Positions 1 through 64,000 of a stretch of 64,000 nt of DNA are shown piece by piece. Positions within the stretch are counted from its first letter, which is position 1. Each line of letters begins with the position of its first letter. The position numbers were made by a program, and so were the translations under genes. Source of the stretch: an uncultured Sphingosinicella sp. (lineage in GTDB: Bacteria; Pseudomonadota; Alphaproteobacteria; Sphingomonadales; Sphingomonadaceae); the NCBI RefSeq assembly GCF_902806315.1, contig NZ_CADCWD010000017.1, positions 1 to 64,000 of the forward strand, given 5' to 3'. Below the pieces are notes generated by a model. That model did not search any database. It was not told where the DNA came from and saw only the letters and a program-made list of their open reading frames with translations.

Positions 1-1036
1 GCTCCTCCTCGCTCATCGTGCGGCCAGGGTCGCCGAGCAGTTCCAGCGCACCTCTTATGCCGGCAATCGGAGTCTTGAACTCGTGGCTGACGGCGGCGGC
101 GAAGTCCTTGAGGTAGCGCGACCGCCGTTCGATCCGCTCGGCCATGGCGGCGAAGTTCTCATAGAGCGCGCGGATCTCGACGGCGGCGGTGACGGGCGGC
201 TCGGGGATCGTGACAGGCCCCCGCGCGACATTCTCGGTCGCTTCGCTGAGCGCCTCGATCGGCCGCGAGACGCCGCGGGACAGCAGGCCTGCCAGGAACA
301 GCAGGATGAGGAAGATCACGCCCGTCCCGAGCGCGATCTTGCCGCGGTCCTGGTAGATGCCCAGGAAGAGCCCGCGTGGGCTTCGGGACAGCAGGACGAC
401 ACCGATCACGTCGCTGCCGACGGTGACCGGCCGGGCGTGGTGGACGCGGATCTCGGAGGCGCGGCTCAGCCACTCGAGCGCATAGCGCGGCTCGTAGTCG
501 CCGCGTCGGCGAAGCACCGTCTGCGTGGCACCCCCGAGGGCTCCCCGTACCTCCGGCAGATTGGGGTAGCACCGGCCTAAATCCTGGCGCCCGAGGACGA
601 CGCAGCCCCGACGATCGAGCAGTCGGATGGCGGCCAGCGTCACTCGGCCGGCACTGTTGACGATCGGCTGCAAGGCCCGTGCAGCCGAGAGCGCTTGCGG
701 ATCGAGCGGCGCCGCCGGGCGGATCGGCTTGGGCTGCACCGGCAGCGTCGGCATGGTGCGAAGATCGATGCTGGGGCGCTCGGGCCTGATCTCGCCGGTT
801 TCTGGCGGGAGCGATCGTCCAACTGCCCAAAGCTCGCGGTATGCGCTGCCCAGCACCGCCCCTTGCGCGATCAGCTCCGCCTCGGTCTGCTGGACGAGCG
901 TGTTCTCATAGACGCGCAGGAACAAGGCGGCGATCCCGGGCAGAGCGGCCACGAACAGCAAGGTGGCGAACAGGATCACGCGCAGCCGCAGTGGCGGCCA
1001 ATAGCGCTTCAGCACATCCTTGGCGGGTCGGATCAA
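1..1036 (-). CDS. Sensor histidine kinase (HAMP + HisKA), truncated by the window edge
   Basis: Manual translation of the minus strand gives LIRPAKDVLKRYWPPLRLRVILFATLLFVAALPGIAALFLRVYEN...FLILLFLAGLLSRGVSRPIEALSEATENVARG...YLKDFAAAVSHEFKTPIAGIRGALELLGDP (H-box SHEFKTP). Overlaps the stop of the response regulator; TTG start. Confidence 0.85.
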   Translation of the reverse strand, partial: MIRPAKDVLKRYWPPLRLRVILFATLLFVAALPGIAALFLRVYENTLVQQTEAELIAQGAVLGSAYRELWAVGRSLPPETGEIRPERPSIDLRTMPTLPVQPKPIRPAAPLDPQALSAARALQPIVNSAGRVTLAAIRLLDRRGCVVLGRQDLGRCYPNLPEVRGALGGATQTVLRRRGDYEPRYALEWLSRASEIRVHHARPVTVGSDVIGVVLLSRSPRGLFLGIYQDRGKIALGTGVIFLILLFLAGLLSRGVSRPIEALSEATENVARGPVTIPEPPVTAAVEIRALYENFAAMAERIERRSRYLKDFAAAVSHEFKTPIAGIRGALELLGDPGRTMSEEE

Positions 1037-1746
1037 GCGCCCTCGCCGAGGCAGGGCCCGATCCGGTATCCGACCCCCGCACGCGTCTCGATCAGGTCGG
1101 TGGCGCCCAGCGCCCCGAACTTGGCGCGCAGGTTACGGATATGGCTGTCGATCGTGCGGTCGGTGATCGCGAAGCCGGGCCCGTGCAGCTTGTCGATGAT
1201 CATGTCCCGCGTGAACACCCGCGAGGGCATGCTTGCGAGCAGCAGCAGGAGCTGGAACTCGGTCACCGTGACCGTGACAGGCTCGCCTCCCCAGGCGGCC
1301 TCCCAGCTCTCGGGATCGAGCCGCAGCTTGCCGTGGCTGACGGGCTGCTTCGGTCCAGCCTGCTCGAGCGCACGCCCGCCCCGTTTCAGGATCGCGCTCA
1401 CCCGCGCCACCACTTCGCGCGGGCTGAACGGCTTCACGACATAATCGTCGCCGCCGAGCTCCAGCCCGACCACCCGGTCCACTTCGTCGTCGCGGGAGGA
1501 GAGGAACAGGATGGGGAGGTCGCCGCTCGCTCGCAGCCGCCGACACACCTCCAGCCCGTCCATGCGCGGCATGTTGATGTCGAGCACGACCAGATCGGGC
1601 CTCCGCGCGCCCACCGCGACCAAAGCGGCTTCGCCGTCGCTGGCTTCCGAAGTCTCCATGCCCGCCTTGCCAAGCGCGAAGCTCAGCACTTGGCGGATAT
1701 GCGGGTCGTCGTCGACGATCAGGATCTTGTGGCTCATCGCGTACAT
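1033..1746 (-). CDS. OmpR/PhoB-family response regulator
   Basis: ILIVDDDPHIRQVLSFALGKAG...DLVVLDINMPRMDG...VKPFSPREVVARV receiver plus winged helix (TVTEFQLLLLLAS...GVGYRIG). Start chosen within the longer ORF 1033..1899. Confidence 0.92.
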   Translation of the reverse strand: MYAMSHKILIVDDDPHIRQVLSFALGKAGMETSEASDGEAALVAVGARRPDLVVLDINMPRMDGLEVCRRLRASGDLPILFLSSRDDEVDRVVGLELGGDDYVVKPFSPREVVARVSAILKRGGRALEQAGPKQPVSHGKLRLDPESWEAAWGGEPVTVTVTEFQLLLLLASMPSRVFTRDMIIDKLHGPGFAITDRTIDSHIRNLRAKFGALGATDLIETRAGVGYRIGPCLGEGA

Positions 1747-1771
1747 GTCTGTCACCTCGGCTTGGCGGGTG

Positions 1772-3334
1772 TCAAAGGGAGGGTGAGGCGGTCTCGGGCC
1801 GCGGCACCGTGCCGTCGCAATTGCGATAGGGAGCGGTGAAGCGCGGCAGCTTGCGCTCGGCGACGGCTTCGTGCGCCGCCGCAAGCCTACGCGCGCCACG
1901 CCAGGTCCAGCCGCCCCGACCCTCCTGCCGAGCCGCCAGCATGTCCATCTGGTAGTTGCGCAGCCAACTCACCCGAAGCCGCAGCGACTGCGGAATCGGG
2001 CGGCTCTCCAGCTCCACCAGCGGACCGAGCGAGGAGGGCCCCATCTGGAAGAGGTAGCAAAGATCGAGGCTCGCTCCCTCCCCGCCGGCCTCGCGGGCGT
2101 GGCGGACGTTCCAGCCCGCGGCGATCCTGTCGTAATCCACCGCCGCCGAGCCGAGCAGCACCGCGGCCGCGGTAGCCAGGTTGGCATTGAGCAGCCACAC
2201 GCCGCTCTTCCCCAGCCGGATGCGGATGCAGATCAGCACCAGCCCGACGGCCACCAGCGCCATCCACACTAGCGCCTGAATGCGCAGTTCGGTGAGCGAA
2301 TAGGCTTCAATATAGTCGATCGTCCGCAGCATCGTGGACGCGACCAGGAACACATTCTGCCCGATCCAGACATAGACGAAGCGCCGGATGTCGCGGCTCG
2401 CCGCCGTCTCCGATCCGGGTTGCAGCGTCGCCAGCACGAACAGCCCCGCCAGCAGCGCCGTCGCGATCAGCGGATAAGCGCCGCGATGCGCATATTCGGC
2501 ATGACTCATCCCCTCCGGCAGCGCGCCGCCGCTCCACAGGAAGGCAAGGTCGAGCCCATTCTGCACGGCGAAGATCAGGTTGAAGGCGAGCAGCGACAGC
2601 GTGACCGATGCCACGCTGACGCCCGGTAGGATCAGCTCGAGACCGTCCGGATCGGCCGGGCGGCCGACGCGCATCTGCGGTCGCAGCACGCGCCAGACCA
2701 GCAACAGCAGAAAGAGCCAGAAGAGCGCCCGCAGGATGGAGAAGCCGCTGAAGATGGCCAAGGGTTCGACACTGCCGAACGCGTTTCCGATCAGTGGATT
2801 TGCGCGCGCGAACAAGAAGAGGAAGAGGATGCTCCCGAGAACCGGCAGCGCCAGGGTCGGAGCATAGCTCGACATGCCCGCCCGGCCCGGCCAACGCTTG
2901 CGCGCTGCCAATAGCCGGTTCGCATCCAGCAGCGGCCGGAACGGCGTGGTGAGGGCGTGTGCCGCCAGCCGTATCAACCAGGTCCAACTGCTCCCGAACC
3001 GCTTGGCGCGCGGCAGGAGCACGGCCAGGTTGATTGCGAGCCAGAACAAAGCCAGCGCAAGCAGGCCCGGATCCTCGATCATCACAGCCGCGCAGTAAGC
3101 CGCCGTGCCCGCTGCGATCAGGCCGCCTTTGCTGCGCCGGATCTCGGCGCGGAGCGCCAGCGCTGAGAGCAGCAAGCCCGCCGCGAAGACGCCGAGCGTC
3201 GCTCCCGCATGATCGGCCTTGAAGAAGAGTCGATCACCAACCGCCACCAGAGCGGCTGCCGCGAGCAGCTTGATGAGGAAGGTGAAGCGAGCGGGACCGG
3301 CGGCGGCGCGGGCGAGCGGAAGGGCAGCTTCCAT
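1772..3334 (-). CDS. Polytopic membrane protein, DUF4173/DUF4153-like
   Basis: 520 aa with many hydrophobic segments; motif-level resemblance only (LALFWLAINLAVLLPRAKRFG, IGQNVFLVASTMLRTIDYIEAYSLTELRI). Confidence 0.7.
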   Translation of the reverse strand: MEAALPLARAAAGPARFTFLIKLLAAAALVAVGDRLFFKADHAGATLGVFAAGLLLSALALRAEIRRSKGGLIAAGTAAYCAAVMIEDPGLLALALFWLAINLAVLLPRAKRFGSSWTWLIRLAAHALTTPFRPLLDANRLLAARKRWPGRAGMSSYAPTLALPVLGSILFLFLFARANPLIGNAFGSVEPLAIFSGFSILRALFWLFLLLLVWRVLRPQMRVGRPADPDGLELILPGVSVASVTLSLLAFNLIFAVQNGLDLAFLWSGGALPEGMSHAEYAHRGAYPLIATALLAGLFVLATLQPGSETAASRDIRRFVYVWIGQNVFLVASTMLRTIDYIEAYSLTELRIQALVWMALVAVGLVLICIRIRLGKSGVWLLNANLATAAAVLLGSAAVDYDRIAAGWNVRHAREAGGEGASLDLCYLFQMGPSSLGPLVELESRPIPQSLRLRVSWLRNYQMDMLAARQEGRGGWTWRGARRLAAAHEAVAERKLPRFTAPYRNCDGTVPRPETASPSL

Positions 3335-3448
3335 AAGGTCTCTCCTGTTCTTGCGCCAGGAGATGCCATCAGCGGCGGGAGGCTTGATGAGCCGTTTGTG
3401 GAGAGGGCGCCCGCTTACCGTGCAGAATCTGTGCAGGCCAGGAGGGGG

Positions 3449-3928
3449 CTACAGAAAATCGCGCAGCTTCATCCATTCGGCCTGCTTGGCGGCGAGCGGC
3501 ATTGTGTAGGCGGGGCTGCTGGAGGGAAGTTGAACCAGTGCGAGCGGCGTCGTCCCGAGCGCCTGGCGCCCCACCGCGGCCGCCTTGCCGCCATTGAAGC
3601 CGAAGGCGCGTAGCTTGGGCAGGCGCCCGGCCAGTTCTGGAAGAGCATTCGCGCTATGAGCGCGGATGGCGGTGTCGAGGCTTCCCCGCCGCGTCGCCGA
3701 TCCCACGGTATCCCACAGGCCAACGCCGGCGGCGAGCAGCGCCTCCAGCCGGTCGTCGTAGGCAAGCCGAACGAGATCGCGGCCGATTACGCCGCCCACC
3801 AGCAGCCAGAACTGGTTGCGCGGATTGGCATAATAACGCTGCTCCGCCAGCGATTGCTCGCCCGGCAGACTGCCGAGCAGAACGAGGCGTGTGTCTTCGT
3901 CCACGACCGGCGGAAAGGATTGCTTCAG
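3449..3928 (-). CDS. DNA-deoxyinosine/uracil glycosylase family protein
   Basis: LLGSLPGEQSLAEQRYYANPRNQFWLLVGGVIG...GLWDTVGSATRRGSLDTAI...FNGGKAA. Start codon uncertain. Confidence 0.75.
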   Translation of the reverse strand: MKQSFPPVVDEDTRLVLLGSLPGEQSLAEQRYYANPRNQFWLLVGGVIGRDLVRLAYDDRLEALLAAGVGLWDTVGSATRRGSLDTAIRAHSANALPELAGRLPKLRAFGFNGGKAAAVGRQALGTTPLALVQLPSSSPAYTMPLAAKQAEWMKLRDFL

Positions 3929-3962
3929 GAGCGCGGCGTCAGCGGCCGCACGCGTACGCGGC

Positions 3963-4229
3963 TCAATGGTGGCCCGAATCGCCTTCTTGCTCGCTTTTGC
4001 CGCTATGCTTCTCGCAGCAGGCGGGGCGGGCACCTTCCTTGTCGGGCTTGCAGCAATCCATCGGGCTGCCGTCCGCATTCTTGTGCTCGCAACAGCCTTT
4101 ATGCCCCTCGCTATGGTCGGTGCCCTTATGCTCTCCGCCATGTTCGGCGTGGGCGGGCTGGGCCTGCTGCGCATTGGCGGCGGCGGGCAGGGCGACGATG
4201 AGTGCTGCGGCTGCGATCAGGATCTTCAT
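3963..4229 (-). CDS. Small secreted Cys/His-rich protein (possible metal-binding)
   Basis: 88 aa: signal peptide MKILIAAAALIVALPAAANAQQ followed by HAEHGGEHKGTDHSEGHKGCCEHKNADGSPMDCCKPDKEGARPACCEKHSG. Confidence 0.7.
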   Translation of the reverse strand: MKILIAAAALIVALPAAANAQQAQPAHAEHGGEHKGTDHSEGHKGCCEHKNADGSPMDCCKPDKEGARPACCEKHSGKSEQEGDSGHH

Positions 4230-4873
4230 GCGGATCTCCCTACCCGGCGGATGTAAACCTCTCCTGAACGGGAGGCAAGGCGACCGGCTTCACCAGCAAG
4301 AGGAAGCTGCCCCGCAGATGGCTTGACGGTGACCCTTACGGCAGCGGCGCGCGAACGGCTAAAAGTGACGAGAGCGGGCCCTCCGATTAACAATCAGCGC
4401 GTGAAAAACGGACCCGCATCTGGAGCACGGAACGTCCGGTTGCACCCTCCTCAGACTTCGAGCGGAGGCAGCAGCGTCGAGCCCTTTCTGCGGCGGCTCG
4501 GGTGCAGCAGCGATCTACCGCTTAGCAGGAAAACCTTCCTATAATCGTCCGCCGCCGCGGCCCGCCCGATTTCATCAGGCAACAGGAACCGGCGGCCAGC
4601 GGACGTCCCGAGGCACACCCCGGTAGATGCTCTGCAATCAGGGAGCTGATGCCCCGGGTCCGACACTGTCGGGAGAAGGTCAGCCTTCATCTGGCGCACC
4701 TCTCCCGCGAAAAGCGGAAGGAAGAAACGGGCGGTTCAAAAATACAATCTTGGTCCAAGAAGCCGAACGGAGCCGCGCGCGAATGGAGCCGAGCGCCAGC
4801 ATCGCGACCAGCATCAAGCCGGTTCGACTGCTACCGACCCTTGATCCCCTTCCTGAGAGGGAGGGGAAGCGCT

Positions 4874-6553
4874 TCAGCCTTTTTGCGCCCCGTCGGTCAT
4901 CACCGTCACGACCGGCACGTCGGCCGCCTTCGGAGCCACTCCCGCCACTAGATTCTCCAGCGTCGATCCGTCGAATCCGAGCTCCTTCATCAGCCCGTCC
5001 ACGATCGGCGCCTGCGCGCGGTAGCGCAGGGCGGCCGAGACCGCGCTGCTGGCGAGGTTGGCTTCGCCGCCATCCAGCCCGGCCGTGCCGCCGCGGCTCG
5101 ACCCTGTAAGCCCATCGACCTGCACGATCTTGATGCTGTCGATCGCTTCCATCGGCTTGGCCGCCTCGCGCACCACCTCGGGCAGCACCTTCAGCAAGGC
5201 CAGTTTGGTCTGCAGGGAAATCTGGTCGGACGAGAGCAGGTTCGCCGCCTCGTTGATCGCCCGCTGACCCGCCGCCTCGACTTCGAAGCGAATGCGCGAC
5301 GCTTCGGCGCGGAGCTTCTCGGCGTCTGCTTCGCCCTGTGCCACGAAGCGGGCAGCTTCGGCGCGATCGGCGGCAGCCTGCTTGTCCGCGTCCGCTTGCA
5401 CCTTGATCCCGATCGCGTTCCGCTCGGCTTCCCGCGTCGCATCGATCAGTTCGATCCGCTTCACGCGCTCGGCGATCTCGGTCTCGCGGGCCGTGCCGAC
5501 CTGCTCCTCGGCGGCGACGGCGGCGGCACGCGCCTTATCGGCTTCGGCCTTGGCCTGACTCTCCTCCCGGCTCTTGTTCTGGACCGCGATCTGCTGCTCC
5601 TGCCGCGCGATCTCGATCGCCTGGGCCTGTGCGATCTTGGCCTGTTCCACGAGGCGGTTCGCTTCGATCTGCGAGCTGTCGATCTGCTGCTTGGCATCGA
5701 TCCGCGCCTGCTCGGCCTCACGCTGACGGAGCGACTGCTCCTGCGCGACTTCGGCATGCTGGGCAGCTCGCCGGACCTCGACTTCGCGCTCCTGCTCCAG
5801 CCGCGCGAACTCGGTGTCGCGGGAGATTTCGAAGCTCCGGCGGGCGGCATCGAGGTTCTTCGCCTCGATCTGCACCCGCGTTTCCTGCTCGATGTCGTTT
5901 CGGGCCTTGCGGCGCAGCTCGATCTGCTCGGTGAGCTTGGTAAGGCCTTCGGCGTCGAACGCATTGTTGGCGTTGAAGTGATCGATAGATGTTTGGTCGA
6001 GACCGGTCAAAGAGACGGACTCGAGCTCGAGCCCGTTCATGGCGAGGTCGGCCGACGAGACCTGCTGCACCTTCTGCACGAACTCCGAACGCTGCTCGTG
6101 GAGCTGGTTCATCGTCATGCCCGCCGCGACGGAGCGCAGCGCGTCGACGAACTTGCCCTCGATCAGCTCCTTCAGATGCTCCGGCTGCATGGTCCGAAGG
6201 CCGAGCGTCTGCGCCGCGGTCGCAATGCTCTCGCGGTCGGGGCGCACGCGCACATAGAATTCCGCCTTTACATCGATGCGCAGGCGATCGAGCGTGATCA
6301 GGGCATCGGTGTTCTTGCGCTCGACGGCCAACCGCACCGTGTTGAGGTTCACCGGCATCGTCTCGTGGAGGACGGGGAGCACCATTGCGCCGCCGTTGAT
6401 CACCACCTTCTCGCCGCCAAAGCCGGTGCGGACGAAGCCGATCTCCTTGGTGGCACGCTTATAGAGGCGGGTAACAATGAGCCCGATCGTCACAAGGGCC
6501 ACGAGGATGATCCCCGCATAGATGGCCGTCTGGATCATTGGATTGTCCCCCAT
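4874..6553 (-). CDS. Flotillin/SPFH-domain protein (YqiK-like)
   Basis: 559 aa: N-terminal TM, SPFH region (VRPDRESIATAAQTLG...LKELIEGKFVDALRSVAAGMT), long Glu/Ala coiled coil (RREAEQARIDAKQQIDSSQIEANRLVEQ). Confidence 0.9.
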   Translation of the reverse strand: MGDNPMIQTAIYAGIILVALVTIGLIVTRLYKRATKEIGFVRTGFGGEKVVINGGAMVLPVLHETMPVNLNTVRLAVERKNTDALITLDRLRIDVKAEFYVRVRPDRESIATAAQTLGLRTMQPEHLKELIEGKFVDALRSVAAGMTMNQLHEQRSEFVQKVQQVSSADLAMNGLELESVSLTGLDQTSIDHFNANNAFDAEGLTKLTEQIELRRKARNDIEQETRVQIEAKNLDAARRSFEISRDTEFARLEQEREVEVRRAAQHAEVAQEQSLRQREAEQARIDAKQQIDSSQIEANRLVEQAKIAQAQAIEIARQEQQIAVQNKSREESQAKAEADKARAAAVAAEEQVGTARETEIAERVKRIELIDATREAERNAIGIKVQADADKQAAADRAEAARFVAQGEADAEKLRAEASRIRFEVEAAGQRAINEAANLLSSDQISLQTKLALLKVLPEVVREAAKPMEAIDSIKIVQVDGLTGSSRGGTAGLDGGEANLASSAVSAALRYRAQAPIVDGLMKELGFDGSTLENLVAGVAPKAADVPVVTVMTDGAQKG

Positions 6554-6556
6554 TTC

Positions 6557-7183
6557 CTAGCTCCTGAGTGCGCGATGTTCGTCGAGGCGAGGCAGCAGGC
6601 CGTCGCCCTCGGAAAGTGCGATGAAAAGGTCGCCTTCGCGGCGCACGAGCAGCACCGTCTCGCCGGCAACGATGCTCTGATCGTCGCCATTGGGCTCGAT
6701 CATGACATGATGAGTCTGGCCGTGAGCGTCGCGGACCTGCGCCCGCGCGGGCGATCCGCGGCGGGCGGTGCCGAGGGTCACGGTGGCGCGCTTGGCGACC
6801 AGACTGTCCAGGCTGACCGCCGTGGTCTCGTCTTGCGGCATGATGCGGGCCAGCCCACGCGCGCTGATGCCGAGCAAGGGCAGGGCGGCGATCGCGGCGA
6901 TCGCGCTGGCGTTGAGCGGCGCCATCGGCACGCCCGCCATCGCGGCGACGATCTGCTGGAGCGTTGTGCCGATGATCCCGAAGAGCGCCAGGAACACGAC
7001 CAGCAGCATCAGCAGCGGCACGTGTCCGACGCCGAGCCAGCCGAGCAGGTCCGCATCCCCGGAATGGATATCGAGGTGCGAGCCGAAGCCGAGCCCGACG
7101 GCTTCCACCGCGCCGATCATCAGCATGAGAAGAAGCGCCACCGCGAACGGCAGATTTTCAGGCGCCATCAAGAATTCGAGCAT
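6557..7183 (-). CDS. OB-fold-containing inner membrane protein (YqiJ-like)
   Basis: MLEFLMAPENLPFAVALLLMLMIGAVEAVGLGFG...VAKRATVTLGTARRGSPARAQVRDAHGQTHHVMIEPN. Adjacent to the flotillin gene as in yqiJ-yqiK. Confidence 0.82.
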   Translation of the reverse strand: MLEFLMAPENLPFAVALLLMLMIGAVEAVGLGFGSHLDIHSGDADLLGWLGVGHVPLLMLLVVFLALFGIIGTTLQQIVAAMAGVPMAPLNASAIAAIAALPLLGISARGLARIMPQDETTAVSLDSLVAKRATVTLGTARRGSPARAQVRDAHGQTHHVMIEPNGDDQSIVAGETVLLVRREGDLFIALSEGDGLLPRLDEHRALRS

Positions 7184-7390
7184 CGTCCCCCGCTCCCCGA
7201 GTCGGGAACTACCTCGAAAGCGCGATTTCTCCAATGAAAATCGAGAGTTGCCGCTGCTCCTCCTGGCATCGTCCCATGAGCGTCGCTGAGGGGGGAGGCG
7301 CCATGTGAAGCATGACGGACGGTAACTTCCCGCAACCTCAACGGCTTGCCACTTGACCTCCCGCCCCCCAGCTTCATGAGCAGACGAGCG

Positions 7391-7879
7391 ATGATCGAGA
7401 CCGACACCAATCTGACCGACGGCTTCCGCCAGGCAATGCGCCGCGTCGCCTCGACGGTGAACGTCATCACCATCTGCGTCGACGGCCAGCCGATGGGGAT
7501 CACCGCCACCGCCATGTCCTCGCTCGCGATGGACCCGCCGAGCCTGCTGGTCTGCATCAACCGCACTGCGACGCTCCACGGCTCGATCAAGGATGTGTCG
7601 CACTTCGCCGTCAACGTGCTCCACCGCGATCAGGAGCATCTCGCCCAGATGTTCGCCGACCGGAGCAAGGCGGCCCTGCGCTTCGTCGATGGATGGCACC
7701 TCGATTGCGCTCGCCCGCCGCGGTTGGCCGATGCGCAGGCCTCGCTGCTCTGCCGCCGCACCGATCATCACCAGTTCGGCACGCACAGCATCTTCATCGG
7801 CGTGGTCGAGGACGTGGTGGTCCGGGACGAGGTGGACCCGCTCCTCTACGTCAACGGGCGATATGGCAGCGCGGCCTAG
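7391..7879 (+). CDS. Flavin reductase family (FMN-binding) protein
   Basis: FRQAMRRVASTVNVITICVDGQPMGITATAMSSLAMDPPSLLVCINRTATLHGSI...FAVNVL. Confidence 0.9.
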   Translation: MIETDTNLTDGFRQAMRRVASTVNVITICVDGQPMGITATAMSSLAMDPPSLLVCINRTATLHGSIKDVSHFAVNVLHRDQEHLAQMFADRSKAALRFVDGWHLDCARPPRLADAQASLLCRRTDHHQFGTHSIFIGVVEDVVVRDEVDPLLYVNGRYGSAA

Positions 7880-8982
7880 CCGCGGATGAAGGCCTCGAGC
7901 GCGTCGTAAGCGGCGTCGTCCGTCATCTGCTCCGGCGGGTGCTTGCAGAAATAGGCCGCCGCCGGATGCACCGGGCCGCCGATCCCGCGATCCTTGGCGA
8001 GCTTGGCGCAGCGGATCATGTCGATCGCCACGCCCGCGCTATTGGGGCTGTCCTCGACCGAGAGGCGGAGCTCCAGATTCATCGGCACGCCGCCGAACAG
8101 CTGGCCTTCCATGCGCAGGAAGCAGACCTTGTTGTCATTCTGCCAGGCGACATAGTCGGACGGGCCAATGTGGATGTTCTCAGGGTCGAGCCGGTGCTCG
8201 GCAACCGATTGGACGGCCTCCGTCTTCGACACCTTCTTGGACGCGAGCCGCGAGCGGTTCGACATGTTGAGGAAGTCGGTATTGCCGCCGGTATTGAGCT
8301 GATACGTCCGGTCGAGCTTCACGCCGCGCTTCCTGAACAGATCCGTCAGCACGCGGTGGACGATCGTGGCGCCGAGCTGCGCCTTGATGTCATCGCCGAT
8401 GATCGGGACCTTCGCATCGCTAAAGCGCCGCGCCCAGGCCGGATCGCTGGCAATGAAGACGGGGATGTTGTTGACGAACGCCACTCCCGCTTCGAGCGCG
8501 CACTCGGCGTAGAATTCGGTCGCCTGCTGGCTTCCCACCGGCAGGTAATTGAGCAGCACGTCCGCCTGTGTTTCGCGCAGCGTGCGGACCACGTCGGCCT
8601 TGTCGGGCTCCGGAGCGTCGGCGAGCAGGAAGGTGCGGTCGTCGTTCGCGTCGGCCATGTGCTCGGAAACGCCGTCGAGCACGCGCCCCATCTGCACCTT
8701 CACGCCCGCGTCCGGCACATGGTCGCAGAAGATGGTCGTGCAATTGGGCTTGGCGAAGATCGCCTGGCCGACATCCCCGCCGACCTTGCGGCGGTCCACG
8801 TCCCAGGCGGCGACGAAGCGGATGTCCTTGGGCCGGTAGCCGCCCAGATCCCAGTGCATCAGTCCGATCTGATCGTTGGCGCCGCCATTCTGGTAATGCG
8901 CGACGCCCTGCACGAGCGAGCTCGCGCAATTGCCGACGCCCACGACGGCGACGTTGATCGCGTGGGGATCGTGGAGGCTCAT
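7876..8982 (-). CDS. ino1: Inositol-3-phosphate synthase (myo-inositol-1-phosphate synthase)
   Basis: VVGVGNCASSLVQGVAHYQ...WDLGGYRPKDIRFVAAWDVD...LNYLPVGSQQATEFYAECALEAGVAFVNNIPVFIAS...IIGDDIKAQLGATIVHRVL...NTGGNTDFLNM; start at MSLHDPHAINVAVVG. Confidence 0.93.
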   Translation of the reverse strand: MSLHDPHAINVAVVGVGNCASSLVQGVAHYQNGGANDQIGLMHWDLGGYRPKDIRFVAAWDVDRRKVGGDVGQAIFAKPNCTTIFCDHVPDAGVKVQMGRVLDGVSEHMADANDDRTFLLADAPEPDKADVVRTLRETQADVLLNYLPVGSQQATEFYAECALEAGVAFVNNIPVFIASDPAWARRFSDAKVPIIGDDIKAQLGATIVHRVLTDLFRKRGVKLDRTYQLNTGGNTDFLNMSNRSRLASKKVSKTEAVQSVAEHRLDPENIHIGPSDYVAWQNDNKVCFLRMEGQLFGGVPMNLELRLSVEDSPNSAGVAIDMIRCAKLAKDRGIGGPVHPAAAYFCKHPPEQMTDDAAYDALEAFIRG

Positions 8983-9896
8983 TCGGCGGCGACCTTCACC
9001 GCCTGGCGCGGGGCATAGCGCTCGATCATTCGCCCGCAAAAGTCCGCGAAATACATCGGATCGCGCGGCGGGCTGGTATGGTGCGGGGCGATCCCCTCAT
9101 GCTCGGGCGTGAAGCAGAAGGTGACAGTGGTCTCGAATTCTGCGAGCGCATCCATCTGCCGGTCGAACCATGCCTCCCAGCCCGGCCGGTAACTGTCGGC
9201 CCAGCTGAGCCCGGTGCGCAGGTGCGTGACGCCCAGCCGCCGCATCCACTGCACCGCGTCGTCGAGCCTCGGATCCTCGAAGTGGAACCACTGCATGATG
9301 CCCATTTGCGGCGTGTGCTTGGCGAAATGTTCGAGCGCGAGCTTGGGCGTCCCGTCCTCGCGGATCAGCCCCATGTAGAAGTGGCGGTAGTAGCTCGAGC
9401 CTTCGGCCTCACGGTGACGAGTGGTGGCGCCCCAGGCATGCGGCAGATCGAACAGGCTGTACCAGAAAACCCGCGGCACGCGGCCGAGCAACAGTTCGGC
9501 CGTCCGGTCGACTCCGAACACCTGGACTTCCTCGGCGCCGAAGCTGCCGACCCCGACCTCGGTCGCCCAGATTTCATGATCTGGCACGACCGCCTCGATC
9601 TCGGCGATCTTCTCCGGCCAGGCGTGGATCGGCCACAGATTCCAGTCGAGCGGAAAGCCGTGGACTGCCACCACATCGACATGGTCGAGCACGCCTTGAT
9701 CGCGCAGCCGGTTGATGAAGTGCGGGTCGATCGGCGAAATTCCGCCCAGCACGCGCTTCACCTCGGGGTTCGCGGAACGGATCGCCTTGGCCGCCTCGAT
9801 CACCGTCGTCGAGAAGATCGACCATTCGGGGTCAAGCTCCGGGTCCCAATGCGATTTGTTGTTGGGCTCGTTCCAGATCATGGCCGCTTCGATCAT
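8979..9896 (-). CDS. Glycoside-hydrolase-like TIM-barrel protein with apparently permuted halves
   Basis: MIWNEPNN (acid/base-like) and WATEVGVGSFGAEE (nucleophile-like) lie in the N-terminal half; barrel-start-like MQWFHFEDPRLDDAVQWMRRLGVTHLRTGLSWADS is C-terminal. Stop overlaps the ino1 start. Confidence 0.72.
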   Translation of the reverse strand: MIEAAMIWNEPNNKSHWDPELDPEWSIFSTTVIEAAKAIRSANPEVKRVLGGISPIDPHFINRLRDQGVLDHVDVVAVHGFPLDWNLWPIHAWPEKIAEIEAVVPDHEIWATEVGVGSFGAEEVQVFGVDRTAELLLGRVPRVFWYSLFDLPHAWGATTRHREAEGSSYYRHFYMGLIREDGTPKLALEHFAKHTPQMGIMQWFHFEDPRLDDAVQWMRRLGVTHLRTGLSWADSYRPGWEAWFDRQMDALAEFETTVTFCFTPEHEGIAPHHTSPPRDPMYFADFCGRMIERYAPRQAVKVAAE

Positions 9897-9900
9897 CTAT

Positions 9901-10692
9901 TCACGCCCCCTTGGCCGGATAGACGGCCCCCGTTTCTTGCCACTGCCCATAGGGCAATTCGCCCTTGCGGCAAATGTAGACCTCGTCTTCGGCTCTGGTT
10001 TCAATGGAGAATCCGGCCGAACGCAGCATCGCTTCAGCGCAGGCGCGGTTCGGCACCCACCAGTTTGTCCAGTCGTGCGCATATTCGCGCTCGACGAAAT
10101 GGAGCTTGGGATAGGCGCTTTCGTGGAAGTGCTCGTCCTCGCTGAACTCGTAATCCTCGGCGACGTCCATCAGCAGCTTGGATCCGCGCTGCATCGACTG
10201 GAAGATGAGCAGGTCGTCGGCGACGTGCTCGTGGATGAGGTCGAGCGCCAGGAGAGGGTGGCGCAAATGATAGAGGACGCCCATGAAAATGACGACGTCG
10301 AACCGCTCGCCCAGCGCACCGACATCATAGACGTCCAGCTTGCGAAACTCGATGTCATCAAAGCCGAGCGTCTCGCTCGCGAGCCGCGCCTGCGCGAGAT
10401 AGCGCTCGTCCGAGTCCATGCCGACCACTCGGCCAGCCCCCCGCCGCTTCATCTCGATCGAGTAGAAGCCCGCATTGCAGCCGATGTCGAGGACGCTCTT
10501 GCCGGAAAGATCCTTCGGCAGCTGCGGGGCGAAGCGCCGGAATTTCACGCCCGGATAATCGCCGAGAAAGTGATCGGGCGCCGTCCACAGCCCGTCCAAA
10601 TTCATGTTGTGGAACCAGGGCCCAAGCGCCTCGACCCGCGCGCGCAGGTCGTCGCCGGATGATGATTGGGTCCTTTGTTCGGCGAGCTTCAT
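9901..10692 (-). CDS. SAM-dependent methyltransferase (DUF1698/CmoB-like; resembles TIGR04290 family)
   Basis: LGPWFHNMNLDGLWTAPDHFLGDYPGVKFRRFAPQLPKDLSGKSVLDIGCNAGFYSIEMKRRGAGRVVGMDSDERYLAQAR...FDVVIFMGVLYHLRHPLLALDLI. Confidence 0.87.
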   Translation of the reverse strand: MKLAEQRTQSSSGDDLRARVEALGPWFHNMNLDGLWTAPDHFLGDYPGVKFRRFAPQLPKDLSGKSVLDIGCNAGFYSIEMKRRGAGRVVGMDSDERYLAQARLASETLGFDDIEFRKLDVYDVGALGERFDVVIFMGVLYHLRHPLLALDLIHEHVADDLLIFQSMQRGSKLLMDVAEDYEFSEDEHFHESAYPKLHFVEREYAHDWTNWWVPNRACAEAMLRSAGFSIETRAEDEVYICRKGELPYGQWQETGAVYPAKGA

Positions 10693-10808
10693 TCCCGTCC
10701 CTTCATTGCTCCCGACCCTGACCGGCCGGCCTTGCGTGCAAGACGCTTCGCCTGCGTAACGGCTGCAGGCGTGGGCTGTTCCCGCCTCCATTTCGGCAAG
10801 CGCCCGGC

Positions 10809-11747
10809 GTGGAACAAAGATCCATGGCAGCAGCTTTGAGCGACATGTCCATGGCAGACGACGAGTGGGTGCTCGCGATCCGCGGCGGTGATTATAAGTG
10901 GGCGTGGGACATATCCGCACGCTTACTGGCCGGCCGCGATCCCCGGACGCGAGACGATCCGTCGCTCCCTTATCACCTGCGCTGGGTCTGGGACGGCCGC
11001 CCTTTCGAAGACCGGCACGTTCTGGTCCGCTGCTATCATGGCCTCGGCGATACGATCCAGTTCGCGCGCTATCTGCCATTGCTGCGGCGCCATGCGGGTT
11101 CGGTCACTCTGGAGGTGCAGCCGCGACTTCTCGGCCTGTTCGGGGACTTTCCGGGAGTCGACTGCCTCGTGCCGTTCGACCCGGCGCATCCCAATCCCCA
11201 ATCCGAATGCGATATCGAAATCATGGAACTCGCCTTTGCGCTTCGGACGGCGCCTTCCAAGCTCCCGCCCCCTTATCTGCGCTCCCCTCCGGCGCTGCTC
11301 CCGCGGGGCACGATCGGTCTGTGCCATCAGGCCGGCGACTGGGACCCGGATCGCTGCGTCGCCGCAGCGGACCTGCTGTCTGCGTGCGGGGACGAGCCGT
11401 GCCTGACCCTCGCCTGCGGTCCCGCCGATCTCCCCGTCCTCAATCCTGAAGGATGCCCCTTCGACATCCCTGCGACCGCTATGCTGGTGGCAGGCCTGGA
11501 CCTGGTCGTTACCGTCGACACCTTCATTGCGCATCTCGCCGGAGCCATGGGAAAGCCCGTTTGGCTGCTCTTGAAGCATGAGCCCGACTGGCGGTGGTCG
11601 CCTTCCACCCGGCGAAGCGACTGGTATCCTTCCATGCGGCTTTACCCTCAGCCCGCACCCGGCGACTGGAACTCTGTCCTGGCCGAGATCGCGCGCGATC
11701 TTGCGGAGCGCGGTCGCTCGGATCGAACCAGCAGGAGGAGCGGGTAG
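10809..11747 (+). CDS. GT9-like (heptosyltransferase-related) glycosyltransferase
   Basis: VLVRCYHGLGDTIQFARYLPLLRRHAGSVTLEVQPRLLGLFG ... TAMLVAGLDLVVTVDTFIAHLAGAMGKPVWLLLKHEPDWRW. Confidence 0.78.
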   Translation: MEQRSMAAALSDMSMADDEWVLAIRGGDYKWAWDISARLLAGRDPRTRDDPSLPYHLRWVWDGRPFEDRHVLVRCYHGLGDTIQFARYLPLLRRHAGSVTLEVQPRLLGLFGDFPGVDCLVPFDPAHPNPQSECDIEIMELAFALRTAPSKLPPPYLRSPPALLPRGTIGLCHQAGDWDPDRCVAAADLLSACGDEPCLTLACGPADLPVLNPEGCPFDIPATAMLVAGLDLVVTVDTFIAHLAGAMGKPVWLLLKHEPDWRWSPSTRRSDWYPSMRLYPQPAPGDWNSVLAEIARDLAERGRSDRTSRRSG

Positions 11748-12185
11748 ATGGAGGAAGAAAGCTGCCCGTTGGTCCCCGTCTCATGGGGAGAATTGCTGGA
11801 CAAGATCACCATCCTCGAGATCAAGAAGGAGCGGATCGGCGATCCCGACGCTCTGCGTAACGTGGCGCATGAGCTTGAGCGCCTGATCGACATTGCCTCG
11901 TCCGTCGGACGCCAGCCGCGGATCGCTTTGCTGATGGATCGGCTGAGGGCGGTAAATCGGCTTCTCTGGGGTATCGAAGAAAATACCCGAGTGAAGGAGG
12001 CTTTAGGGGATTTCGGGCCGGAGTTCGTTCAACTCGCGAGGTCGGTCTACAAGAATAACGATCTTCGCGCCGCCCTGAAGCGCGAAATCAACCTGAGGCT
12101 GAACTCCGCCATCGTGGAAGAGAAAAGCTACGCTGCAACGCGTTCGGTTCGCGGCAAGGGGGCTATTGATACAGCCGTTCGTTGA
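11748..12185 (+). CDS. DUF6165 family protein
   Basis: 145 aa: VPVSWGELLDKITILEIKKERIGDPDALRNVAHELERL...LRAVNRLLWGIEENTRVKE. Confidence 0.7.
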   Translation: MEEESCPLVPVSWGELLDKITILEIKKERIGDPDALRNVAHELERLIDIASSVGRQPRIALLMDRLRAVNRLLWGIEENTRVKEALGDFGPEFVQLARSVYKNNDLRAALKREINLRLNSAIVEEKSYAATRSVRGKGAIDTAVR

Positions 12186-12762
12186 CGCTCATCACCCGCG
12201 CCCCCCAGCTTCCGACCACGAGCCGGGAGACGGAAGCGGGGTCGATGTCGAAGCGCAGCAGATTGTCGAGCGGCAATCCCAGATAATGCGCGATGACGCC
12301 GCGGATGATGTCGCAATGGCTGACGGCGGCGATCACCTGGTCCCAATGTTCGGCGGCGCGAGCTTCCAGTCCCTCGACCGCCCTGGTGACCGCGTCCGTC
12401 ATCGCCTCGCCGCCCGGAGGCCGGGCGCTGCCGCGCTCGGCGTTCCACGCGTCCCATAAGGGATCGCCTTCGAGATCGTCGAAGCTCCGCCCGGTCCAGT
12501 CGCCAAAATCCACCTCGTCCAAAGAGTCGAGGATCTCGACCTTCTTCTCATGCTGCTCGGCGATCTCGCGCGCCGTGTAATAAGCGCGCTCGCGCGGCGA
12601 GGAATAGACCGCCGCCAGCGGCTCGACGCCGAGCAGGTCGGCTACGATCTCTGCTTGCTCCAGACCCTCGCGGCTCAGCGACACATCTCGGCGCCTGCCG
12701 GTCAGTGTTCGGCCAAGTTCAACATGGGCTGCGTGGCGGATGAGGAGGATGGTTGCCGTCAC
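12163..12762 (-). CDS. Histidine phosphatase (phosphoglycerate mutase-like)
   Basis: ILLIRHAAHVELGRTLTGRRRDVSLSREGLEQAE...YSSPRERAYYTAREIA...AVSHCDIIRGVIAHYLG. Confidence 0.9.
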   Translation of the reverse strand: MTATILLIRHAAHVELGRTLTGRRRDVSLSREGLEQAEIVADLLGVEPLAAVYSSPRERAYYTAREIAEQHEKKVEILDSLDEVDFGDWTGRSFDDLEGDPLWDAWNAERGSARPPGGEAMTDAVTRAVEGLEARAAEHWDQVIAAVSHCDIIRGVIAHYLGLPLDNLLRFDIDPASVSRLVVGSWGARVMSVNERLYQ

Positions 12763-12979
12763 GCGGGAACCGGAACTGACATGTAACGACCTCGTTTTGC
12801 CCCCAACCCGCGGCTCCGCTCGCGGTTCCAGGCGGTGTCTTCGCCGCAGCGACCGGACCGGACGTGGAACAAAGCGGGAGAAGGTGCATTACGCGGGTTG
12901 ATGAAGATGAAGAAGAAGCTGCGCGCGTCCTGCCGCGCATGCGCCGGCCTTAGCCGAGCGATCTAACAGGGGAAAGCAT

Positions 12980-14091
12980 TTGCCTGAAACGATTCTGATC
13001 ACCGGCGGAGCCGGCTTTATCGGCCGCTTCGTGACCAAGGAACTGCTGAAGCGCGGGCACAAGGTGCGCATTCTCGACAGCCTGATCGAGCAGGTGCACG
13101 GCGATCGCGAGCGGCCGGAGGATCTGCCGGCGGAGGTCGAGCTGATCCGCGCGGATGTGCGCAATGGTGACGCGGTGGCCAAGTCTTTGAAGGGGGTGGA
13201 CAGCGTCATCCACCTGGCCGCCGAAGTGGGCGTCGGGCAATCCATGTATGCGGTGGAGCGGTACACCTCGGTCAACGATGTTGGCACGGCCGTGCTGTTC
13301 GAGAAGCTTATCGAGCAGCCTGTGCGCAGGGTCGTCACCGCATCGTCGATGAGCATCTATGGCGAAGGCCTCTACCAGGACGTCGACGGCAAGATCGTGC
13401 AGGACGCCCGTCGGCAGGTGCGCACCAGCGAGGACGAGGCCTGGGACCCGCTCGACGCGCAGGGCCGGCCGCTGAAGCCGGTGGCGACGCCCGAATGGAA
13501 GACGCCCGACCTCGCCTCCATCTACGCGCTCAACAAATATGTGCAGGAGCGCACGACCATGATCATGGCGGGCGCCTACGGCATGGAAGGCGTGTGCCTC
13601 CGCTTGTTCAACGTCTACGGCCCCGGCCAGGCGCTCTCCAATCCCTATACCGGCGTGCTCGCGATCTTCGCGTCGCGGCTTCTCAATGGCCAACAGCCGA
13701 TGATCTACGAGGATGGCGAGCAGCGCCGCGACTTCGTCTATGTCGGCGACGTGGCTCGCGCCTTTGCCGATGCGCTGGAACTGCCGCAGGCCAATGGCGG
13801 CATCTTCAACATCGGCTCAGGGCATGACCGCTCGGTGACGGAGGTCGCCCAGGAGCTCGCCCGCGCGATGGGCAAGAACGACATCTCGCCTGGCATCGTC
13901 GGCAAGAGCCGGATCGGCGACATCCGCCACTGCTTCTGCGACGGAACTCGCGCCGCCGAGACCCTGGGCTTTCACGCCGACAAGGATTTCCAGGAAGGCC
14001 TGGCCGAGCTCGCCGAATGGGTTGCCGTCCAGACCGCCGACGACCGCGTCGACGAGGCCCGCGCGGAGCTCGAGGCGAGAGGGCTCGTCGC

Positions 14092-14095
<4 letters not shown>
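12980..14095 (+). CDS. NAD-dependent epimerase/dehydratase (extended SDR)
   Basis: ILITGGAGFIGRFVTKELLKRGHKV...VIHLAAEVGVGQSMYAVERYTSVNDVG...YALNKYVQERTTMI; TTG start. Confidence 0.9.
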
Positions 14096-15189
<1,094 letters not shown>

Positions 15190-15232
15190 CGAGCGTCCAT
15201 ACTCCCTCCTCCGTTGCAGGGAGGGGAGCTAA

Positions 15233-16318
15233 GTGAAACTCCTGCTCACCACCGACGCCGTCGGCGGAGTGTGGCAATATTCCATTGAGCTTGCCCGATC
15301 GTTGAAAGCCCTGAGCGTGGAGCCGATCCTCGCTTTGCTTGGGCCCGCGCCCTCCGACGATCAGCGCCGACAGGCATCGGGGCTCACTTTGGTTGAAACC
15401 GGCCTGCAGCTCGACTGGCTCGCCGCCGACCGCGCGGAAGTGACCGCGGCGGGGCAGGCGATCTCGGATCTGGCGGCGCAATACGGGGTCGACCTCGTTC
15501 AGCTCAACAGCCCCGCTCTCGCCGCCGATACGCGCTTCGACATGCCGGTCGTCGCGGTGTCGCACTCCTGCATCACAACCTGGTGGACTGCGGTTCTGCG
15601 CGGCGAACCGGACGCGGGTTTTGGCTGGCGGGGGCGGCTGCACGGCCTGGGTCTCCATGCCGCCGATATCGTCGTCACTCCCAGTGCCGCGTTCAGCGAG
15701 ATGACTCGCCAGGCCTACGGTCTGCCGCGGTTGCCGGTGACGGTGCACAATGGTCGCGCGCCGCTGACGCTGCCTGAGGTCGCCCGGCATGATTACGCCC
15801 TCACCGTCGGCCGGCTCTGGGACAAGGGGAAGAACCTCGCGACTTTGGACCGCGCCGCCGCAGCGCTGCCGATCCCGCTTTATGCGGCTGGGAGCACTCA
15901 GGGCCCGAATGGCGACAGCATCGCATTCGAGCATGCACGGGCGCTCGGCAACCTCTCGGAAGACGAGTTGGGCCGCTGGCTCGCGGCGCACCCGGTGTTC
16001 GTCTCGGCGGCGCTTTACGAGCCGTTCGGCCTTGCCGTCCTTGAAGCGGCTCAGGCCGGGTGCCCGCTCGTCCTTTCCGACATCCCCACCTTTCGCGAGC
16101 TCTGGGACGGCGCTGCCACCTTCGTCGATCCGCTCGACCACGCCGGCTTCGCCGCCGCGATTGAGCGTATCATCGGCGACGATGCCGCCCGGTTCGAGCT
16201 CGGCCGAGCCGCGCGCGAGCGGGCCGGCCGCTACACGCCGGAGGCGACCGCGCGCGCGATGCTGGACGTCTACCGTGGTCTCCTTGGGGAGAGCGGCGAG
16301 GCGAGGGCGGCGGCATGA
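15233..16318 (+). CDS. Glycosyltransferase family 4-type
   Basis: TVGRLWDKGKNLATLDRAAA...VSAALYEPFGLAVLEAAQAGCPLVLSDIPTFRELWDGAATFVDP. Confidence 0.9.
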   Translation: MKLLLTTDAVGGVWQYSIELARSLKALSVEPILALLGPAPSDDQRRQASGLTLVETGLQLDWLAADRAEVTAAGQAISDLAAQYGVDLVQLNSPALAADTRFDMPVVAVSHSCITTWWTAVLRGEPDAGFGWRGRLHGLGLHAADIVVTPSAAFSEMTRQAYGLPRLPVTVHNGRAPLTLPEVARHDYALTVGRLWDKGKNLATLDRAAAALPIPLYAAGSTQGPNGDSIAFEHARALGNLSEDELGRWLAAHPVFVSAALYEPFGLAVLEAAQAGCPLVLSDIPTFRELWDGAATFVDPLDHAGFAAAIERIIGDDAARFELGRAARERAGRYTPEATARAMLDVYRGLLGESGEARAAA

Positions 16319-17427
16319 AGATCGCTTACTTCACACACTCGCTCGCAAGCTGCTGGAACCACGGCAACGCACATTTCCTTCGCGGCGTGCTGCGTGAGCT
16401 GATCGCGCGGGGCCATGACGTCACGGCCCATGAGCCGGAAGGCGCCTGGAGCCTGCAGAACCTTCTCGGCGATCATGGGGAGCAGGGCCTCGACGCGTAC
16501 CGCTCCGCCTATCCGGAGCTGAATTCGCAGGTCTTTGCGCTTGGGGCCGATCCGGAAGAGCTGGTCGATGGCGCCGACGTGGTGATCGTGCACGAATGGA
16601 ACGAGCCGTCGCTCATCGCCGCGATCGGAGCGATCCGGGCAAGGGGAGGGCGCTTCACCTTGCTCTTCCACGATACCCACCACCGCGCCGTTAGCGATCC
16701 CGACGCGATCCGGGCGTTCGACCTCAGCGGCTATGACGGCGTGCTCGCGTTCGGCGAGACGCTCTCCGAGGTCTACCGTCACTGGGGCTGGTCCGGGCGC
16801 GTCTGGACCTGGCACGAAGCCGCCGACACGCGCCACTTCCACCCGCCCGCTGAAGAAGGCGACCGCGAGGGCCTCGTCTGGATCGGCAATTGGGGCGACG
16901 GCGAGCGGACTTCGGAGTTGGAAAGCTTTCTCTTCCAGCCGGCGCGCGATGCCGGCCTGTCGCTCGACATCTTCGGCGTCCGCTATCCGCCGGAAGCCCT
17001 GGCGATGCTGGAGCGCTACGGCGTCGGCTATCGGGGCTGGCTCCCCAATGCCCGCGCGCCGGAGACCTTCGCCCGCCACCTCGCCACGGTGCACGTGCCG
17101 CGGCGTTATTATTCGACAATCCTGCCGGGCATCCCGACCATTCGCGTGTTCGAGGCGCTCGCCTGCGGCATTCCGCTCGTTTCCGCGCCATGGGACGACA
17201 GCGAAGGCCTGTTCCGCGTCGGGCAGGACTTCCTGACCGCCGCCGACGGCGCCGAGATGACGCGCCAGCTCGAGCGCCTCAAGCAGGACCCGGATCTCCG
17301 CCGTTCCCTGATCGAGAGCGGCCTCGAAACGATCCGCTCCCGCCACACCTGCGGCCACCGGGCCGATGAACTTCTGGCCATTGTCGAGCGCCTCAGCGCT
17401 CCGGCCGCACTTCGGAGCGTTGCATGA
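16315..17427 (+). CDS. CgeB-like glycosyltransferase (copy 1 of 3)
   Basis: MKIAYFTHSLASCWNHGNAHFLRGVLRELIARGHDVTAHEPEGAWS...TIRVFEALACGIPLVSAPWDDSEGLFRVGQDFL. Confidence 0.83.
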   Translation: MKIAYFTHSLASCWNHGNAHFLRGVLRELIARGHDVTAHEPEGAWSLQNLLGDHGEQGLDAYRSAYPELNSQVFALGADPEELVDGADVVIVHEWNEPSLIAAIGAIRARGGRFTLLFHDTHHRAVSDPDAIRAFDLSGYDGVLAFGETLSEVYRHWGWSGRVWTWHEAADTRHFHPPAEEGDREGLVWIGNWGDGERTSELESFLFQPARDAGLSLDIFGVRYPPEALAMLERYGVGYRGWLPNARAPETFARHLATVHVPRRYYSTILPGIPTIRVFEALACGIPLVSAPWDDSEGLFRVGQDFLTAADGAEMTRQLERLKQDPDLRRSLIESGLETIRSRHTCGHRADELLAIVERLSAPAALRSVA

Positions 17428-18512
17428 AGATCGCTTTCTACGGTTCCAGCCTGCTCTCTTCCTACTGGAACGGCGCCGCGACTTATTATCGCGGGCTGCT
17501 CCGCGACTTGGCCGGGCGCGGCTACGACATCACTTTCTACGAGCCGGACGCCTTCGAGAGGCAGCAGCACAAGGACATGGAAGCGCCCGAATGGGCGAAG
17601 TCCGTCGTCTATCCCGCCACGCCCGAAGCCCTGCGGGGCGTGCTCGACGAGGCGAAAAAGGCTGACGTGGTCGTCAAGGCGAGCGGCGTCGGCGTATTCG
17701 ACACCGAGCTGCTCGAGGGCATCGTGGCGCATAGCCGCCCCGGCGCGATGCGCATCTTCTGGGACGTCGATGCCGCGGCCACGCTGGACGAAATGCGAGG
17801 TGAGGAAAGCCACGTTGTCCGGCGCATGCTGCCCGATCTCGACATGGTCTTCACTTATGGCGGCGGACCGCCGGTGATCGACGCTTATGAAGGCTTCGGC
17901 GCCCGCCGCTGCGTGCCGATCTACAACGCGCTCGACCCCACCACTCACCATCCCGTGGAGGCGGACGAGCGCTTTGCATCCGACCTCGCATTCCTGGGCA
18001 ACCGCCTTCCGGACCGGGAAGCGCGAGTCGAGGAGTTCTTCCTGCGCGCCGCCTCGGCCTTGCCCGAGCGGCAGTTCCTGATTGGTGGCAATGGCTGGGA
18101 GACGAAGGGCATGCCGGCCAACGTGCGCCATCTCGGCCACGTCTACACGCACCAGCACAACGCCTTTAACTGCACCCCGCTGGCGGTGCTGAACGTCGCC
18201 CGCGACAGCATGGCGCATATCGGCTTCTCGCCCGCGACCCGCGTGTTCGAGGCGGCCGGCGCCGCCGCCTGCCTCATCACCGACGCATGGGAAGGCATCG
18301 AGCAATTCCTGACGCCCAACGAGGAGGTGCTGGTCGCGCGCGACGGGCAGGACGTCGCCGACCATGTCCGCGCGCTGACGCCGGAGCGGGCGCGCGATAT
18401 CGGCCAGGCGGCGCTCCGCCGCATCCTCACCGAGCACACCTATGCCCATCGCGGCGAGCAGGTCGACGCCATCCTTCGCGCCGAAACCGCTCAGCAACGG
18501 AGCGCCGCATGA
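17424..18512 (+). CDS. CgeB-like glycosyltransferase (copy 2 of 3)
   Basis: MKIAFYGSSLLSSYWNGAATYYRGLLRDLAGRGYDITFYEPDAFERQQHKD...LNVARDSMAHIGFSPATRVFEAAGAAACLITDAWEGIEQFL. Confidence 0.83.
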   Translation: MKIAFYGSSLLSSYWNGAATYYRGLLRDLAGRGYDITFYEPDAFERQQHKDMEAPEWAKSVVYPATPEALRGVLDEAKKADVVVKASGVGVFDTELLEGIVAHSRPGAMRIFWDVDAAATLDEMRGEESHVVRRMLPDLDMVFTYGGGPPVIDAYEGFGARRCVPIYNALDPTTHHPVEADERFASDLAFLGNRLPDREARVEEFFLRAASALPERQFLIGGNGWETKGMPANVRHLGHVYTHQHNAFNCTPLAVLNVARDSMAHIGFSPATRVFEAAGAAACLITDAWEGIEQFLTPNEEVLVARDGQDVADHVRALTPERARDIGQAALRRILTEHTYAHRGEQVDAILRAETAQQRSAA

Positions 18513-19600
18513 GCGAGCGGCCGATGCGGCTGGTCGTGCTCGGCCTCAGCCTCTCTTCCTCCTGGGGGAACGGTCATGCGACCACCTTCCGCGCGCTCCT
18601 CAAGCAGTTCGCCGCGCGCGGGCACGACATATTGTTCCTGGAGCGCGACGTGCCCTGGTACGCCAGCCAGCGCGACCTCGCCGATCCCGATTACTGCCAG
18701 CTCGCTTTCTACAAGGATCTGGCGGGGCTGGAGAAATGGCGCACCGACATCGCCTATGCCGATGCGGTGATCGTCGGCTCCTATGTGCCGGAGGGCGTTG
18801 CGGTCGGCCGCTTCGTGCAGGAGACCGCGCGCGGCGTCACCGCTTTCTACGACATCGACACGCCGGTGACGCTCGCCAAGCTGGAGCGCGGCGACTTCGA
18901 ATATCTCTCGCCCGAGATCATCCCAGGCTACGACGTCTATCTCTCCTTTACCGGCGGGCCGACGCTTCGCCACATCGAGCGGCGCTACCAGTCGCCCGCC
19001 GCCCGCGCGCTTTATTGCTCGGTCGATCCTGAGGCCTATCCGCCGCTCGACGTTCCGAAGACGTGGGACCTCTCCTATCTCGGCACCTACAGCCCCGACC
19101 GCCAGCCGACGCTGGAGCGGCTGCTGATTGAGCCGGCGCGGCGGCGGCCGGATTTGCGCTTCGTGGTGGCGGGGCCGCAATATCCGGCGGACATCGACTG
19201 GCCGGTGAACGTCGAGCGGATCGAGCATCTGCCGCCGAGTGAGCATGCGGAATTCTACTCGGCCTCGCGCTTCACGTTGAACGTGACGCGCGCCGACATG
19301 ATCGCAGCCGGCTGGTCGCCCTCCGTGCGGCTGTTCGAGGCGGCGGCCTGTGCGGTGCCGGTGATCTCTGACCGGTGGGAGGGGATCGACAGCCTGTTCG
19401 CTCCAGGAGCCGAGATCCTGCTCACCGACACCAGCGACGACGTGATCCGCTTCCTCGCCTCGGATGCGGAAGGGATCGGCCGCGCCGCCCGCGCCCGCGT
19501 CATGCATGGCCACCGCGCGGCCGATCGCGCGGCCGAGCTCGAGATCTATCTGCGCGAGGCCGCGGACGCCGCTTCGCCGCAGCTGGCGAACGTCTCGTGA
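18509..19600 (+). CDS. CgeB-like glycosyltransferase (copy 3 of 3)
   Basis: MSERPMRLVVLGLSLSSSWGNGHATTFRALLKQFAARGHDILFLERDVPWYASQRD...LNVTRADMIAAGWSPSVRLFEAAACAVPVISDRWEGIDSLFAPGAEIL. Confidence 0.85.
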   Translation: MSERPMRLVVLGLSLSSSWGNGHATTFRALLKQFAARGHDILFLERDVPWYASQRDLADPDYCQLAFYKDLAGLEKWRTDIAYADAVIVGSYVPEGVAVGRFVQETARGVTAFYDIDTPVTLAKLERGDFEYLSPEIIPGYDVYLSFTGGPTLRHIERRYQSPAARALYCSVDPEAYPPLDVPKTWDLSYLGTYSPDRQPTLERLLIEPARRRPDLRFVVAGPQYPADIDWPVNVERIEHLPPSEHAEFYSASRFTLNVTRADMIAAGWSPSVRLFEAAACAVPVISDRWEGIDSLFAPGAEILLTDTSDDVIRFLASDAEGIGRAARARVMHGHRAADRAAELEIYLREAADAASPQLANVS

Positions 19601-19702
19601 CTCGCGAGACGAGGCGGATCGTTGCTGGACTGAACCAAACCCGCCGCGCCGAGTTACCGCTACTTAGATGAAGAAGCTCGAAAACATAAAGGGGAGCAGC
19701 CT

Positions 19703-20734
19703 GTGAAGGACGGAACGGCCAAGACGGCGCTGGTGACGGGCGGGGCCGGCTTCATCGGCTCCCACCTGATCGACGCGTTGCTTGCGGAAGGGGCGCAGGT
19801 CGTCTGCGTGGACAATCTCCTCACCGGCCGCACCGCCAACCTGAAGCACCTCGAGAATGAAAGCCGCTTCGACTTCGTCGAGGCGGACGTGATCGATCGC
19901 CTTCCGCAGAAGGTGCGGCTCGGCAAGACGCGCTTCACCCACGTCTATCATCTCGCCTGCGCCGCCTCGCCGCCGCACTACCAGGCGGACCCCGAGCATA
20001 CGATGCTGACCTGCGTGCTCGGCACCCGCAACCTGCTGCGCTTCGCCGAGGAGCAGGGTGCGCGGTTCCTGCTCAGCTCGACGAGCGAAGTCTATGGCGA
20101 CCCCGAGATCCACCCGCAGCCCGAGGGTTACCGCGGCTGGGTCAACTGCACCGGGCCGCGCGCCTGCTACGATGAGGGGAAGCGGGCGGCGGAGACGCTG
20201 AGCTTCGATTTCGCCCGCCACAAGCGCGTCGACGTGCGCGTCGCCCGGATATTCAACACATACGGCCCGCGCATGCGCCACGACGACGGCCGCGTCGTCT
20301 CCAACGTCATCTGGCAGGCGCTGCACGGCGAGCCGGTCACCGTTTATGGCGACGGGTCGCAGACCCGCAGCTTCTGCTACGTCAGCGACCTGGTAGACGG
20401 CCTGATGCGGCTGATGGACTCCGAACCCGCGCCCGGAGCCCCGGTCAATCTCGGCAATCCCAACGAGCTCACAGTCAGCGACCTTGTCCGGCGCGTGCTC
20501 GCCCTCACGGGGTCGGACTCGCAAGTCGTCCACCTCCCGCTCCCGGTCGACGACCCGCGCCGCCGCAAGCCCGACATCGGCCGCGCCCAGGCGATCCTCG
20601 GCTGGGAACCGCGGGTCCAGCTGCAGCAGGGCCTCGAAGCCACCGCCGCCTGGTTCGCCGACGAACAGCGCCTCGCCGCCCGCACAGCCCCCCGCCGCTC
20701 GCGCGAGGTCTTCAGCGGGGTCGCCGCGGAGTGA
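19703..20734 (+). CDS. NAD-dependent epimerase/dehydratase, UDP-glucuronate decarboxylase-like
   Basis: ALVTGGAGFIGSHLIDALLAEGAQVVCVDNLLTGRTANL...HLACAASPPHYQADPEHTMLTCVLGTRNLL...STSEVYGDPEIHPQPE...GKRAAETLSFDFAR...RVARIFNTYGPRM; GTG start. Confidence 0.9.
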   Translation: MKDGTAKTALVTGGAGFIGSHLIDALLAEGAQVVCVDNLLTGRTANLKHLENESRFDFVEADVIDRLPQKVRLGKTRFTHVYHLACAASPPHYQADPEHTMLTCVLGTRNLLRFAEEQGARFLLSSTSEVYGDPEIHPQPEGYRGWVNCTGPRACYDEGKRAAETLSFDFARHKRVDVRVARIFNTYGPRMRHDDGRVVSNVIWQALHGEPVTVYGDGSQTRSFCYVSDLVDGLMRLMDSEPAPGAPVNLGNPNELTVSDLVRRVLALTGSDSQVVHLPLPVDDPRRRKPDIGRAQAILGWEPRVQLQQGLEATAAWFADEQRLAARTAPRRSREVFSGVAAE

Positions 20735-20735
20735 G

Positions 20736-21806
20736 CTAGCCGTTCTTCAGCGACTGCATGTCGATCACGAAGCGGTATTTGACGTCGCTCCTCACCATCC
20801 GGTCGTAAGCCGTGTCGATCTCCTGAATGGGGATCATCTCGATGTCGGAGGTGAGGCCGTGCTCGGCGCAGAAATCGAGCATCTCCTGCGTCTCGGCGAT
20901 GCCGCCGATCAGCGAGCCGGCGAGCGCGCGGCGGCGCATGATCAGGTTGCCGACCGAGGGCGAGGGGTGTGGCGAGGCGGGAACGCCCACCAGCACCATC
21001 GTTCCGTCGCGCTTCAGCAGCGTCAGGAATGCGTCCAGATCGTGCGGAGCGGCCACGGTGTTCAGGATGAAGTCGAAACTCCCGCGATGCGCCCCCATCT
21101 CCTCGACGTCTTTGGAGACCACCACGTCATGCGCCCCCAGCCGCTGCGCATCCTCGCGCTTGCCGGGCGACGTTGTGAAGACGACCACGTGCGCGCCCAT
21201 CGCGGCGGCGATCTTCACGCCCATATGGCCGAGCCCGCCGAGCCCCACGATCCCGACCTTCTGCCCCGGCCCGACCTTCCAATGGCGCAGCGGCGAATAG
21301 GTGGTGATGCCCGCGCACAGCAAAGGCGCCGCCGCCGCGAGATCGGCCTCGCCGTGGCTGATCCGCAGCACGAACTTTTCATCAACAACGATGTGGTCGG
21401 AATAGCCGCCGAACGTGTGCCCGCCGAGCACCGCGTCGGCGCCATTATAGGTGCCGACCATCCCGGTCGTTTCGCAATATTGCTCCTCGCCCTCAGCGCA
21501 GGAGGGGCAGTGGCCGCAGCTCCCGACCATGCAGCCGACGCCGGCCATATCGCCGGCCTTGAACTTGGTGACCTGGTCCCCGACCGCGGTCACGCGCCCC
21601 ACGATCTCGTGCCCCGGAACGCAAGGGTAGAGCGTCCCGCCCCATTCGGACCGTGCCGTATGCAGGTCCGAATGGCAGACGCCGCAGAAGAGGATGTCGA
21701 TCGCGACATCCGCAGGACCGGGATCGCGGCGTTCGAAGCTGAACGGGGCCAGCGGAGTATCGGCGGACTGGGCGGCATATGAGCTGGCTTGGCTGGGCAT
21801 GAACAT
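20736..21806 (-). CDS. Zinc-dependent NAD(P)-alcohol dehydrogenase (YahK/CAD type)
   Basis: FCGVCHSDLHTARSEWGGTLYPCVPGHEIVGRVTAVG...CGHCPSCAEGEEQYC...GIVGLGGLGHMGVKIAAAMGAHV. Confidence 0.93.
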   Translation of the reverse strand: MFMPSQASSYAAQSADTPLAPFSFERRDPGPADVAIDILFCGVCHSDLHTARSEWGGTLYPCVPGHEIVGRVTAVGDQVTKFKAGDMAGVGCMVGSCGHCPSCAEGEEQYCETTGMVGTYNGADAVLGGHTFGGYSDHIVVDEKFVLRISHGEADLAAAAPLLCAGITTYSPLRHWKVGPGQKVGIVGLGGLGHMGVKIAAAMGAHVVVFTTSPGKREDAQRLGAHDVVVSKDVEEMGAHRGSFDFILNTVAAPHDLDAFLTLLKRDGTMVLVGVPASPHPSPSVGNLIMRRRALAGSLIGGIAETQEMLDFCAEHGLTSDIEMIPIQEIDTAYDRMVRSDVKYRFVIDMQSLKNG

Positions 21807-22064
21807 CCTCGAAGGCAGTTATGGAGGTGACGCGGTGGGATATCCGTGTGTTGGATCCAGGCCTTCGAACCAATCGTCCGCGCGAAGGTTCACCGGGGCC
21901 GCCGCGCACCCCGACCCCCGGCAGGGAAGCGGCCGCTCGACTCGTGGCCGAACCCACCCGCCGCTTCCGACTCCACATTTGGTTTATAATCGGTAAATTC
22001 GCGAGGGACTCGTGGAGTCGGTGCAGGAAATCGCGCCGCTTCAGCCACATCATGAGGAATGCCG

Positions 22065-22268
22065 ATGTCCTACTATCGCCTGCTGTTCATGAAGTCCTTT
22101 GAAGGCCCGGTGATGGGGGCGAAGGAAATCGCCGCGCGTGACGATGTGGACGCGGTGCGCATCGCTCGTTCCCATGTCTGCGAACAGCCGCTGGAATTGT
22201 GGTGCGACAAGCGCAAGGTAAAGCGCTTCCCGCCCGCCGAGGCGCCCCAGTCGGCTTTCTCTTTCTAA
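22065..22268 (+). CDS. Small uncharacterised protein (about 67 aa)
   Basis: MSYYRLLFMKSFEGPVMGAKEIAARDDVDAVRIARSHVCEQPLELWCDKRKVKRFPP; coding-like composition. Either Met could be the start. Confidence 0.55.
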   Translation: MSYYRLLFMKSFEGPVMGAKEIAARDDVDAVRIARSHVCEQPLELWCDKRKVKRFPPAEAPQSAFSF

Positions 22269-22516
22269 GCCCCTCGTCTTCCAGTGAGGGTTGAAAAGAT
22301 TTTCCTCATTGCTCGCCCGGCGGGGCTTCCGATTCAGTGCGAGAAGCGTATCATCCTGAAACGACTCAGAAACTCCTAGGTCGCTTCCGACTGCCCACTC
22401 CGTAGCGATCCACCTAGTGCCCCGACATTGTCGGGGCGCTTTCGTTTCTTGAGCAGCCCGCGGCCGCGAACCGGGCTCGCTTGCATCTGCTCCGCTGCCG
22501 CGCCATCTCGCCGCCC

Positions 22517-23179
22517 ATGTCCGACGCTCCCCTCAAGGCCGCGATCATCCCGGTCACGCCGCTCCAGCAGAATTGCACGCTTTTGTGGTGCACGAAGACG
22601 ATGCGCGGCGCCTTCGTCGATCCCGGCGGCGACCTGCCGCGCCTGAAAGCCGCCGCGCAGCAGCAGGGCGTCACCATCGAGAAGATTCTGCTGACACACG
22701 GCCATATCGATCATTGCGGCGGCGCGGGCATCCTCGCAAAGGAGCTCGGCGTCGAGATCGAAGGCCCCGAGGAAGCCGACCGCTTCTGGATCGCTCGGCT
22801 GGAGGATGACGGACGCAGCTACGGCATCCCGGCCAAGGTGTTCGAGCCCGACCGCTGGCTGAACGAAGGCGACCAGGTCACGGTCGGCGAGCTGACGCTC
22901 GATGTTTATCATTGCCCTGGCCACACGCCGGGGCACGTGATCTTCCATCATCCGCCTTCGAAGCTCGCCCTTGTCGGCGATGTGATCTTCCAGGGCTCGA
23001 TAGGCCGAACCGACTTCCCGATGAGCAACCATCAGGATCTGCTCGACGCCATCGTCACCAAGCTTTGGCCACTCGGCGACGAGACGGTCTTCATCCCCGG
23101 CCACGGCCCGGTGAGCAGCTTCGGCAACGAGCGCCGCGCCAACCCGTTCGTCGGCGACCAGGCGCTCGCCCGGGCTTAG
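22517..23179 (+). CDS. MBL-fold metallo-hydrolase (glyoxalase II-like)
   Basis: ILLTHGHIDHCGGAGILAKELG...YHCPGHTPGHVIFHHPPSKLALVGDVIFQGSIGRTDFP...VFIPGHGPVSSFG. Confidence 0.93.
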   Translation: MSDAPLKAAIIPVTPLQQNCTLLWCTKTMRGAFVDPGGDLPRLKAAAQQQGVTIEKILLTHGHIDHCGGAGILAKELGVEIEGPEEADRFWIARLEDDGRSYGIPAKVFEPDRWLNEGDQVTVGELTLDVYHCPGHTPGHVIFHHPPSKLALVGDVIFQGSIGRTDFPMSNHQDLLDAIVTKLWPLGDETVFIPGHGPVSSFGNERRANPFVGDQALARA

Positions 23180-23619
23180 GCTGCCGCCCGCGCGCTCGAA
23201 GCCGCGGCGATGCTCTCATCGAGCCGCGGCTCGGTATAAGGGATGCTGAGGGCGTAGACGGCCAGCGCAAGCAGCACGAGCCAGCTCACCAGCACGCTTC
23301 CCATCCGGAGCAGATTGGGCGCCGGCCTCTCCATGCCGAAGGGGTGCGCAAGACGCGCAAGAACGAATAGGATGCCGGCCACCCAAAGCAGGTCCAGGCT
23401 GCCCCGCGCCAGTTCGATCAGGGCCAGTAAAATCAGGAAGATTGGTGTCGTTTCCGCAAAATTGGCGTGAGCGCGCATCCGCGCTCTCACGCCCTCGTGG
23501 CCGCCGTCCCCAACCGACACTTTATGGATCCGGCGGAGGTGGCTGACGCGGAGGCTCAGCCACAGGTTGATCAAAGCCGCCGCGCCCGCGATGGTGAGCG
23601 TGATCGTCAGCACGTCCAT
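23176..23619 (-). CDS. MAPEG family membrane protein
   Basis: MDVLTITLTIAGAAALINLWLSLRVSHLRRIHKVSVGDGGHEGVRARMRAHANFAETTPIFLILLALIELARG. Confidence 0.88.
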   Translation of the reverse strand: MDVLTITLTIAGAAALINLWLSLRVSHLRRIHKVSVGDGGHEGVRARMRAHANFAETTPIFLILLALIELARGSLDLLWVAGILFVLARLAHPFGMERPAPNLLRMGSVLVSWLVLLALAVYALSIPYTEPRLDESIAAASSARAAA

Positions 23620-23810
23620 GACTTGCACCCTCCCCTTGCCGTTCCCAGCTTGCACGGCGTGCGAGCGCTTGCAACCGTTGGCGAAATCGCATAGGCGGGC
23701 GTCGCTCATGAGGCGAGCACCCGGCCGCCAGGCCCGCGGCCCTATCGGCCGTTCGCATGGCGCCTTGCTCGCCCGAAACACCACTCGAGTTGATTGGAAC
23801 AGGTGCCAGG

Positions 23811-23990
23811 ATGGCCGTCCCTAAGAGAAAAACCTCGCCTTCGAAGCGCAACATGCGCCGCAGCCATCACGCGCTGAAGCCAGTGAACTTCCAGGAGTGC
23901 CCGAATTGCGGCGAGCTTCGCCTGCCGCACAATCTGTGCGGCGCGTGCGGCCATTATAATGGCCGCGAGATCCGTCCGGTCGAGGCCTAA
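23811..23990 (+). CDS. rpmF: 50S ribosomal protein L32
   Basis: [54 protein letters not shown]. Confidence 0.98.
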
Positions 23991-24021
23991 GACCCTCTTT
24001 CAAGCCAGGAGGCGATAAGAG

Positions 24022-25068
24022 GTGGGTGCTTCGCCGCGGATCGCAATCGACGCGATGGGTGGCGATACGGGTCCGTCAGTGATGCTGGCGGGGGCCGCGC
24101 GCGCGCATGACGCGCGCGCCGACCTGCGCTTCCTGTTGTTCGGCGACAAGGCCGCCATCCAGGCCGAGCTCGACAAGCATCCAAGCCTCGCGGGCGTCGT
24201 CGAGATCGTCCACTGCGACGACGTGATCGCCGGCACGGAAAAGCCGAGCCAGGCGATCCGCCGCGCCAAGACCACGTCGATGGGCCGCGCCATCGCCGCC
24301 GTGAAAACGGGCCAGGCCAATGCCGCACTGTCGGCGGGCAATACCGGCGCGATGATGGCGATGTCGAAGCTCGCGCTTCGCACCATTCCCGGCATCCACC
24401 GTCCCGCGCTCGCGGCGCTGCTCCCGACGCTCGGCGAGAACGACCTCGTCATGCTCGATCTCGGCGCCAACACCGAATCGGACACCCAGAACCTCGTCCA
24501 GTTCGCCGTCATGGGCGCGGCATATGCCCGGGTCGCGCTCGACCTGAAGCGCCCGCGCGTGCAGCTCCTCAACATCGGCACCGAGGAGCTGAAAGGCACC
24601 GACGAGCTCAAGGACGCGGCGGCGATCCTGCGCGAGGCCGACTATCTCGGCATGCGCTTCGACGGCTTCATCGAGGGCGACAAGATCTCCCGCGGGGATG
24701 CGGATGTGGTTGTGACGGACGGCTTTTCGGGCAATATCGCGCTGAAGACCGCCGAAGGCACCGCCCGCTTCGTGACCGACCTCCTCCGCCGCGCCTTCAC
24801 CAGCTCGACTCGCTCCAAGATCGGCTTCCTGATCTCCCGCCCCGCGACCGAGCTCCTGAAGCACCATCTCGATCCCAACAACCACAATGGCGCCGTCTTC
24901 CTCGGCCTCAACGGCATCGTCGTGAAGAGCCACGGCAACGCCAACGCCAAGGGCGTGGCCAACGCCATCCGCGTCGCGGGCCGCTTGGTGCGCGAGGACC
25001 TCACCCGCAAGATCGCCGAGGACCTCGCCAACATCGATGCGCATCGCGCGCCGGTCGCCGCGAAATGA
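24022..25068 (+). CDS. plsX: Phosphate acyltransferase PlsX
   Basis: [23 protein letters not shown]...[33 protein letters not shown]...VLLNIGTEE-type motifs; between rpmF and fabH. Confidence 0.97.
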
Positions 25069-26030
25069 GTCGCCGCTCCGTCATCGTCGGCACCGGTTCC
25101 GCCCTCCCCGCCAATCGCGTCACCAACGCGCAGCTGGCCGAGCGCGGCGTCGACACCACCGACGAGTGGATCGTCGAGCGGACCGGCATCACAGCCCGAC
25201 ATTTCGCCGGCGACGGCGAGACCACCGCTACGATGGCGACGGAAGCGGCGACCAAGGCGCTTGCCGCCGCCGGCGTTGCCGCGGACCAGGTTGGCCTCAT
25301 CGTCCTTGCGACGGCGACGCCCGACCAGACCTTCCCCGCCTCCGCCACACGCGTCCAGACCGCGCTCGGCATCAACGACTGCATCGCTTTCGACGTGCAG
25401 GCGGTGTGCACGGGCTTTCTCTACGCGCTCTCCGTCGCCGACAATATGGTCAAGGGCGGCATGGCCGATCAGGCGTTGGTGATCGGCTCGGAGACCTTCA
25501 GCCGCATCCTCGATTTCGAGGACCGCACCACCTGCGTGCTGTTCGGCGACGGCGCCGGCGCGCTTCTCCTCCAGGCCCAGGACACGGAAGATCGCGGCGT
25601 CCTCGCCACGCGCCTCCACGCCGATGGCCGGCACAACGACCTTCTCTATGTCGATGGCGGCGTCTCGACCACGGGAACGATCGGCAAGCTCCGCATGAAG
25701 GGCAAGGAGGTCTTCCGCCACGCCGTCACCAATCTCGCCGACGTGCTGAACGAAGTGCTGACCGCCTCCGGGCATCAGCCGGGCGAGGTCGATTGGGTCG
25801 TGCCCCACCAAGCGAACAAGCGCATCATCGATGCCACCGCCAAGAAGCTCGGCCTCGATCCCAATCGCGTCGTGGTGACCGTCGACCAGCATGCCAACAC
25901 GTCCGCGGCCTCGGTCCCGCTCGCCCTCGACGTCGCCGTCCGCGACGGCCGCGTAAAGAAGAACGACCTCATCGTCCTCGAGGCAATGGGCGGCGGCTTC
26001 ACCTGGGGAGCGGCGGTCGTCCGCTACTGA
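25065..26030 (+). CDS. fabH: Beta-ketoacyl-ACP synthase III
   Basis: [41 protein letters not shown]...[18 protein letters not shown]...[20 protein letters not shown]...[12 protein letters not shown]. Confidence 0.98.
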
Positions 26031-26118
26031 CCTCGTCCCGCCGCATTCGTCGATTGCACTCTGAGTCAAGCTGGATTAAGGTTTTCCATTGATACCCAGG
26101 GGGCTGAGGGGAAGAAAA

Positions 26119-26442
26119 ATGGCAGATGCAGGCACACTCCGGAAGGTCGAGGCAGGAACGCTCACGCGCGCTGACCTCTCCGACGTCGTCCATCGGGAGA
26201 TCGGTCTCTCCCGCGCTGAGTCCGCGAACATCGTCGAGCGCACGCTCCACCATCTCTGCCACGCGCTCTCCGAAGGCGAGAATGTGAAGATCTCCGGCTT
26301 CGGCAGCTTCATCCTTCGCGACAAGGGCGAGCGGGTCGGCCGCAACCCCAAGACCGGCATTGAAGTGCCGATCGCGCCACGCCGCGTGCTCACTTTCCGG
26401 GCCAGCCAGATCATGCGAGACCGGATCACCGGCCGCGGCTGA
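26119..26442 (+). CDS. ihfA: Integration host factor subunit alpha
   Basis: [82 protein letters not shown]. Confidence 0.96.
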
Positions 26443-26446
26443 AGCC

Positions 26447-26836
26447 GTGTCCGACTCGCCGCGCAAGAGCGACCAGGCTTTCCGCACGATCGGTGAGCTT
26501 GCCGAGGAACTCGGCGTTCCTCAGCACATCCTGCGCTATTGGGAGACGCGCTTCCCCCAGCTTCGTCCCCTCCAGCGCGCCGGCAACCGTCGCTATTACC
26601 GCCCCGCCGACGTCACGCTCGCCCACCGCATCCACCGCCTGCTCAACCAGGACGGCTATACGATCCGCGGCGTCCAGCAATTGCTCGACAGCGGCGGCGC
26701 CGAGGGCGATGTCGGTGAAGTAGCGCCGTCGGCCCCCACTCAGTCTGCTGCCACCCAGCAAAGCGGCATCCCTGCCGAAGAGCTGCGCGCCCTGCGCAAG
26801 ACCCTCACCGACGCGCTCAAGGCGAGCAAGAACTAG
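26447..26836 (+). CDS. MerR-family transcriptional regulator
   Basis: [71 protein letters not shown] start. Confidence 0.92.
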
Positions 26837-27372
26837 AAGCTGTCCTCGTCGGGCCCGAGTTCCGGGTCGAGATCGCGCGGGCGGATGAAGCGGGCGATCG
26901 TGCCGGCGCCCTCCACGACATCGGACCAGCGGTCGACGGCGAACTCGATCTGGGTGAGCGTCGCCGTCGGATATTTCACCTCGATCTCCTTGCGGAGGTC
27001 TCCGGCCTTGGACAGCAGCAGCGCCAGCCGCTCGAGCCCGGGATTGTGGCCGATGACCAGCAAGGTCGCAGCTTGATCGTCGGCTTGCTGAACCAGTTCG
27101 AGCAGGATCTCCGGCGTGGCGAGATAGATGCGCCGGTCGAACTCGGGCGCGAGCGAACCACCATAGCCGTCCGCCACATCCTCCAGAGTCTCGACGACCC
27201 GCACGGCGGGCGAGGCGAGCACCCGGTCGAAGGAGAGGCCCTGCGCCCGCATCTCCCGCCCGACCGTCCTCGCCGCGCGGCGACCGCGCGCGTTGAGCGG
27301 CCGGTCGAAGTCGCGCTCGATCGGATCGTTCCAGCTCGATTTGGCGTGACGCAGCAGCGTCAGGGTCTTCAT
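26833..27372 (-). CDS. Histidine phosphatase, SixA-like
   Basis: [41 protein letters not shown]...[11 protein letters not shown]...[17 protein letters not shown]. Confidence 0.92.
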
Positions 27373-30104
27373 GCGGTTCCTTCGGGTGCCGTAGCCTGGT
27401 CCGCCTGATGCCCGAAAGCCGTGTCCGAAGAAAGACAGGAGCGCACCCGCTCGATCGCTTCGGCGAGCGGAACTCGGCGCACCGTCACGCCCGACGGAAA
27501 GGCGTTGAGCAGTCGCGAGGGCGTGGCCGAGGACAGCAGCACGAACATGCCGCGATCGCCCTTGCGCCGGATCAGGCGCCCGAATGCCTGCGCCATTCTC
27601 GCGCGGACGACGCGGTCGTCATAAGCGGTGCCGCCGCCGACAGCCCGCCGCGCCGCGTGCAGCACGGTAGGTCGTGGCCAGGGCACCCCTTCCATGACGA
27701 CGAGGCGTAGGGAATCGCCGGGCACGTCGACGCCATCGCGCAGTGCGTCGGTCCCGAGCAGGGATGCGCGGGGATCGTCCCGGAAGATGTCGACGAGCGT
27801 GCCGGTGTCGATCGGATCGACATGCTGGGCGTAAAGCGGCAATCCGGCACGCGCGAGCCGGTCGGCGATGCGGGCATGCACCGACTTCAGCCGCTGGATG
27901 GCGGTAAAGAGCCCGAGCGTGCCGCCTCCGGCAGCCTCGATCAGCCGCGCATAGGCCCCGGCCAGGCCCGCCACGTCGCCGCGCTTCAAGTCGGTGACGA
28001 TCAGCACTTCGCTATTCGCGACATAGTCGAACGGGCTCTCCGCCGCGAAGCGGAGCGGCGAATGGTCGAGGTGGCACGCGCCGGTCCGAGCTTCGGCAGC
28101 GTCCCAATCCTCCGAGCCCCTAAGCGTGGCGGACGTCACGATCACGCCATGCGCCGGCTTCAGCACGGTCTCGGCGAGCGGCCGCGTCGGATCGAGCCAG
28201 CGCCGGTGAAGGCCAATGTCGAACTCGCGCCCGTCCACCCGGTCGACCGCCAGCCAGTCGACGAAGTTCGGATCGCCCGGTCCGCCGAGCCGAGCCGCCA
28301 GCGCGATCCAGCCCTGCAGCGTCTGCACGCGCCAGGAAAGGCCACCAATCGCGCCCTCGATGCGCGCTCGCGCCTGCGGGTCGAGCCAGTCGGGCGCATC
28401 CTCCAGCACCGCCTCGAGCCGCTTGCCGAGCGCCACCAGCGGCCGCAGCAGCTGCTCCATCGCCTCCACCGCCGGCGCCGAGGCTTCCACAAGCTCGGGG
28501 TCCGGCTCCGCCATCTCCGTCTCGAGCCCGTAGCCCGCATCCTGCGCCGAAGCGCGGGCATAGACTGTGCCCCGCACCGCGCCGAGCAGCTTCTCGACGG
28601 GCCCGAACGCCGAGCCTTCTCCGATGCGCTGCAGCCATCCGTCGCCCGGCAGCGCGCCTGCTGCCTGGATGGCGCTGTCGAGCGCAAGCCCGCCTGCCTC
28701 ATCGTAGGACGCGACATCCATCAGGCGCGCGGCAAGGCCCCGCCTTCGCCCGCGCGACTTGCCTTCCGGCCCGATTAGCCAGCGCCTGAGCTCGATCGTC
28801 TCCTGCCCCGTCAGCGCCGATCCGAAGGTGGAGTCGGCCGCGTCGAACAGGTGATGCCCTTCGTCGAACACGATCCGAGTCGGCGGATTGGCCGTCTCGC
28901 GACCCCGCGCCGCGTTCACCATCACCAAAGCGTGATTCGCGATCACCAGATCGGCATCGGCGCTCGTTCGAGCGGAGCGCTCGATGAAGCATTTCCTGTA
29001 GTGCGGGCAGCCCGCATAGACGCATTCGCCGCGCCGGTCGGTCAGCGCCGTCGCCCCCGCGCGCCGGAAGAGCGTGGGGAGCCAGCCCGGCATGTCGCCG
29101 CCCACCATGTCGCCGTCGCGCGTGTAAGCCGCCCAACGCGCCACCAGCTGGGCCAGGATCGCCGCGCGCCCGGCAAAGCCACCCTGCAGCGCGTCCTCCA
29201 GGTTGAGCAGGCACAGGTAATTCTCGCGGCCCTTACGCACGACCACCTTCGCCTTGCGCTCCGCCTCGTTCGGGAAAATGCGGCGGCTCTCGTGATCGAG
29301 CTGCCGCTGCAGCGCCTTGGTGTAGGTCGACACCCACACCGCCCCATCCGCCTTGGCGGCCCAGAGCGAGGCCGGTGCCAGATAGCCCAGGGTCTTGCCG
29401 ATCCCGGTGCCCGCCTCGGCGAGCAGCAGGTTCGGCTGCCCCTCGATCTTGCGCGGCGCGAACGCCTCCGCAGCTGCGGCGGCATAAAGCTTCTGCCCCT
29501 CGCGCGCCTCCGCTCCCTGGCCGGTCAGCCGGGCAAGGCGGTCGACGGCCTCGCTTGGATCCAGCCGCACCGGCCGCGCCTGCGCGCGCGGCGCCGTCTC
29601 TTCCCATTCCGGCAGCCTGGAAAAGAGCCATCGTTCATCCCGCTCCGGCCGCCGCAGCCGCTCGGAGACGGGTGCCGCCCAGGTCCAGCGCAGCCGGTAG
29701 AGCGATTGAGCGGAGGCCCACGCGCCCTCCCGCTCCGGCCATTGCGTTCCCAACCTCGCCAGCAATTCTCCAGCCGCCTGCAGCAGGAAGGTCGCCGCCT
29801 CCGCATCGCTCTCCGGCGCATCCAGACCCAGCGCGTGGGCCAGCCCCTTCGGCGTCGGCACCGCGAAGCGCGCGGGATGGACGAACGCGAACAGCTCCAG
29901 CAGATCGAGCCCCGACAGCTCCGGATAGCCGAGCCGCTGCCCCACTAGCGGGGCGTTCAGCATGATGAGCGGCGTCTCCGCCGCGCGCGCGATCGCCTGC
30001 CCGCGGCCGAGCGCTTCGACGCGCCCGTCCGGCAGCGCCATCCAGATGCCGCCATGGGTTGCGTAGAGCGCGGGATAGGGCAAAGGAGCCGTCACTTCCC
30101 TCAC
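27369..30104 (-). CDS. ATP-dependent DNA helicase, DinG/Rad3-like
   Basis: LLLAEAGTGIGKTLGYLAPASLWA (Walker A), RIVFDEGHHLFDAAD (DEGH box), CVYAGCPHYRKCFIERSARTSADADLVIANHALVM (Fe-S cysteines), FGRLIRRKGDRG. Confidence 0.92.
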   Translation of the reverse strand: MREVTAPLPYPALYATHGGIWMALPDGRVEALGRGQAIARAAETPLIMLNAPLVGQRLGYPELSGLDLLELFAFVHPARFAVPTPKGLAHALGLDAPESDAEAATFLLQAAGELLARLGTQWPEREGAWASAQSLYRLRWTWAAPVSERLRRPERDERWLFSRLPEWEETAPRAQARPVRLDPSEAVDRLARLTGQGAEAREGQKLYAAAAAEAFAPRKIEGQPNLLLAEAGTGIGKTLGYLAPASLWAAKADGAVWVSTYTKALQRQLDHESRRIFPNEAERKAKVVVRKGRENYLCLLNLEDALQGGFAGRAAILAQLVARWAAYTRDGDMVGGDMPGWLPTLFRRAGATALTDRRGECVYAGCPHYRKCFIERSARTSADADLVIANHALVMVNAARGRETANPPTRIVFDEGHHLFDAADSTFGSALTGQETIELRRWLIGPEGKSRGRRRGLAARLMDVASYDEAGGLALDSAIQAAGALPGDGWLQRIGEGSAFGPVEKLLGAVRGTVYARASAQDAGYGLETEMAEPDPELVEASAPAVEAMEQLLRPLVALGKRLEAVLEDAPDWLDPQARARIEGAIGGLSWRVQTLQGWIALAARLGGPGDPNFVDWLAVDRVDGREFDIGLHRRWLDPTRPLAETVLKPAHGVIVTSATLRGSEDWDAAEARTGACHLDHSPLRFAAESPFDYVANSEVLIVTDLKRGDVAGLAGAYARLIEAAGGGTLGLFTAIQRLKSVHARIADRLARAGLPLYAQHVDPIDTGTLVDIFRDDPRASLLGTDALRDGVDVPGDSLRLVVMEGVPWPRPTVLHAARRAVGGGTAYDDRVVRARMAQAFGRLIRRKGDRGMFVLLSSATPSRLLNAFPSGVTVRRVPLAEAIERVRSCLSSDTAFGHQADQATAPEGTA

Positions 30105-30133
30105 ATGATGCAGCAGGAACGAAAGGGCAACTC

Positions 30134-31720
30134 TTGTCGGTGGATCAAGCGCTTCGCGAGGCCGCTTCCGTGTCCAAGGCCTGGCCGTACGAGGAAGCGC
30201 GCAAGCTGCTGAAGCGCTACCCGGACGGCCCGCCTAAGGGCGAGATCGTCTTCGAAACCGGCTACGGCCCGAGCGGGCTGCCGCATCTCGGCACCTTCCA
30301 GGAAGTCGCGCGCACTTTGATGGTCCGCCACGCGCTCGCCGAGATGGTGGATTGGCCGAGCCGCCTCATCGCCTTTTCTGACGACATGGACGGCATGCGC
30401 AAAGTGCCGCCCGGGGTGCCGCACCAGGATATGATGCACGCGCATCTCGATCAGCCGCTCAGCCGCGTGCCCGACCCGTTCGGCTGCAACCACGACAGCT
30501 ACGCCGCCCATAACAACAATCTGCTTCGCCAATTTCTCGACCGCTTCGGCTTCGACTACGAGTTCCTCTCGTCCACCGACTGCTACAGGTCGGGACGTTT
30601 CGACGAGACGCTGAAGGCGGTGCTGCGCAATTACGGGGCCATCATGGACGTGATGCTGCCGACCTTGCGCGAGGAGCGGCGGCAGACCTATTCGCCCGTC
30701 CTCCCGATCAGCCCTGCGACCGGCAAGGTGCTGCAGGTCCCCATTGAAGTGGTGGACCCGGAGGCCGGCACGGTCCGCTATACGGACCCCGCCACGGGCG
30801 AGACCAAGGAACAATCGATCCTCTCCGGCGGCGCCAAGCTCCAGTGGAAAGTCGATTGGGCGGCGCGATGGGTCGCGCTCGGGGTCGACTATGAGATGTC
30901 CGGCAAGGATCATATCGACGGCGTGATTCAGTCGGGGAAGATCGCCCGCGTGCTGGGCGCCCGCCCGCCCGAAGGCTTCAATTACGAGCTCTTCCTCGAC
31001 GAAAATGGCGAGAAGATCTCCAAGACCAAGGGCAACGGCGTCACCATCGACGAGTGGCTGACCTACGCCCCTCCGGAATCGCTGAGCTTCTACATCTACC
31101 GCGAGCCCAAGAAGGCGAAGCAATTGAGCTTCGGCGTCATCCCCAAGGCTGTGGACGAATATCAGCAGTTTCTCGCCGCCTACCCCGGCCAGGCGTGGAA
31201 GGAGCGGCTCGGCAACCCCGTCCACCACATCCACGCCGGCAACGTGCCCCCGGCGCGGCTGCCGATCAGCTTCGCCCTCCTCCTCAATCTGGTCGGCGTT
31301 GCGCTCACCGAGGACAAGGACCTGCTCTGGTCCTACGTGAAGCGCTACGCCCCCGAAGCCTCGCCCGAGACCCATCCCGAGCTCGACGCCCTCATCGGGC
31401 ACGCGGCTGTGTATTTCCGCGACTTCGTCAAGAACTCGCTCAGCCGCCGCGCGCCCGACGAGAAGGAGGCCGCCGCCCTGCGCGACCTCGACGCCGAGCT
31501 GGCCAAGCTCCCTGCCGACGGGCGCGCCGAGGACATCCAGAACCTCGTCTTCGAAGTCGGCAAGGCGCACCAGTTCGAGAACCTGCGCGACTGGTTCAAG
31601 GCGCTCTACGAGACACTGCTCGGCACCTCGCAAGGCCCCCGCATGGGCAGCTTCATCGCTCTTTACGGCATCGACAACAGCCGCAAGCTCATCGCGGAGG
31701 CGCTCGCCTCGCCCGCTTAG
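30134..31720 (+). CDS. lysK: Lysine--tRNA ligase, class I
   Basis: VFETGYGPSGLPHLGTFQEVARTLMVRHAL (HIGH-like), GENGEKISKTKGNG-type KMSKS (DENGEKISKTKGNGVTIDEWL). Start (TTG 30134 or GTG 30140) uncertain. Confidence 0.95.
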   Translation: MSVDQALREAASVSKAWPYEEARKLLKRYPDGPPKGEIVFETGYGPSGLPHLGTFQEVARTLMVRHALAEMVDWPSRLIAFSDDMDGMRKVPPGVPHQDMMHAHLDQPLSRVPDPFGCNHDSYAAHNNNLLRQFLDRFGFDYEFLSSTDCYRSGRFDETLKAVLRNYGAIMDVMLPTLREERRQTYSPVLPISPATGKVLQVPIEVVDPEAGTVRYTDPATGETKEQSILSGGAKLQWKVDWAARWVALGVDYEMSGKDHIDGVIQSGKIARVLGARPPEGFNYELFLDENGEKISKTKGNGVTIDEWLTYAPPESLSFYIYREPKKAKQLSFGVIPKAVDEYQQFLAAYPGQAWKERLGNPVHHIHAGNVPPARLPISFALLLNLVGVALTEDKDLLWSYVKRYAPEASPETHPELDALIGHAAVYFRDFVKNSLSRRAPDEKEAAALRDLDAELAKLPADGRAEDIQNLVFEVGKAHQFENLRDWFKALYETLLGTSQGPRMGSFIALYGIDNSRKLIAEALASPA

Positions 31721-33564
31721 GCCCGCCGGCTCGCGATCCAGTCGTCGATCTTCTGCTCGAGCACCGGCAGCGGCAGCGCGCCGGTCATCAGCACCTGCTC
31801 GTGGAAGCCACGGATATCGAAGCGGTTGCCAAGCGCCTTTTCCGCGCGGTCGCGTAGCTCGAGAATCTTAAGCTGCCCGACCTTGTAGGCGAGCGCCTGG
31901 CCTGGAATGGCGATGTAGCGCTCGACCTCGGCGGTCGCGTCGGTGCGGCCCATCGAGCTGTTCTCGAGCATGTAGGCGATCGCGCGGTCGCGGGTCCAAC
32001 CCTTGGCGTGGATGCCGCTGTCGACCACCAGCCGCATCGCGCGCAGCATCTCGTCGTCGAGCCCGCCGTAGCGCTGGTACGGATCCGTCTCCATGCCGAG
32101 CTCGTCGTAGAGCGTCTCCGCGTAAAGCGCCCAGCCCTCGACGAACGCCGTGTTGCCGCCGAAGCGCATGAAGCTGGGCAGCGCCTCATTCTCCTGCGCG
32201 AGGCTGATCTGGAAATGGTGCCCCGGCGCGCCCTCGTGGAGGTAGAGCGTCTCCATGCCCGGCGTGGTCCGCGACGGCAGGTCGTAGGTGTTGAAGTAGA
32301 AGACGCCCGGACGCGATCCGTCCGGCGTGCCGCTATTGTAGGAGCCGCCCGCGTCCGTCTTTTCGCGATAGGCGGGCACCGGCCGGATCTCGAGCGTGGT
32401 CTTCGGCAGCGTCGAGAAGAGCTCGCCGATCCGCGCATCCACACGCTTGCCGATCGCGTAATATTCCTGCGTCATCCACTCCTTGGACTTCGGCTTGAAC
32501 TTCGGATCGGTGCGGATGTGCTCGAAGAATTGCGGCAGCGTGCCTTTAAAGCCGACCTTGTTCTTCACCGTCTCCATTTCGCCCTTGATGCGGGCGACTT
32601 CGCGCAGGCCTAGATTGTGGACCTCGTCGGCGCTCATCGGCAGCGTCGTGCGCTGCTCGATCAGGTAGCTGTAGAGCTCCGGCCCGCTCTTCATGTGGAC
32701 GAGCCCCACGCCTTCGCGGGCCGCGGGTAGATATTCGTTCTTCAAGAAATCGCGCAGCCGCACATAAGCCGGGCGGATCTCGTCGCGGATCACCGCCGCA
32801 TGGGCGGCGCGCAATCGCGTCTGGTCGGCGGCTGGGATTTCGGCGGGGAAGGTCTTCACCGGCCCGTAGAAGGTCGAGCCCTCCACCCCTTGCCCAAGCT
32901 GGGTGTCGAGCTGCTCGATGATGTTCCTGACGACCAGCTTGGGCTGCACCACGCCGCTGGCCATGCCCTCGCGGAAGCGCCCGATCGCCCGGTCGAGCAG
33001 GACCGGATATTGGCGGTGCCGCTTCAGGTTGTTCTCATAATCCTCGACCGTTTTGAACGGCGCCGCGCCCTGGCCGGACGCCACGTCGGGGTAGAAGGTG
33101 TGGAAACCGAAGAAATGGTCGATCGGCCGCACGGCGGTGAGCGCCAGCATCTGAGGCTGGAGCCCGCGCAGGTTCAGCTCATTGTCGCGCTTGAAAACGT
33201 CGTAGGCGATCCGGTCGGTGGCGGAGAGCGCGTTGCGGTCGATCGCGGCGAGGCGGCGCAGATCCTCTTCGGCCGCCGTCCGCTCGGCGGCATAATAAGC
33301 GTCGGTGACATTGTCGCCGAGCTCGCCCGCATAGCGCATGTCACCGCGGAACAATGCGCTCAGCGGATTGCGGCGAAGATTGGCCTCGTCGCTCTCCTTG
33401 AAAAGCGCGCGAAGCTGGGCCGCGGCATCGGCCGTGGCGGTTCCCGCCGGCTGAACCGTCGCTGCGGTCGAACTTGCGGCGACGGGCTCGGCATCCGTGC
33501 CGGCCGCGCAGCCGGGCAGGAGCATCGAAGCGGTGGCGGCGAGAAGCAGGGCTGTGGATTTCAT
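31717..33564 (-). CDS. DUF885 domain-containing (M32-like) lipoprotein
   Basis: Signal peptide with lipobox (LLPGCAAG); YLHEGAPGHHFQISLAQENEALPSFMRFGGNTAFVEGWALYAETLYDELGMETDPYQRYGGLDDEMLRAMRLVVDSGIHAKGWTRD. Confidence 0.93.
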   Translation of the reverse strand: MKSTALLLAATASMLLPGCAAGTDAEPVAASSTAATVQPAGTATADAAAQLRALFKESDEANLRRNPLSALFRGDMRYAGELGDNVTDAYYAAERTAAEEDLRRLAAIDRNALSATDRIAYDVFKRDNELNLRGLQPQMLALTAVRPIDHFFGFHTFYPDVASGQGAAPFKTVEDYENNLKRHRQYPVLLDRAIGRFREGMASGVVQPKLVVRNIIEQLDTQLGQGVEGSTFYGPVKTFPAEIPAADQTRLRAAHAAVIRDEIRPAYVRLRDFLKNEYLPAAREGVGLVHMKSGPELYSYLIEQRTTLPMSADEVHNLGLREVARIKGEMETVKNKVGFKGTLPQFFEHIRTDPKFKPKSKEWMTQEYYAIGKRVDARIGELFSTLPKTTLEIRPVPAYREKTDAGGSYNSGTPDGSRPGVFYFNTYDLPSRTTPGMETLYLHEGAPGHHFQISLAQENEALPSFMRFGGNTAFVEGWALYAETLYDELGMETDPYQRYGGLDDEMLRAMRLVVDSGIHAKGWTRDRAIAYMLENSSMGRTDATAEVERYIAIPGQALAYKVGQLKILELRDRAEKALGNRFDIRGFHEQVLMTGALPLPVLEQKIDDWIASRRA

Positions 33565-33696
33565 GTCGTGGTTCTAGGTGTGAGGCTCATTGCGGGCAAG
33601 CGGCCGGACAAAGAAACGGCCCGAAGCGCGAAGCTCCGGGCCGCTCTTGTGCAACATTCGGATCGACGTGCCACCGGCACGTCCATCGCCGAATGT

Positions 33697-34206
33697 TTAC
33701 CAGTACAAGTTGCGGATCACGTCGACGACCCGGCCGCGGCGGACGTCCACCAGCAGCACGTCGTCATAATGGCGGATCCAGCGCAGCCCGGAGTGGGCGG
33801 CGGGGAGCCGGTAACGATAGGGATCCGCAATGTAGTAACGCGGGGTGTAATAGTTCACGCCGATGCTGAAGCCGGGCTGGAAGCTCCGGTAACGGAACGG
33901 CGCCCGCCAATGACCGCGCGAATAAAGCGCACGGTTCTGGGTGCGGTAGCCGCGCCAGTCGTTGCGACGCCACTGGCGCCGGTCGGCCCGGTCCTCGCGC
34001 AGCTCGCGCCGAGCTTCGCGAACGTCGCGACGCTCCTCGCGAATGTCGCGACGGTCGCCGTAACGCTGCGCGTCGCGCAGCTCACGGCGTTCTTCACGCA
34101 GGTCCTGCCGGTCGCGGCGAATTTCCGCACGCGACTGGGCATTGGCCGGGGCCGCGACGGGAAGCACCGAAGCAGCCATCAGGCCCATGATGATCAATTT
34201 ACGCAT
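33697..34206 (-). CDS. RcnB-like secreted protein with charged Arg/Glu/Asp-rich repeat region
   Basis: MRKLIIMGLMAASVLPVAAPANAQSRAEIRRDRQDLREERRELRD...FSIGVNYYTPRYYIADPYRYRLPAAHSGLRWIRHYDDVLLVDVRRGRVVDVIRNLYW. Confidence 0.78.
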   Translation of the reverse strand: MRKLIIMGLMAASVLPVAAPANAQSRAEIRRDRQDLREERRELRDAQRYGDRRDIREERRDVREARRELREDRADRRQWRRNDWRGYRTQNRALYSRGHWRAPFRYRSFQPGFSIGVNYYTPRYYIADPYRYRLPAAHSGLRWIRHYDDVLLVDVRRGRVVDVIRNLYW

Positions 34207-34323
34207 GATCAGCCTCTCATTTACACTCGGTCACGACTGCCGGACCTTCCGGAGCCCTGCCGACTGAGGCCGTTATGGAACGGTGCGGCTGAACCGGGTG
34301 AGAACGCGGTTAAAAGCTGGCGT

Positions 34324-34863
34324 TCAGGAAACCGGCGCCAAAAAACCGGCGCCTAATAGCAGCAGCAGCTTCACGTCCATCGCCGCGCCTTCGGCGCGCT
34401 TGCGCTCGATCAGCGCGGGCAGTTCGGCGAGCGGCACGCGGTGAACGACGATGTCCTCGCCGGCGACACCGCCGCCCTCCCCTACCTTCGTCAGCCCCTC
34501 GGCGCGGAGCAGGGTGAACCCTTCGGAAGACATGCCCGGCGACGCATGGAACCTGCCGAGGTTCACCACCCGCTTGGCGCGATAGCCGGTCTCTTCCTCC
34601 AGCTCGCGGATGGCCGCGCTGGCGACCTCCTCGCCCGCTTCCTCGTCGCCGACCAAGCCGGCCGGCAGCTCCAGGCACTGGCAGCCGATCGGCACTCGAT
34701 ATTGCTCGACCAGGATGACGTGGCCCTTGTCCACCGCCAGGATCACGGCGGCCGTGACGCCGCGGGTTCGGCCGACGAACTCCCAGGTGCCGAGCTTCTT
34801 CACGAGGATGTATTTGCCCTGCCAAACGATCTCCGGCTCACCCTGCGGCCGCGCTTTGCTCAT
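34324..34863 (-). CDS. NUDIX hydrolase (ADP-ribose pyrophosphatase-like)
   Basis: ELPAGLVGDEEAGEEVASAAIRELEEETGYRAKRVVNLGRFHASPGMSSEGFTLL (Nudix box). Confidence 0.93.
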   Translation of the reverse strand: MSKARPQGEPEIVWQGKYILVKKLGTWEFVGRTRGVTAAVILAVDKGHVILVEQYRVPIGCQCLELPAGLVGDEEAGEEVASAAIRELEEETGYRAKRVVNLGRFHASPGMSSEGFTLLRAEGLTKVGEGGGVAGEDIVVHRVPLAELPALIERKRAEGAAMDVKLLLLLGAGFLAPVS

Positions 34864-35534
34864 AAGTGAATCAGCCTGTCGGGAAGTTCGTTGGCGTCGC
34901 TCTGGCTTCTGGGAAAATGCTCGGCAAGGAGCGCGCCGATGCGGCCCACCGCCTTTGCCATTCCCGATCCCGGCCGCCCCGCTTTCACTTCTTCGATGAG
35001 GTCGGCCATCGCGTCTCCCCAGACCTCGGGCGCCACCTTGCCGACGATCGCCTCGTCCGCCACGATCTCCGCCCGGCGCTCGCGCAGCGAGAGGTAGAGA
35101 AGCACGCCCGTCCGCCCGATCGTTCGCCGTTCCGCGCCGACCCTGAACAATTCGATCGCGCGTCGGCGGACCCGGCGTGACTTGGTCGATCCAGGCGTCA
35201 GCGCCATGCGCAGCGGCATGTAGGCGAGCGCATAGCGCACGATGAGGAAGATCGCCGCCAGCGCGGCGAACAGCAACGCCATCAGCAGCCCGCGCGTCGC
35301 GGTCTCGTTCCAGCCGAGGAACAGGGCCATGGCGCGGTCTACGGTGGACTGAGGAAGCGCGGCCACCAGCGGCGGCACGAGCAGCATCGCCAGCACCGCA
35401 TAGTGCAGCCCGACATCGTGGTAGCTGTCTGACTTCTCAGCGACGATGGTGACGATCTCGCCGTTCGAACTCCTCTCGGCCTGCGTCACCGCCGCCGTGA
35501 CCAGTGCATGATCGTCGGAAGAGAATTTCACCAT
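34860..35534 (-). CDS. TPM-domain membrane protein
   Basis: ITVAVTQAERSSNGEIVTIVAEKSDSYHDVGLHYAVLAMLLVPPLVAALPQ...RIGALLAEHFPRSQSDANELPDRLIHL; operonic with the YgcG/LemA-like genes. Confidence 0.82.
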   Translation of the reverse strand: MVKFSSDDHALVTAAVTQAERSSNGEIVTIVAEKSDSYHDVGLHYAVLAMLLVPPLVAALPQSTVDRAMALFLGWNETATRGLLMALLFAALAAIFLIVRYALAYMPLRMALTPGSTKSRRVRRRAIELFRVGAERRTIGRTGVLLYLSLRERRAEIVADEAIVGKVAPEVWGDAMADLIEEVKAGRPGSGMAKAVGRIGALLAEHFPRSQSDANELPDRLIHL

Positions 35535-36352
35535 CCGCCCGACGCTCCGCCACCGCCAAAGGAACCGCCGCCGCCGGAGAAGCCGCCAAAGCCTCCTCCC
35601 CCACCACCGCCGCCAAAACCGCCGAAGCCGCCGCCACCTCCGCCGCCAAAGCCAGGACCCCAGATGACGACCGGGAAACCGTCGCCGCGCCGATACCGGC
35701 GCCCGCGCCTGCCGCCGCGAAGCATCGGCAGCACGACGACGAGAATGACGAGGCCCCAGAAAAACAACGGGAAGATAGAGCCGCCCCCGCCACCGCCGCC
35801 GGCAGAGCCCTGCTGTCGTTGCGCCTGTGCCTGCTGCGCCTCCAGGATCTTGCGCTCGGCCTGTTCGGGCGGCGCCTGAAGCTGTGCGATGAGCGCGTCC
35901 GCGCCCGCATTGATCCCGCCGGGAAAATCGCCCGCCTTGAAGCGCGGCGTGATCTGTTCGCGGATGATCTGACCCGCCAGTGCGTCGGTGACGATCGGCT
36001 CCAGCCCGTAACCGACTTCTACCCGCACCCGCCGTTCATTGGGCGCGACGATCAGGATGATCCCGTTATTCGCTTCCTTCTGCCCGAGCCCCCACGCGCG
36101 GCCCAACCGGTAGCCATAATCCTCGATGGGATAACCCTGGAGGTCCGCGATCGTGGCGACCACCAATTGGCGGCTGCTGGCTTGCTCCAACGCCTGGAGC
36201 TTGGAGGTGAGAGCAGCCTCCTCGGCAGGCTGAAGCAGGTTGGCAGTGTCGACGACCCGGCCCGTGAGCGGCGGGAATTGCTGCGCATGGGCGATGCCGC
36301 CGAGCAACCAGAGCAGGACAAGGAAGCGGAACAGCGCCACAGCGGCGGCCAA
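35528..36352 (-). CDS. TPM-domain (YgcG-like) protein with Gly-rich C-terminus
   Basis: QFPPLTGRVVDTANLLQPAEEAALTSKLQALEQASSRQLVVATIADLQGYPIEDYGYRLGRAWGLGQKEANNGIILIVAPNERRVRVEVGYGLE...; Gly-rich tail. Start uncertain. Confidence 0.9.
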   Translation of the reverse strand: MAAAVALFRFLVLLWLLGGIAHAQQFPPLTGRVVDTANLLQPAEEAALTSKLQALEQASSRQLVVATIADLQGYPIEDYGYRLGRAWGLGQKEANNGIILIVAPNERRVRVEVGYGLEPIVTDALAGQIIREQITPRFKAGDFPGGINAGADALIAQLQAPPEQAERKILEAQQAQAQRQQGSAGGGGGGGSIFPLFFWGLVILVVVLPMLRGGRRGRRYRRGDGFPVVIWGPGFGGGGGGGFGGFGGGGGGGGFGGFSGGGGSFGGGGASGGW

Positions 36353-36359
36353 TCCGCGC

Positions 36360-36965
36360 TTACTGGCCGTTGCCGAAATCGACCTTCGGGGCTTCCTCCG
36401 CTCCGGCCGTGGTCGCCTGATAGGGGACGAGCGGCTGCGAGCCATAAATGACGCGGGCGCCGATCACGTTGGGAAAGGTGCGGATCGTCGTGTTGTACCT
36501 GCGAACGGCATCATTATAGTCGCGGATGTCGATGTTGATGCGGTTCTCCGTGCCTTCGAGCTGCGTCATCAAGGTCGCGAAATTCTGCTGGCTCTGGAGC
36601 TGAGGATAGGCCTCTTGGAGCCGCTGAAGGGGGATGATGGCGGCCGCAAGACGGCTCTGAGCCTCGGAGAAGCGCTGCATGGCTTGCGGGTCGCTGAGCT
36701 GCTCTGGAGTGACGGTGATGCGAGTTGCGCTCGCACGCGCCTCGGTGACGCCGGTGAGGATCCGTTCTTCCGAAGCGGCGGCGCCGCGCACCGTCGACAC
36801 CAGGTTCGGGATGAGGTTGGCGCGGCGCTGGAACGCGGCTTGGACGTTGGCCCATTGCGCCTTGGCCTCTTCCTCCGCGGTCGGGATGGTGTTCACGCCG
36901 CAGCCGGAGAGCGACAGCAGTGCGGCGGGCGCAAGCAAGGCTGCGTGAAAGCGCTTGGCGGTCAT
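36360..36965 (-). CDS. LemA family lipoprotein
   Basis: SLSGCGVNTIPTAEEEAKAQWANVQAAFQRRANLIPNLVSTVRGAAASEERILTGVTEARASA...LQRLQEAYPQLQSQQNFATLMTQLEGTENRI. Confidence 0.95.
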   Translation of the reverse strand: MTAKRFHAALLAPAALLSLSGCGVNTIPTAEEEAKAQWANVQAAFQRRANLIPNLVSTVRGAAASEERILTGVTEARASATRITVTPEQLSDPQAMQRFSEAQSRLAAAIIPLQRLQEAYPQLQSQQNFATLMTQLEGTENRINIDIRDYNDAVRRYNTTIRTFPNVIGARVIYGSQPLVPYQATTAGAEEAPKVDFGNGQ

Positions 36966-37093
36966 GTGAGATCCCTCCGTTTCGAACGGCCGAAAGCTAG
37001 GCCGTTCGGTGCGCATCCGCAACGGCTACGCTGCGAGCCCGGTTCCAGGCGAGAAGCGGTCCAAAGACTGTAAAATCCGCCGACACAAAGGAA

Positions 37094-37125
37094 AGCGGAT
37101 GCCGGGCTGGGCCGCGGCATCCGCT
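37094..37125 (-). terminator. Probable rho-independent terminator of the PEP-CTERM-like gene
   Basis: Minus strand AGCGGATGCCG...CGGCATCCGCT perfect 11-bp stem followed by TTCCTTT. Confidence 0.65.
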
Positions 37126-37170
37126 CCTTCGGTGTGCAGGAGGCCAGCGGACGAGCCGGCCCCCAGATGC

Positions 37171-37980
37171 TTAGGCGCTCTTCTTGCGGCGGAAGCCGAT
37201 CAGGCCGGCGGCTGCGATCGCGAAGAGGCCGAGACCCGCGGGCGCCGGAACGGGCGTGCCGCCGGTGCTGCCGCCGCTGCTCGAACGGCCGAGATTGACG
37301 GCCGAGAAGCTCTCGGGGCCAGCCTGGGCGGCCGAGATGGTCGATTCCAGCGCAATGCGGATGTCGCTGAAGTTCGGCAGGCTGAACACGGTCGAGTTGA
37401 GGCGGATCTGCTGCTCGGCGTCGACGACGAACACGTTGCCGGCGCGTCCGTTGCCGGTCTCGGTGGTCGCGAAATATTGCTGACCGTCGATCGCGTCGAT
37501 CAGGCGGCCGTTGCTGTCGTAGAATTTCAGCGTCACGTCGTTGACGTTCACGTCGTTCTTGGCGGCGCCGCCCGGCTCGATCGCGTTGAACAGCAGGCCG
37601 ATGTCGCTTGCGTCCTGGAAGCCCAGCTCACCGAGCGTCGGAATGCCGAACTTCTGGTTGTCCGCCTGCGGGTTCACCTCGTCGCCGCCGGTGTTGGTGA
37701 CGCCGTTGCCCATGAACACACGAGCGTCGCTGATGCAGGCGCTGGAGCCGATCGAGATCGAGCCGCCGGAACCCGCGGCAACGCAGCCGGATTCGACATC
37801 GTCGCCCTTGCCACGCTCCTGAAGCGTCAGCAGGCGCGGCGCATTGCCGAAGCCCTGGGCGGTGATGTCGATCGTGGAATCAAAGATGAGGCTGGCCGAA
37901 GCCGCCTGTGGGGTGGCGAACAGAGCCGCTGCGGTTGCCGCCGCGGCCATGAGCTTGATCGTCTTCTTCTGCACACCGAA
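37171..37980 (-). CDS. Secreted protein with PEP-CTERM-like C-terminal anchor
   Basis: Signal peptide; C-terminus GGTPVPAPAGLGLFAIAAAGLIGFRRKKSA (Pro-Ala motif, hydrophobic helix, Arg/Lys cluster). MFGVQKKTIKLMAAAATAAAL start chosen. Confidence 0.8.
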   Translation of the reverse strand, partial: FGVQKKTIKLMAAAATAAALFATPQAASASLIFDSTIDITAQGFGNAPRLLTLQERGKGDDVESGCVAAGSGGSISIGSSACISDARVFMGNGVTNTGGDEVNPQADNQKFGIPTLGELGFQDASDIGLLFNAIEPGGAAKNDVNVNDVTLKFYDSNGRLIDAIDGQQYFATTETGNGRAGNVFVVDAEQQIRLNSTVFSLPNFSDIRIALESTISAAQAGPESFSAVNLGRSSSGGSTGGTPVPAPAGLGLFAIAAAGLIGFRRKKSA

Positions 37981-38179
37981 CATAGGTAACTCTCCCACTG
38001 TTTCGTCGCCGGAGCCTTGGCCCGGCCGTCCGGCAGTATCGAAGCAACGCCCGTGCCAGTGGGCGGGAAGCTGCGGATTCCCGCCGGTGACAATGGTAAA
38101 CGGCGGCAGCGGCGGAAACGCTCTTGTAAGGTTACCCGACAGTTAATTTCTGGCGGGATTTCTGCGCCGTCTCAGCGGT

Positions 38180-38208
38180 TTGAAACCTGGCGCCCGATGC
38201 CCTATATA
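38180..38208 (+). promoter_or_regulatory. Sigma70-type promoter of tmRNA
   Basis: TTGAAA (38180-38185), 17-nt spacer, TATATA (38203-38208), directly upstream of the tmRNA acceptor piece. Confidence 0.7.
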
Positions 38209-38213
38209 GGTCG

Positions 38214-38480
38214 TCGCCGGGCTTGCCCGGATATGGCGATAAAGAGCGGCGTAGACTAGGCGCAGCGGACCCGGGGGCGGTACCCGGCGGCTCCACCAAA
38301 ATTGGCTGAAAGGCCGATCCTGATGGGGCCGAACTAGGATCGACGTGTGTTGAAAGGCGTTGTTTTTCGCTCGGAATGGGACCACCGCGACGGCCCATAT
38401 ATAAGTGCCAACGATAACGAGGCTCTTGCAATTGCTGCGTAACCCGGACCTCACGGTTTAGGTTATATCAGACAAAAGCG
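38214..38480 (+). ncRNA. ssrA: Circularly permuted two-piece tmRNA (alphaproteobacterial type); 3' boundary approximate
   Basis: Acceptor piece ends CGGCTCCACCA (CCA at 38296-38298). Coding piece begins at 38325 GGGGCCGAACTAGGATCGACGTGTG; GGGGCCG pairs with CGGCTCC as a 7-bp acceptor stem. Tag ORF 38407-38442 GCC AAC GAT AAC GAG GCT CTT GCA ATT GCT GCG TAA = ANDNEALAIAA*. Confidence 0.93.
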
Positions 38481-38494
38481 CGGTTCGAACCCCA

Positions 38495-38594
38495 CCGGGC
38501 AACAGAAGGGGAATTCAGCGGTACGGGGAGCACCGGGCAACAGAAGCTCCCCACCTCAGACAACACCAGGCCGGGCAATAGAAGCTCCCCACTT
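38495..38594. repeat. Short direct repeat with 38-nt spacing, three copies
   Basis: CCGGGCAACAGAAG at 38495, CCGGGCAACAGAAGCTCCCCAC at 38533, CCGGGCAATAGAAGCTCCCCAC at 38571. Confidence 0.75.
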
Positions 38595-38671
38595 GCCGCT
38601 GCCGGCCCGTCCCCGTAATGGACCGGCTCCATTCAGGCGGCGATACCCGCCGATTCTAAGGAGAGTGGGCT

Positions 38672-38950
38672 ATGAAGTTCATCATCAAGGCAGCCGCGAT
38701 CGCGGCCTTCGCGACCCTGACCGCTTGCGGCGGCGGTGGCAGCGGCGGCGATGCCGCGGCCAACCAGGAGCAGGCCTCCGACAACATGTCGGACGCGCTC
38801 GCCAACCAGTCCGAGAATGTCAGCGAGATGGCCGACAATGCCAGCGGCGCCACCGCCGATACGCTCGAGAACCAGGCGGCAGCCCTGGAGAACCAGTCCG
38901 AAGCGGCCGACGAGTCGAACGAGACCAACACCGTCGACGAAGCGCAGTAA
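38672..38950 (+). CDS. Small Asn/Gln/Ala-rich lipoprotein (copy 1)
   Basis: MKFIIKAAAIAAFATLTACGGGGSGG lipobox then heptad-like DALANQSENVSEMADNASGATADTLENQAAALENQSEAADES; own terminator downstream. Confidence 0.82.
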   Translation: MKFIIKAAAIAAFATLTACGGGGSGGDAAANQEQASDNMSDALANQSENVSEMADNASGATADTLENQAAALENQSEAADESNETNTVDEAQ

Positions 38951-38968
38951 TCCTGCAGGCTCGAAGAA

Positions 38969-39002
38969 GGGCGCCTGCACACGACGTGCCGGCGCCCTTT
39001 TT
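38969..39002 (+). terminator. Rho-independent terminator
   Basis: GGGCGCC (38969-38975) ... GGCGCCC (38991-38997) followed by TTTTT. Confidence 0.85.
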
Positions 39003-39119
39003 CATGTTCGCCACCGCCTTCAGTTCGCCTCCGACACGAACTTGCCGCGTGCCCGCACCTGGCTTATGCAGCGGGGCCGCTAATTTGAGTTAGCGCGCCA
39101 ACAACCAGGGGACAGATTC

Positions 39120-39398
39120 ATGAAACTCGTCATCAAAGCCATCGCCGTCTCGGCCTTCGCGACCCTCTCCGCCTGTGGCGGCGGCGGCGACAGCGCGGCC
39201 TCCAACATCGAAGCCGCGGCCGAGAACCAGTCGGAGGCGCTCGAGGCCCAGGCCGACAACCTCACCCAGCAGGCCGACAACGCCACCGGCGCCGAAGCGA
39301 ACGCTCTGGAGAACCAGGCCACCGCCATGGAAAACCAGGCCGAGAATGTCAGCGAAGCCGGCGAGAACCAGGCCGAAGCCGCCGACGACGCCCAATAA
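39120..39398 (+). CDS. Small Asn/Gln/Ala-rich lipoprotein (copy 2, paralogue)
   Basis: MKLVIKAIAVSAFATLSACGGGGDSA lipobox then NQSEALEAQADNLTQQADNATGAEANALENQATAMENQAENVSEAGENQAEAADDAQ; same length (92 aa) as copy 1. Confidence 0.82.
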   Translation: MKLVIKAIAVSAFATLSACGGGGDSAASNIEAAAENQSEALEAQADNLTQQADNATGAEANALENQATAMENQAENVSEAGENQAEAADDAQ

Positions 39399-39412
39399 GC
39401 TCGTTCCAGAGA

Positions 39413-39446
39413 AGGGCTGCCGCGGAAGGTCTCGGCAGCCCTTTTT
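39413..39446 (+). terminator. Rho-independent terminator
   Basis: GGGCTGCCG (39413-39421) ... CGGCAGCCC (39433-39441) followed by TTTTT. Confidence 0.85.
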
Positions 39447-39507
39447 CGCGTTAACCGCCGCTGGCCCATCCCCAACTCACTAAGGGCGTCACGCCGATGA
39501 CCGCCGA

Positions 39508-40347
39508 TCAGGCCCGTCCGCCTCGTTCGGCCAGGAAGCTCAGCAGATCCTGCGACAGTTGATCCTTGTGCGTTGCGAAGAGCCCGTGCGGAGCGCCTTC
39601 ATATTCGATCAATCGCGCGCCCGCGATCGCCTGTGCCGCCGCGCGGCCGGTCGCGTCGATCGGCGCGTCGCTGTCGCTGGTCCCGTGGACGATCAGGGTC
39701 GGCACCCGAAACGCCGCCATCTCCGGGCGAAAGTCGGTGGTGCCGAACGCGAGCCGGGCGACGAGCGCCGGGTGCACGCCAATCTCCATCGCCATGCCCC
39801 ATGCCCAATCGAGCACCGCCTGGCTTACCGGATGCGAGATCACGCCCACGCCGAAGAAGGTCTTGAAGTAGGAGCGGTAGAAGTCCGCCCGGTCCGCGAC
39901 CAGCTTCCCGGTCATCCGCGCGAACTTGGCCGGGTCGAATCCATCCGGATTGTCGTCCCGCCTCAGCAGCAGCGGCAGCACCGGCGCCACCAGCGCCGCT
40001 TGCGACACACCCCTGCCACCGTGCCGCGACATGTATCGCGCGACATCGCCCGTACCCATCGAAAAGGCGACCAAAGCAGCCCCGGATTCGATCTCGGCCG
40101 CCGCCATCACATCCGCAAGATCGTCCGCGAACGTGTCGTAATCATAGCCCTCCCACGGCTGGTCCGACCGGCCGAAGCCTCGTCGGTCGTAAGCGATGAC
40201 GCGACAGCCGGCCTCGGCGAGCGCCATCGCCTGATCGTCCCACATGTCCGCCGACAAGGGCCAGCCGTGGATCATCACCACTGGCCGCCCCTCGCCCCAA
40301 TCCTTGACGTAGAGTTCGGTCCCGTCGCGTGTCTCGATGATCGGCAT
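39508..40347 (-). CDS. Alpha/beta hydrolase (chloroperoxidase-like)
   Basis: VVMIHGWPLSADMWDDQAMALAEAGCRVIAYDRRGFGRSDQPWEGYDYDTFADDLADVM...VAFSMGTGDVARYMSRHG...GAPHGLFATHKDQLSQDLL. Confidence 0.93.
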   Translation of the reverse strand: MPIIETRDGTELYVKDWGEGRPVVMIHGWPLSADMWDDQAMALAEAGCRVIAYDRRGFGRSDQPWEGYDYDTFADDLADVMAAAEIESGAALVAFSMGTGDVARYMSRHGGRGVSQAALVAPVLPLLLRRDDNPDGFDPAKFARMTGKLVADRADFYRSYFKTFFGVGVISHPVSQAVLDWAWGMAMEIGVHPALVARLAFGTTDFRPEMAAFRVPTLIVHGTSDSDAPIDATGRAAAQAIAGARLIEYEGAPHGLFATHKDQLSQDLLSFLAERGGRA

Positions 40348-40494
40348 GCGCCGCCTTTCGCCAGTGATGTGAAGACCATAGCCGTTCACCACGGCCAAGG
40401 TTCCACCGGGCGAACCGCCCCGAACCGCGCAAAGGTCAAAGCGGACGATGTTCGACGCGGCCCAGCACACTCCGGCTGCTGAGCGTCTCCGGCT

Positions 40495-41346
40495 TTAGGC
40501 CGGGCGGTTGCCCATTGGTTCGCCGAGCCGCACCGGCCGCTCCGGTGCCCAGTCTTCGTTGAAGGCAATGGTGCCCTGCCTGAACAGCATCACGACCGTG
40601 GAGCCGAGAAGGAAGCGGCCCATCTCGTCGCCCTTTCGCAACAGGATCGGATCCTCAGCATAGGTCCATTCCGACACCTTGTTGGTGCGCTTCGGATTGA
40701 CGACGCCGTGCCAGACCGTTGCCATGCTGCCGACGATGGTGGCGCCGACCAGGACCATTACGAACGGCCCGTGTTCCGGCGATTCGAAGACGCACACCAC
40801 GCGCTCATTGCGCGCAAACAGGTTCGGCACACCGCGCGCGGTGGTCGGGTTCACCGAGAACAGCGAACCCGGCACATAGATCATGCGCGTGAGCTTGCCG
40901 TCGCAGGGCATGTGCAGGCGGTGATAATCCTTTGGCGACAGGTACAGGTTGGCGAAGCTGCCGTGGCGGAAATGAGCCGCCAGCGTCGCGTCGCCACCGA
41001 CAAGTTCGGTGGTGGTGAAGCGATGGCCCTTGGCCTGCAGGATGTGGTGGTCGTCGATGGCGCCGAACTGGCTAATGGCCCCGTCCACGGGGCAGGCGAA
41101 ATCGGCCTCCGACAACGGGCGAGCGCCCGTTTTGAGCGGGCGGGTGAAGAACTCATTGAAGCTGTTGTAGCTCCCGATGTCCGCGTTTTCGGCTTCGTGC
41201 ATGGCGACGCCGTACTTGCCCACGAACCAGCGGATCAGCCGGGGCGTGAACCAGTCGCTGCGCGCCCCCGCGATGCGGCCGGCGAAGGTCGTCAGACGCC
41301 GCTTGGGCAAGATGTGCTGAAGCATGACGTTCAGGCGGTCGGACAT
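40495..41346 (-). CDS. psd: Phosphatidylserine decarboxylase
   Basis: FNEFFTRPLKTGARPLSEADFACPVDGAISQFGAIDDHHILQAKGHRF...YLSPKDYHRLHMPCDGKLTRMIYVPGSLFSVNP...KGDEMGRFLLGSTVVMLF. Confidence 0.95.
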   Translation of the reverse strand: MSDRLNVMLQHILPKRRLTTFAGRIAGARSDWFTPRLIRWFVGKYGVAMHEAENADIGSYNSFNEFFTRPLKTGARPLSEADFACPVDGAISQFGAIDDHHILQAKGHRFTTTELVGGDATLAAHFRHGSFANLYLSPKDYHRLHMPCDGKLTRMIYVPGSLFSVNPTTARGVPNLFARNERVVCVFESPEHGPFVMVLVGATIVGSMATVWHGVVNPKRTNKVSEWTYAEDPILLRKGDEMGRFLLGSTVVMLFRQGTIAFNEDWAPERPVRLGEPMGNRPA

Positions 41347-41391
41347 ATCAATCTCAAGCGTTCACACCTTCATCTGCTTCGGCATGCCAAG

Positions 41392-41544
41392 CTAAGCGAA
41401 ATCGCCCAGCCTGGCGGCCTCTTCTTCCTCCTGCTCTTGATTGGGGTGGGTCGTCGCCGGGTTCTGGGCATCGCCGCCATTCTCAAACGTGCCGGACATG
41501 TCGTTAGGGTCGGGCTGGTTGCCTGGCTTCGGGATGATCGTCAT
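41392..41544 (-). CDS. Small acidic protein (50 aa)
   Basis: MTIIPKPGNQPDPNDMSGTFENGGDAQNPATTHPNQEQEEEEAARLGDFA; plausible but short. Confidence 0.45.
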   Translation of the reverse strand: MTIIPKPGNQPDPNDMSGTFENGGDAQNPATTHPNQEQEEEEAARLGDFA

Positions 41545-41671
41545 CTTGCTCTCCTTGTGCCCAGTACAACGCACCGGCACACAGATGTGCCATCGCCTGT
41601 CAGCCGCTGCATATCCGCGATCGCTCGGAATGCCCAAAAGCGGAATGTTCGCCCCGGGGCAGTCATGCCGT

Positions 41672-41712
41672 CAAAGAAAAAGGCCCCGCATCGCTGCGAG
41701 GCCTTTCCTGTT
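41672..41712 (-). terminator. Rho-independent terminator of pnp
   Basis: Minus strand AGGCCTCGCA GCGA TGCGGGGCCT followed by TTTTTC. Confidence 0.8.
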
Positions 41713-41734
41713 TCAGCTCTAACGCTCTGTCGAC

Positions 41735-44155
41735 TTAATCGTCATCGCGGGTCAGGAACGCCGGTGCGAACTCCGGCTCGGGGCCATCGTCGCGACCACC
41801 TGAACGGGGCTCGCGGTCGCCGCCTTCGCTGCGCTCGCGGCGGGGTCCGCGATCCCCCCGATCGCCGCCCCCGCGACCTTCGCCGCGCTCGCCGCCCCGG
41901 CCACCACCGTCACGGCCGCCGCCGTCACGACGAGGCCCACGATCACGGCCGCCACCGCCGTCGCGGCGGGGACCACGGTCGCGATCGCCACGGTCGCCGC
42001 GCGGGCCCCGCTCACGATCGCCGCCTTCGCGCGGAGGACGCGTGTCCTCCAGCTCGGCGCCGGTCTCCTGGTCGACGACGCGCATCGACAGGCGGACCTT
42101 GCCGCGCTGGTCGATCTCGAGGACCTTGACCTTGACCTCCTGGCCTTCGCTCAGGGCGTCCGAGACCTTCTCGACGCGCTCGTTGCGGATCTCCGAGACG
42201 TGGACGAGACCGTCCTTGCCGCCCATGAAGTTCACGAACGCGCCGAAGTCGACCATGTTGACGACCTTGCCGGTGTAGACCTTGCCGACCTCGGGCTCCT
42301 CGACGATGCCGGAGATCCAGCGGCGCGCCGCCTCGATCTGCGACAGATCGGACGAGCTGATCTTGATCAGGCCCTCGTCGTCGATGTCCACCTTGGCGCC
42401 CGTTTGCGCGACGATCTCGCGGATCACCTTGCCGCCGGTGCCGATCACTTCGCGGATCTTCGCCTTGTCGATCTGCATGGTCTCGATACGCGGGGCGTGA
42501 GCGGAAAGCTCCTGCCGCGTCTCGCCGAGCGCCTTGTTCATCTCCGCGAGGATATGCGCGCGGCCTTCGCTGGCCTGGGCCAGAGCGATGCGCATGATCT
42601 CCTCGGTGATGCCGGCGATCTTGATATCCATCTGGAGCGAGGTGATGCCCTTCTCCGTTCCGGCCACCTTGAAGTCCATGTCGCCGAGATGATCCTCGTC
42701 GCCCAGGATGTCGGAGAGGACCGCGAAGTCCTTGCCTTCCAGGATCAGGCCCATTGCGATGCCGGAGACCGGCCGCTTCAAGGGCACGCCGGCATCCATC
42801 AGCGCGAGGGAGCCGCCGCACACGCTCGCCATCGACGAGGAGCCGTTGCTCTCGGTGATGTCGGAGGTGACGCGGATCGTGTAGGGGAATTCCTCCGCCG
42901 TCGGCAGCACCGGGTGCAGCGCGCGCCAGGCGAGCTTGCCGTGGCCGACTTCGCGGCGCCCGGGGGCTCCGAAGCGGCCGACTTCGCCTACCGAATAAGG
43001 CGGGAAGTTATAGTGCAGCATGAAATTCTGGTAGGAGAGGCCTTCCAGTCCGTCGATCATCTGCTCGGCGTCCTTGGTGCCCAAGGTGGTCGTGCAGATC
43101 GCCTGGGTCTCGCCGCGGGTGAACAGCGAGGAGCCGTGGGTGCGCGGCAGGAAGCCGACCATCGACTCGATCGGGCGCACCGTCTTGGTGTCGCGGCCGT
43201 CGATACGGCGGCCGTCCTTCAGGATCGCGCCGCGGACGATTTCCGCCTCCAGCTTCTTCACCAGCTTGAGGCTGGCGAGATAGGCTGAGGGGTTCTCGTC
43301 CTTGGTCGCTTCAAACGCTTCGCGGGCCTTGGTCCGGGCTTCGTTGACCGCGGTCTGGCGCGCCTGCTTGTCCGTGATGCGATAGGCCGCGGCGAGGTCC
43401 TCGCCGATCAGGTCGCGAAGCTGCTGCTTCACCGCCTTGTGATCGTCGCCCTGGTCGAGTTCCCACGGATCCTTGGCCGACTGCTCCGCCAGCTTGATGA
43501 TCGCGCCGATCACCTTGCGGCTCGCCTCGTGCGCGAAGCTGACCGCGCCCAGCATGATCTCTTCCGAAAGCTCCTTGGCTTCGGATTCCACCATCATCAC
43601 CGCGTCCTGCGTGGCTGCGACGACGAGGTCGAGCTCGCCTTCCTTGCACTGGTCGAGGCTCGGGTTGAGCTGATACTCGCCATCCTTGTAGCCGACGCGC
43701 GCCGCGCCGATCGGGCCCATGAAGGGCACGCCCGAAATGGTCAGCGCCGCCGACGCGGCCACCATCGCGACCATGTCCGGCTCGTTCACCCCGTCATAGG
43801 ACAGGACATGAGCAATGACGTTGATCTCGTTATAGAACCCTTCGGGGAACAGCGGACGGATCGGACGATCGATCAGGCGGCTGGTCAGCGTCTCCTTTTC
43901 GGTCGCGCCGCGCTCGCGCTTGAAGAAGCCGCCCGGGATGCGCCCGGCGGCCGAGAATTTTTCCTGGTAGTGGACGGTGAGCGGGAAGAAATCCTGCCCC
44001 GACTTGACGCTCTTCGCCGCGGTGACGGCGCAAAGGACGACGGTTTCGCCGAGGGTCGCGAGCACCGCGCCGTCAGCCTGGCGGGCAACGCGCCCCGTTT
44101 CGAGTGTCAGGGTTTGTCCGCCCCACTCGATCTGTACTTTCTTGGTATCGAACAT
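41735..44155 (-). CDS. pnp: Polyribonucleotide nucleotidyltransferase (PNPase)
   Basis: [45 protein letters not shown]...KH/S1 domains ([53 protein letters not shown]). Confidence 0.98.
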
Positions 44156-44300
44156 GTAGTTTTCCTTAGATCCGGTCGCCAAATGCGGCCGGGGCAGCTA
44201 TCCGGACCCAAGTCCGGAGAGTTGGGCCTATATGGCCCATCGGGCACCGCCGAATTGCGGATGCCAGATATGACAAGCGGCCCCGCAGGGCCGCTTGGTG

Positions 44301-44570
44301 TTACTTACGAAGACCGAGCTTCGCGATGAGTGCGGTGTAGCGATCCGCTTCCGTCTTCCGGAGATAATCCAGAAGCGAGCGGCGCTTGTTGACCAGCATC
44401 AGAAGGCCGCGGCGGGAGTGATTGTCCTTCGCGTGCGTCTTGAAGTGCTGGGTGAGGTTGTTGATGCGCTCCGTGAGGATCGCGACCTGGACTTCGGGCG
44501 AACCCGTATCGCCGCTTCCGCGGGCGTTGTCCGAAATGATTTCCTGCTTGCGCTCGGCTGTCACCGACAT
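44301..44570 (-). CDS. rpsO: 30S ribosomal protein S15
   Basis: [72 protein letters not shown]. Confidence 0.98.
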
Positions 44571-44572
44571 CG

Positions 44573-45586
44573 TCAAACTCCTTCGTGTCCTAGGTTGAAG
44601 CCGCGCACCACCCGAAGTTCGCCTTCGGAAAGCTCCACAAGCGCAACCGGAACAGACGCGTCGGTTGCTAGATGAAGCCCTGGCTTTGCGGCAATCCCGA
44701 CCAATCTGCGCCCCTCGCGGAGCGCCCTTGCCTGATCGGGGGTGACGGGTAGAGCCGGGATGTCGTCCAGCCCCGCCGTCAGCGGCAAGAGTGCCTGTTC
44801 AAGTTGGCGCGCTTGGGCGAGTTCGCCCAATTTGTCCAGCGAAATCGCGTGGGAAAGCCCGAACGAACCGGCCTTCACGCGCCTCAACATGGTGACGTGG
44901 CCCACTGTGTCCAAGGCATAGGCGATGTCGCGAGCGAGCGAGCGGATGTAGGTGCCCTTGGATACAGAAGCGGAGAGGGTGATCCCTCCCAGGTCCTCCC
45001 CGGCACGGGGAGGGGGACCATGCGAAGCATGGTGGAGGGGGCTCTCCACGCACTCGGCGTGTCTCCGGGCCCCCTCCACCGCTGTTCCGGCGGCCCCCCT
45101 CCCCGTTCCGGGGAGGACTTGAAGTGAGTGCACCGTCACCTCGCGTGCCTTCATCTCCACCGCTTCGCCGGACCTGGCGAGGTCGTACGCGCGGCGGCCG
45201 TCGATCTTTAGGGCCGAGTAACTGGGCGGCACCTGCTCGATCGTGCCGGTGAAGCGTGGCAGGACAGCGTGCACCTCCGCCTCGGAGGGCGTCTTCTCGG
45301 AGGTCACGACCACCTCCCCTTCCGCGTCGAGCGTGCTCGTCTCGACCCCGAAGCGGATCGTGAACTCGTAACGCTTGTCGGAATCCAGCGCGCGCCCGCA
45401 CAGCTTCGTCGCCTCGCCGAGCGCGACCGGCAGCACGCCGCTGGCGAGCGGGTCCAGCGTCCCGCCGTGCCCCACCTTCACCTTGGGATAGCCGCCCGCC
45501 CGCAGCGCCCGCTTGACCGCAGATACGACATCTGTCGAGCCCGGCCCGACCGGCTTGTCGATGATCAGCCAGCCGTGGAGCGCCAT
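44573..45586 (-). CDS. truB: tRNA pseudouridine(55) synthase, with an in-frame palindromic insertion
   Basis: [28 protein letters not shown]...[26 protein letters not shown]...[34 protein letters not shown]; anomalous segment [47 protein letters not shown]. Confidence 0.95.
44991..45122. repeat. Large palindromic element inside truB
   Basis: Left arm TCCTCCCCGGCACGGGGAGGGGGACCATGCGAAGCATGGTGGAGGGGG; right arm GGCCCCCTCCACCGCTGTTCCGGCGGCCCCCCTCCCCGTTCCGGGGAGGA. Confidence 0.88.
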
Positions 45587-46104
45587 TCGTCCGCCAGGAT
45601 AGAGAACAGGACGGTGTCGCGGACATGGCCGTTCCAGGTGATCCGGTCCTGCCGGATGACGCCCTCGCGCACCCCGCCGATCTTGGCCATCGCCGCCTGC
45701 GAGCGCGCGTTGCGGCTGTCGACGCGGAACTCGATCCGGCGGAAGCCGCACGCGATCGCGCGGCCGATCATCAGATCCTTGACGCGCCGGTTCATGCCCG
45801 TGCCGCGAAGATCCGGCACGTAATAGGTGTTGCCGATCTCGAGCACGCCCCGATCCGGCTCGATCGAGATGAAGCAGCTCATGCCGACCAGCCGGTCGCC
45901 CGAAAAGATCGCGAACGGCGCCCAGTTCGGGCGGCTCAGCAGAAGCTCGAAGCTCCGGTCGAAATGCTCCGTATCGTAGGAGGTCGCATAAATCGCCCAG
46001 ATATCGCGATCCTCGGCGCAGGCGGCGCGGAGCGGCTCCCGGTGCGTTTCGGCGAGCGGCTCCAGCCGCAGGTCGCCGTCCCGCATCACCGCTGTAAGGT
46101 TCAC
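45565..46104 (-). CDS. GNAT family N-acetyltransferase
   Basis: [30 protein letters not shown]...[76 protein letters not shown]. Confidence 0.93.
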
Positions 46105-46505
46105 TCCTCCTCGTCGGCGGCGAGGTCGCGCGCCACCTTCGGCGAGCGCAGGAGGCGATCGATATGGCTGCCTTCGTCGAAGCTCTCGTCCGCGAGGAAT
46201 TTGAGCTTCGCCGCATATTTGGTATTCACCCGCGAGGCGACCGAGCGCTGCAGGAAGGCGGTGTTGGTGCGCAGTGCCTTCAACACCTGCGCTTCGTCCG
46301 CGCCGAGCAGCGGCTTCACGAAAACCGTCGCGTGGCGAAGGTCCGGCGACATGCGCACCTCGGTGACGGAGACCGGATGGCTCGCCAGCACATCGTCATG
46401 CACCTCGCCGCGCGCCAGGATGTCGGCCAGAACATGGCGCACCTGCTCCCCAACGCGAAGCAGGCGGACGGAACGTCCTTCGGGAGTTTCGTTCTGACGT
46501 GCCAT
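46101..46505 (-). CDS. rbfA: Ribosome-binding factor A
   Basis: [25 protein letters not shown]...[23 protein letters not shown]; located between infB and truB. Confidence 0.95.
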
Positions 46506-46508
46506 GTA

Positions 46509-46614
46509 TCCCTCTCCCCTTCAGGGGAGAGGCTAGGAGAGGGGGAGTCGATCACCTCTCGGCAGCTTGAAAACTGCCCCTCTCCCTGACCCTCCCCCCG
46601 ACGGGGAGAGGGGA
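46509..46614. repeat. Intergenic palindromic repeat element filling the infB-rbfA gap
   Basis: CCCTCTCCCCTTCAGGGGAGAGGCTAGGAGAGGGGGAG ... GCCCCTCTCCCTGACCCTCCCCCCGACGGGGAGAGGGGA. Confidence 0.85.
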
Positions 46615-46615
46615 C

Positions 46616-49153
46616 TTACAAAGTCCGTGCGCGCTCTTCGACTTCGAAGACTTCGAGGTGGTCGCCCGCCTTGATGTCGTTGGTGTCGGCAAGCAGCACG
46701 CCGCATTCGAGGCCCGCGCGCACTTCGGCGACGTCGTCTTTGAAGCGCCGCAGCGATGCGATCGTCGTCTTGGACACGATGACGTCCTCGCGGGTGAGGC
46801 GCGCATGGAGGCCCTTGCGGATGACGCCTTCGAGCACCAGCAGACCGGCCGCCTTGTCCCGCTTGCCGGCGGGGAAGACTTCCTGGACGCGGGCGCGGCC
46901 GAGCACCGTCTCGACGATCTCCGGCCCGAGCTCGCCCGCCATCGCGCCCTTCACCCAGTCGGTGAGGTGATAGATGACGTCGTAATAGCGGAACTCGACC
47001 TTGTTGCGCTCGGCGATCTCGCGCGCCTTGGCGTTCGGGCGGACGTTGAAGCCGATGATCGGCGCGCCGCTCGCGGAGGCGAGGATCACGTCGCTCTCCG
47101 TGATCGCACCGACACCCGAGTGAAGGATGCGGGCCTTGATGTCCTCGGTCGAGATGCGGTTGACCGCGGTCGAGATCGCCTCGGCCGAACCCTGCACGTC
47201 GGCCTTGATGACCAGCGCAAACTCCTTGGCCTGGCTGGCGCGCGAGGCGAACATGTTCTCAAGGCTGATCGGCGCGGAGGTGGTCCGCTTCCGGTCGAGC
47301 ATCGTCTGGCGATATTCCGCGACTTCGCGGGCGCGGGCATCGTTCTCCACGACGGTGAGCGTGTCGCCCGCCGACGGCACGCCGGACAGGCCGAGCACTT
47401 CCACCGGCACGGAGGGTCCGGCTTCCTTCACCTGCTTGCCCTTGTCGTCGATCATCGCGCGGACCTTGCCGCTGATCGCGCCGACGACGAAGATGTCGCC
47501 GACCTTCAGCGTGCCGCGCTGCACGAGCACAGTGGCGAGCGGGCCGCGGCCCTTGTCGAGCTTGGCTTCGATGACGGTGCCCTCGGCCGCGCGCTTCGGA
47601 TTGGCCTTCAGCTCGAGCAGCTCGGCCTGGAGGTTGATCGCTTCCAGCAAGCCGTCGAGGTTCGTCTTCTTGAGCGCCGAGACTTCGACGTCCTGAACGT
47701 CGCCGCCCAGATCCTCGACCACGATCTCGTGCTGCAGCAGCTCCTCGCGGACCCGTTGCGGACGCGCTCCGTCCTTGTCGATCTTGTTGATCGCCACGAT
47801 CATCGGCACGCCGGCCGCCTTCGTGTGGTTGATCGCTTCCACCGTCTGCGGCTTGAGGCCGTCATCGGCCGCCACCACCAGCACGACGATATCCGTCACG
47901 TTGGCGCCGCGCTGACGCATTTCCGTGAACGCCTCGTGGCCCGGCGTGTCGAGGAAAGTGATCTTCGACGTGTCGGGCATCGCCACCTGATACGCGCCGA
48001 TATGCTGGGTGATGCCGCCGGCCTCGCCGGAAACAACGTTGGCGCCGCGGATCGCGTCCAGCAGCGAGGTCTTGCCATGATCGACATGGCCCATGATCGT
48101 GACCACCGGCGGACGCGGCTGCAGGGACTCGGGCGGATCGATATCGGTCTGGGCCTGGATGTCGACGTCGGCCTCGGACACGCGGACGATGCGGTGGCCG
48201 AACTCCTCGATCAGCAGCTCGGCGGTATCCTGGTCGATGGTCTCGGTGATCGTGATGGGCGTGCCCATCTTGAACAGCGACTTGACGAGATCGGAACCGC
48301 GCTCGCCCATGCGCTTGGCGAGTTCCTGGACGGTAATCGCTTCGGGAACGTCGACGTCGCGATATTGCTTGGCGGACGGGCCGGCCTGCTGATGGTGACG
48401 CTTCTCCTTCTCGCGGGCGCGCTTCAGCGCGGCCAGCGAGCGGGCACGGGCGCCGCCCTCGTCGTCGAGCGCGCGAGTGACGGTGAGCTTGCCCGATTGA
48501 CGGCGATCGTCGACGCCGCGGGCGCCGCGGGCGGGGCGCGCAGGCGGCTCGGGGCGCTTGACGGGCGTGAAGCCGCGCGGAGCGGGCCGTGCGGGCCGGC
48601 GCTCCTCGGTGTCCGCAGCAGCGGCCGCGGGCGCCTCGGCAGCAGCGGGCTCGGCGGGGGCGGCAGCGGGCTGCTCGGCGGCGCGGCGCGCTTCCTCCTC
48701 CGCACGAACGCGTGCTTCTTCCTCGGCGCGGCGATTCTCTTCGGCCCGGCGCTTTTCGTCTTCGGTAGCCTCGACGGCCTTGCGGTCCTCGCGGCGGCGC
48801 GCTTCCTCCAAGGCCGTCATGCGGGCCTCTTCGGCCTCGCGAAGCAGGCGCTCCTGAAGCTCGCGGCGGCTGGTCGCATCATTGACCGGGCGCGTGGCGG
48901 GACGCGGCGCAGCAGGCTCCGGCGCACGCGTGACGGGAGCCGCGGGAGCGGGAGCCGGCTTCGGCGCTTCCTCGACGCGGGTCGCTTCCTGCGCGGCGGC
49001 GGGGCCGAGGATGCGGCGCTTCTTCACCTCCACGACGACCGTGTTGGAGCGGCCGTGGCTGAAGCTCTGCTTGACCTTACCGGTCTCAACCGTGCGCTTC
49101 AGGCCCAGCGGCGCGCGCGCTCCCAGCTTCGGCTTGTCTGTCGTTTCGCTCAT
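46616..49153 (-). CDS. infB: Translation initiation factor IF-2
   Basis: [44 protein letters not shown]...[33 protein letters not shown]. Confidence 0.98.
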
Positions 49154-49166
49154 ATAATCCTTCGTC

Positions 49167-49976
49167 TCAATCCACAGCCGAAACAATCGGCGACGCCGCC
49201 GCGGCGGCGCTTAGCCCAGCATTCAATCCGATAAAAGCGCGCCACCGGTCGATCGCGCGGGACACGCGCGCGGCGGCAGCCCGGTCGATTATGGCGACAT
49301 GTACCACATTTTGGCGGCCGAGCGCTAACGACAATATGGACCTATCCGCTGGAAAAACCAGCCCTTGCGGCTGAACCGCCTCGTCCAGGGCCGATGGGTT
49401 ACCCCCGACGCGCCAGGCCTGGTCCAGTTTGGAATTGCCGTCCGCGCCCGCATCGGAGGCGTGGATGAGGAGATGGACATCGCCTCGACGGGCCGCGGTT
49501 TCGATCTTTTCGCCGCCCGTGAGGAGCGTTCCGGAGCGCGCTTCAAGGCCAAGTCGGTCGAGAGCGGATTGACGAAGCGCCGCCTCGGTCCGCTCGCCGA
49601 GATCGTCGGGAATCCTGAGGTCGCCGGTCTTGAACGCCCGGGCGAGCGCGCCCTTGAGCTTGCCCTTGGCCTGCGCCGCTTCCAGCGCCGAACGGTCGAC
49701 GCCGATCCAGGCGCCGCGTCCCGGCGCCTTTGCGCGGACGTCAGGCGCGACCTGGCCGTCCGGCCCGAGCGCCAGACGGATCAGATTGTCGCGAGCGTCA
49801 TGCTCCCCCGTGAGGATGCACTTGCGCTCGGCGACATGAGCGCTTCGCCCATCCTCGCTCGTCCCGAGCGAGGTCGAGGGGCGCTCGTGATGAGTCTGTG
49901 CCAGCGCCCCTCGACTACGCTCGGGACGAACGGACTTGTTGTTCCGCTTCAGGCGCTCATTGGGAGGTGTCCGCAA
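49167..49976 (-). CDS. YlxR/DUF448 RNA-binding protein (nusA-infB operon), with an in-frame palindromic insertion near the N-terminus
   Basis: AERKCILTGEHDARDNLIRLALGPDGQVAPDVRAKAPGRGAWIGVDRSALEAA. TTG start overlapping the nusA stop gives [53 protein letters not shown]. Confidence 0.88.
   Translation of the reverse strand: MRTPPNERLKRNNKSVRPERSRGALAQTHHERPSTSLGTSEDGRSAHVAERKCILTGEHDARDNLIRLALGPDGQVAPDVRAKAPGRGAWIGVDRSALEAAQAKGKLKGALARAFKTGDLRIPDDLGERTEAALRQSALDRLGLEARSGTLLTGGEKIETAARRGDVHLLIHASDAGADGNSKLDQAWRVGGNPSALDEAVQPQGLVFPADRSILSLALGRQNVVHVAIIDRAAAARVSRAIDRWRAFIGLNAGLSAAAAASPIVSAVD
49857..49932. repeat. Palindromic element inside the ylxR-like gene
   Basis: CTCGTCCCGAGCGAGGTCGAGGGGCGCT ... 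AGCGCCCCTCGACTACGCTCGGGACGA inverted arms. Confidence 0.85.
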
Positions 49977-51591
49977 CCGCGTCCTCCCCTTCGTTGCCCT
50001 CGTCCTCGAACCAGTGGGCGCGGGCGGCCATGATAATCTCGTTGCCCTGCTCGTCGCTGAGGCCATATTCGGCGAGGATCCCGCCCCGGTCCTCGGGACG
50101 GTTCGGCTCGCGCTGGCGGCGCTGCTCCGGCTTCTTCTTGGCCACAAGCTCGTCGGTGGCGAGATCGGCGAGATCGTCGAGCGTCTTGATGCCCGCCTTG
50201 CCGAGCGTCACCAGCATCGCCTCCGTCAGGTACGGCATCTCGGCGAGCGCGTCCTCGACCCCGAGACCGCGACGCTCCTCGCGCGCCGCTTCCTCACGGC
50301 GCTCGAGCGCTTCGGCGGCGCGGTTCTGCAGCTCCGCGGCAAGCTCGTCGTCGAAGCCCTCGATCGAGGCGATCTCGTCGACCTCGACATAAGCGACCTC
50401 TTCAAGCGCCCCGAAGCCTTCGGCCACCAGCAGCTGGGCCAGCGTCTCGTCGACGTCGAGCTCCTCCTGGAACATGGTGGAGCGCTCGACGAACTCGCGC
50501 TGGCGCTTTTCGCTCGCGTCCGCCTCGGTCATGATGTCGATCGCCGAGCCGGTGAGCTGCGAAGCAAGGCGCACATTCTGGCCGCGGCGGCCGATGGCGA
50601 GGCTGAGCTGGTCGTCGGGAACGACGACTTCGATGCGGCTCTCTTCCTCGTCGATCACGACGCGGGCGACGGTGGCCGGCTGCAGCGCGTTGACGACGAA
50701 GGTGGCGAGATCCTCGCTCCAGGGGATTATGTCGATCTTCTCGCCCTGCATCTCCTGCACAACGGCCTGAACTCGCGAACCCTTCATGCCCACGCAGGCG
50801 CCGACCGGGTCGATCGAGCTGTCGTGGCTGATGACGCCGATCTTGGCGCGGCTGCCCGGATCGCGAGCGGCGGCCTTGATCTCGATGATGCCGTCGTAAA
50901 TTTCGGGCACTTCCTGCGCGAACAGCTTCTTCATGAAGTCGGGATGCGCACGGCTGAGGAAAATCTGCGGGCCTCGGTTCTCGCGGCGGACGCTGAGGAT
51001 CAGCGAGCGGATGCGGTCGCCGACCCGGACGACCTCGCGCGGGATCTGCTGATCGCGGCGGATGACGCCCTCGGCGCGGCCCAGGTCGACGACGACGTGG
51101 CCGAACTCGACGCGCTTGACGACGCCGGTAATGATCTCGCTCGCGCGGTCCTTGAACTCTTCATATTGGCGCTCGCGCTCGGCGTCACGGACCTTCTGGA
51201 AGATAACCTGCTTGGCGGCTTGCGCTGCGATGCGCCCGAACTCGATCGGCGGCAGCGGATCGACGATGAAGTCGCCGATCTCGGCGCCCGGCTGCAGCTT
51301 CTGCGCGTCGTCCAGGCTCACCTGCTTGAAATAGTCGTCGACCAGCTCGGTCACCTCCACGACGCGCCACAGGCGCAGGTCGCCGGTCTGCGGGTCGAGC
51401 TTGGCGCGGATGTCGTTCTCGGCGCCGTAGCGGGCGCGGGCGGCGCGCTGGATCGCGTCCTCCATCGCCTCGATGACGATGCCGCGGTCGATCAGCTTCT
51501 CGCGCGCGACCGAATCGGCGATCGCGATCAGCTCGGCCCTGTTGGCGGAAACGGCGCCCGGAGCGCCCGCGCTGGCAGCGGAAGTGGCCAT
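49957..51591 (-). CDS. nusA: Transcription termination/antitermination factor NusA
   Basis: [40 protein letters not shown]...[40 protein letters not shown]. Confidence 0.98.
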
Positions 51592-51595
51592 GGTC

Positions 51596-52183
51596 TTAAT
51601 CCTCTACTACTTTGAAATCTTCGGACGGCTCATCCCCCGGACGCTCCGTCTCTTCCTCGATCTTGTCGGCACCCTCCGCGCTGAGCGGAGCGGTCGCCTT
51701 GATGAGCCTGTCGGTCATGGCGAGCTTGGCCGACTGGATGAGGGCGAAGGGCAGCCGCGTCGGGCCGAGCCCCTGCACGTCCACCAGCACCTGATCGCCC
51801 TCGCTGCCGGTGAGATCGCCCGAAAAGACCTTCCGCCCCTCAAGCTTCTCGGCCAGCACGATCCGCGCCTCATGGCCCTTCCAATCGTCATAATCCTTGA
51901 GGCGCGTCAGCGGCCGGTCGATGCCGGGCGAGCTCACCTCGAGCCGGTAGGCATGCTCGATCGGATCGCGCCCTTCCGCCTCCAGCTCATCCAAAACCGC
52001 GGACAGCCGGCGCGACAGCCGCGCGCAATCGTCGAGCGTCAGCTGGCGCGTATCCGGCCGCTCGGCCATGATCTGCAGAGTCGGATCGGACGTGCCGCCC
52101 ATCATCTTGACGCGCACGAGTTCCAGCCCTTCCGCTTTCGCTTCGGGCTCGATCAGCTCGGTCAGTTGGGCGAGGTCCGCCAT
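51596..52183 (-). CDS. rimP: Ribosome maturation factor RimP
   Basis: MADLAQLTELIEPEAKAEGLELVRVKMMGG...TLDDCARLSRRLSAVLD...YRLEVSSPGIDRPLTRLKDYDDWKGHEARI. Confidence 0.96.
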   Translation of the reverse strand: MADLAQLTELIEPEAKAEGLELVRVKMMGGTSDPTLQIMAERPDTRQLTLDDCARLSRRLSAVLDELEAEGRDPIEHAYRLEVSSPGIDRPLTRLKDYDDWKGHEARIVLAEKLEGRKVFSGDLTGSEGDQVLVDVQGLGPTRLPFALIQSAKLAMTDRLIKATAPLSAEGADKIEEETERPGDEPSEDFKVVED

Positions 52184-52317
52184 CCATGCTCCAAAAGGTA
52201 TAAAGCCAGGACGCATCCCGGCGCCGCCGGCCCCTCCTCGGGACCAGCCTCAACACGTTACCGATGTCGAGAAAGGCAGGAGCTATATAGGCGATCGGCC
52301 CGGCGCGGGCAAGCGGA

Positions 52318-52899
52318 TTAGCGAGAGCCCCAGGGCGCGGGCGGAGGTGTGACCGGCTTCGTCAGGTCGAACTCGACCCTGAAGAAGCGGTTTGGCCGAC
52401 GCAGTTCGTAAGCGAAGGCGCGGCCCGGCTCGACATCCATCGCCCAGACGTTCGTCACCGACTGCGGGATGTTCTCCCGGACGAAAAGGGCCTTCGTGAA
52501 CGGGTCGGCCGGGAACTCCTGACGAGTTGCCGCGCCGGTCAGGGTCGCATCGCCGCCATATTGGGTGAGCTTGTCCTCGCTGCCGTCCTCGTGGCGATGG
52601 TCGTGCTTGAGGCGGAGGCCCGCGCCCGTGCGGGTCACCACCCAGGTGCGCGAGCGATTCTCGCCAACATGGAATGGGATGCGGATCTCGTCCCGCGAGC
52701 AGTCGCGGACGTGCATGACGAGGCGCTTGCCCGCAAAGTCCCGGTCGGCCTCCACAGGCGGGCTGGCGATCCGGCCTTCATAGGCCTTTCCGCAGAGGCC
52801 GGAGAGCCGGGCGAAGAACTGGTCGGCGGGTTCCAAAGTCGGTGTGCTCGCGCAGCCGCCAAGGGCGCAGGCTGCGAGGAGGGCGACAGCGGACTTCAT
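52318..52899 (-). CDS. Uncharacterised lipoprotein
   Basis: MKSAVALLAACALGGCASTPTLEPADQFFARLSGLCGKAYEGRIASPPVEADRDF...VMHVRDCSRDEIRIPFHVGENRSRTWVVTRTGAGLRLKHDHRHEDGSED. Confidence 0.8.
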   Translation of the reverse strand: MKSAVALLAACALGGCASTPTLEPADQFFARLSGLCGKAYEGRIASPPVEADRDFAGKRLVMHVRDCSRDEIRIPFHVGENRSRTWVVTRTGAGLRLKHDHRHEDGSEDKLTQYGGDATLTGAATRQEFPADPFTKALFVRENIPQSVTNVWAMDVEPGRAFAYELRRPNRFFRVEFDLTKPVTPPPAPWGSR

Positions 52900-52909
52900 C
52901 TCGCCAAGC

Positions 52910-53410
52910 TTAAGCGGAAGGGACGGCACCCGCCAAGGCCTTCTCCTCCGCGCGGATGCGGATCGCCAGGACGGCCGCATTGGCGAGGCTGAAGACCAGC
53001 GCCACCTGCCACAGCCCAAAAACCAGTGGGAGAACGGCGATCTCGCCTGCGACGACGAGATAGTTCGGATGACGGACCAGGCGAAACGGGCCGCGAGCGA
53101 CCAGCCGCTCGCCGGGGACGACGATGATGCGCGTGGTCCAGCGCCGGCCGAGCGTCGCCAGGATCCAGACACGGCCGAGCTGCAGCAGGACGAAGACGGC
53201 GATGAGCGGCCAGGTGACCGCTTTTCCGGGAGCCAGCCACCACAAGGTGGCGAGCCAGAGCGCGTGAACGGCGACGATCAGCGGATAGTGGCCGGGCGAA
53301 GCTTCGTAGGCGCCGCGCGCGAGCAGCGCCTTCGTGTTGCGCCTGGCGATGACGAGCTCGGCAAGCCGCTGAAGCGTCACGAGCGCGAGGATGATCGCAG
53401 CCGCCGTCAT
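52910..53410 (-). CDS. Isoprenylcysteine carboxyl methyltransferase-like membrane protein
   Basis: RLAELVIARRNTKALLARGAYEASPGHYPLIVAVHALWLATLWW...RGPFRLVRHPNYLVVAGEIAVLPLVFGLW. Confidence 0.88.
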   Translation of the reverse strand: MTAAAIILALVTLQRLAELVIARRNTKALLARGAYEASPGHYPLIVAVHALWLATLWWLAPGKAVTWPLIAVFVLLQLGRVWILATLGRRWTTRIIVVPGERLVARGPFRLVRHPNYLVVAGEIAVLPLVFGLWQVALVFSLANAAVLAIRIRAEEKALAGAVPSA

Positions 53411-54460
53411 GCCCGCGCGAGCGAAAGGCCGCTGGTCGTGAAGCCCGGCCCGAGCGCGAGCAGCAAAGTCCGCTCCGGCATTCCGGCTTCCAGCAGCCGC
53501 TCCAGCACGAACAGCACGGTGGGCGCGGACATGTTGCCGAAATCCTTCAGCACCGCGCGCTCATGGTCCAGGCTCCCCTCATCGAGGTGCAGGCTCTGCT
53601 CGAGCGCCGCCACCACCTTGGCGCCGCCGGGATGGCAGGTGAAGCGGCCGATCTCGTCACGCTCGACCCCGAGCCGACCGAGGATCTGCTCGACGGCGCG
53701 GTCCATATTGTCCTCGACGAAGGGCGGGATGGCGCGGTCGAAGATGACGCCCAGGCCCGGATCCTCGACGTCCCAGCCCATGATGCCGAGCGTGTCGGGC
53801 CACAGGATCTCACCGCCGCCCTCCACGCTGGCGACACCGCCTTGCCCTTCGCGCACCACTGCGGCGGCCGCGCCGTCGCCGAACAAGGCGGTCGCGACGA
53901 TATTTGCCTTGCTGAGCTTGTCGAGCCGGATCGAGGTCGAGCAGAGCTCCACCGTCACGAACAGGATCGTCTTGCCCGGCGCGCCAGCGGCGAGCCGGGC
54001 TGCAGTGGCAAGGCCACTGACGCCACCCGCGCAGCCGAGGCCGAACAGAGGCACCCGCTCGACATCGTTGCGGAAGCCCATCCGGCCCGCGACCCGCGCT
54101 TCCAGGCTCGGCGTTGCGATGCCGGTCGTCGAGACCGTGACGAGGCCGTCAACCTCATCCGGACGGACCCCGGCCCGCTCCAGCGCCCGCTCCGCCGCCT
54201 CGATGTAGAGCGCCTCGGCGGCCTCCAGGTAAACGTCGTTGCGCGCCTTCCACCCATGATCGCCACGATACCAATCGACCGGCCGCACGATGTGGCGCTT
54301 GGCGATGCCCGCATTGTCGAACACCGGCGCGAGCTTCTCGAAATGGTTCGCGCGCGCTCCGAACAGGCCGCGGGCGAGCGCCTTCGCCTCTTCCTGCGTA
54401 ATGATTGTCGGCGGCACCGCGGTGGCGACCGAGAGCAGGGAGACCGGCGTAGGATCTGAC
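53407..54460 (-). CDS. Type III polyketide synthase (chalcone/stilbene synthase-like)
   Basis: VDGLVTVSTTGIATPSLEARVAGRMGFRNDVERVPLFGLGCAGGVSGLATAARLAAG...CHPGGAKVVAALEQSLHLDEGSLDHERAVLKDFGNMSAPTVLFVLERLLEAG. No clear start codon. Confidence 0.92.
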
Positions 54461-54569
54461 TTACGGATGGCGGGCCTGCTGCGATGAGGGCGCCACCGTT
54501 GACGAACGGCAGCCTCCCTCGCATGTGGGTTTCGCACAGCAACCCGTCCAGCCCCCCGGAGTTCAATCG

Positions 54570-55730
54570 ATGCGCGCTTTCCTCTCCGCCGGCGTCTCCC
54601 TGCTCGCGCTCGCGGCATCCGGCGGAGCGAGCCACGCGATCGCCGGCGGCAATGAAGCTGCCACCGCGGCGGCGCCCGCCTCCCCCGGACGCCCGTTCCA
54701 GGTCCAACCGCTCGCGACCTTCAACGAGCCCTGGGCAATGACCTTCCTGCCCGGTCCGGGCGGCGCCGCACTTGTCACCGAGAAGAAGGGGCGCCTCGTC
54801 CTCTGGACGCAGGGCCGCGCGATCCCGATCGCGGGCACGCCCAAGGTTGATTATGGTGGCCAGGGCGGCCTCGGCGACGTCGTGCTTCACCCGAATTTCG
54901 CACGCAACGGCTACGTCTATCTGAGCTTCGTCGAACCAGGGCCGGGGGAGACGCGCGGGGCTGCGGTCGGCCGCGGCCGCCTCGTCCGGACCGACGCGGG
55001 CGCGACGCTTGATGGGTTCACGACGATCTGGCGGCAGACGCCCAAGGTCGAGGGACGCGGCCATTACGGCCACCGCCTCGCCTTCGGGCCAGACGGCAAA
55101 CTCTACATCTCCAATGGCGACCGTCAGAAGTTCGATCCCGCGCAGGACATGACCGGCACGCTCGGCAAGGTCGTGCGGATCAACGACGACGGGAGCGTGC
55201 CGCGCGACAATCCCTGGGCGAGCCGCGGCGGCGCGGCGGCACAGCTCTGGACGGTCGGACACCGCAACATTCTCGGCCTCGCCTTCAACGGCCTGGGCCA
55301 GCTGTGGAGCCACGAAATGGGCCCCAAGGGCGGCGACGAATTCAACCTGATCGAGCGCGGCACGAATTACGGCTATCCGGTCGTGTCCAACGGCGCCCAT
55401 TATGACGGCCGCGATATCCCTGATCACCCGACTCGCCCGCAGTTTAACGCGCCGGAGATCACCTGGAACGAAGTCTCGCCGGCCGGCCTGATGGTCTATT
55501 CCGGAGGCCTGTTTCCTCGCTGGCGCGGCAACGCGTTCCTCGGCGGCCTCTCCGGCCAGACCCTGATCCGCGTGGCCATCAACGGCAATGGCGCGCGGGA
55601 GGCCGAGCGCTGGCCGATGAACGCCCGCATCCGCGAGGTCGAGCAGGGCACCGACGGCGCCATCTACGTGCTGGAGGACGAGCGCCAGGGCTCCGGCGGC
55701 CGGCTGCTGAGGCTGAGCCCGGCGCGCTGA
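54570..55730 (+). CDS. PQQ-dependent sugar dehydrogenase (GDH-B-like beta-propeller)
   Basis: ATFNEPWAMTFLPGPGGAALVTEKKGRLVLW...GQGGLGDVVLHPNFARNGYVYLSFVEPG...GHYGHRLAFGPDGKLYISNGDRQKFDPAQDMTGTLGKVVRINDDGSVPRDNPW...GHRNILGLAFNGLGQLWSHEMGPKGGDEFNLIERGTNYGYP. Confidence 0.95.
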   Translation: MRAFLSAGVSLLALAASGGASHAIAGGNEAATAAAPASPGRPFQVQPLATFNEPWAMTFLPGPGGAALVTEKKGRLVLWTQGRAIPIAGTPKVDYGGQGGLGDVVLHPNFARNGYVYLSFVEPGPGETRGAAVGRGRLVRTDAGATLDGFTTIWRQTPKVEGRGHYGHRLAFGPDGKLYISNGDRQKFDPAQDMTGTLGKVVRINDDGSVPRDNPWASRGGAAAQLWTVGHRNILGLAFNGLGQLWSHEMGPKGGDEFNLIERGTNYGYPVVSNGAHYDGRDIPDHPTRPQFNAPEITWNEVSPAGLMVYSGGLFPRWRGNAFLGGLSGQTLIRVAINGNGAREAERWPMNARIREVEQGTDGAIYVLEDERQGSGGRLLRLSPAR

Positions 55731-55732
55731 AC

Positions 55733-56173
55733 TCAGCGGCGCAGAGCCTCCACGAAGGTCGAGCGGAAAACCGGCTGATGGAGGAGGTTGGCGGTACAAA
55801 GGCCGGAGATGCGATGCTCGCTCCGCCTCCACAGGCGCCGCGCGCGCGGCGGGTATAGGATGAGGAGCGTGCGCTGGCCGCGGCGAAGCTCAAGGTCGCA
55901 CGAAGCGTCACTGGGAAGGTTCAGCCGCTCTACCCGGACGGATGCGGGAGCCCTGCCGGCCAGTGTCCGCCGCACTCGCAACTGTTCGCCTCGTTTCCAC
56001 AGCGGATCATAAGCGGACACGACTTCGACTTCGACCAGCGCGATGGCGTCCCGCGCGCCGTCACGAGCCAATTTTCTCAATTCCTGCGGATCCCGCGTCG
56101 CGATGCATGAGCAGGCGAGCGCCGCGCTTTCGCCTGCCAGGATCAGGAGCAGAGCGATGAGCAGGCGTTGCAT
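55733..56173 (-). CDS. Secreted Cys-containing hypothetical protein
   Basis: Signal peptide MQRLLIALLLILAGESAALA then CSCIATRDPQELRKLARDG...VRRTLAGRAPASVRVERLNLPSDASCDLELRRGQRTLLILYPP. Confidence 0.75.
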   Translation of the reverse strand: MQRLLIALLLILAGESAALACSCIATRDPQELRKLARDGARDAIALVEVEVVSAYDPLWKRGEQLRVRRTLAGRAPASVRVERLNLPSDASCDLELRRGQRTLLILYPPRARRLWRRSEHRISGLCTANLLHQPVFRSTFVEALRR

Positions 56174-56854
56174 TCATATCCTCCGATAGCGGAAATACCA
56201 GACTTCGTGGCCCTTGCGGCGCGCTTTCGCCTCGTAGCGCGTCTCGGGCCAGCCGCCGGGGCGAGTGAGGAAGTCGCGGGCGCTTTCCGCCAGCCATTCG
56301 AAGTCGCGGCGGGCGTTCATGATCATCATCGACCAGCGGCAATAGGTCGGATCGTCGGTGCCGAGGCGGAACTCGCCGCCGGGCTGGAGCTTGGCCGCAA
56401 TCAGGTCGAGCGGACCATGATTGACCATGCGGCGCTTGGCATGCCGCGCCTTGGGCCAGGGATCGGGGTGGAGGAGGTAGACGAAGCGGAGCGAGGCGTC
56501 CGGAAGCCGTTCCAGCACCTCCAGAGCGTCGCCCATGTGAAGGCGGACGTTCGCCAGGCTTTTGTCCCGGACATGGGTGAGCGCGCCGACGACGCCGTTG
56601 AGGAACGGCTCCGCCCCGATGAACCCGTGGTCCGGCAGCAGGTCGGCGCGAAAGGCGAGATGCTCGCCCGATCCGAAGCCGATCTCGAAGTGGAGCGGGC
56701 GATCGTGGCCGAAGAGGGCGGCGGCGGTGATCTCGCCCTCCTCCGGCACGCTTAGCGCCGGGAGCAGGTCCTCGACGAGCGCCGCCTGACCTTCGCGGAG
56801 CTTGTGGCCGGAGCGGCGGCCGTAGAGGCGGCGGATCGTCGTGGGGTCGGACAT
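56174..56854 (-). CDS. trmB: tRNA (guanine(46)-N7)-methyltransferase
   Basis: LHFEIGFGSGEHLAFRADLLPDHGFIGAEPFLNGVVGALTHV...LRFVYLLHPDPWPKARHAKRRMVNHGPLDLIAAKLQPGGEFRLGTDDPTYC. Confidence 0.96.
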   Translation of the reverse strand: MSDPTTIRRLYGRRSGHKLREGQAALVEDLLPALSVPEEGEITAAALFGHDRPLHFEIGFGSGEHLAFRADLLPDHGFIGAEPFLNGVVGALTHVRDKSLANVRLHMGDALEVLERLPDASLRFVYLLHPDPWPKARHAKRRMVNHGPLDLIAAKLQPGGEFRLGTDDPTYCRWSMMIMNARRDFEWLAESARDFLTRPGGWPETRYEAKARRKGHEVWYFRYRRI

Positions 56855-56876
56855 GATCGCGCTCTAGCAAGCACCT

Positions 56877-56979
56877 CCTCGTTGGGGGAGGGACTGAAGG
56901 AGCTATTCAGTTCCGGAGGCGGGGGAGCTGATACTTCCCCCACCCCTCAATCCCCTCCCCTTGAAGGGGAGCGGAGGAT
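56877..56979. repeat. Intergenic palindromic GC-rich repeat, trmB-metK gap
   Basis: CCTCCTCGTTGGGGGAGGGACTGAAGGAG...CTTCCCCCACCCCTCAATCCCCTCCCCTTGAAGGGGAGCGGAGG; same style as the infB-rbfA element. Confidence 0.7.
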
Positions 56980-58164
<1,185 letters not shown>

Positions 58165-58199
58165 CGGGAGAAACGACCTTCTTGAGGGGAGACATGCGG

Positions 58200-58219
58200 A
58201 TATAAAGATATCCTTATAT
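58200..58219. promoter_or_regulatory. Near-perfect 20-bp palindrome upstream of metK (candidate operator)
   Basis: ATATAAAGATATCCTTATAT, one mismatch from a perfect inverted repeat, 36-55 nt upstream of the metK start. Confidence 0.6.
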
Positions 58220-58226
58220 GCGCGCC

Positions 58227-59906
58227 CTAGCTCGATTTATGAGCGGCTGCAATGCCCCTGCGTGAAAGGATGGCCGCAACCAGGACGAGCAGCAGAGCAA
58301 ACAGGAACGGCATGACATTGCCGACGCGGGCGAAGAGGGTCGGCGGCTTGGGTGCGGGCAAGGCGGCGTCGATCGAACCGGCGGTGCGCCACGGAAGGCT
58401 GTGGAGCAGGCTGCCATCCGCCGCGATCACCGCCGAGATGCCGGTCGGTGTCGAACGCAGGATCGGCAGCCCCTCCTCCAGTGCGCGCAGCCGCGCCTGA
58501 GCGAGGTGCTGGGGCGGGCCCCAGGCGCCGAACCAGGCGTCGTTCGACGGATTGAAGAGGAAGGCGGGGCGGTTGTTCCGGTCCACCACTTCGCCCGAGA
58601 AGATGATCTCGTAGCAGAGCTGGAAACCGACGGGGCCGATGATCGGAAGGGTTAGCGTCTGCGGCCCCGGCCCCGGATCGAAGTCGACGTCGCCAGGCGC
58701 GAGGCGCGAGAGGCCGATCGCCGACAGGATCGGGCGCATCGGGAGATATTCGCCATAGGGCACGAGATGCGCCTTGTCGTAGCGGCCGAGGATTTGGCCG
58801 TTCGCTGTCATGGCGAAGACGCTGTTGGTGGCGCTGGTGAGGTGGAGCCGATCGGTCGATCGGAAGGTGACGCCGCCGGTCAGCAGGAGGTCGCCGGGGC
58901 CGAGGAGCTGGCCGATACGGAGGCGGATCTGAAGCGCTTCCGCCTGGTCTTGCGGATTGAGGCGCTCGTCCTGGAGCGGATCGGTCACGGCCGCTTCGGG
59001 CCAGAGGAGCAGGCGGGGCGTTGCGGACGGCGCGCCGGAGAGCCGCCGGAGGCGCTCGAAATTGCGCTCCTCAAAGCCCGCCTTCCACTTGTCCTGCTGG
59101 CCGATGTTCGGCTGGACGATGCGGAGCGGGATCGTAGGCGCGGAAAGTGGGGCCTGGCTGGTGAGGGCGACGAGCGCCGTCGCGAGCGCCACCGTGCCGG
59201 CAATCGCGGCGGCCGCTTTCCAGCGGCGGTGAAAAGCAAGGAAGAGCAGCCCGGCCAGCACCACCGCGATTGCGGACAGGCCGTAAGTGCCGATGATCGT
59301 GGCAAGGCGTGAGACAGGGGTCGGCAGCAATGCGACGCCGACCGGGTTCCAGGCGAAGCCGGTGAACATCGTCGCGCGCAGCCATTCGGTGACGATCCAC
59401 GCGGCTGCGAAGATCAGGACGAGCCGGACCGAATTCCTCCCCCGGCTTCCCGGGGGAGGGGGACCAGGCGCAGCCTGGTGGAGGGGCGCTCGCGAAGCGA
59501 GCTCCTCAAAAGAGGCGCTGTCGCGCCGCCCCTCCATCGCACTCTGTGCGGTCCCCCTCCCCTGCGAATGCAGGGGAGGACTGACGCCCCACCGCCAGGC
59601 CAGGCCGGTCGCCATTGCCGGATACACTGCGAGGTAGAGCGACAGCAGCACCACCGCGATCCAGCCGAGCCAGTGCGGCATTTCGGACTGGAAGGTGAAA
59701 GCGGTGGCGATCCAATTGAGGCCGAGAGTGAACTGGCCCACGCCGAACCAATAGCCGCGGGCGAGCGCGCTTCGAAGCGACGGCGCCCGGTCGATCAGGT
59801 AGATGAGCCCCGCAAAGGCGACAAGCGTCAACGGCCAGAGGCTCCACGGAGCGAAGCCGCAGGCGCTGAGGATGCCGAGGAGAAAGGACGCGAGAAGTAA
59901 CTTCAT
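58227..59906 (-). CDS. lnt: Apolipoprotein N-acyltransferase, with an in-frame palindromic insertion
   Basis: [39 protein letters not shown]...[24 protein letters not shown]...[12 protein letters not shown]...[17 protein letters not shown]...[34 protein letters not shown]; anomalous [51 protein letters not shown]. Confidence 0.95.
59434..59582. repeat. Large palindromic element inside lnt
   Basis: TTCCTCCCCCGGCTTCCCGGGGGAGGGGGACCAGGCGCAGCCTGGTGGAGGGGCGCTCGCGAAGCGAGCTCC...GGCGCTGTCGCGCCGCCCCTCCATCGCACTCTGTGCGGTCCCCCTCCCCTGCGAATGCAGGGGAGGA. Confidence 0.88.
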
Positions 59907-60019
59907 CGGCCACCGCCTAACGCGTCAGGCGAAGTTCGGGAAGTTCGGGCGCGAAGGCCTATCGATGATCCCCTGATATATCGCTGGACCGGACGCAGAG
60001 TCGCAGCAAGGAGCCCGAG

Positions 60020-60550
60020 TTGAAGCAGATCAGCAAGTTCCTTGCGCTTATCCTCAGGCACAAGCCGGAAGTCGGCGGGCTGCGCCTAGATGCGGAAGGC
60101 TGGGCCGATGTCGAGGCGGTGCTCGCGGCCATCAGGCAAAGGTTCGGCGATTTCGACCGGCGCCAGCTCGATGAACTCGTGCGCACCAGCGACAAGCAGC
60201 GTTATGCGTTCGACGAGAGCGGCGGAAAGATCAGGGCAAACCAGGGGCACAGCATCCCCATCGACCTGAAGCTCACGCCCGTGGCCCCTCCGCCGCTCCT
60301 CTATCACGGCACGTCCGAGCGCTTGGTGGGCGCTATCCTGGAGCAGGGATTGGTGCGGGGCAGGCGGCACCATGTTCATCTCAGCCCCGACCTCGAACCG
60401 GCGATGAGGGTCGGGGCGCGACGGTCCGGCCGGCCGGTCGTGCTGCAGGTGTGGAGCAGGGCGATGGCCGAGCATCTGTTCTTCCGCAGCGCCAATGATG
60501 TGTGGCTGACCGACCATGTTCCGCCCGCCTACCTGCGGCTCCTCGACTGA
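60020..60550 (+). CDS. kptA: RNA 2'-phosphotransferase (Tpt1/KptA)
   Basis: MKQISKFLALILRHKPEVGGLRLDAEGWADVEAVLAAI...LDELVRTSDKQRYAFDESGGKIRANQGHSIPIDL...LLYHGTSERLVGAILEQGLVRGRRHHVHLSPD. Confidence 0.95.
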   Translation: MKQISKFLALILRHKPEVGGLRLDAEGWADVEAVLAAIRQRFGDFDRRQLDELVRTSDKQRYAFDESGGKIRANQGHSIPIDLKLTPVAPPPLLYHGTSERLVGAILEQGLVRGRRHHVHLSPDLEPAMRVGARRSGRPVVLQVWSRAMAEHLFFRSANDVWLTDHVPPAYLRLLD

Positions 60551-60733
60551 GCCGACAACTTGAGAGCGAGGTGGGGGCGAAGCCTCTCCACGGTCGTGCG
60601 GGCCGGCACCTCTGGCGCGAACCTCCTTCAACGAGGCGCGTGATTTCAGACCGCATCGAGTTCGTTTCGATGCCATGATCCGTTTGCCCAAGCCCTTTGC
60701 GCTGACATCCCTCGATCATGGAAGGGACCAGCA

Positions 60734-61117
60734 ATGATCAACGTGGATAGCAGCATCGAATGTGGCGTGGCGGTGCTTGGCGTGCCGCTCATCGTGGTGC
60801 TTGGCCACGAAAGCTGCCGAGCGGTGGCGGCGGCGACCGAGATCGTCAACAACAATGCGAGCTTTCCCGGCAGCATCGGCCGCATGGTCGAGCCGATCGT
60901 TCCGGCCGCCTTGTTGGTGCGCGGCCAGCCGGGCGACTTCGTCCGGAATGCCGCCCGCGCCAATGTGAGCCGGACGGTTGCGCAGCTCCGCACTTCGGTG
61001 GAGCCGATGCTGCTGGAGCCGCAGCGGGAGGGGCGATTGAAGGTGGTCGGCGCTTATTACGATCTCGACACGGGCGCCGTCGACTTCTTCGACGAGCCTA
61101 GCACTCCACCACGTTAA
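60734..61117 (+). pseudogene. C-terminal remnant of a beta-carbonic anhydrase
   Basis: IECGVAVLGVPLIVVLGHESCRAVAAATE...GSIGRMVEPIVPA...GRLKVVGAYYDLDTGAVDFF matches the C-terminal half of beta-CA; the N-terminal zinc-site region (C-x-D-x-R) is absent upstream. Confidence 0.75.
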
Positions 61118-62483
61118 CGGCGAGGCCGCCGAGCGAGGTCTCCTTGTAGCGCTCGTTCATGTCCATGCCGGTCTTGCGCATCGTTTCGATCACCTGGTCG
61201 AGGCTGACGCGGTGGTCGCCATTGCCGACGAGGGCGAGGCGGGAGGCTTCGATCGCCTTGATCGCGCCGACCGCGTTGCGCTCGATGCAGGGGACCTGGA
61301 CGAGGCCGCCGACCGGATCGCAGGTGAGGCCGAGATTGTGCTCCATGCCGATCTCGGCCGCATTCTCGATCTGTCCGGGAGTGCCCCCGAGCGCAGCGGT
61401 CAGCCCGGCCGCTGCCATCGAGCAGGCGACGCCGACCTCGCCCTGGCAGCCCACCTCGGCGCCGGAGATGGAGGCATTCTCCTTGAACAGCGACCCCACC
61501 GCGCCGGCCGTCAGGAGGAAGACCTGCACGCCCTCGTCGGACGCGCGCGGGGTGAAGCGCTGATAATAACGGAGGATCGCGGGGACGATGCCGGCGGCGC
61601 CGTTGGTGGGTGCGGTAACGACCCGGGCACCGGCGGCATTCTCCTCGTTCACAGCCAACGCCCAGAGGTTGACCCAGTCGAGCACGGTGAGCGGGTCCTG
61701 GAGCGTGCGCTCGGCGCGCTCCATCAGCAGGCGGTGGAGGGCGGGCGCCCGGCGCTTCACCTTGAGGCCGCCGGGGAGGATCCCGTCCTGGCCGATGCCG
61801 CGGTCGATGCAGGCGGACATGGCCTCGCAGATCGCGGTCAGACGGCGGTTGATCTCGCTGTCGGAGAGACCGGCTTGCTCATTGGCGCGAGCGATCTCGG
61901 CGATGGTCAGCCCCTCGCGCTCTGCGATGGCGAGCAGCTCGTCGGCGGAGCGATAATTGTACGGAATGTCCCAGGCGCCTTCGGGCGGCGCGTTGCGGGC
62001 AATGGCCTCTTCGTCGATCACCGCGCCGCCGCCCGTGGAATAGTAGATCTTGCTCTCGAGCTCCGCGCCATCGACCCCGAGCGCAGTGAAGCGCATGCCG
62101 TTGCTATGGTGGGGCAGGCGCTCGCGTTGGAGGAAGCGGAGGTCGCGCGCCTCCTCGAACGCGACGTCGCGGCGGCCGGCGAGGAGCAGCCGCCCGGTGC
62201 CCCGGACCCGGCTGACGATCTCGTCCGCTTCGTCGGGACAGAGGCTGTCCGGGCGCTTGCCGGTGAGGCCGATCAGCACCGCACGGTCGGTCGCGTGCCC
62301 CTTGCCGGTGAGGGCGAGCGACCCATAGAGGTTCGTCTCGACGCGCTCCACCTGCTCCAGCATCGCTTTTTCGACGAGCGTCTCGACAAAGCGGCAGGCA
62401 GCCGTCATCGGCCCCATGGTGTGCGAACTGGAAGGGCCCACCCCGATCTTGAACAGATCGAAGACGCTGGCAACCACGGACAT
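61098..62483 (-). CDS. sdaA: L-serine ammonia-lyase
   Basis: [31 protein letters not shown]...[10 protein letters not shown]...[74 protein letters not shown]. Confidence 0.97.
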
Positions 62484-62557
62484 TTCTCCCAAAAGCACTT
62501 CCGGCGGAAGGGCCTGGCGGACATGGGCCTGAGGCAGCGCGAAGGCAAGCGCAGCGC

Positions 62558-64000
62558 GTGATCGACGCTACTGCACCCTTCGTTTTGTTGGACGATGCAC
62601 GTTTGCACCGGGGCGGTGCCGCGCTGCTGTTCGAGCGGCCTTCTCTAGTGTTGGAGGCTCGCGAGCCGGAGCAGGTTCGCCCGGCGCTGCAACTGCTGAG
62701 GGAAGCCCAACAGCGCGGGCTGCACGCGGCCGGGTTCATTTCCTATGAAGCGGGCCACGTGCTGGAGCCCAAGCTTGCACCGCTCTGCCGGGCCGCTGCG
62801 TCGGGGGAGCCGCCGCTGCTCTGGTTCGGCCTTTTCGAACGGGCGCGCCCGATTGAGCACTTGCCGACCCTCCTGCCCGATCCTGCTTCCGCCTGGGTGT
62901 CGAGGCCAACCCCGCTGATCGGGCAGTCGCCATTCGAGGACGCAATAGGCGCGGTGCAGGAGCATATCGCGGCCGGGAACATCTACCAGGCGAACCTGAC
63001 CTTCGCGGCCGAGGTTCGGACGGCCGGCAATCCGCTCGCAATCTATGCCGATGTGCGGCAGCGCGCGCGCGGCGGGCATAGCGCGCTCGTCTTCACGGGC
63101 GAGCACTGGATCCTCTCCTTTTCGCCCGAACTGTTCTTCACGTTGGAAGGCGGCAAGCTCACCACGCGGCCGATGAAGGGCACTGCGGAGCGGCGCCGCG
63201 ACGCGGCGGGGGACGCAGCGGCGGTCGAAGAGCTTCGCACCGATCCCAAGCAGCGCGCCGAGAATCTGATGATCGTCGACCTTCTCCGGAACGACCTCTC
63301 CCGCGTTTCCGTACCTGGAACGGTCAAGGTGCCGTCCCTCTTCGAGGTGGAGACCTACCCCACGGTCCACCAGATGACGTCCACGGTCACGTCCGAACTT
63401 GAAGACGGGCTGGGCCCCTGGGACGCGATGGAGGCTTTGTTCCCCTGCGGCTCGATCACAGGGGCGCCGAAGATTCGCGCCATGCAGATCATCGCGGAGA
63501 CCGAGCGGCGCGCGCGCGGCGTCTATACCGGCGCCATTGGAACGGTTGCGCCCCGCGGCGAGGCGAACTTCAATGTGGCGATCCGCACCCTCACAATGCG
63601 TGCTGGCGAAAGCCGCGCGACCATGGGATTGGGGGCAGGCATTGTGGCCGACAGCCGCGCCGCAGACGAGTGGCGTGAATGTATGGCGAAGGGGGCATTC
63701 TTGAAGGGCAGCGACTTCGATCTGATCGAGACGATGCGCTTCGACCCGCATGAAGGCATTGCCGAACTCGACCGTCACCTCAGTCGCCTCAAGAGGAGCG
63801 CGGATGCGTTCGGCTTCCCCTTCGACCGGCATGGCGCCCGCAACGAGCTCCAGGCCGCGACCTTTCGCCTCCGCGAGGAGAAGAAGGTGCGGCTTCGGCT
63901 CTCCCCGACCGGCGTGATCGCCATCGAGGCGCGACCGATGCCCGACGACCAGGCTGAGCCAGTTGAGGTGGCGATCCTGCCGCTGCCGGTGCTGCGCGAC
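62558..64000 (+). CDS. pabB: Aminodeoxychorismate synthase component I, apparently entering a PabC-like C-terminal domain (truncated by the window edge)
   Basis: GTG start; HIAAGNIYQANLTFAAEV...SFSPELFFTLEGGKLTTRPMKGTAERR...RAENLMIVDLLRNDLSRVSVPGTVKVPSLFEVETYPTVHQMTSTV...PCGSITGAPKIRAMQIIAETE; then FDLIETMRFDPHEGIAELDRHLSRLKRSADAFGFPFD. Missing from the ORF track because it is open-ended. Confidence 0.93.
   Translation, partial: MIDATAPFVLLDDARLHRGGAALLFERPSLVLEAREPEQVRPALQLLREAQQRGLHAAGFISYEAGHVLEPKLAPLCRAAASGEPPLLWFGLFERARPIEHLPTLLPDPASAWVSRPTPLIGQSPFEDAIGAVQEHIAAGNIYQANLTFAAEVRTAGNPLAIYADVRQRARGGHSALVFTGEHWILSFSPELFFTLEGGKLTTRPMKGTAERRRDAAGDAAAVEELRTDPKQRAENLMIVDLLRNDLSRVSVPGTVKVPSLFEVETYPTVHQMTSTVTSELEDGLGPWDAMEALFPCGSITGAPKIRAMQIIAETERRARGVYTGAIGTVAPRGEANFNVAIRTLTMRAGESRATMGLGAGIVADSRAADEWRECMAKGAFLKGSDFDLIETMRFDPHEGIAELDRHLSRLKRSADAFGFPFDRHGARNELQAATFRLREEKKVRLRLSPTGVIAIEARPMPDDQAEPVEVAILPLPVLRD

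Follow-up and report, generated by a model that had tools for sequence, protein, structure and literature searches.

An in-frame palindromic repeat element in truB of a Sphingosinicella sp. and the use of one TruB loop by unrelated palindrome families

Most known examples of palindromic repeats carried in frame within proteins come from Rickettsia, a lineage of intracellular bacteria. The Rickettsia palindromic elements (RPEs), and the palindromic elements of Wolbachia, are palindromes of ~100–150 bp that occur in many copies, sit in frame in conserved genes and occupy surface-exposed positions. RPE-1 has been found in truB of R. conorii, and REPs lie within truB of Erythrobacter litoralis, Sphingopyxis alaskensis and Stenotrophomonas maltophilia (PMC3733652). 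In that survey, REPs in genes of one functional class sit at different sites, save in recB of two Xanthomonas species. The occurrence of different RPE groups at a single position in a gene has also been described; whether such a site acts as a hotspot for several elements, or goes back to one old insertion that has since diverged, was left open (PMC3767692). A further alphaproteobacterial repeat, the CcrM-associated intergenic repeat (CIR) of Caulobacter and Brucella, is about 110 bp long and forms several long hairpins (PMC2229807). Here, we describe an element in truB of a Sphingosinicella sp. that shares features with each of these systems. It belongs to a distinct family, and its site in TruB has been used by unrelated palindromes in related species.

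Anatomy of the truB element

The DNA analysed is a stretch of 64,000 nucleotides, referred to as the window. The truB gene (44573–45586, minus strand) encodes a tRNA pseudouridine synthase B of 337 amino acids, recognised by the Pfam domains TruB_N and TruB_C_2, by matches to TruB in the PDB and by alignment to relatives. Directly downstream, and overlapping the truB stop codon, is rpsO (44301–44576, minus strand), an open reading frame named from the sequence of its translated product. In the list of open reading frames truB, rpsO and pnp have one orientation and the element is upstream of both rpsO and pnp.

An earlier note on this DNA described an in-frame palindrome of ~130 bp in truB, specifying a peptide of ~46 residues. 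Both descriptions are borne out by the inverted repeat, the open frame and the fold energies. The inverted repeat, which is the first listed of five found by an inverted-repeat search of the window, has arms of 53 nt (44990–45042 and 45069–45121) that are 79% complementary and 26 nt apart. We define the element itself as the 124 bp from TCCTCC to GGAGGA (44994–45117, minus strand), since these ends are common to other copies in the same genome. We refer to it as type A. As RNA, the coding strand of the element has a predicted folding energy of −104.9 kcal/mol, compared to −65.4 ± 4.6 for shuffled sequences (z −8.6). As DNA, the equivalent values are −56.9 and −30.9 ± 3.0 (z −8.7). None of 200 dinucleotide shuffles folded as well as the element. 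A search of Rfam with the element gave only sub-threshold matches of the miRNA type, as any long hairpin does.

The DNA fold predicts a GC-rich cloverleaf, in which a trunk is closed by three hairpins. The tips of the trunk, TCCTCCCC and GGGGAGGA, form the terminal inverted repeat and are followed by GGGGGACC and GGTCCCCC. The inner hairpin nearest the 5' side of the coding strand is GCCGC CGGAACA GCGGT (45078–45095, minus strand). The central hairpin, GGAGGGGGC ... GCCCCCTCC (45033–45078, minus strand), is predicted by both the DNA and RNA folds. The inner hairpin nearest the 3' side is ACCATGC TTC GCATGGT (45017–45033, minus strand). The stems of the two inner hairpins vary among copies in a compensatory way. 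Thus, 31 left arms have 16 different outer 4-bp stems, in which a mean of 3.6 of the 4 pairs are Watson-Crick; this falls to 1.7 when the halves are swapped between copies. Because the stems change together, it is the shape rather than the letters that is kept across the type A family.

The frame is open throughout the insert, and both flanks align with TruB of relatives that have no element. Comparison with these relatives gave the clean gap at the element boundaries that the earlier note had asked for. In an alignment of 34 TruB sequences the insert is bordered by conserved columns, and the match to solved TruB structures splits in two exactly at this point. The result is about 46 predicted extra residues between two conserved strands of TruB. 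Type A copies have on average 4.9 of six frames open, compared to 3.2 in shuffles of matched composition, and the copies in truB have 5.5. Hence, survival in frame should be easy for an element of this kind.

Copies elsewhere and relation to known repeats

The earlier note also proposed a count of copies in this genome, and there are many. Sequence searches of the 2.69-Mb genome, a draft of 97 contigs, gave 38 matches; the number of distinct places is smaller, as a palindrome can match on both strands. About 14 copies are full length and have the same TCCTCC...GGAGGA ends, and there are fragments besides. Full-length copies measure about 110–150 bp. Inspection of their flanks by eye revealed no consistent target-site duplication. 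Type A matches are present in 23 of 25 genomes of the genus, this one included, the named close relatives being Allosphingosinicella and Sphingosinicella species. Only 2 of 16 genomes from other families gave matches, and both belong to one genus.

Several copies are in frame in other genes. In this genome they occur in glyS (two), ligD (ligase D), an ImuB-like polymerase (two), the hydantoinase A region and lnt. The lnt copy is the second in the window (59435–59580, no strand assigned); it has an inverted repeat with 54-nt arms and is of the same repeat superfamily, in a sub-type with a longer tip hairpin. The reading frame at 58230–59924 on the minus strand encodes Lnt, the apolipoprotein N-acyltransferase. 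Alignment to Lnt in the PDB skips query residues 112–165, against chain residues 115–121, and the skipped segment coincides with the element. It amounts to about 47 extra residues that are absent from solved Lnt structures. The glyS genes of seven relatives (G003, G006, G007, G008, G011, G012 and G015) have recurrent inserts near GlyS query positions 750–760 and 628–675. GlyS is a second protein with reused insert sites.

Palindromes also occur between genes. One intergenic type A copy (L004 1500–1635, G000:C7) occupies the space between two genes, where its end, GGGGAGGATACATG, supplies the start codon that follows with a Shine-Dalgarno-like sequence. In the window, a palindrome resembling type C (described below), CCCTCTCCCCTTCAGGGGAGAGG ... 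GACGGGGAGAGGGG, takes up the interval from rbfA to infB (46508–46611). A palindrome with 30-nt arms at 49856–49932, CGCTCGTCCCGAGCGAGGTCGAGGGG..., is similar to type D elements.

How does type A relate to described repeats? The earlier note suggested an equivalent, in this lineage, of the RPEs. In part this stands: like RPEs, type A is found in frame in conserved protein genes (truB, lnt, glyS, ligD and others) and, in TruB, in a surface loop. However, it is a different element with an architecture of its own. Compared with RPEs as described, it is a GC-rich cloverleaf with short, variable hairpins, in another bacterial order. The GTAG and CGTC REPs are palindromes of 20–40 bp that have the tag at one end. 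Types B and E of relatives begin CGTCATCC and fit the description of CGTC-tagged REPs (PMC3733652). Conversely, type A, at ~124 bp, is untagged; its full-length copies begin TCCTCC, end GGAGGA and are about 110–150 bp long, so it is not a REP of this kind. Nor does it look like a RAYT-mobilised REP or BIME. The Y1 transposase domain (PF01797) was not found in this genome, nor in six genomes that carry the element (G002, G006, G008, G010, G012 and G020), although such drafts may miss a gene. A resident RAYT is thus probably not the mover. Compared by description, CIRs differ in having a conserved GANTC and in being said not to occur in genes, and GANTC is absent from the window copy and most other copies of type A. 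We therefore do not class type A as a CIR. For MITEs, which have terminal inverted repeats and a target-site duplication, the comparison gave the terminal repeats TCCTCCCC and GGGGAGGA and, by eye, no consistent duplication in the flanks. In the sub-type with the longer tip hairpin (L022, L027 and some G010 copies) the centre often contains GAGTC or GACTC, which is a GANTC site as in the Caulobacter CIR.

Five palindrome families in one TruB loop

We extracted 141 distinct TruB loops from relatives, from 119 genomes spread over Sphingomonadaceae and from named genomes. Loops of fewer than 30 residues (n = 64) have a median fold z of −0.1. Another 32 loops are long, native and non-palindromic (median z −0.3); their motif, RPDPYDPxAPLELAD, is common to one large clade, a few members of which have an element in addition to it. 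The other long loops (n = 45) have a median z of −6.4 and fall into at least five unrelated palindrome families. Family A, that of the window element, encodes the peptide LPGTGRG...GPPPRSGEE. The peptides of families B, C, D and E are HPREGGDP...LDSRLRGND, PLPFRGG...SPSPEGEG, PELVEG...STSSARTD and HPELVSGS...LKQVQGD, respectively. Loops were assigned by eye, guided by DNA similarity, and a few weak or mixed assignments are uncertain; with single-linkage clustering as the only criterion, some families merge with the native long loop. In the sample spread over Sphingomonadaceae, 28 of 109 loops were assigned to families A–E. Within the genus, 17 of ~25 genomes have an element in the truB loop. 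One loop of 100 residues (L219, G115) seems to comprise several E and D palindromes in tandem.

Inserts of families B, D and E recur elsewhere in their own genomes. The type D insert of Allosphingosinicella vermicomposti (G019) has dozens of copies, up to 99% identical; the type E insert of G042 has about twenty and the type B insert of G043 several. For the type C insert of G008 there are partial matches only. In a class-wide sample outside Sphingomonadaceae the TruB match is continuous across the loop in almost every case. According to the earlier note, its reading would be refuted by orthologues in distant families with identical residues at this position; this was not seen, the loop outside Sphingomonadaceae being almost always short. 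Small alphaproteobacterial genomes in the sample have ordinary short TruB loops, and none of these genomes was identifiable as Rickettsia conorii.

The loop appears to have been occupied by independent events. Three pairs of sister sequences differ in the family that they contain (L081 D and L073 C; L085 E and L213 A; L268 E and L248 C). L114 has an element and L117, a very short distance away, has none. The element is in the opposite orientation in L076 and L194. In L081, a type D element is nested in the remains of a type A element, and L093 retains a deletion footprint, TCCTCCC-TGCAGGC-GGGGAGGA. Taken together, the differing sisters, the empty neighbour, the reversed orientation, the nesting and the remnants argue for reuse of the site. 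A quick TruB gene tree requires at least 38 changes of state, a figure whose weak support makes it an order of magnitude. For the window's own lineage, the relatives without an element point to an insertion in this very lineage. Two frames are broken: truB of L070 (G004) ends within a type C element close to the end of a contig, and truB of L269 (G162) shifts frame behind an element. Both genomes are fragmented drafts; hence either tolerance is not universal or the drafts contain errors.

Could these elements instead descend from a single insertion in the ancestor of the family, diverged beyond recognition? The many type A copies in truB with a common orientation and frame would fit. Yet the families are unrelated in sequence, types B, D and E each match copies in their own genome, orientation differs and near neighbours are without inserts. 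These observations largely refute a single ancient event, which we regard as very improbable. An assembly artefact is harder still to credit. The genome is indeed a draft of 97 contigs, but the element is inside a long contig, and three genomes assembled into one to four contigs (G006, G010 and G018) have a type A element in frame at this position.

A further possibility is that the loop is a true insertion target, its DNA or mRNA attracting many palindrome families beyond what protein tolerance explains. The same few codons have been hit in 17 of ~25 genus genomes and by five families, and the flanking codons are strongly conserved. Against this, lnt, ligD and other genes are also hit, as expected if any tolerant loop fills, and the GlyS matches of relatives are broken at the same places in many genomes. 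One target sequence common to different families is hard to envisage, and outside Sphingomonadaceae the class has the same loop, empty. We consider a dedicated target unlikely. The truB case looks like a striking instance of a general habit, which favours loop tolerance as the reason for reuse. It is more doubtful again that the hairpin is kept for a function at the mRNA level, perhaps as a pausing site or a site for RNase III by which expression of truB-rpsO-pnp is tuned. The hairpin is very stable, its stems stay paired by compensatory changes in the truB copies too, and it is upstream of rpsO and pnp in one orientation. However, in most members of Sphingomonadaceae the loop has no hairpin, and cleavage there would destroy the truB mRNA. 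The same compensatory changes are seen in copies outside truB, so pairing belongs to the element and not to truB.

The insert peptide and the origin of the insertions

AlphaFold, supplied with 34 sequences, gave a model of TruB with a mean pLDDT of 87.8. Only residues 164–192 have a pLDDT below 50, and these are between strands 148–157 and 201–208; the remainder scores high. The insert peptide is thus predicted to be a disordered loop at the tip of a β-hairpin. The position probably corresponds to a point between about residues 161 and 169 of E. coli TruB (174–182 of chain 1k8w, assuming a 13-residue tag). Just after it is the KGTYIR strand of TruB, which carries the conserved tyrosine.

We counted mismatches at each codon position among truB genes with a type A element. 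In the insert there are 485, 387 and 438 at the first, second and third positions. The two flanks have 658/523/1652 and 227/203/753, an excess at the third position. Thus, the frame of the insert has been kept, the residues look unconstrained, and the even spread over codon positions speaks against the peptide being under selection. A variable family inserted on separate occasions would leave the same even spread, so this does not prove that constraint on the protein is absent. The earlier note wrote of a protein-evolving mobile palindrome. In its adaptive sense the phrase finds no support in the codon positions. Mobility is suggested by the copy number and the empty sites, and translation by the open frame.

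We think it likely that a non-autonomous type A palindrome multiplies in Sphingomonadaceae genomes, and that a permissive TruB loop is repeatedly colonised by unrelated palindromes. A type A copy would land in the tip of the β-hairpin before the conserved KGTYIR strand, its arrival being random or weakly targeted and its movement presumably driven by an activity supplied in trans. Three things would let the gene survive: elements of this type seldom contain stop codons, the reading frame is preserved, and extra residues are tolerated in this loop. The product would be a TruB with about 46 extra disordered residues, probably still active. Only insertions that preserve the frame, in a loop where they do no harm, would persist, and such selection would account for most of the reuse of the site. 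Later, elements may decay by deletion between their arms. At least five unrelated families would have been inserted, replaced, nested or deleted independently in the same loop.

REPs and RPE-1 in truB have already been reported; the new findings are the cloverleaf family and a single site used repeatedly by families that are unrelated. We found no description of either in the literature, a search of open-access sources and so weak evidence of novelty. The truB loop differs from RPE sites in that several unrelated families occupy one site. For this one site the question of hotspots has a clear answer: unrelated families replace one another in sister species. More speculatively, and with a rather low probability, the TruB loop, with similar loops in GlyS and other proteins, may be a family-wide docking site at which unrelated palindromes arrive through a shared mechanism without a resident RAYT. 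If so, a single codon-level site would record how a core protein has captured and lost mobile palindromes time after time. Since sphingomonads can be cultured, movement of the element, retention of the peptide and the tolerance of a core RNA-modifying enzyme become testable.
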